From a virus, in the IMG/VR virus record IMGVR_UViG_3300025679_000110, positions 1 to 22,979 of that record: a stretch of DNA of 22,979 nt; one strand, written 5' to 3'. The notes under the pieces are model-generated. The model was not told the origin of the DNA and searched no databases. It worked only from the letters and a program-made list of their open reading frames with translations. A program made the position numbers and the translations under genes. Below are positions 1-22,979 of the stretch, one piece after another. Every line of letters starts with the position of its first letter. The stretch's first letter is position 1.

Positions 1-10
1 AGTATCCCCC

Positions 11-151
11 TCAATGAGTTGTTTTAGCTATTTTCCAATTATTCGTATCCGCATCCCAAACAAGAGCACAATCCGTTTCTGAGAATTTAACCCAGATATA
101 CCCATCTTTTTCAAATTCTTCCCCAACTTCTAAATCTTCGAACAGTTTCAT
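11..151 (-). CDS. small hypothetical protein, 46 aa
   Basis: An ATG at 151 with a GAGGTG ribosome binding site opens a 46-residue acidic protein (MKLFEDLEVGEEFEKDGYIW at the start) that ends in TGA. The N-terminal pattern 'F.DL.VGEEFE' resembles small phage proteins with a short beta-rich fold, but I do not recognise a family. It lies 9 bp downstream of the SSB-like gene and is probably the next gene of the same leftward operon. Its function is unknown. Confidence 0.6.
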   Translation of the reverse strand: MKLFEDLEVGEEFEKDGYIWVKFSETDCALVWDADTNNWKIAKTTH

Positions 152-160
152 AAACACCTC

Positions 161-769
161 TTAGAAAGCTATTTCATCATCACTATCCGCCAAGTCTCTA
201 TTGTGTTGTTCATTTGCCAGAGCTTCTTCCATATGATCTGTCAATGGTGTAATACCTTTACGCACATTCTCTTCCATCACTGCTTGACGTTTAACAATGT
301 CATACGCTAATGCATCCAACTTATCTAAATATCCTTGCAAAGTGAGTCCGTTGTCCAATGCTGTACCAAGTATAGCAATGGCCTGATTTCTTGCCGCACC
401 AATTTTAACCCCAATATTATCAAATGGTGTTTTCTCAGAATTGCTTTTATTCCCTGTCCATGTGCTTTTGGGTTTTGCAACAAATGTATCTGCTGCCCGG
501 AATTCTTTTAAATTCCAAAACGGATGAGCAGGGTCTTTTGCATTTGGTGCTTCTTCTTTAACAACAACAAACTTATCCCCTTTTTTAAGTGTACCTAGAA
601 TGGCTCTGCTAGCTTCGTCTAATTTACCCACAAGATAACGCACAGATAGTTCTTGTGGTTTCTCTCCGTCCAAACGTGTATAATAGACATTAATAGCAGG
701 GATTGCCTGCGCACCTACAGTAGTTTGTTCTTTCTTAATATATTGTGCTGATTGAATTGACTGTTTCAT
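161..769 (-). CDS. probable phage single-stranded DNA-binding protein
   Basis: This 202-aa protein ends in an acidic tail, DLADSDDEIAF, which is the hallmark of bacterial and phage SSB proteins; in that family the tail docks replication partners. The N-terminal two thirds are basic and beta-prone (KKGDKFVVVKEEAPN, HPFWNLKEF), consistent with an OB fold, but I cannot assign a specific SSB family from sequence alone. Start: ATG 769 (MKQSIQSAQ) is preceded by GAGGTG at good spacing, better than the in-frame ATGs at 796 and 781. The start lies inside the polymerase 3' end, a 35-bp overlap, so the two are likely translated from one mRNA. Role inferred: coating single-stranded DNA during phage replication. 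Confidence 0.7.
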   Translation of the reverse strand: MKQSIQSAQYIKKEQTTVGAQAIPAINVYYTRLDGEKPQELSVRYLVGKLDEASRAILGTLKKGDKFVVVKEEAPNAKDPAHPFWNLKEFRAADTFVAKPKSTWTGNKSNSEKTPFDNIGVKIGAARNQAIAILGTALDNGLTLQGYLDKLDALAYDIVKRQAVMEENVRKGITPLTDHMEEALANEQHNRDLADSDDEIAF

Positions 770-2915
770 TTGGCACCTCATTGTTATAAATTTCAAGTTC
801 TGCGAAATTACTTCCTATTTTACATTCGACTTTGAAGTTAAATACTGCATCATACTTATAATACTTATTTAATAAGTATTTAACATTACACATTATATCA
901 CATAATGCGGGTATGTGTATATGTTCCGTGCCTTTTTTTACATAAAAACTGAGTGAATCGTGTATCTGCCGTACCATTTTTAATTCGGTGTGGTGTTGAA
1001 TTACATATAGCGTACACTCACTAGCAGCAGCGAGGACTAAGTCCCCAGCAGTGCCCTGTATATGGTAATTTTTTGTTTCCGTTGTCGAATATCCACGTCT
1101 AAGTTTACCCCATTTATCCAGTCTACCTGTTTCTTCAAATGAAAATGTATGTTTCAAGGGGCTTAGGTAGGTACCAAAATGACGATATTCCCCATTCATA
1201 TATTGTTTATTCCCTGCCTGATCAAATATTGGTAACAATTCTAACCCTGCTTGAAACCTTCTTCCTCCTTTACTACTTTTGGAAAAATGCATTTCTCTTG
1301 ATAATTGCTGATTTTCACTAAGATTTGCATAAAGTTTATCATTGAAGGCTTTCACACCGGAGTATATTTCGTCTTGTGAAGCAAAAATAGTTTTTACGTC
1401 ATCTATATCAAGCCCTTCTGCTTCAGCAAGTGAAGCCGCACCACCTCCATATGCCCGCTTAAAGTTAACTCCCTTAGCTTTTTTGCGCATTAGCACCCAA
1501 TGGGGGTCTTTTTGTATTACAGCTAATTGATAAATTTCCTCATACGATTTACCTTCTGATAGACGTGGGAGCCAAGATACTGCACGACAGTGTAGACATA
1601 CTCCCGATAAAAGATCATGTGTAAGATTCGTATCCCCTGTTACTAGTGCGGTTATATGCGGTTCTAAACTAGAATAGTCGATGTCACATGCTAGCCAACC
1701 CTCAGGGGCTACTAATTGTCCCTGTATAGGCACAAGCATTTCTCCGCTAGCTGGAACATTTTGTTGATTTGGCCTACTACTCGATAGCCGGGAAGTTTCT
1801 GTAGCTGTAGTATTATAATTTGGGTATAATAGTCCACCAACACTAAATCTTAAGAAAGGTTCTAAATATGTAGAACACATTTTCCCGTATGTCATAGCTT
1901 TCTTTTGTAATTCACAATATTTAATAACTAAAGGATCTTTACAATCTTTATATATTTTGTGTATAACGGCATCTTCCGTTACGTAAACTCCCGGTTTCTT
2001 GGTTTCCTCGGAATAGTATACAGGATTTAATTCAAGACCTTTAATATGTATTTCTTTTAGTATTGTTTTAGATTTTGGGTTGCCATTTTTGTAAAATCCA
2101 TCTTCTACTTTTTCTTTAATTTCGAAAGCACCTCCAAACAACATGGCCGATTTTTGTTTGGGAGAGTTAATATTGAAAACCCCTAATCGTGAATCCCATA
2201 ACTGCCGGGTTAAGTCTGTAGCTTCTTGTAGATAATGCAGAGATTTAATTTTAAAATCCTTTAATGTTTCCTGACATTTATGTTCATCAATTTGAATGCC
2301 TGTATTCTGCATTTGAATAACAGCTAAAAGTCCCCGCATTCGGGCTTTAATTAAATCAAGCATTCCTAACTCTTTTGCTTTTTTATACTGTTTAGAAAAT
2401 ATTCGCAATGTTGAACTACCATCTCCTATACAATACTTTTCATATAAAGCGAAAAGTCTTGGATGGGTGTATCGAGCAGCTAATATTTTGTCTGCACCTA
2501 TCCCCGCTTTGAACAAGTTAGATATTCTATTTTGCTTGACCCTTTCCCCAAGATAGATATCTTGCAATTCTGCCAATGATGGGTATTTGTGCCTTTGTGA
2601 TGACAAAATGTACTCTGCTTCCGCTGTATCCCATATTGTATTTTCGGGATTACTGAGATAACTCTGTAAAGCACTGGTGCGCCAGATATACCCGAGGTCG
2701 AAAGCGATATTATGCCCAATGATAATATCACACCCAACAAAAAAACTGCTGCTAATTGTGCGATTAAATCCTGCAAGTTCATGTTTAATTGTGATTGCAT
2801 CGGGATGTCCCCCATAAATTATTGTGTAAAAATCATTTTCTGGGTCTTTGCTAGATGGCCCATGTATTTCTCTATTTCCTGTGGATGTTTCTAAGTCCAA
2901 AACTATTGGATACAT
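735..2915 (-). CDS. family A DNA polymerase with 3'-5' exonuclease domain
   Basis: Replicative DNA polymerase of the PolI/T7 type, 726 aa. Exonuclease domain: Exo I LDLET (D7, E9), Exo II GHNIAFDL (about 67-74), Exo III YCIGDGSS (about 161-168). Polymerase domain: TSRLSSSRPNQQNVP (about 374-388), motif A DYSSLEP (D413, E418), motif B RKKAKGVNFKRAYG (R477, K481, F485, Y489) and motif C IHDS (D653). Two departures from the usual signatures are visible: motif C is HDS rather than HDE, and the usual TGRLSS is TSRLSS. Start: ATG 2915 (MYPIVLDLET) has GGGAGT upstream and puts Exo I at the normal distance from the N-terminus; the frame is open to an ATG at 2945 that lacks such a site. It lies in an operon with helicase and SSB. 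Confidence 0.95.
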   Translation of the reverse strand: MYPIVLDLETSTGNREIHGPSSKDPENDFYTIIYGGHPDAITIKHELAGFNRTISSSFFVGCDIIIGHNIAFDLGYIWRTSALQSYLSNPENTIWDTAEAEYILSSQRHKYPSLAELQDIYLGERVKQNRISNLFKAGIGADKILAARYTHPRLFALYEKYCIGDGSSTLRIFSKQYKKAKELGMLDLIKARMRGLLAVIQMQNTGIQIDEHKCQETLKDFKIKSLHYLQEATDLTRQLWDSRLGVFNINSPKQKSAMLFGGAFEIKEKVEDGFYKNGNPKSKTILKEIHIKGLELNPVYYSEETKKPGVYVTEDAVIHKIYKDCKDPLVIKYCELQKKAMTYGKMCSTYLEPFLRFSVGGLLYPNYNTTATETSRLSSSRPNQQNVPASGEMLVPIQGQLVAPEGWLACDIDYSSLEPHITALVTGDTNLTHDLLSGVCLHCRAVSWLPRLSEGKSYEEIYQLAVIQKDPHWVLMRKKAKGVNFKRAYGGGAASLAEAEGLDIDDVKTIFASQDEIYSGVKAFNDKLYANLSENQQLSREMHFSKSSKGGRRFQAGLELLPIFDQAGNKQYMNGEYRHFGTYLSPLKHTFSFEETGRLDKWGKLRRGYSTTETKNYHIQGTAGDLVLAAASECTLYVIQHHTELKMVRQIHDSLSFYVKKGTEHIHIPALCDIMCNVKYLLNKYYKYDAVFNFKVECKIGSNFAELEIYNNEVPNETVNSISTIY

Positions 2916-2934
2916 ATAATACTCCCGTATTTTT

Positions 2935-3156
2935 TCAAATATCAATAATCTCCAGTTTTAATTTTTTAGTAATTCTATTAAGTAGTGCATGGCATTCATC
3001 AAATGTTCCATAATGCGCGGCTACTCCATTGCCATTCCTCAACATAACTCCCAGACAATGTTCCCCCCCTATTAATTCAATACCCCAAGCTACAATTTCG
3101 GCTATATCTAGCATCGTAAGTTCACAATCTGGTTGTTTTATCCTTAGATAAGGCAT
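2935..3156 (-). CDS. hypothetical protein, 73 aa
   Basis: A compact 73-residue protein (MPYLRIKQPDCELTMLDIAE at the start) between helicase and polymerase genes on the same strand. It ends 19 bp before the chosen polymerase start and begins 2 bp after the preceding gene, so it is almost certainly in the replication operon. No transmembrane segment, no recognisable motif. The position suggests a replication accessory role, but that is context only. Confidence 0.6.
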   Translation of the reverse strand: MPYLRIKQPDCELTMLDIAEIVAWGIELIGGEHCLGVMLRNGNGVAAHYGTFDECHALLNRITKKLKLEIIDI

Positions 3157-3158
3157 AG

Positions 3159-3374
3159 TTATTCCTCAATTAATGGTCCCTTGGATTTTAAATATGCTAA
3201 ATAATATTTGTTAAATGTAGCCATAAATTCCTCTTCTGTAGTGAGATATGCAGCAAAAACCTGTTCAGAGAAAAATAAATTCACAATAATAGTGTTGTCC
3301 CAGGGCATCTGCTGCACTCGTATTTCTACATCGTATATTTGTTTTGCTCTATCAATAAATTTATTATAATTCAT
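3159..3374 (-). CDS. hypothetical protein, 71 aa
   Basis: A small acidic/aromatic protein (MNYNKFIDRAKQIYDVEIRV at the start). ATG 3374 overlaps the helicase stop codon (ATGA-type arrangement), suggesting translational coupling; the in-frame ATG at 3419 lies deep inside the helicase gene and is less likely. No family recognised. Its place directly behind the helicase in a compact replication operon is the only functional hint. Confidence 0.6.
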   Translation of the reverse strand: MNYNKFIDRAKQIYDVEIRVQQMPWDNTIIVNLFFSEQVFAAYLTTEEEFMATFNKYYLAYLKSKGPLIEE

Positions 3375-4645
3375 AATGTCAACTCGCGAAAAAATGAATA
3401 ACGGTCTAACAGTTCGCATGTTATTTTAACTTCCTTCCCGCGCTTCTTTTTTGTGACCGATATGTAACGCAAAGGACTGTTCTTCTCCGCTCCTATCATG
3501 ATCATAGTATCAGCAGCACCTGGTTTACCCACCTTTGAACCATACGTATCATGCCCATCAAGCCATTTTCTTTGAACGAATTCCCCTTTTTCTTTATCTA
3601 GATAACTCGTGTTACCAGATTGAGAAGTACCTATAATCGGGCATTCTGATCCTGCCAATACCCGCAAATTATCATACAACTTCTTCAAGCTTTGTGGGTC
3701 TTCGTCTGGAGCCAATTTATCACAAATATCAATAATAGTTAAACATGGTTTATATTTTTGTATTTTTGCTTTAATAGCGTTAAATGTAGGCGCATCAGAA
3801 ACTTGGATAACAACAAAATTATTGGGATTGTATACTTTCAAAAACTTTTCGCGCACCTCTATTCGTCTATCTACTATTTCTTCAAAGCCTCCTAGTATTT
3901 TTTCTCTGTATAAATTGCTTAAAAACCTTCCCAGGACGTCTGATGCAGTGCCTTCTGAATTGAAATACAATATTGGCCTATCATCTTTGCGTTTTACATT
4001 GTGTAAAAATGTCTTAACTGCCTGATGCACTACAAAAGCTGTTTTTCCAGTTCCAAAATCGGCACTTACAATGATAAACTGCCCCGCTGTAATAGACATT
4101 AGATTCTGTTGCAGAGAAGGCAAAAACCATGGGATTCCATTAGTTTTATCTAAAGTATCAAAATTTTCATTTTCGATTGTATGCACAGTTTTGTCAACTT
4201 TCATATCTATATTGTCAATATTAGTTTCGTATAAGTCGATTATGCTACGTAATCTGTGTATATCAAAGTCTTTTGTCATGCATTCCGCAATTTCTTCCTC
4301 TGCCAGTTTTTTAGTAATACCTAACAAACATTTGTCTATTTCAAGTTCAGCGCAATTTTCAATTGCTGGAAATACATAATCCCTGTAATAGTCAATATCA
4401 GATTGTTCCATATCTTTTAAATGCCAGTTTTGTGCAAATTGAGTATAAAAATGCCCCCAATCGACCATAGTGTGATTCGGGTATAAATTAAAATACCTTT
4501 GGTAATCTTCTAATAATATCTTAGTTGTTGGTAGTAAACGTTTATAGTCTATATATTGTATATACTTTGAATATACAACTTCAACACTTAAATTTTTTAA
4601 TAATGTAGTCTCTAATACAGGATTTATTGCTTTTAATATTGTCAT
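3371..4645 (-). CDS. DnaB/RecA-fold replicative helicase
   Basis: Hexameric-type helicase or RecA-like NTPase of 424 aa. An N-terminal helical region of about 170 residues is followed by a RecA core: Walker A SADFGTGKTAF (about 194-204, K201), the H1a-like ILYFNSEGT with a glutamate at 231, Walker B LTIIDICDK (about 302-310), and the H3-like IIGTSQSGNTSYL (about 337-349) carrying the polar sensor. No primase domain is fused, in keeping with the separate primase gene at 8991. Start: ATG 4645 with GAAAGGAT upstream. The gene overlaps the small membrane protein gene upstream. Its likely job is unwinding the phage replication fork with the polymerase encoded downstream. Confidence 0.9.
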   Translation of the reverse strand: MTILKAINPVLETTLLKNLSVEVVYSKYIQYIDYKRLLPTTKILLEDYQRYFNLYPNHTMVDWGHFYTQFAQNWHLKDMEQSDIDYYRDYVFPAIENCAELEIDKCLLGITKKLAEEEIAECMTKDFDIHRLRSIIDLYETNIDNIDMKVDKTVHTIENENFDTLDKTNGIPWFLPSLQQNLMSITAGQFIIVSADFGTGKTAFVVHQAVKTFLHNVKRKDDRPILYFNSEGTASDVLGRFLSNLYREKILGGFEEIVDRRIEVREKFLKVYNPNNFVVIQVSDAPTFNAIKAKIQKYKPCLTIIDICDKLAPDEDPQSLKKLYDNLRVLAGSECPIIGTSQSGNTSYLDKEKGEFVQRKWLDGHDTYGSKVGKPGAADTMIMIGAEKNSPLRYISVTKKKRGKEVKITCELLDRYSFFRELTL

Positions 4646-4763
4646 ACTCTATCCTTTCGAGAAAATTAACTAAATATAAAACAAGTGTACTGATTACTAC
4701 TATCCAGACACAAACCATAAATATCAGAACAAATCCCCCAAATAATACTACTAATTTTAACAT
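4581..4763 (-). CDS. small membrane protein, 60 aa
   Basis: A 60-residue protein with one long hydrophobic segment (about residues 3-33, LKLVVLFGGFVLIFMVCVWI onward) followed by a basic tail. ATG 4763 overlaps the stop codon of the AAA+ gene (ATGTTAA) with AGAGGAAA upstream, and its 3' 65 bp overlap the helicase start in another frame. The coupled start and coherent membrane topology support a real gene. It could anchor replication to the membrane or be a host-interacting peptide; nothing in the sequence decides. Confidence 0.6.
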   Translation of the reverse strand: MLKLVVLFGGFVLIFMVCVWIVVISTLVLYLVNFLERIEYDNIKSNKSCIRDYIIKKFKC

Positions 4764-5734
4764 TTTTCTATTTCCTCTTCTAAATTGGAATTAAAAAAAT
4801 CAAAATAAGGAGGCAGTGCATCAAATTCATGCTTATCAATAAGTTTATGTATTTCTTTTGTCAGCATACGTACACCTTGTTCGCTTTTTATAGCTGTCTT
4901 AGCAATAGATAATAATACATCTTCTGTAAGTTGTAGATCATATACATCATAATATTGCAGGATATCTAAAGCTACAGGGATTATATGACGAACCAAAATA
5001 TTACAATAGTCTTGTATTGTCAATTCATCTAATCGTACAATTGAGTCTATACGCCCCACTAATTCAGGGATAAGTCCAGCTTTGACTATAAGTTCTTCGT
5101 AATTTACTTCAGTTATATTTGTCTGTTGCTGACTAGCAAATCCAAAAAGTTTATTAGTGTTTTTCCTTTCTGCACTCAACATCTCAGTGAAAGCACCCGC
5201 AAATATAAATGTAACCCCTTTTATTTCTGTCTTACCATTAATTAATTGCAAAAGATTTGATTGCACGTGTTTATTCCAATTGCCAGAACTTTCAAAAGAA
5301 AGTGCTAATTTGTCAACTTCGTCAATCAACACAATTGTTTGTTTCATAATTTCAGATGCACTAAAATATCCTTCTGAGTGATTTGACCAATACGCACAGT
5401 TGCTTTCAATTTCTTTTATCATATTTTTTATCGTAAGTCCTCCTGAACCGGCTCCAGAGGGGAGAATTTGTGTAGCATCAAAACGTACTAATGGAAAATC
5501 ACATACTTCCTGAAGACACTCCACAAGAAATGTTTTTCCTGATCCACTTCCACCCAATAATAAGACATTTTTTAAAGGGACTAACTTATCTGTCATCCCT
5601 AGATTAAATTCTTGATGCCACCGTATTCTACTACGATTTACCGCATTGATTAGGATTCTTTTGGCAGTTTGATGCCCATATACTTTTTTATTCAATTCCT
5701 CTAATATTTGCAAATTTGTGATATTTGTTTTCAT
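4757..5734 (-). CDS. ClpX/HslU-like AAA+ ATPase
   Basis: A 325-aa AAA+ protein. Motifs: N-terminal LNKKVYGHQTAKRIL as in ClpX/HslU, Walker A GGSGSGKT (61-68), Walker B IVLIDEVDKLA (134-144), sensor 1 FIFAGAF (176-182), GLIPELVGRID with the arginine finger R228, and sensor 2 GVRML (R289). The N-terminal zinc-binding domain of ClpX is missing. The substrate-gripping pore loop (GYVG in ClpX and HslU) is replaced by GAGSGG (about 94-99), with no aromatic residue. Start: ATG 5734 preceded by AAGGGGAA; the upstream extension to 5818 lies in the promoter and terminator region. It heads the leftward helicase-polymerase operon. A phage HslV-like peptidase is encoded at 16939, so a protease partnership is possible but unproven; a role in replisome remodelling is equally plausible. 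Confidence 0.88.
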   Translation of the reverse strand: MKTNITNLQILEELNKKVYGHQTAKRILINAVNRSRIRWHQEFNLGMTDKLVPLKNVLLLGGSGSGKTFLVECLQEVCDFPLVRFDATQILPSGAGSGGLTIKNMIKEIESNCAYWSNHSEGYFSASEIMKQTIVLIDEVDKLALSFESSGNWNKHVQSNLLQLINGKTEIKGVTFIFAGAFTEMLSAERKNTNKLFGFASQQQTNITEVNYEELIVKAGLIPELVGRIDSIVRLDELTIQDYCNILVRHIIPVALDILQYYDVYDLQLTEDVLLSIAKTAIKSEQGVRMLTKEIHKLIDKHEFDALPPYFDFFNSNLEEEIEKC

Positions 5735-5764
5735 GTCTATTCCCCTTACACAAACATTAGTAAT

Positions 5765-5773
5765 AGTGTAGCA
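5765..5773 (-). promoter_or_regulatory. putative extended -10 promoter of the AAA+/helicase/polymerase operon
   Basis: On the minus strand TGCTACACT (extended -10) lies about 30 bp upstream of the AAA+ start. No good -35 is visible, so it is a weak call resting on the TGn element seen at other promoters here and on its position between a terminator and the first gene of the operon. Confidence 0.4.
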
Positions 5774-5803
5774 TATAACTGAGGATAAATGTAGGAATAA
5801 GAG

Positions 5804-5834
5804 AAATAAAAAAGCCACTTATTAGGTGGCTTTT
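5804..5834 (-). terminator. intrinsic terminator of the 5810-6039 RNA
   Basis: Nine-base-pair stem AAAAGCCAC/GTGGCTTTT (5810-5818 with 5826-5834) with a 7-nt loop. Read on the minus strand the stem is followed by TTTTTTATTT. It would stop transcription coming from the ncRNA and lysozyme side just before the next promoter. On the plus strand only TTTT follows, so it may work weakly both ways, but no plus-strand gene needs it. Confidence 0.8.
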
Positions 5835-6039
5835 CTGGGAAGTCATGATTACATTGGGTAACTAATAATCCACTTCCCTCTCATGTGAGATTTAGATAGC
5901 TTTTGTAGTACGTCTACTCGAGGTGGGCACTGAGTCCGAGCTTATGTGAGGATATACCTCACGGCTTTCCTTTGCTATCGACCTCCGAGGGGATAACACC
6001 ACTCTATTTACTTTTCAACTCCTGAATTAGATTGAATTA
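5810..6039 (-). ncRNA. structured noncoding RNA, about 230 nt, unknown class
   Basis: A near-consensus promoter (6046-6074) and an intrinsic terminator (5804-5834) bracket about 230 nt with no plausible ORF on the minus strand. It is richer in G+C than its neighbours and folds well by eye: hairpin GTGAGG/CCTCAC (5946-5962); hairpin GTAG/CTAC (5905-5917); helix GATAGC/GCTATC (5974-5979 with 5895-5900); and CTCGGAGGT/ACCTCGAG (5981-5989 with 5917-5924, one bulge). The last two cross, giving an H-type pseudoknot. A further stem GGGAAGT/ACTTCCC (5837-5843 with 5872-5878) lies just before the terminator. I recognise no tRNA, tmRNA, RNase P or riboswitch signature. It could be a trans-acting RNA or a leader that controls readthrough into the polymerase operon. 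Confidence 0.7.
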
Positions 6040-6045
6040 CTGTTT

Positions 6046-6074
6046 AGTATATACTATCCTATTCTTTTTGTCAA
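6046..6074 (-). promoter_or_regulatory. strong sigma70-type promoter for the structured RNA
   Basis: Minus strand TTGACA (6069-6074), 17-bp spacer, TATACT (6046-6051). It overlaps the 3' end of the lysozyme gene, and the predicted start point near 6039 begins a stretch with no ORF. Confidence 0.8.
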
Positions 6075-6653
6075 AAAATCTTTCATTTTTTGTATTACAG
6101 ACCTTTGTGGAGCATCTGCAGCAATCTTTTGAGAAGGGGTATTCATAGCTAATAAAGTACGTATATTAACGGGTTTTCCACTTGGAATCATAGCAGCAAA
6201 GCCTGTGCTTGAATAAACACCATTAATATATAAATTTACTTCTCTCTCTCTACGCCCAACCAGCTCTTTATTTTTTGTCCACATCATGAATGCATTTTCA
6301 ATTTGTGTATTATTACCTTTATTATTGATCACTTTCACTAAAGTGCTATGTGCTTCTCCTCCAACTCCCACGTTATAGGTGAACGATACTAAAGCATCAA
6401 ACTGGCATTGTTTGATAGAAACCTTAAGGTTGCTGTTTACGGCGTTTTCGTATGGTACCATTCCTGCCCTAAACATTAACACCACATCGTTCAATGTAAG
6501 TGTTTTAGTGAGCGGCCAGGTGGCTAAATCGGGAATCTCCGTAGATGTCATACCGCAACCAATGGTCCATACTCCTTCAGAGTCTTTATATTTAGTTACA
6601 CTGATACCTTCTTCCGTTATTATTTCTATTACACCTGTATCTGATAATTCCAT
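6054..6653 (-). CDS. GH24 lysozyme (endolysin, T4-type)
   Basis: Endolysin of 199 aa that should cleave the glycan strands of peptidoglycan. The N-terminal catalytic signature is ITEEGISVTKYKDSEGVWTI: E15, D24 and T30 have the spacing of T4 lysozyme E11, D20, T26. A GH24-like helical domain follows (FDALVSFTYNVGVG, about 86-99; RREREVNLYING, about 133-144). About 45 C-terminal residues beyond the usual core have no recognisable domain. No signal peptide is seen, so release would need a holin. Start: ATG 6653 with GAGAGGTG upstream rather than the ATG at 6686. It lies in the leftward early-type cluster, far from the membrane proteins at 20 kb. Confidence 0.92.
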   Translation of the reverse strand: MELSDTGVIEIITEEGISVTKYKDSEGVWTIGCGMTSTEIPDLATWPLTKTLTLNDVVLMFRAGMVPYENAVNSNLKVSIKQCQFDALVSFTYNVGVGGEAHSTLVKVINNKGNNTQIENAFMMWTKNKELVGRREREVNLYINGVYSSTGFAAMIPSGKPVNIRTLLAMNTPSQKIAADAPQRSVIQKMKDFLTKRIG

Positions 6654-6663
6654 CACACACCTC

Positions 6664-6918
6664 TCAATTAATGGTCGTCTGGGCATAGTTCCAGTAATCG
6701 TCTATATTCTTTCTGTTTTCCTCGGCAACTAATTCATCAAATTCAAGTTCATCTATTCTATGCTTCAGCAAGAGTCTTATTGCTTTTACAACTACAAAGA
6801 AGTCCTTTGCATATTGCAAAAGACTTTCTCTATGCTCTCGTAACACTTGATAATAGACTAATAACTCTTTATTGTCCATTACTAACAATTCCTCTTCTGT
6901 TTTCAAGTTGGATATCAT
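6664..6918 (-). CDS. hypothetical helical protein, 84 aa
   Basis: Charged, leucine-rich and probably helical or coiled-coil (LLVYYQVLREHRESLLQYAK), with an acidic C-terminus. ATG 6918 overlaps the TGA of the preceding gene (ATGA), suggesting coupling; an internal ATG at 6879 with GAGGA upstream is an alternative start. It lies 10 bp before the lysozyme gene. No family recognised. It is not obviously a spanin or holin, because no membrane segment is present. Confidence 0.6.
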   Translation of the reverse strand: MISNLKTEEELLVMDNKELLVYYQVLREHRESLLQYAKDFFVVVKAIRLLLKHRIDELEFDELVAEENRKNIDDYWNYAQTTIN

Positions 6919-7247
6919 TTATTTATTTCCCTTTCAATAATACAAAATAATTCTTCATATTCATAGCTGTCTTTCGCGAGCCATTCCAGGTTCTCTATTT
7001 TATTGTTTAAGAAATTATTATCCTTATGTTTCACAAACCATTTCCTTCTCGACTTCCAGCCCAAATACGTTTCGGCCAGTACCCTATCAACAGCAAACCA
7101 TGTTCCACTGGTTGTTTGAAATGCCAGATTAAGATCCCTCTTCCATTTGCATGGCACAGGCGTAAGCATAGAATTCTGGCTTTTAAAAACATAACCCTGT
7201 GGGCGAACATAATAACCTAACATATTTCTTGCTGCTTGCATGTCCAT
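6915..7247 (-). CDS. degenerate HNH_3-like protein, 110 aa
   Basis: The C-terminal half matches the HNH_3 pattern of phage homing endonucleases: VDRVLAETYLGW (about 53-64), then VKHKDNNFLNNKIENLEWL (about 72-90). The usual VHRLVA histidine is aspartate here, while the second histidine (KHKD) and the NN..NLEW motif are kept, so catalysis may be lost or altered. Start: ATG 7247 (MDMQAARN) has TGGAGA upstream; the frame is open upstream to 7355, but that part lies in the structured RNA and has no good start. The gene follows the 7265-7537 RNA element. It could be a DNA-binding regulator derived from a homing endonuclease. Confidence 0.65.
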   Translation of the reverse strand: MDMQAARNMLGYYVRPQGYVFKSQNSMLTPVPCKWKRDLNLAFQTTSGTWFAVDRVLAETYLGWKSRRKWFVKHKDNNFLNNKIENLEWLAKDSYEYEELFCIIEREINK

Positions 7248-7264
7248 TACTTTTCTCCAGGCAA

Positions 7265-7537
7265 TAAAACGACTATTATGAAGGGTAGTTCTGGCCCTAT
7301 ACGTCAGGGGATTTCTTTTTTCTCCTACCACAGCTTTACCAGCCCCGCATTGCAAGTGCTTATACTTGCCCAGTCATGCGTTAAGACCGCCCTATAAAAT
7401 ATAATTGCCAGAATATCTGCTGTGTATCACACCAATTGCGGTGTACCTGCACCCTTAACAGGGCTATGGTAGGAGCACTATTCTCGATTGTTATTTAGAC
7501 ACGTTAAGAGACATAAGTAAGCCATTCGTGTTGTAAT
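7265..7537 (-). ncRNA. structured RNA element, copy 1 of a two-member family
   Basis: Transcribed on the minus strand from the promoter at 7544-7572. It is collinear with the element at 18729-19020: CACGAATG (7530-7523), AACGTGT (7505-7499), AGCCCT (7465-7460), AGCAGAT (7421-7415), TAGGGC (7394-7389), CTTAA (7385-7381), GCTGGTAAAGCTG (7343-7331) and TATAGGGCCAG (7301-7291). Shared helices: P1 ACACG/CGTGT; P2 TCTC/GAGA (7511-7508 with 7485-7482), crossing P1; P3 CTCCTACC/GGTAGGAG (7475-7468 with 7329-7322), closing a central domain with hairpins CCCT/AGGG, ACACC/GGTGT and GCAAGT/ACTTGC. The 3' end is placed before the ribosome binding site of the HNH-like gene; no terminator is visible inside, so it is either a leader or a processed RNA. 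No known class recognised. Confidence 0.75.
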
Positions 7538-7543
7538 AATTAA

Positions 7544-7572
7544 ATAATAACAGATAACAAATAAATAAGCAA
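7544..7572 (-). promoter_or_regulatory. leftward promoter of RNA copy 1 and the HNH-like/lysozyme genes
   Basis: Minus strand TTGCTT (7567-7572), 17-bp spacer, TATTAT (7544-7549). The conserved RNA block CACGAATG begins 13 bp downstream of the -10, nearly the same distance as at the promoter of RNA copy 2. Confidence 0.6.
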
Positions 7573-7604
7573 GTGCTATTTAAAAATAAATATGCAAATA
7601 AATA

Positions 7605-7633
7605 TTGCATTAATTATTAATATGTGCTAATAT
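7605..7633 (+). promoter_or_regulatory. rightward promoter of the 7661-10305 operon
   Basis: TTGCAT (7605-7610), 17-bp spacer ending in TGC, TAATAT (7628-7633): an extended -10 promoter. The first gene starts 27 bp further on, with AAAGGAG as ribosome binding site. Confidence 0.6.
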
Positions 7634-7660
7634 AAATTTATCACACAAAGGAGAACTATC

Positions 7661-8398
7661 ATGGGACACTACACAAAGCTTGAAGAAGCAAAGGCAGAGA
7701 ATCAAAAACATACATTCGTTCCTGATATAGATTTGGTTTCTCCAGAAGGAAAACAGAAATACCAGGAAGAATTGGCGCAAAAAATCCAAAAAGAATATGT
7801 AGAATCCTTGGCTATTCCAGATTTTTGCCAAGATGAATATTCCACAGAATGGGAAAACTGGACTGATGGGATATTTGAGAAACAACAACGCGCAGTATTT
7901 AATGCAAAAGCAAATTGTACAGAAAACACTTGTATTGATTGTGCAATAGCGAAAGAACAAATTCCTATGCCACAAGAAAAAGGCACTCGATATTGTTTTC
8001 TTGACTTAATTCCTCTCGTTACAGATTTTCAAGATACATTAATACACGATTTTTGTGTGAGATTTACAAGACTTGTGTACGAAGGGAACCCTAACCAAGA
8101 AGTACAAGTGTACGAAGAACTTATGCTATACATTACAAATCATTTTGTAAATGATCCCTGGCGACTATGGAAAAATGTCTTAAAAGTGCGAACATTTGAT
8201 CTGGAAAATAACAGGTATTCTTTACAGTCTTATCAAAACCAAGTAAGTATCAATGATTTACATGATAATATTGCAGAACATCTCATTAAGTATATGACTT
8301 GTAATTTACGTGACGAAGAATCGGGTGTCAATCATTTAGCACATATTGTATGTGAGTTATTAGTATGTGCTGGACAACTATGGAATGCCCATGAATGA
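7661..8398 (+). CDS. possible dATP/dGTP diphosphohydrolase-like (DUF5664) protein
   Basis: A 245-aa soluble protein, first gene after the rightward promoter. The C-terminal segment HLIKYMTCNLRDEESGVNHL plus AHIVCELLVCAGQLW strongly recalls the DUF5664 pattern H...D.ESG..HLAH of phage nucleotide diphosphohydrolases, and YCFLDLIPLVTDF (about residues 110-122) recalls the family's DLIP start. The N-terminal 100 residues contain a cluster CTENTCIDC whose cysteines could bind metal. In that family the enzyme removes pyrophosphate from purine dNTPs, sometimes for base-modified phage genomes; nothing else for 2-aminoadenine synthesis is seen here. Start: ATG 7661 with AAAGGAG. The family assignment rests on one motif and is tentative. 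Confidence 0.5.
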   Translation: MGHYTKLEEAKAENQKHTFVPDIDLVSPEGKQKYQEELAQKIQKEYVESLAIPDFCQDEYSTEWENWTDGIFEKQQRAVFNAKANCTENTCIDCAIAKEQIPMPQEKGTRYCFLDLIPLVTDFQDTLIHDFCVRFTRLVYEGNPNQEVQVYEELMLYITNHFVNDPWRLWKNVLKVRTFDLENNRYSLQSYQNQVSINDLHDNIAEHLIKYMTCNLRDEESGVNHLAHIVCELLVCAGQLWNAHE

Positions 8399-8582
8399 TC
8401 TAATTCAAACAATAGAAGCAATTCAGCGGTGTGAGGGAGAGGAAGGAGAAAAACTACTTGTTATGATAAATATAATCGCTAATTTAATGTACGAATGTGA
8501 AGAAACACGAGTGACAGCAGCTACATATACTCGTATATTCACCCACAAGAAATTAACAGTGGTGATTACTTATAATGTCTAA
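8391..8582 (+). CDS. hypothetical protein, 63 aa
   Basis: Begins at ATG 8391 (MNDLIQTIEAIQRCEGEEGE), overlapping the preceding gene by 8 bp, with GGA 6 bp upstream. An acidic helical N-terminus is followed by a region ending in KKLTVVITYNV. No family recognised. The compact overlaps on both sides support expression as part of the operon. Confidence 0.55.
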   Translation: MNDLIQTIEAIQRCEGEEGEKLLVMINIIANLMYECEETRVTAATYTRIFTHKKLTVVITYNV

Positions 8583-8820
8583 CATGACTGTTGTTTGGAA
8601 TACAGTGGCAAAAGGATTGTCGGAAATTAGTAAAACTAAATTTAAAATAGCTGTAAAATTATTTACTGCAGTAATTGTGCAGGCTGGAACAGATAAAGAT
8701 TATGCGTATTTTAGAGGGGAAACATTTGAAACACATTGTGAAGTGCTTCAACTTGACCCTATTGGGGTTAGAAATATTATCAGAGCAGCTTGGAGGTATG
8801 AAAATGAAACTCGCATATAA
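8575..8820 (+). CDS. small phage protein with LDP..VR motif, 81 aa
   Basis: ATG 8575 overlaps the end of the preceding gene by 8 bp. The segment YFRGETFETHCEVLQLDPIG followed by VRNIIRAAW resembles a recurrent motif of small phage proteins (F.S..FE.LCE.LG.DP..VR), probably a helix-turn-helix-like unit. That resemblance is from memory of the pattern, not a search. A DNA-binding or regulatory role is the most natural guess. Confidence 0.55.
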   Translation: MSNMTVVWNTVAKGLSEISKTKFKIAVKLFTAVIVQAGTDKDYAYFRGETFETHCEVLQLDPIGVRNIIRAAWRYENETRI

Positions 8821-9001
8821 ACATGTTCATGTTGTTTATGAATGTGGAAATTACGCATTTAATTCTGAAGGCAAAATACACGGTGTCTATGTAAATCGTA
8901 AAGATGCCGAAGTTAAAGCAAACAGGTTATATTCTTCTGAAATGGGTTATATATGTATTCTAAAAATGCCTTTAAAAGGTATGATTGAATATGATCGTTA
9001 G
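8804..9001 (+). CDS. hypothetical protein, 65 aa
   Basis: Of two in-frame ATGs (8798 and 8804), the second has TTGGAGG at 7-nt spacing, whereas the first is only 1 nt from it, so 8804 (MKLAYKHVHVVYECGNYAFN) is preferred. The protein looks beta-rich with a short RKDAEVKANRLYSSE helix, a pattern common in small phage proteins of unknown role. It overlaps both neighbours. Confidence 0.6.
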   Translation: MKLAYKHVHVVYECGNYAFNSEGKIHGVYVNRKDAEVKANRLYSSEMGYICILKMPLKGMIEYDR

Positions 9002-9767
9002 TCGTTCTAACGATTGTCCTCATTGTGGAGATTCTCACGGAAATAGCTGTTTTATCACTTATGATAACGGCTATAAATGTTATTCTTGTGGAAAAAATAG
9101 TTTTAAATCAGATGAATATTATATTTATAGACCACAAGTTATAACTTGTGCTAAGGAACGTAATTTGTTTGTTCCAGAGCATACTCGCAAAGTATCTGAA
9201 TTTTCCTTACAATGTAAAGAATGGCTGTATAATTATCATTTATATGATTTAGAAATTGCTTCCTGGGGAATTTGTTATTGTCCAGTACAAGCAGGTAAGC
9301 CTGAAAGTTTGTTATATCCTGTTGTATTGGACGAAAATTACAATTTGCTAGAATATCAGCGTAGATTTTTCCCAAAAGCTTTTTATTCTTCAAATGGTGT
9401 CAAAAAGACACCTTTTGTTGTTCGTTCAAATCTTTCTAATAGATTAATACTTGTAGAAGATTATATCTCAGCTCTTCGTTGCGGGCAATTTGTAGATACA
9501 TTGTGTTTGTTTGGCACAAGTCTAAATAAAAGCAATTTGAATTATATTATGCAGAATTATACAAATATAGATATATGGCTCGATAATGATGCACCAGGCA
9601 TCACTGCAGCAAACCAGATTTTTAAACAACTTATTACTAAATATGAGGAGAATATACTCAAATATACCCATTTATACAGTACAGATATTATAATTGACAT
9701 AATAGAGAGTGAACTAAGTTCAAAGGAGAATTCAAATAAACAAATCAAAGATATATTGGGTATGTAA
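8991..9767 (+). CDS. DNA primase with zinc finger and TOPRIM domain
   Basis: A 258-aa phage-type primase. N-terminal zinc finger: C9 and C12 (NDCPHCG) with C30 and C33 (YKCYSCG). A linker of about 110 residues precedes the TOPRIM core: RLILVEDYISALRCG with catalytic E156, and DIWLDNDAPGITAA with D198 and D200 (DxDxxG). It has no fused helicase domain; the helicase is encoded at 3371-4645, so the T7 gp4-like function is split between two operons. Start: ATG 8991; a TTG at 8985 closer to AAAGG is an alternative adding two residues. It would make RNA primers for the polymerase encoded leftward. Confidence 0.9.
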   Translation: MIVSRSNDCPHCGDSHGNSCFITYDNGYKCYSCGKNSFKSDEYYIYRPQVITCAKERNLFVPEHTRKVSEFSLQCKEWLYNYHLYDLEIASWGICYCPVQAGKPESLLYPVVLDENYNLLEYQRRFFPKAFYSSNGVKKTPFVVRSNLSNRLILVEDYISALRCGQFVDTLCLFGTSLNKSNLNYIMQNYTNIDIWLDNDAPGITAANQIFKQLITKYEENILKYTHLYSTDIIIDIIESELSSKENSNKQIKDILGM

Positions 9768-10305
9768 AGTTGTATTATTAACTATACTTACTTTTTCTTC
9801 CTCATTTTACTTAACTAACTATTTTACAAGGCCTGTTAATGTTACAAAAGTCACTGAACAACAAGAAATAAAGCAATTGTATGCTATATATGCTAATCTG
9901 CGTGTATATACAGGGGCACCCACTGTTCCTTTACAAGTGATTGACACTGATATTATTAATGCCTGGACAAATGGTACTGATATTACTTTCACGACAGGTA
10001 TTCTCAAATTTCTTAATGGTAATGAGGATGAAATAGCGACTGTATTAGGGCATGAAATGGCGCATGTAATGCTTCACCATATGCTAAATACAGACCCTAC
10101 ATTAATGACAATTGATAAAGAAGGACAAGCTGACAAAATGGGTGCATTTTTCACATTACGAGCTGGATATGATATTTGTGAAGGGCGTAAGTTTTATCTG
10201 CAATTAGATAAAATGGGATCTGGTGATCAAGCAAATCCAGAAATGTGGGAACATCCAAGTTATAGTTATAGGTATTATAGTATTTCAATGCCTTGGTGCC
10301 GATAA
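9736..10305 (+). CDS. M48-like zinc metallopeptidase, probable ATA start
   Basis: Membrane-anchored or secreted peptidase candidate. The zinc site is VLGHEMAHVMLHH (H106, E107, H110 counted from 9736) and the downstream ligand lies in EGQADKMGA (E129), the HExxH...ExxAD arrangement of M48 peptidases. The frame is open far upstream of the first conventional start (TTG 9877, without a ribosome binding site). The extension encodes a basic start and a hydrophobic stretch (WVCKVVLLTILTFSSSFYLT), like a signal anchor. An AAAGGAG site (9722-9728) lies 7 nt before ATA 9736, and no ATG, GTG or TTG is in frame there, so an ATA start, or a mutated ATG, is inferred. The gene overlaps the primase gene by 32 bp. 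At about 189 aa it is short for M48; targets are unknown. Confidence 0.75.
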   Translation: MNKSKIYWVCKVVLLTILTFSSSFYLTNYFTRPVNVTKVTEQQEIKQLYAIYANLRVYTGAPTVPLQVIDTDIINAWTNGTDITFTTGILKFLNGNEDEIATVLGHEMAHVMLHHMLNTDPTLMTIDKEGQADKMGAFFTLRAGYDICEGRKFYLQLDKMGSGDQANPEMWEHPSYSYRYYSISMPWCR

Positions 10306-10357
10306 TTCTCTATGTAACTATAATCGGATATTAGCCCTTTCCAGTGACATACAATAT

Positions 10358-10381
10358 AAGCCCATTAATTTGGGTTTTATT
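10358..10381 (+). terminator. intrinsic terminator after the metallopeptidase gene
   Basis: Stem AAGCCCA/TGGGTTT (10358-10364 with 10371-10377, one G-T pair), 6-nt loop, then TATTT. It closes the 7661-10305 operon. Confidence 0.6.
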
Positions 10382-10411
10382 TACATATTATTTACATTGC
10401 TATTTGACATA

Positions 10412-10439
10412 TTGTTCATTAATGGTCTATAGTTATAAT
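10412..10439 (+). promoter_or_regulatory. promoter of the small-gene cluster
   Basis: TTGTTC (10412-10417), 16-bp spacer, TATAAT (10434-10439). The first ORF starts 55 bp downstream. A TTGACA at 10404-10409 is too far from this -10 but could serve another. Confidence 0.55.
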
Positions 10440-10493
10440 AACAGATAAAAAATAATACAATTAATAAGTATCTGGGCAGGAAGGGGAAATATT

Positions 10494-10655
10494 ATGTTAG
10501 ACTTTGCAAATCATTATCGAGGGCATAAAACAGGGAGAGAGCATAATCAATTTATGTACACTGTTTATAAATATGACTCTGGTCTCCATAAGTATGTTTA
10601 TAAAGGACTGTTTTATGAAACAGAACTAAAACGTGGGCATATTTTAGTGAGTTGA
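10494..10655 (+). CDS. hypothetical protein, 53 aa
   Basis: ATG 10494 with AAGGGGAAA upstream opens a basic, tyrosine-rich 53-residue protein (MLDFANHYRGHKTGREHNQF at the start, LKRGHILVS at the end). It is the first gene after the 10412 promoter, in a run of seven very small genes typical of phage early accessory regions. No family recognised. Confidence 0.6.
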   Translation: MLDFANHYRGHKTGREHNQFMYTVYKYDSGLHKYVYKGLFYETELKRGHILVS

Positions 10656-10659
10656 TATT

Positions 10660-10809
10660 ATGACTATTATAAGTAAGACTGATAAAGATGAGCGGGGAGT
10701 GCATAGTGATAAAGTTTATCCAGAAGTGTTAGTTGATTGGAAAATCTACTATGCTATGCACACGTCCCATAATATACGTCGGAGGATTCGTTATGTACGC
10801 GATAATTGA
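10660..10809 (+). CDS. hypothetical basic protein, 49 aa
   Basis: Begins 5 bp after the previous stop (MTIISKTDKDERGVHSDKVY) and ends in a very basic tail, RRRIRYVRDN. The ribosome binding site is weak, so translation probably depends on coupling. It overlaps the next gene by 17 bp. The function is unknown; the basic tail might contact nucleic acid. Confidence 0.5.
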   Translation: MTIISKTDKDERGVHSDKVYPEVLVDWKIYYAMHTSHNIRRRIRYVRDN

Positions 10810-10960
10810 AAATGCCATTGAAGGTGAATTGTTATACGGTGATGAATTTACTGAGATAGGTGATTATGGAGTAGTTCAGTATTATTCTGATTCTGGAGAT
10901 GTTAAATACTGTGAAGGAATTATCACTGATCTTAATGATGAAAATTGGGAGTATGCATAA
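10793..10960 (+). CDS. hypothetical acidic protein, 55 aa
   Basis: ATG 10793 follows a strong GGAGG site and opens a highly acidic protein (MYAIIENAIEGELLYGDEFT at the start, DLNDENWEYA at the end). The ORF can be extended upstream to 10733, but the ribosome binding site fixes the start here. Small, acidic early phage proteins are often DNA mimics or enzyme inhibitors; that is a class-level remark, not evidence. Confidence 0.6.
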   Translation: MYAIIENAIEGELLYGDEFTEIGDYGVVQYYSDSGDVKYCEGIITDLNDENWEYA

Positions 10961-11148
10961 TGAGTGTAGAAAATGAGTATGTTTTAAAACGCATCGCAGA
11001 TGCTAATACCGCTCTTTTAACTTTACGTGTTTTAAGTTGTTCTATTTTTAAAGATGAATTAAATAGTGCATGGTTAGAAGAAATGTATAAAAATATATAC
11101 AATTTACAAACTGTAGCTTTAGAAGAGAGAGCAAATTATGTTGTCTAA
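10960..11148 (+). CDS. hypothetical protein, 62 aa
   Basis: TAATG overlap with the previous stop and GGGAG upstream indicate coupled translation. A helical protein (ENEYVLKRIADANTALLTLR), mildly acidic, no membrane segment and no recognised family. Confidence 0.6.
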   Translation: MSVENEYVLKRIADANTALLTLRVLSCSIFKDELNSAWLEEMYKNIYNLQTVALEERANYVV

Positions 11149-11311
11149 ACTTACTATTAGCCCGCCTGATTTTGAAAAGTGGGCTAATAATCTAACATTA
11201 AAAAATCTAGGTAATATCTACAGAATTGAAAAAGATGTTGCAAAAGCTTTGAAACAAGCTTATGAACAAGGCATTATACTAGGAAAACGCCTCACTGTAA
11301 ATGATTACTAA
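11138..11311 (+). CDS. hypothetical protein, 57 aa
   Basis: ATG 11138 overlaps the previous gene by 11 bp, with AGAGAG upstream. Sequence MLSKLTISPPDFEKWANNLT then a helical basic half (YRIEKDVAKALKQAYEQG). Probably a small soluble helical protein; no family recognised. Confidence 0.6.
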   Translation: MLSKLTISPPDFEKWANNLTLKNLGNIYRIEKDVAKALKQAYEQGIILGKRLTVNDY

Positions 11312-11328
11312 TACTTTACAATCGTTTA

Positions 11329-11357
11329 TTACATATTTTCTTCTATTGTGCCATACT
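11329..11357 (+). promoter_or_regulatory. possible promoter before 11384
   Basis: TTACAT (11329-11334), 17-bp spacer ending in TGC, CATACT (11352-11357). The 72-bp gap between genes here fits a promoter, but the hexamers are weak. Confidence 0.35.
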
Positions 11358-11383
11358 TAATATAAGGACAATAGGAGAACATC

Positions 11384-11530
11384 ATGAAAACCATAGCACA
11401 ACTTGTTAAGAATTTCCCAGAACTTGCACTTGAACATGCTATAGCAAGCAATAAAGATTTTTCTAACCACATTGTCAAATACATATTCAAAGATGGCAGT
11501 GCAATAGAAATGTTTTTGAGGAGTCACTAA
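11384..11530 (+). CDS. hypothetical protein, 48 aa
   Basis: ATG 11384 with AATAGGAGA upstream; MKTIAQLVKNFPELALEHAI then a hydrophilic half ending in EMFLRSH. Likely two helices. Followed directly by the next gene (1-bp gap). No family recognised. Confidence 0.6.
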   Translation: MKTIAQLVKNFPELALEHAIASNKDFSNHIVKYIFKDGSAIEMFLRSH

Positions 11531-11531
11531 A

Positions 11532-11711
11532 ATGATCGCTTACATTTATCTCAAATCTACACAACAGGTCGTTGCTAAAATAGATGATGATAACGAAGAC
11601 AGGGCAATGTTCGAATTGTTACAAGCAATGCCAAATGATGATTATGGATACAGAATTGAACAACGTAAACCAGACGCAGTGCGTACATACCAACGTAAAA
11701 CCAGACGTTAA
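11532..11711 (+). CDS. hypothetical protein, 59 aa
   Basis: A GAGGAG site lies inside the end of the preceding gene. The N-terminal half looks like a small alpha/beta unit (MIAYIYLKSTQQVVAKIDDD) and the C-terminal 20 residues are very basic (EQRKPDAVRTYQRKTRR). The last part contains a short direct repeat at DNA level (CCAGACG and CAACGTAAA each twice in 11663-11708). Function unknown; the basic tail could bind nucleic acid. Confidence 0.6.
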   Translation: MIAYIYLKSTQQVVAKIDDDNEDRAMFELLQAMPNDDYGYRIEQRKPDAVRTYQRKTRR

Positions 11712-11721
11712 GGAGTAACAA

Positions 11722-11787
11722 ATGTTACTAACAGTGATAGTTTTAATCAGTATTGGTACATTATATATTTTAATACAAGAAATATAA
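11722..11787 (+). CDS. membrane micro-peptide, 21 aa
   Basis: An optimal AAGGAG site 7 nt upstream of ATG 11722 opens a 21-residue peptide that is almost entirely one transmembrane segment (MLLTVIVLISIGTLYILIQE). Length and topology fit a small phage membrane peptide. The ribosome binding site is the main argument that it is translated. Confidence 0.55.
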   Translation: MLLTVIVLISIGTLYILIQEI

Positions 11788-11852
11788 ACTAAAACTTACT
11801 AATAATTTACATTATTACAAAGTAATAATACACACAAAGTTTAAATATGCGC

Positions 11853-11858
11853 TATAAT
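11853..11858 (+). promoter_or_regulatory. putative -10 element before 11895
   Basis: TATAAT at 11853-11858 in the 107-bp gap before the next gene, preceded by ATGCGC. No convincing -35 at 16-18 bp, so this is only a likely promoter. Confidence 0.4.
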
Positions 11859-11894
11859 TAAATTAAGAGAAGAGATTAATTTAAGGGGAATGAG

Positions 11895-12092
11895 ATGAAC
11901 ACACAAGCATTGAAAGCCTTTATCGAAGCAGGTAAAAAAGCAGATGCAGAAAGACAAGCAAGATTTGCAGTAAGCGAAGAAGGAAAAGCATACACAGCAG
12001 AAATAAACTCTGGAAGAGAAATTGCACACCAATTAGACAAAGCTACAAGTGTAGATGATTTGACAAACAAGATTAATAAAGGTACATTTTAA
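11895..12092 (+). CDS. hypothetical charged helical protein, 65 aa
   Basis: ATG 11895 with AAGGGGAATGAG upstream. The sequence is rich in A, K, E and R (LKAFIEAGKKADAERQARFA) and should be mainly helical; the end is DLTNKINKGTF. No membrane segment, no recognised family. It is 12 bp before the secreted DUF2845-like gene. Confidence 0.65.
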   Translation: MNTQALKAFIEAGKKADAERQARFAVSEEGKAYTAEINSGREIAHQLDKATSVDDLTNKINKGTF

Positions 12093-12104
12093 GGAGTAAT
12101 AAAA

Positions 12105-12374
12105 ATGAATACTACAACAGCAAGAGCAATTCTAATAAGTGGTTTATTACTCGCTATGTCCGTCCATGCAGGATGGACTATGCGCTGTACAAATGGTATT
12201 GTTGATACAGGAGATACTGTTCAGCAAGTTATTACAGCATGTGGGCAACCTAATTTTAAACAAGGAGATATTTGGGGCGATCAATCTACATTGACATACA
12301 TACTAGCAGATGGAAGTGTATGGACTGTACAAACATTAAACGGTGTTGTTACAGATGTTGGATTTAGCAGGTGA
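12105..12374 (+). CDS. secreted DUF2845-like protein, 89 aa
   Basis: Signal peptide (ARAILISGLLLAMSVHA, cleavage likely after residue 22, VHA-GW) followed by MRCTNGIVDTGDTVQQVITA then CGQPN, which fits the DUF2845 pattern RC...I..GD....V...CG.P of periplasmic proteins in proteobacteria. The two cysteines could form a disulfide. Start: ATG 12105 with AAGGAG. A periplasmic phage protein expressed early could alter superinfection or the envelope, but no function is established. A shorter relative is at 17376-17552. Confidence 0.75.
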   Translation: MNTTTARAILISGLLLAMSVHAGWTMRCTNGIVDTGDTVQQVITACGQPNFKQGDIWGDQSTLTYILADGSVWTVQTLNGVVTDVGFSR

Positions 12375-12377
12375 TTT

Positions 12378-12908
12378 ATGGAAATATGGAAAGATATTCC
12401 TAATTGGGAAGGGTATTACCAAGTCAGTAATACAGGGTTGGTAAAAGGCCTAGAAAGGCAAGTAAAATATAAACAAAATGGATTAAAATGGCTTAAAGAA
12501 TCTGTAATGGCCAAGTGTATTTGTAGAGGCTATTTTCATGTAAAACTTAGAAGATTTGGGAACTATAAGATGGAACAAGTGCACAGGTTAGTTGCAAGGG
12601 CTTTTTTGTCAAACTACCGTCCAGACTTGCAAGTAAACCATAAGAATGGAATAAAAACTGACAATAGACTAGAAAATCTTGAAATGTGCACAGCTAGTGA
12701 AAACCAGAGACATGCATATAAATTAGGCTTGAATAAATCCAAACAAGGGGAAAACAGCTGTTGCGCCAAGTTAAAGAATGAGGAGGTTATTATAATTAAG
12801 AAATTACTTAAAGAGGGGGTTTTGTCGCAAAGAAAGATAGCTAAATTGTATAGTATTAGCTATAGTACAATTTGGAAAATACATAAAGGGATTACTTGGA
12901 TGAAATAG
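12378..12908 (+). CDS. NUMOD4-HNH homing endonuclease with C-terminal HTH
   Basis: Free-standing homing endonuclease of 176 aa. NUMOD4 (IWKDIPNWEGYYQVSNTGLV, residues 3-22) is followed by the HNH_3 core: QVHRLVARAFL (about 67-77) and QVNHKNGIKTDNRLENLE (about 85-102), with both histidines and the asparagine present. The C-terminal 50 residues (AKLKNEEVIIIKKLLKEG, RKIAKLYSISYSTIWKI) form a typical resolvase-like helix-turn-helix for target binding. It starts 3 bp after the preceding stop, within a run of small genes, as mobile phage endonuclease genes often do. Confidence 0.9.
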   Translation: MEIWKDIPNWEGYYQVSNTGLVKGLERQVKYKQNGLKWLKESVMAKCICRGYFHVKLRRFGNYKMEQVHRLVARAFLSNYRPDLQVNHKNGIKTDNRLENLEMCTASENQRHAYKLGLNKSKQGENSCCAKLKNEEVIIIKKLLKEGVLSQRKIAKLYSISYSTIWKIHKGITWMK

Positions 12909-12944
12909 ACAGATGTTGATATGTCACGTACTTAAGGTGTGGAT

Positions 12945-13109
12945 ATGCAGATTATTATAAAACAACATACAGAAATAATAGCAGAGCGAACAGCCTTGAT
13001 GTTAGAGGCTGAAGCTTTGTTAGCTAAAATAGCACGTTTAACAACAAGATATCAAAGCAAGATTTACCAAATACGTAAGAAAATACAAGCTATGGAGAAA
13101 CATTTATAG
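12945..13109 (+). CDS. hypothetical coiled-coil protein, 54 aa
   Basis: ATG 12945 with AAGGTG upstream opens a basic, fully helical peptide (ALMLEAEALLAKIARLTTRY, then KIRKK-type basic residues). No family recognised. It is the last gene of the rightward cluster, about 105 bp before the terminator. Confidence 0.55.
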   Translation: MQIIIKQHTEIIAERTALMLEAEALLAKIARLTTRYQSKIYQIRKKIQAMEKHL

Positions 13110-13154
13110 ATATGTCATTAGGTATTAATAGCTAGTATAAATTATAATGTATGC

Positions 13155-13254
13155 GAAACTTGGATTACTGCCAGTAATCTGCGAGTACTACGAGCATTGA
13201 GTATACATATATAAGGCAATGTCTTAGCTCTAATGAAAGACATTGCTTTTCTTT
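13155..13254 (+). terminator. hairpin-rich 3' region with intrinsic terminator
   Basis: The terminator is GCAATGTCTT/AAGACATTGC (13216-13225 with 13237-13246), 11-nt loop, then TTTTCTTT, ending the rightward cluster. Just before it are a perfect hairpin GATTACT/AGTAATC (13163-13169 with 13173-13179, 3-nt loop) and an enclosing ATGTAT/ATACAT pair (13147-13152 with 13203-13208). A TATAAT at 13143-13148 without a -35 leaves open that a small separate RNA is made. Confidence 0.75.
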
Positions 13255-13263
13255 GTGCGTAGA

Positions 13264-13299
13264 TAAGCTTAAGTGTAAGCTTAAGTGTAAGCTTAAGTG
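13264..13299. repeat. three tandem 12-bp direct repeats
   Basis: TAAGCTTAAGTG is repeated three times exactly; each unit contains the palindromes TAAGCTTA and CTTAAG. It sits between the terminator and the hairpin block, outside any gene. This is iteron-like, so protein binding or an origin function is possible. Confidence 0.85.
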
Positions 13300-13321
13300 A
13301 AAGCAAGCATTAGTGACTTAA

Positions 13322-13608
13322 GACATATGATTATGTCGTAGGCATATATAAGCCTCCTTTCGTTGGCCTTTAAGAAATTAATAATCTTTATTCATACCAA
13401 AGGTATTCATGACGGGATACGCCCCCCAACCGATGGTTGGATGGTCGGTGCCTAAGCCTCCGGCTATAAAACAAAAGAAAACCACTTAGGGCATGCCGTT
13501 GGCACAAAGAAACAGACCCTTATAATGCTGCTAGCATTGGGTCTGAGGTGAGGAAGGGAGGAGATGGTTCGGGCGGCTCGTCATCCCTGACTCGCCACTG
13601 TTAGTGGC
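13322..13608. other. gene-free block with many short hairpins
   Basis: No convincing ORF on either strand, and G+C clearly above the surroundings. Perfect small hairpins: GACATA/TATGTC (13323-13338), ATACC/GGTAT (13396-13408), CCAACC/GGTTGG (13427-13441), TGCC/GGCA (13493-13503), AGACCC with AATGCT (13514-13544) and GCCACT/AGTGGC (13594-13608). A longer pairing is GTGCCTAAG with CTTAGGGCA (about 13448-13456 with 13486-13494, one bulge). It could be an RNA gene, the 3' region of the leftward operon, or a replication or recombination site; I cannot tell which strand matters. Confidence 0.55.
13504..13545 (-). terminator. possible terminator of the leftward methyltransferase operon
   Basis: On the minus strand CAGACCC/GGGTCTG encloses AATGCT/AGCATT (13513-13545), followed by TTTCTTTG. 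The U tract is imperfect, so moderate support. It is the first such structure after the last leftward gene. Confidence 0.5.
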
Positions 13609-13716
13609 TCATTTGTCCATCTTGTTGTAAATAATAACTAATACAACTAATAATATTATACATATAGATATACTCAGTGAAAAATTCTTTTCCCCTATAC
13701 TTAGTAACATTCCCAT
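13609..13716 (-). CDS. small membrane peptide, 35 aa
   Basis: ATG 13716 has AAGGAG 8 nt upstream, located inside the last codons of the methyltransferase remnant. The peptide has one transmembrane segment (LSISICIILLVVLVIIYNKM). No family recognised. Its ribosome binding site lies in the remnant, which may explain why that short frame has been kept. Confidence 0.55.
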   Translation of the reverse strand: MGMLLSIGEKNFSLSISICIILLVVLVIIYNKMDK

Positions 13717-13717
13717 T

Positions 13718-13822
13718 TTATATACTCCTTAATATGTGTGCGATTACATCAACGGTGAACCCAGCCTTTTCCAAAGCACAATAAGCCATTGCACATCCGT
13801 CAAATAAACTTAAAATATTCAT
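13718..13822 (-). pseudogene. internal-deletion remnant of a C5-cytosine methyltransferase
   Basis: A 34-codon ORF whose first 21 residues (MNILSLFDGCAMAYCALEKA) match the N-terminus of the intact methyltransferase at 14781-16331 and whose next residues (FTVDVIAHIL) match its C-terminal motif X (GNGFTVDVIAHIL). All catalytic motifs between are gone. Nucleotide sequence differs from the intact gene at many silent positions, so it derives from an older or different paralog, not a recent copy. ATG 13822 overlaps the upstream TGA (ATGA), exactly as the intact gene does with its own neighbour. It cannot be an active methyltransferase; the frame may persist to carry the next gene's ribosome binding site. 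Confidence 0.85.
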
Positions 13823-14064
13823 TTCTTATCCTTAATAAATTTTCGTCTTTCTGGTTTATATATTAAAACTTGTTCATAACTTAAGCCAGAAAAACCGGCA
13901 CCAGATATACAAACGCCCTTATCACTGTAAATTTGGGCTGAAAATTCTGTCGTATCAATAGATTCCCAATAATAAGCCGCCACATAAGGCACAGTGTTTG
14001 GTAGTAAATTTATTAGGTGTTTTTTAATGTTGCACGCCTGTTCTTGTATACTTAATTTATCCAT
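13819..14064 (-). CDS. hypothetical protein, 81 aa
   Basis: ATG 14064 with AAGGAGA upstream. The start (MDKLSIQEQACNIKKHLINL) is helical and the middle (YVAAYYWESIDTTEFSAQIY, then GVCISGAGFS) looks like beta strands; the tail is basic (RRKFIKDKK). No family recognised. It lies between the Dam-like gene and the methyltransferase remnant on the same strand. Confidence 0.6.
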   Translation of the reverse strand: MDKLSIQEQACNIKKHLINLLPNTVPYVAAYYWESIDTTEFSAQIYSDKGVCISGAGFSGLSYEQVLIYKPERRKFIKDKK

Positions 14065-14103
14065 ATAAATTCTCCTTAGGAATAAAAGAAAGAATGTGGC
14101 TTA

Positions 14104-14784
14104 TTACATAGTAAACAGTTTTTCTACTGTAGGTGCTTTCTTATTTTTTAAATTAGGATTTATTGTTTCTTTTTGCCAAACACAAACAAAATCACTAGGC
14201 GCAGTAAATTCTGATACAAATACCTTGTGTCCTTCTTGTATTTTCTCTTTACACCACTGCCAAAACTTGTTATGATCTATACTGTAACGATATTTTGATG
14301 TTCCTTGATAGGGTGGATCACAGTAAATAATAGAGTTTTTAGGTAACCTAATTTCATCATAACTACAATTAATAAATTTAACATCTTTCCAAAATGGGTT
14401 TTGTTTTATAAACGACCTATAAACTTCCGCTGTAGAGTCTTTATTTTTACTTTGCCCAAACCCATGCCCCCAATTACCACCAAAAGCAAGGAAATGACTG
14501 ATATAACCAATATAGTGCCTGTCTGTGCGAGTCAAGTCGCATTTGCTTTTAAAATACTCTTCTCGAGTAATGTGTTCTGGCGGAATCCAGCCCTTCTGCC
14601 CAGCCTTGTACATAGCAATCAGATGTTCATCAATATCAGCAGCCATTCTATTGCCTTGGACATGAATTAATGTATTAGCACCACCAACAAAAGGCTCCAC
14701 ATACCATTGTCCTTCTTTCCTGTCTCTAAGTATGATAGGCAGTATTTCCTTCGCTATACGTCTCTTAGATCCCATGTACCTCAT
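14104..14784 (-). CDS. Dam-type N6-adenine DNA methyltransferase
   Basis: A 226-aa class D12 adenine methyltransferase. N-terminal MRYMGSKRRIAKEILP, the AdoMet-binding YVEPFVGGANTL (28-39), and the catalytic YCDPPYQGT with DPPY at 156-159. The architecture (motif X, I, target region, IV) fits Dam; the length is slightly short of Dam's usual 260-280 aa. Start: ATG 14784 overlaps the TGA of the C5 methyltransferase (ATGA). Together they would modify phage DNA and protect it from host restriction; recognition sequence cannot be read from here. Confidence 0.9.
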   Translation of the reverse strand: MRYMGSKRRIAKEILPIILRDRKEGQWYVEPFVGGANTLIHVQGNRMAADIDEHLIAMYKAGQKGWIPPEHITREEYFKSKCDLTRTDRHYIGYISHFLAFGGNWGHGFGQSKNKDSTAEVYRSFIKQNPFWKDVKFINCSYDEIRLPKNSIIYCDPPYQGTSKYRYSIDHNKFWQWCKEKIQEGHKVFVSEFTAPSDFVCVWQKETINPNLKNKKAPTVEKLFTM

Positions 14785-16331
14785 AATACACCTCCCAAAA
14801 TATGCGCTATCACATCCACAGTGAATCCGTTGCCTAATATTTTATAACGTTGTGTATTAGAAACACCTGATGTATATCCATCCTTTAATGTTTGTAATCG
14901 TTCACATTCTACAGGGGAGAGTTTCCTGTAAGTATTTAAATTTTCCCCCGTCTTTGTAAATACAAGCTGTCTGCGGCATTTTGTCTGGTATTGCTCTAAT
15001 GACGCCCCTTTATAATAATTTGCATCAATGCAATAACTCTTATATCTATCTGTCCATACTAAAGCATCTTTTGCTACAGTAGATAAACAATTACTCTTTC
15101 CGTCTAACCTAGGTTCAATGTATTGCTGTGTAGGGATATCTGAGTTATAGTCATCCCTTTTTCCTTCTACATTGATTTTACGCCCTACCATACGGCAGCC
15201 TAGTTGTTCATTACCTTCTAAAATATCTTTTAATAAAATCCCTTTATCTTCGGGTTGTGTAACACCTAATTGTTTATAGTAGTATGTTTTTTGGAGTTGC
15301 ATTGCCGACACAAAACTTGTAAATTCTCTAATATATTCCCCCCACCTCTCGTCAACGGTATTATGTGGTCTATTGTCAAATCTTCCGTCGCAAGACAGAC
15401 AAGACATTTTTCCATATTTAACAACGGTTTCAAGTACCTTCTTGCTATATATCCCTGATGCCTTATTGTCTTGAGTCTCTTTGCGTCTGATTTCGCGGCA
15501 ACTTCCTTTCCTTTCGGTGTCTGTCTGTATACCCTTTGGTAAGTTAATAGTTTCTCTGAGTTTTGTTGCACATATTTCGTTTGGTAAATCTTTTTCGTTT
15601 CTTTGTTCCGATTCGCATCGTTTTGCTTTTTGTTCTTCTCTGCACAAAGTTGCGAACATGTCTTGGTAGTTCCTGGCCGAGTGATTTTCAAATACTCTAT
15701 TTGACAAATTTTGCACGTTAGTTTGTCGTCCTTGTGGTTTGCCCAGTATCGTGCTTTCTCCCTCGCTCTGTGAGCATTCTTGTACGCCTCGCTTCTCATT
15801 TTCATCCCCTAACTGACAATGCAAACATTTAAAATCATCAACCTTACAATGTTGCCCTACCCAATACAGTCGTTTGCGACTCTGTGCAGATACTAGCGCA
15901 GAATCGATCATTATAGGCTGTACACCAAGTACTTCTGATATTATATCTTGATATTCCTGTTTCATTTTAACATTCTCAAATAAGAAATATTTTGGTTTAC
16001 AATATTTAAGAATTTCTACAGCTTTCCAGAATAGACCACTGCGCTCTCCTTGTAACCCCTTTTGTTTGCCGGCAAAGGATAGGTCCTGACATGGGAATCC
16101 GGCTATAATTAAGTCCAAACGAGGAAACTCCCAATCATAACCAGGAGAAAAATCCCAATTATTAAGATTCATGATATTGCCCATTTGAATTATTTTAGGA
16201 AAATTATCTAGGGCAACTTTGACAGCGTATTTGTCAATCTCACTGGCATAATAGTTATCTACTTTAATTCCAGCTCTTTCAAGAGCACAATAGGCCATTG
16301 CACAACCATCAAATAAACTTAAAACATTCAT
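14781..16331 (-). CDS. C5-cytosine DNA methyltransferase carrying a 194-residue insertion
   Basis: A 516-aa cytosine methyltransferase. Motif I LSLFDGCAMAY (4-14), motif IV GFPCQDLSFAG with catalytic C81 (78-88), motif VI FLFENV (117-122), motif VIII SALVSAQSRKRLYWVG (144-159), and motif X GNGFTVDVIAHIL near the C-terminus. Between Q160 and LGVTQPEDKG lie about 194 residues with no family character; they correspond to an HNH gene read in another frame. Removing codons 15851-15270 joins YWVGQ directly to LGVTQPEDKGILLKDIL, the usual arrangement, giving about 322 aa. The frame stays open throughout, so a protein with a long insertion before the target-recognition region may be made. ATG 16331 overlaps the upstream TGA. 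Confidence 0.88.
   Translation of the reverse strand: MNVLSLFDGCAMAYCALERAGIKVDNYYASEIDKYAVKVALDNFPKIIQMGNIMNLNNWDFSPGYDWEFPRLDLIIAGFPCQDLSFAGKQKGLQGERSGLFWKAVEILKYCKPKYFLFENVKMKQEYQDIISEVLGVQPIMIDSALVSAQSRKRLYWVGQHCKVDDFKCLHCQLGDENEKRGVQECSQSEGESTILGKPQGRQTNVQNLSNRVFENHSARNYQDMFATLCREEQKAKRCESEQRNEKDLPNEICATKLRETINLPKGIQTDTERKGSCREIRRKETQDNKASGIYSKKVLETVVKYGKMSCLSCDGRFDNRPHNTVDERWGEYIREFTSFVSAMQLQKTYYYKQLGVTQPEDKGILLKDILEGNEQLGCRMVGRKINVEGKRDDYNSDIPTQQYIEPRLDGKSNCLSTVAKDALVWTDRYKSYCIDANYYKGASLEQYQTKCRRQLVFTKTGENLNTYRKLSPVECERLQTLKDGYTSGVSNTQRYKILGNGFTVDVIAHILGGVL
15266..15799 (-). CDS. HNH endonuclease nested in the C5 methyltransferase gene
   Basis: A 177-aa HNH nuclease in a different frame of the same strand. 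A first zinc-binding part has C29, C32, C48 and C52 (LTCKICQIEY, KTCSQLC). The C-terminal HNH domain is complete: KCLVCLATEDLTIDHIIPLT with C132, C135, D144, H145, then NLQVLCRQCNSKKH with C164, C167, N168. Start: ATG 15799 with AGGGG at good spacing (ATG 15805 is closer to it). The stop codon is formed by bases of the methyltransferase codons for LG, just past the insertion end. Cysteine spacing and the HNH core are coherent, so this is a real gene, probably a homing endonuclease that invaded the methyltransferase. Confidence 0.88.
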   Translation of the reverse strand: MRSEAYKNAHRAREKARYWANHKDDKLTCKICQIEYLKITRPGTTKTCSQLCAEKNKKQNDANRNKETKKIYQTKYVQQNSEKLLTYQRVYRQTPKGKEVAAKSDAKRLKTIRHQGYIARRYLKPLLNMEKCLVCLATEDLTIDHIIPLTRGGGNILENLQVLCRQCNSKKHTTINN

Positions 16332-16525
16332 TTTAAAGCCTCCGATTTTCTTATTTGTTCCGCTCTAAGAAATACCCTCCACGATTCTTCAAAAAGGCAT
16401 TTTCTACAAAGGTGGGGTATATAAGTATCCTCAGGTGTAGGGGGTATACTTGCAGAGGCTGTAACAGTATTTTCCAAAGGTATGGGTGTGAGATGACGAC
16501 AATTAACACATTCGAGAATATTCAT
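16328..16525 (-). CDS. small zinc-ribbon-like protein, 65 aa
   Basis: Two CxxC pairs, CVNC (6-9) and CRKC (40-43), separated by a proline/threonine-rich linker, suggest a small zinc ribbon; a basic helix follows (WRVFLRAEQIRKSEALK). ATG 16525 overlaps the upstream stop (ATGA). No family recognised. It may regulate or bind nucleic acid. Confidence 0.6.
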   Translation of the reverse strand: MNILECVNCRHLTPIPLENTVTASASIPPTPEDTYIPHLCRKCLFEESWRVFLRAEQIRKSEALK

Positions 16526-16722
16526 TTTTTGCCCCCGAAGCTATATGTTAAGTAATAGTTAAGAGGAAGTGTTAATATTGTAAAAATACTTCCTAGCACA
16601 AATTGCCTAAGTGTAGGGATTGAATTTTGGATTATGTAAATTGTAAAAAAGAAACTGACAATCCACCACAATTTCATTATGATCATGAATGAGATTTTAG
16701 GATATTTTTTAATAATACTCAT
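16522..16722 (-). CDS. membrane protein with two predicted TM segments, 66 aa
   Basis: ATG 16722 with AAGGAG upstream. A basic N-terminus is followed by two hydrophobic segments (about residues 11-31 and 41-60; FMIIMKLWWIVSFFFTIYII and the LGSIFTILTLPLNYYLT part). No family recognised. A holin-like or superinfection role is conceivable on topology alone. Confidence 0.6.
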   Translation of the reverse strand: MSIIKKYPKISFMIIMKLWWIVSFFFTIYIIQNSIPTLRQFVLGSIFTILTLPLNYYLTYSFGGKK

Positions 16723-16725
16723 TAA

Positions 16726-16929
16726 CTACTCCTTTGGTGGAAGTTTCACAGATGTCTTAAGTACAAAACCTCCTTCAACCTGTATTTTCTCAATAATATC
16801 GCGAATAAACTTTTGTTGCTGTTCAAAATTAATCACTATAAACCCAATGTAATCTACAACAGTTTCGTGTCTTGAATCTACATATAACACACGCAAAATG
16901 TACCTACCAGGTTCTACTTCTTTAGTCAT
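16726..16929 (-). CDS. hypothetical protein, 67 aa
   Basis: ATG 16929 with AGGAG upstream. Beta-rich start (GRYILRVLYVDSRHETVVDY), then a helix (FEQQQKFIRDIIEKIQVEGG). No membrane segment, no recognised family. It is followed 3 bp later by the membrane protein gene in the same operon. Confidence 0.6.
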   Translation of the reverse strand: MTKEVEPGRYILRVLYVDSRHETVVDYIGFIVINFEQQQKFIRDIIEKIQVEGGFVLKTSVKLPPKE

Positions 16930-16938
16930 ATATTACTC

Positions 16939-17379
16939 CTATCGCAAAATACGGTATGTTACAATATCATTTGTGTATAAATCAAACTTGGAAGCATGTT
17001 TAACTGCTTGTATAGCATTTAATCCCAATTCCATAGCTGATAGAGCAAACATAACACCAGATCCCGCAGCTAAGTGTTTATCCTGACTAGGTGTGAGCAC
17101 AGTGTCCTCTTCGTCAAAATAATACACTTTAGTTTCCCCCACAATTATGCCCGAAGTAGTATGTTCAGGGTCTATTTCCCTCTCTCCTCGTAACACTTCT
17201 ATTGTGTGCTCAATTCCTACACAATTTCCTGCAAATGCTCCCCATAATAACTTTTCATCTTTATATACTATCCCTTGTAAGTCAATTAATTTCTCTGCTG
17301 TCCGACCAAATACAAACCTAGTTGTGCTAGTTTGTCCATCAGCAGCGAGTATTCTCCCGTCCCATACTAATGTTGTCAT
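16939..17379 (-). CDS. HslV/proteasome-beta-like Ntn-hydrolase
   Basis: A 146-aa protein resembling HslV. Removal of Met would expose Thr at the N-terminus (M-TTLVWDGRILAADGQ), the nucleophile of this family. D13 of the processed chain and K29 (AEKLIDL) align with HslV D17 and K33; GAFAGN matches the GFAGG segment, and AAGSGVMFALSAMELGLNA matches the conserved C-terminal SGG...A..AL region with D..T later (KFDLYTND). Start: ATG 17379 preceded by GGAGGT, overlapping the previous stop (ATGA). Proteasome-like proteins are known as orphan genes in phages. A ClpX/HslU-like ATPase is encoded at 4757-5734, so an ATP-dependent protease is possible; a stand-alone peptidase or structural role is also possible. 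Confidence 0.85.
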   Translation of the reverse strand: MTTLVWDGRILAADGQTSTTRFVFGRTAEKLIDLQGIVYKDEKLLWGAFAGNCVGIEHTIEVLRGEREIDPEHTTSGIIVGETKVYYFDEEDTVLTPSQDKHLAAGSGVMFALSAMELGLNAIQAVKHASKFDLYTNDIVTYRILR

Positions 17380-17552
17380 AGATTACCTCCACAAGTTAAC
17401 ACTTGTTGCATTACACCCGCTGGATTATCATTAACAGTGTGCCACGCAGTATTTACACACACTGCATAAGTATGCGCCTGAACTCCTTTTATACTGCCGT
17501 ATGACATAATAAGACACCAAACTACTAAATAAACTACAATAAAAGTTTTCAT
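17376..17552 (-). CDS. small secreted protein, 58 aa, DUF2845-like
   Basis: Signal peptide (MKTFIVVYLVVWCLIMSYGS, cleavage likely after VQA at 26) and a 32-residue mature part with CVNTAWHTV and VMQQVLTCGGN. The C-N...QQVLT-CG pattern parallels RCTNGIV...TVQQVITACGQP of the 12105 protein, suggesting a shortened relative. ATG 17552 and its stop both overlap neighbouring genes through ATGA. Probably periplasmic; function unknown. Confidence 0.65.
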   Translation of the reverse strand: MKTFIVVYLVVWCLIMSYGSIKGVQAHTYAVCVNTAWHTVNDNPAGVMQQVLTCGGNL

Positions 17553-17782
17553 TTAATCCACCCATATCCTGCTTGTTTAAAACCTTTGACACGCATCCAT
17601 TCGCAGAATAACGCATCTGAAAGATATACACCTCTGTACATAGCCCGCAACTGTATCAGTACATCACTAGCACTTAAGTGGCGTGATGGGATATCCCCAA
17701 TTGCAGGCAATACAAAATCTCCAACTACTGTATCAATATATTGAAAAAATTGTTCGTATGCTTCACTTTCTGGAATTTCCAT
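17549..17782 (-). CDS. hypothetical protein, 77 aa
   Basis: First gene of the leftward 17782-13609 operon (MEIPESEAYEQFFQYIDTVV at the start). ATG 17782 has GGGAGG upstream. The C-terminal half (SASDVLIQLRAMYRGVYLSD, MRVKGFKQAGYGWIK) looks like a small winged-helix-like unit of the kind found at the ends of phage primase-helicases, but that is only an impression. A regulatory or DNA-binding role would fit. Confidence 0.55.
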   Translation of the reverse strand: MEIPESEAYEQFFQYIDTVVGDFVLPAIGDIPSRHLSASDVLIQLRAMYRGVYLSDALFCEWMRVKGFKQAGYGWIK

Positions 17783-17803
17783 AGTTTCCCTCCTATTTTT
17801 TAT

Positions 17804-17831
17804 AGTATAGCATAAATTGACAAAAACACAA
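17804..17831 (-). promoter_or_regulatory. leftward promoter of the methyltransferase/HslV-like operon
   Basis: Minus strand TTGTGT (17826-17831), 16-bp spacer ending in TGC, TATACT (17804-17809). It overlaps the rightward promoter at 17817-17844, so the two may exclude each other. Confidence 0.6.
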
Positions 17832-17844
17832 GATATGCTATAAT
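17817..17844 (+). promoter_or_regulatory. strong rightward promoter of the NrdR-like/dUTPase genes
   Basis: Consensus TTGACA (17817-17822), 16-bp spacer ending in TGC, consensus TATAAT (17839-17844). ATG of the first gene is 33 bp downstream, with AGGGGA as ribosome binding site. Confidence 0.85.
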
Positions 17845-17876
17845 ATTACTACATCTAGTGTTTTTAGGGGAACTAT

Positions 17877-18161
17877 ATGAATTGTGTATTTTGCAATGAA
17901 CATGCTCATGTGATTGACACACGTGAGAAGAATGATGAAACCAGAGAATTTATTTACCGCCGGAGGGAATGCACAGAATGTAAAAGAAGATTTAGTACAA
18001 AAGAGTATTTAAGCACTTACGAAGCTCCCCCATTAATAACATTCCCGAAGAATGTTATTGATATACTAGACAAGGCTAAACATTTGTTCTGGATAGACGG
18101 CATAGCTTACATTAAAGACAACGAGGGCAATCCACAGGTTAAATTGAGGGGTAGGAAATGA
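17877..18161 (+). CDS. NrdR-like zinc-ribbon protein, short form, 94 aa
   Basis: The N-terminal 45 residues match the NrdR zinc ribbon: MNCVFCNEHAHVIDTREKND, then YRRRECTECKRRFSTKEY (C3, C6, C31, C34 and the RRRxC..C..RF.T.E signature). NrdR proteins are usually about 150 aa with an ATP-cone domain that senses dATP; here the C-terminal 50 residues do not resemble an ATP cone, so nucleotide sensing is probably missing. It overlaps the dUTPase gene (ATGA), a link to nucleotide metabolism. A DNA-binding regulator is inferred. Confidence 0.75.
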   Translation: MNCVFCNEHAHVIDTREKNDETREFIYRRRECTECKRRFSTKEYLSTYEAPPLITFPKNVIDILDKAKHLFWIDGIAYIKDNEGNPQVKLRGRK

Positions 18162-18673
18162 AAATTGAAATTAAAATTTTAGATAATCTAGCAAACGGGT
18201 TACCTACCTATGCTACACCTGGTAGTGTTGCCATGGATTTGATTTGTACTAAAGATATTGTACTTTTCCCGCAAGAGCGCGTGATGATTGCGACTGGTAT
18301 AGCCATTCACATAGGACATACAGAACATTTTAGTAAAGCGAATGGAATGGGGATTGCGGGGCTAATTCTTCCACGATCAGGGCTTGGTACAAGAGGACTT
18401 GTGTTAGCTAATACAATTGGATTGATTGACGAAGACTACCAGGGAGAGTTGTTAGTAAGTGCGTGGAATAGTTTACAGTCATTTAAAAGACAGCACCAAA
18501 CTTACGAAGGCGTATACAATGGCGAAGAGGAAAATAACATTAAATTAAAAGCAGGGGATAGATTCGCACAATTGATGTTCCTACCCATTGTTAAAGCTCA
18601 GTTGAACGTTGTAGAGGAGTTTTCACACACTACTCATAGAGGTAGTGGCGGGTTTGGCTCTACAGGGCTTTAA
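18158..18673 (+). CDS. dut: dUTPase (deoxyuridine triphosphatase)
   Basis: Trimeric-type dUTPase of 171 aa, converting dUTP to dUMP and pyrophosphate. All five motifs: I PGSVAMDL (21-28), II PRSGLGTRG, III GLIDEDYQGELLVSAWN with the catalytic aspartate, IV AGDRFAQLMFLP, and V RGSGGFGSTG at the C-terminus. A modest insert between motifs III and IV (SFKRQHQTYEGVYNGEEENN) makes it longer than the usual 150 aa, as in several phage enzymes. Start: ATG 18158, overlapping the previous stop. Confidence 0.95.
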   Translation: MKIEIKILDNLANGLPTYATPGSVAMDLICTKDIVLFPQERVMIATGIAIHIGHTEHFSKANGMGIAGLILPRSGLGTRGLVLANTIGLIDEDYQGELLVSAWNSLQSFKRQHQTYEGVYNGEEENNIKLKAGDRFAQLMFLPIVKAQLNVVEEFSHTTHRGSGGFGSTGL

Positions 18674-18694
18674 AACGCATTTACAGACGACCAC

Positions 18695-18722
18695 TTGACA
18701 TTTAATAAAAGTGTGCTATAAT
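18695..18722 (+). promoter_or_regulatory. strong promoter of RNA copy 2
   Basis: TTGACA (18695-18700), 16-bp spacer ending AAAAGTGTGC, TATAAT (18717-18722). The same AAAAGTGTGYTATAATG sequence recurs at the promoter at 19786-19813. Confidence 0.85.
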
Positions 18723-18728
18723 GATAAT

Positions 18729-19020
18729 AAAGGTTGGCACGAATGACAAGCTACATTGCCTAAACGTGTATAAACAATAATCGGCAGGAGCACTTGAATA
18801 TCAGCCCTCTTCGAGACGGAGGGCATGAATAATGCATATATAGCAGATTGCTAGCATGTCTTAATCGCTTTAGGGCTCTTAAGACAACAGAAACACATGG
18901 GGGACTGCGGCCTGTCAGTCAGTTAATACAGGAGCTGGTAAAGCTGGTATTCAAGGAACAAAGGAACAAAGAGCATACATAGGGGCTAGCACCGTCTCAA
19001 GTGATAGCTATGTCAAAAAT
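18729..19020 (+). ncRNA. structured RNA element, copy 2 of a two-member family
   Basis: About 300 gene-free nt between promoter and methyltransferase start. Blocks shared, in order, with copy 1: CACGAATG (18738-18745), AAACGTGT (18762-18769), AGCCCT (18803-18808), AGCAGAT (18842-18848), TAGGGC (18871-18876), CTTAA (18878-18882), GCTGGTAAAGCTG (18934-18946), ATAGGGGCTAG (18979-18989). Helices: P1 CACG/CGTG (18738-18741 with 18765-18768); P2 TGCC/GGCA (18757-18760 with 18783-18786), crossing P1; P3 CTTGAATA/TATTCAAG (18793-18800 with 18948-18955). Local hairpins: GCCCTC/GAGGGC (18804-18809 with 18819-18824), TAGCA/TGCTA, GTCTTAA/TTAAGAC, CCTGT/ACAGG, and ACATAG/CTATGT near the 3' end. It ends before GAGGAG of the next gene without a terminator, so it could be a leader. 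No known RNA class recognised. Confidence 0.8.
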
Positions 19021-19035
19021 AAAGAGGAGAAGATA

Positions 19036-19764
19036 ATGGATCTTTATCATGCAGACTGTTTTGATATATTCCCAACTATACCAGATAACAGTATAGATTT
19101 GGTTTTAACCGATATGCCTTATGGAACAACAGCATGTAAATGGGACACATGTTTAGACTTGGAACATATGTGGATAGAATTAAAGAGAATTGTTAAAGAT
19201 GACACTCCTATTGTGTTGACAGCAAGTCAACCTTTTACTAGTGTTTTGGTTAGTTCTAATATTAGAAATTTTAAATGTGAGTGGATCTATCAGAAAAATA
19301 GGGGAAGTAATTTTGCGTGTTTAAAATACACCCCCATGAAAGAACATGAAAGTGTGTTAGTGTTTGGAGCCAACAGAATTACTTATAATCCAATTATGCA
19401 AGAGCGAGCTCAGAGTGGAAAGGCTCGCGCAAAATACTTAGTTAACCCTAGTAATGGAAAAAGGGAAGCGTACAATAATCTAAAGTTAACTACCCCATTT
19501 AAAATGACAGATAGACGTTACCCAGGCAGTGTGCAAAAATTTAATGTAGAAGTAGGGAAACACCCAACACAAAAGCCTGTTGCTCTTATGGAGTATCTTA
19601 TCAAAACCTACAGCAACGGAGGTGATACAGTGTTAGATTTCTGTATGGGGAGTGGAACAACAGGTGTAGCATGCATGAATCTCAATAGAGAATTTATAGG
19701 AATAGAAAAAGAAGAGGATTACTACATTATAGCGAAAGAGAGGCTGTTGATTAATAAAGAATAG
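19036..19764 (+). CDS. N6-adenine/N4-cytosine DNA methyltransferase (beta-type)
   Basis: A 242-aa methyltransferase of the N6_N4 family with the order motif IV - target region - motif I. Motif IV is DLVLTDMPYGT (21-31), DMPY replacing the usual DPPY; HPTQKPVALMEYLI (about 175-188) and the AdoMet loop VLDFCMGSGTTGVAC (about 198-212) with the following E (FIGIEKE) are complete. It probably methylates adenine in phage DNA. Start: ATG 19036 with GAGGAG. It is the only gene directly behind RNA copy 2, so that RNA may control its expression. Confidence 0.92.
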   Translation: MDLYHADCFDIFPTIPDNSIDLVLTDMPYGTTACKWDTCLDLEHMWIELKRIVKDDTPIVLTASQPFTSVLVSSNIRNFKCEWIYQKNRGSNFACLKYTPMKEHESVLVFGANRITYNPIMQERAQSGKARAKYLVNPSNGKREAYNNLKLTTPFKMTDRRYPGSVQKFNVEVGKHPTQKPVALMEYLIKTYSNGGDTVLDFCMGSGTTGVACMNLNREFIGIEKEEDYYIIAKERLLINKE

Positions 19765-19785
19765 AAAATAAATATGACAAAGTAC

Positions 19786-19813
19786 TTGCTTTTTAGAAAA
19801 AGTGTGTTATAAT
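19786..19813 (+). promoter_or_regulatory. promoter of the lysis/packaging genes
   Basis: TTGCTT (19786-19791), 16-bp spacer ending AAAAGTGTGT, TATAAT (19808-19813). It resembles the promoter at 18695-18722 over the spacer end and -10. Confidence 0.75.
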
Positions 19814-19819
19814 GGAAAG

Positions 19820-19980
19820 AAAGAAACTAAATATAGAGAATCTAGCAAATACACTTTAAAGTTCCCCCGTGAACAAGTGTCCCTTCTCCGTGCTTCTGAT
19901 TCTCTTCCCATTCCTGGGCATTGACTGTAGAAACTGCCCCCACCGCGCATCGACTGTGGTTAAACTCTCTCGGTGCTCTA
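19820..19980 (+). ncRNA. structured leader RNA before the lysis/packaging genes
   Basis: About 190 nt from promoter to first ATG with no plausible ORF. AGAGAATC/GATTCTCT (19835-19842 with 19898-19905) closes a long arm: ACACTT/AAGTGT (19851-19856 with 19875-19880) stacked on GTTC/GAAC (19861-19864 with 19871-19874). A second part has GGGCA/TGCCC (19916-19920 with 19935-19939) and CACCG/CGGTG (19941-19945 with 19971-19975). GCATTGACTGT and GCATCGACTGT form an imperfect direct repeat (19918-19928 and 19947-19957). It shares no obvious sequence with the other RNA elements. It could be a 5' leader controlling late transcription or translation. Confidence 0.6.
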
Positions 19981-20005
19981 ACATTTTAAATTATAAAGAG
20001 GAAAA

Positions 20006-20155
20006 ATGACAGGTTTAATGTTATGTGTAGTATGTTTTGTAGGTGGTATGCTTTCCCATGCCGCAATCAGCGTATTATGGGCTAGTGCAAAAGCTAAAAT
20101 GGTTGCTGAAGTAAATAAACTCGTAAATCCTCCTGCCCCTCCCCCTGCTGCATAG
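20006..20155 (+). CDS. small membrane protein, 49 aa
   Basis: ATG 20006 with AGAGGAA upstream. One N-terminal hydrophobic segment (MTGLMLCVVCFVGGMLSHAA) that could be a signal anchor, a short basic part, and a C-terminal NPPAPPPAA tail. It opens the membrane-protein cluster before the terminase genes, so a lysis role (spanin or holin component) is possible. No family recognised. Confidence 0.6.
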   Translation: MTGLMLCVVCFVGGMLSHAAISVLWASAKAKMVAEVNKLVNPPAPPPAA

Positions 20156-20159
20156 TTAA

Positions 20160-20591
20160 ATGGGATTTCTTTTTTCATTATTGGGAAGTTTGCCCGGCAT
20201 TATAGGGCAATATTTCACTGTCAAAGCACAAGTGCAATTAGCTACTATCCAGGCTACTACAGCCGCTTTACAAGGACAGGATGCATTAGCTACTACAATC
20301 ATTGCTATGACTAGCAATAGATTTAAACAATGGCTTGTGATTATATTCTTTTCCCCATTTATCATGGGGATTTTTGTACCTACTGCAACAATACATATAT
20401 TCGCCGCGATGGCTAATTACCCGCAATGGTATACAGAGGAATGTGTTATTGTGTTTAATACTCTCCTGGGTATCACTGTCGGTACAGGGTTTATCACTGC
20501 TATGTTCAACCACATTAGTGCTTTCACGTCTCTTAAAGCTGGCCATGAGATACAGAAACTACAAATCAGAAATGACTTACCAAGAGACTAA
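20160..20591 (+). CDS. holin-like membrane protein, 143 aa
   Basis: Begins 4 bp after the previous stop. Hydrophobic segments: an N-terminal one (about 2-20), one at about 56-82 (FKQWLVIIFFSPFIMGIFVP), and one at about 97-116 (VIVFNTLLGITVGTGFITAM); the region between the first two is alanine/threonine-rich and helical. The topology and the downstream position of terminase resemble three-TM holins such as the gene-transfer-agent holin family, but this is recognition by topology. It would form membrane lesions for lysozyme release. Confidence 0.6.
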   Translation: MGFLFSLLGSLPGIIGQYFTVKAQVQLATIQATTAALQGQDALATTIIAMTSNRFKQWLVIIFFSPFIMGIFVPTATIHIFAAMANYPQWYTEECVIVFNTLLGITVGTGFITAMFNHISAFTSLKAGHEIQKLQIRNDLPRD

Positions 20592-20595
20592 TAAA

Positions 20596-20844
20596 ATGGA
20601 TGGAACAACTTGGACATGGTTCAAAGGCGTATTAGCTTACGCTACAGTAGCTATAATGGGCTGGTTGTTTACATTACATCTAAAAGAGAAAGATAAAGTA
20701 TCTGGTTTACAAGCGCGTATTGAGAAATTGGAAATTACTACAGAAATAACAAAAGTTATGCTGAAACATTTATCAGAAGACATCGCAGAAGTTAAAGAAG
20801 GTGTTAAGCAATTAGTTGATAGTCAAGTTAGACGCAGAAAATAA
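20596..20844 (+). CDS. membrane-anchored coiled-coil protein, 82 aa
   Basis: One N-terminal transmembrane segment (WFKGVLAYATVAIMGWLFTL) followed by a long coiled coil (KVSGLQARIEKLEITTEITK and onward) and a basic end (SQVRRRK). Start: ATG 20596, just after the preceding stop. The layout resembles phage holin/antiholin or XhlA-like hemolysin proteins, or an inner-membrane spanin; the sequence does not decide. TAATG overlap couples it to the terminase small subunit. Confidence 0.6.
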   Translation: MDGTTWTWFKGVLAYATVAIMGWLFTLHLKEKDKVSGLQARIEKLEITTEITKVMLKHLSEDIAEVKEGVKQLVDSQVRRRK

Positions 20845-21260
20845 TGGGAGTTAAAAGTAAATACAAGCCTCGATACAGCAAAGCATTGCAAGAGGGATTA
20901 CGTAAAGATGGTCTCATTATAGAAGAGTGCTGTTTGCTTTGGGGTATTACAACTCCCACCTGGTACAACTGGATTGCTACAATTCCCAAATTTGCTGAAG
21001 CTGCTGCAATAGCAGAAATGGACTATCGAGCTTATTTTGCCAAGAAATTCCGTGAAAAGATGAATGGCACTAACAAAACTCCGGGTAATGCCGGTATGCT
21101 TATATTTGCTGCTAAGAATGTTATGGGCTGGGCTGATAAAGTGGAAACACATACTACTCATGACGACGAAGTTAAGATCATAAAAATAGAAATGCTACCA
21201 TCTAATCATGAGATTAAACAGATAGAAAATATTATTGATGTTGTAAGCGAAGATGTCTAA
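20844..21260 (+). CDS. terminase small subunit
   Basis: A 138-aa DNA-packaging protein. An N-terminal helix-turn-helix (KALQEGLRKDGLIIEECCLL, WGITTPTWYNWIATIPKF) and the typical small-terminase middle (NAGMLIFAAKNVMGWADKVE) with C-terminal oligomerisation/tail region. It overlaps the large subunit start by 8 bp. In the family it recognises the packaging site and stimulates the large subunit. Confidence 0.85.
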   Translation: MGVKSKYKPRYSKALQEGLRKDGLIIEECCLLWGITTPTWYNWIATIPKFAEAAAIAEMDYRAYFAKKFREKMNGTNKTPGNAGMLIFAAKNVMGWADKVETHTTHDDEVKIIKIEMLPSNHEIKQIENIIDVVSEDV

Positions 21261-22581
21261 AGAAATTACTATTGCGTTAACAAAAGCGCAGACAGAATTC
21301 GTCAATCTCACTAGCTCTTTTAGTTTGTTTCGGGGCGGATATGGTTGTGGGAAATCACATTTAATGGGCTTCTGTGCTACAAGAGATGGGTTTCATTCCT
21401 CGAATGCTATAGTAGCTTTATACGAACCCGACTACAATTTGATTAAGTCTGTAGCCATTCCGATGATGGAGTATTGGCTTAATGAATTTGGTGTTAGATA
21501 TACACTCAATAAACAAGACCACATTATATATACAAGTAGTAATTCCATTGGTGACTTTGTTTTTAAATCCATGGACGATCCCGATAAGCTCGTTGGTTAT
21601 GAAACTTATTCATCTCATATGGACGAATTAGACACACTCCCAATGGATAAAGCTGAAAGAATATGGCAGAAGGTTATGGGGCGTAATCGACAAAATCCCA
21701 AAGGATTACCCCAAGAACATAAAGTATGGAATGACGAATTAAAGAAATGGGAATGTACGAATAGGATGTATGCCTACACTACTCCTGAAGGTTATAAGTT
21801 TTGTTACAAAATGTGGATACAAAACAAAAACCCAGAATTTAAAAATGTGCAAGGTAAGACAAGTGATAACCCCACATTACGCGCATCTTATGTACGCCAA
21901 TTGTATGAGCAATACCCCGCCGAGTTAGCAAAAGCCTATCTTGAAGGTGAATTTGTCAATATGGCGAACAAGTCTGTGTATTATAATTATAAACGTGATA
22001 TTCACAACAGTATAGAAAGAATTCAAGATAAAGAAACTCTGTATATTGGGTGTGATTTTAATGTTGGTAAAACAGCCGCTACAGTGTATGTGCGGCGTAA
22101 CGGCGGTAGGGATTGGCACGCTGTAGCAGAACTTGTTAATTTACTAGATACACCTGAATTGATCCGAGTTATACAAGATAGATGGCAATCAAAAGATCAT
22201 CAAATTATAATGTACCCCGACAGTTCGGGCAGAGCTAGAGGCAATGCAAACGCTAATGTAAGTTCTATTGCGCTACTACATGCAGCACACTTCAGTGTAC
22301 GGGCAAATGCAAAAAATCCTCTTATTATAGATAGAACAACAGCGACAAACAAGATGTTTGCAGAGAATCGGTTATTTGTCAACCATATAGAATGCCCAGA
22401 AGTGTGTCGATGCCTTGAACAGCAATGTCTCGATAAGAACAATGAACCAGATAAACACAGCGGGCATGACCATCAAAATGATGCTAGTACATATCCATTA
22501 GCTTTTGAATGTGCTGTACAAAAACCTATTATCCCCATTAAATTTAATTTTATGTCCAAAGGCGCATTCCATGCCCGTTGA
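21253..22581 (+). CDS. terminase large subunit
   Basis: Packaging motor of 442 aa. ATPase domain: Walker A FRGGYGCGKSHLM (26-38, K34), Walker B SSHMDELDTL with D124 and E125, and the coupling-type AYTTPEG (174-180). Nuclease domain (RNase H fold): IGCDFNVGKTA with D268, MYPDSSG with D323, and SGHDHQND with D406/D410. Start: ATG 21253 inside the small-subunit end. The 3' end overlaps the next gene by 11 bp. It cuts concatemeric DNA and pumps it into the prohead. Confidence 0.95.
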   Translation: MSKEITIALTKAQTEFVNLTSSFSLFRGGYGCGKSHLMGFCATRDGFHSSNAIVALYEPDYNLIKSVAIPMMEYWLNEFGVRYTLNKQDHIIYTSSNSIGDFVFKSMDDPDKLVGYETYSSHMDELDTLPMDKAERIWQKVMGRNRQNPKGLPQEHKVWNDELKKWECTNRMYAYTTPEGYKFCYKMWIQNKNPEFKNVQGKTSDNPTLRASYVRQLYEQYPAELAKAYLEGEFVNMANKSVYYNYKRDIHNSIERIQDKETLYIGCDFNVGKTAATVYVRRNGGRDWHAVAELVNLLDTPELIRVIQDRWQSKDHQIIMYPDSSGRARGNANANVSSIALLHAAHFSVRANAKNPLIIDRTTATNKMFAENRLFVNHIECPEVCRCLEQQCLDKNNEPDKHSGHDHQNDASTYPLAFECAVQKPIIPIKFNFMSKGAFHAR

Positions 22582-22770
22582 TACTGAGTACAAAGATTAT
22601 AGAAAGTTTAAGCTTAAATGGCAATTAGTGCGTGATATTATCGGCAATGATGCCAGGGAATACATTCGTTTTGTTGACCAGACAGACAGAGATAGAACGC
22701 AGCAATATCGTGACGATGCCGTTTTAACCAACTTCACCTCCCTTACTAAAAATGGATTAATCGGAAATGT
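22571..22770 (+). CDS. probable portal protein, N-terminal fragment
   Basis: ATG 22571 overlaps terL; AAAGG lies 8 nt upstream. About 60 residues can be read as phage: MPVDTEYKDYRKFKLKWQLV, RDIIGNDAREYIRF, then QQYRDDAVLTNFTSLTKNGL. The W..VRD..G pattern and the Y..R/D...F.N.T..T..GL.G segment resemble DUF4055-type portal proteins, which follow terL in many phages. After NGLIG the frame continues into an unrelated protein, so the rest of the gene is absent. The exact breakpoint is probably in 22749-22775. Confidence 0.7.
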
Positions 22771-22979
22771 GATTAATTGTATTTATCAGGATGATACAGG
22801 CAATTTATGGATTGGAACAAATGATGGAATAAGTGTTTTTAATCCTTCGGTAAAGCCTGTCCTGAGCGGAGTCGAAGGACTCGGGACAGGTTCAAAAAAA
22901 ATTACCAACTATAATTCATCAAACGGTTTGCTAACTGATCATGTAAATAGTATTGCTCAAGATTTTCAGCATAATATTT
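22751..22979 (+). other. foreign sequence: two-component-regulator propeller fragment
   Basis: In the same frame as the portal start, translation gives NVINCIYQDDTGNLWIGTND, then GISVFNPS, and later KKITNYNSSNGLLTDHVNSI with AQDFQHN. These are two repeats of the regulator propeller (Reg_prop) type found in sensor proteins of Bacteroidetes. Nothing of this kind belongs after a phage terL, and a REP-like palindrome lies within. Interpreted as contig chimerism through the locally similar NGLIGNV sequence. Confidence 0.85.
22856..22890. repeat. REP-like palindrome (CCTGAGCGGAGTCGAAGG type)
   Basis: CCTGTCC/GGACAGG (22856-22862 with 22884-22890) encloses a core CCTGAGCGGAGTCGAAGGAC. Such short palindromes recur widely in Bacteroidetes-related genomes and metagenomes (established impression, not searched). 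It is translated in frame as PVLSGVEGLGTG, typical of these elements inside ORFs. Confidence 0.7.

Follow-up and report, generated by a model that had tools for sequence, protein, structure and literature searches.

Two stretches on opposite strands of an uncultured phage's DNA raise the question of what a knotted RNA might be doing twice in a single phage record and, before that, whether it is one RNA at all. The DNA analyzed is IMG/VR virus record IMGVR_UViG_3300025679_000110 (22,979 nt, the whole of which is hereafter called the window), and a sequence-only reading of it had claimed that the two stretches make up a new paralogous structured-RNA family. That claim stands: an RNA of roughly 275 letters with a knotted fold is present twice in the record, it belongs to a set of six distinct homologous sequences without an Rfam match, and, as related phages keep the pairing despite changed letters, there is hardly any doubt that this is a real, so far undescribed structured RNA family. 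The initial observation is confirmed and is stronger than its reader could know.

Both elements lie where they had been placed, with the blocks and spacings described for them, and their ends could be refined (Table 1). Counted between their first letters, CACGAATG and AGCCCT are 65 nt apart in either copy; P2 reads TGCC/GGCA in copy 2 and TCTC/GAGA in copy 1, with 22 nt between the strands in both; and five of the eight P3 pairs originally quoted differ between the copies, all of them still being paired. P3 in full is a helix of 13 contiguous pairs (CTTGAATATCAGC/GCTGGTATTCAAG and CTCCTACCATAGC/GCTGTGGTAGGAG in the two copies), the 5' strand of which occupies element positions 57-69 in both; it is the top helix of each element, and, when the 3' region of the window copies was dinucleotide-shuffled 1000 times, one shuffle at most matched it. 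The elements had also been taken to be gene-free, and the ORF check found no convincing gene inside either of them, the sole ORF of at least 60 aa reaching into one being the HNH frame, whose likely ATG (7247) is outside copy 1. Folding energy is of no help (z = -1.4 for copy 2 and -0.2 for copy 1); the evidence for structure is covariation. Within copy 2, TTGCTAGCATGTCTTAATCG (18846-18866, +) repeats a conserved 5' motif of the relative L132, TTGCTAGCATTTCTTAACG, which may be due to chance (E 0.46).

Table 1. Coordinates of the two RNA copies, their helices, promoters and neighboring genes in the window.
Feature	Position	Strand	Remarks
Promoter of copy 2, sigma70-type	18695..18722	+	TTGACA-16 nt-TATAAT, 12/12, TG before -10
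RNA element copy 2	18737..19014	+	278 nt; ends from conserved GCACGAATG and 3' block position in relatives
Conserved 5' domain, copy 2	18737..18792	+	Putative P1/P2 H-type pseudoknot, A-rich third loop; alignment
P2 5' strand, copy 2	18757..18760	+	Partner 18783-18786
P2 3' strand, copy 2	18783..18786	+	Partner 18757..18760
P3 5' strand, copy 2	18793..18805	+	13 bp; partner 18943-18955
P3 3' strand, copy 2	18943..18955	+	Partner 18793..18805
Likely P5 5' strand, copy 2	18813..18819	+	GAGACGG, in GCCCT hairpin loop; partner 18992-18998; crosses P3
Likely P5 3' strand, copy 2	18992..18998	+	CCGTCTC, in 3' hairpin loop; partner 18813..18819
First gene behind copy 2, N6/N4 DNA methyltransferase (N6_N4_Mtase)	19036..19764	+	
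Terminase small and large subunits, downstream of copy 2	20844-22581	+	
Promoter-like sequence of copy 1	7544..7572	-	TTGCTT-17 nt-TATTAT, TG before -10
RNA element copy 1	7259..7531	-	273 nt
Conserved 5' domain, copy 1	7476..7531	-	Alignment; 59.9 bits with window-free model R2
P3 5' strand, copy 1	7463..7475	-	Partner 7322-7334
P3 3' strand, copy 1	7322..7334	-	Partner 7463..7475
Likely P5 5' strand, copy 1	7450..7456	-	AAGGGTG; partner 7281-7287; alone not better than chance
Likely P5 3' strand, copy 1	7281..7287	-	Partner 7450..7456
First gene behind copy 1, HNH endonuclease (HNH_3)	6915..7247	-	

Pattern scans covering 2.9 million IMG/VR viral contigs revealed the element in five further contigs (L117, L132, L136, L138, the last being identical in L140, and L143), which, together with the window, gives six distinct element sequences with member lengths of 273-347 nt. 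A loose pattern (CACGAATG-N12-22-AACGTGT) returned mostly chance in-gene matches, yet gave the first true homolog, L117; the family signature, ACACGAATG-N17-AACGTGTNTAAAYAAYAAT with a covarying P2 and then P3, is found in the six distinct sequences, and a P1-independent pattern, allowing for a compensated P1, added a single new match (L184) that is a chance coding hit. The covariance model R2 of the 5' domain, built from the relatives only with the window left out, recovers copy 1 and copy 2 at 59.9 and 48.4 bits, respectively, the next chance match scoring 16.3. Rfam offers nothing even at relaxed thresholds: Rfam 15 gives no gathering-score match in the window, just two sub-threshold chance matches over the window elements at E up to 10, and zero matches over the elements of four relatives. 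No true match to the element was seen among isolate phages (blastn) or GTDB genomes (two chance coding hits only in the latter), and all known members of the RNA family come, within the range searched, from a single clade of uncultured phages. The carriers long enough for comparison have in common a DNA polymerase A (~40% identical to that of the window), DnaB helicase, AAA protein and primase, and several of them a lysozyme as well.

Across the six distinct sequences, 98.2% of the P1, P2 and P3 cells are paired, as opposed to 70.5% in shuffled sequences and 27-52% with slid partners; changes on both sides are seen in 12 of the 19 pairs, and the covariation score is 0.846 vs. 0.244. P2 is paired in 23 of 24 cells, its central pair (22-49) being G-C, C-G, U-A or A-U among the members and the single mismatch, G-G, occurring in L117/L136. 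P3 forms in all six sequences (59 of 60 cells), and all 10 counted pairs change on both sides somewhere, counts that are favored by the procedure, since the strands were placed by picking the best helix per sequence at that position; an independent shuffle test gives 0.000-0.003 for four sequences, 0.026 for L117 and 0.043 for L132. P2 and P3 are established by computation.

The crossing of P1 and P2 into a pseudoknot, as initially claimed, fared only partly as well: the complementary strands (ACACG/CGTGT) are there, whereas P1 is invariant except for one G-U and thus gains nothing from covariation, so that its pairing, and hence the pseudoknot, is considered likely on account of complementarity. 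Two features that the sequence-only reading did not mention are the promoter sequences just upstream of the elements and a likely second crossing, P5, which would link positions 76-87 to the 3' hairpin loop across P3. Its letters differ by subgroup (GAGACGG/CCGTCTC, AAGGGTG/TACCCTT, GATACC/GGTATC and AGAGGGG/CCCCTCT). Of the single sequences, copy 2 alone reaches significance for P5 (0.006), L117 coming near 0.07 and the others giving no significance, so it is the shared position that speaks for it. Likewise probable is P4, in which the conserved 3' end ATTGCCTA would pair with an internal GGCAAT; L132 and L138 have it in its best form, and in copy 2 and L143 it is weak or missing. Among the known classes considered, an HDV-like ribozyme is out by strand order, only 4 nt separating the P2 5' strand from the P1 3' strand, which leaves no room for the P3 hairpin that the HDV-like class has at that spot; tmRNA and tRNA were dropped, as neither gave a match.

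The extent of the element is best seen in L117 and L136, which differ at ~3 of ~347 RNA positions; the contigs as a whole are 94% identical on average, and the flanks within ~300 nt on either side only ~75-80% close to the RNA. The near-identity falls off sharply at ACACGAATG and CTATTGCCTA, which indicates that the entire RNA is one unit. Its presence is patchy: wider searches via the primase and AAA protein led to relatives without the RNA, and in one of them (G012) the syntenic intergenic site holds a promoter but no RNA. Such patchiness of a sharp-ended unit, with an HNH gene adjoining copy 1, is what might be expected of a mobile RNA, intron-like or homing-associated, inserted behind promoters; yet the flanks show no conserved target or splice-site-like bases, Rfam (group I and II introns included) gives nothing, and the copies seen are always just behind a promoter and never within a gene, which leaves this reading improbable. 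Group I and group II introns are themselves out, as Rfam recognizes no catalytic core. The element resembles HEARO, the IscB-type omega RNA, in being a structured RNA 5' of a gene that is, in the case of copy 1, an HNH one; it is no HEARO RNA either, as an IscB/IsrB gene is missing, Rfam gives no HEARO match and the following gene varies (HNH_3, N6_N4_Mtase, Mom).

To which genes, then, is the RNA attached? All seven copies are preceded by a sigma70-type -10 box, the end of which is 7-15 nt away from the element (14 nt for copy 2); these are consensus matches and not mapped starts. In most members the 3' end is followed after 10-25 nt by a start codon, and in five of the six contigs it abuts a gene's ribosome-binding site. 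Behind copy 1, the HNH gene is followed by an 84-aa ORF, lysozyme, AAA protein, DnaB helicase and DNA polymerase A, down to position 735; the window has a PolA operon (-) opposed to a methyltransferase-terminase operon (+), with one RNA copy each; in the relatives, one copy heads a replication operon (primase, AAA, DnaB, PolA), the next gene being Mom in L117 and L136 and 75-82-aa unknowns in L132 and L143. The following genes differ, which ties the RNA to the head of the operon rather than to any one gene. The operon-head position is established computationally, and the promoter position by consensus.

A leader regulating the translation or stability of the first gene (a riboswitch, an autoregulation site for a phage protein or 5' end protection) would suit the distance to the start codon, and regulator-binding pseudoknot leaders are known in phages, the mRNA leader of T4 gene 32 having one. 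The element shares a pseudoknot in a phage mRNA leader with T4 gene 32-type leaders, but it is far larger, has no tie to a single gene and carries its 5' domain at the transcript start and not near the start codon. The first gene varies (methyltransferase, HNH, Mom, others), no consistent helix masks the ribosome-binding site and L138 has no adjacent gene, all of which makes such a role rather unlikely. Somewhat better placed, while still a minority option, is a stand-alone noncoding RNA, cut from the operon mRNA or ending before it, that would act in trans, e.g., as an early decoy or an RNP scaffold directed at host functions. It would fit the sharp 5' and 3' ends, the near-identity of L117 and L136 over the whole RNA, the likely P4, which would anchor the 3' end inside the RNA, as is typical where an RNA has a defined end, the ~90 nt after the RNA of L138 that hold no gene, and the large, multiply knotted fold, a trait shared with the large ornate RNAs GOLLD, ROOL and OLE. 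GOLLD and ROOL have been found in phages (PMC12286853), and the element differs from all three in being shorter, of other sequence and without an Rfam match. Against action in trans, no intrinsic terminator is listed at the 3' end of either window copy, ahead of its first gene, the 3' end abuts the ribosome-binding site in most contigs, and the role requires no two copies at two operon heads.

The replication genes adjoining the RNA, together with the strong promoter, the complex fold and GC-skew minima near copy 1 and near copy 2, also bring to mind a priming transcript akin to RNA II of plasmid ColE1, i.e., a folded pre-primer passed to the phage DNA polymerase A. There is little to recommend this: the skew signal is confounded, because the skew sign follows gene direction there, a terminase operon stands behind copy 2, the phages have a primase gene of their own, and iteron-like repeats (three 12-bp direct repeats, AAGCTTAAGTGT) lie elsewhere, at 13264-13304. 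These repeats and a GC-rich, foldable, gene-free stretch at 13380-13620 (z -1.8) are possibly an origin or a further RNA.

The reading we favor, tentatively and by analogy, is antitermination, the RNA serving as a transcript leader that would act in cis to modify RNA polymerase, put-like in action without being a member of put. A sigma70-type promoter would drive each copy, and, with the -10 box 7-15 nt upstream, the RNA would be the first product of the host polymerase. The nascent RNA would fold into the 5' H-type pseudoknot (P1/P2) and then the P3-closed domain, which P5, and probably also P4, would connect to the 3' end of the RNA itself; while transcription runs on from the RNA into the operon, the folded RNA, kept in cis, might stay bound to the elongating host RNA polymerase, which would thereby resist pausing and termination and read through the whole replication or terminase operon. 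Action in cis on the elongation complex is suggested because the RNA makes up the first transcript bases, heads each of the opposed operons, is indifferent to the next gene and is present in a modular manner. The homologs with covariation, the promoter placement in all seven copies and the lack of a listed terminator before the first genes agree with this, as do copy numbers: two in the window with its two opposed operons, and one in G001 (41 kb), where nearly all genes are on one strand and the copy is at the strand head if the contig ends are joined, a joining suggested by gene order and not proven by an end repeat.

In the lambdoid phage HK022, termination is suppressed by two put RNAs, each placed behind an early promoter, with no phage protein needed; either one is ~70 nt long and has two stem-loops (PMC9378689). 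The put mode of read-through involves binding to the beta' zinc-binding domain. The likeness to putL/putR lies in there being two copies in one phage, each behind a sigma70 promoter (the early class being presumed here), a likeness limited to the window, as the relatives have one copy; in the position at the transcript start, putL likewise starting at the first transcript bases; and in the proposed use of a nascent structured RNA that needs no dedicated phage protein. In contrast to put, the element is 273-347 nt long, probably has P1/P2 and P3/P5 crossings and lacks the two-stem layout, and its function would be put-like only by conjecture; size and fold thus argue that it is not put, even if put-like in action. 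Antitermination is also challenged by terminator predictions that give no clear need for it (zero intrinsic terminators on the G001 sense strand, some in the window, G002 and G004), a survey that neither supports nor excludes it; by promoters that do without the RNA, namely the syntenic one in G012 and a strong one in the window at 17817-17844; and by a length of ~275-350 nt vs. ~70 nt for put, which is more than polymerase binding alone should need. The fuller version, i.e., a new cis-acting RNA class with a fold unlike put, which makes the polymerase termination-resistant and was duplicated when the genes split into opposed operons, is a shade more doubtful still.

Several other features were encountered along the way. 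Between the lysozyme and AAA genes of the window (5800-6074, -), ~235 gene-free bases, with a TTGACA-17-TATACT promoter on one side and a strong intrinsic terminator (5836-5808) on the other, fold better than 200 of 200 shuffles (z -2.9) and look like a separate small RNA without an Rfam match. A C5 methyltransferase gene remnant at 13720-13824 (-) has its first codons running into the apparent last ones with the middle missing, its first 77 nt being 82% identical to the start of the intact gene (16257-16333); the intact gene (14781-16331) has, by its family match, a ~200-residue insertion and contains, in another frame, an ORF of 179 aa (15266-15805, -) that looks HNH-like and is possibly a nested homing gene. 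Among the relatives, the RNA-free L147 carries on its lysozyme side (4747-5000, -) a gene-free leader of another kind, ~200 nt long and preceded by a TTGACA-TATACT promoter; it has a GCCACCC/GGGTGGC hairpin and then ATGAATA, as copy 2 does. In G004, positions 2788-2847 (+) of L165, towards the lysozyme, contain a tRNA-like stretch of 60 nt that scores 43 bits with the Rfam tRNA model and is not called by ARAGORN; and the DNA polymerase ORF of G004 (L194, 4251-7367, -), at 1038 aa, is ~300 aa longer than its relatives, with an alignment gap near residue 110, the extra length probably being an intein or another insertion.

This much covariation from so few sequences is uncommon for new structured RNAs. 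To our knowledge, very few RNAs reprogram RNA polymerase alone, and the antitermination idea is directly testable, because the RNA makes up the first bases transcribed from each of the opposed operons, whatever gene comes next; two natural paralogs and several natural variants are at hand as test material. Should the RNA act in trans or in translation instead, it would still be an undescribed large phage RNA.
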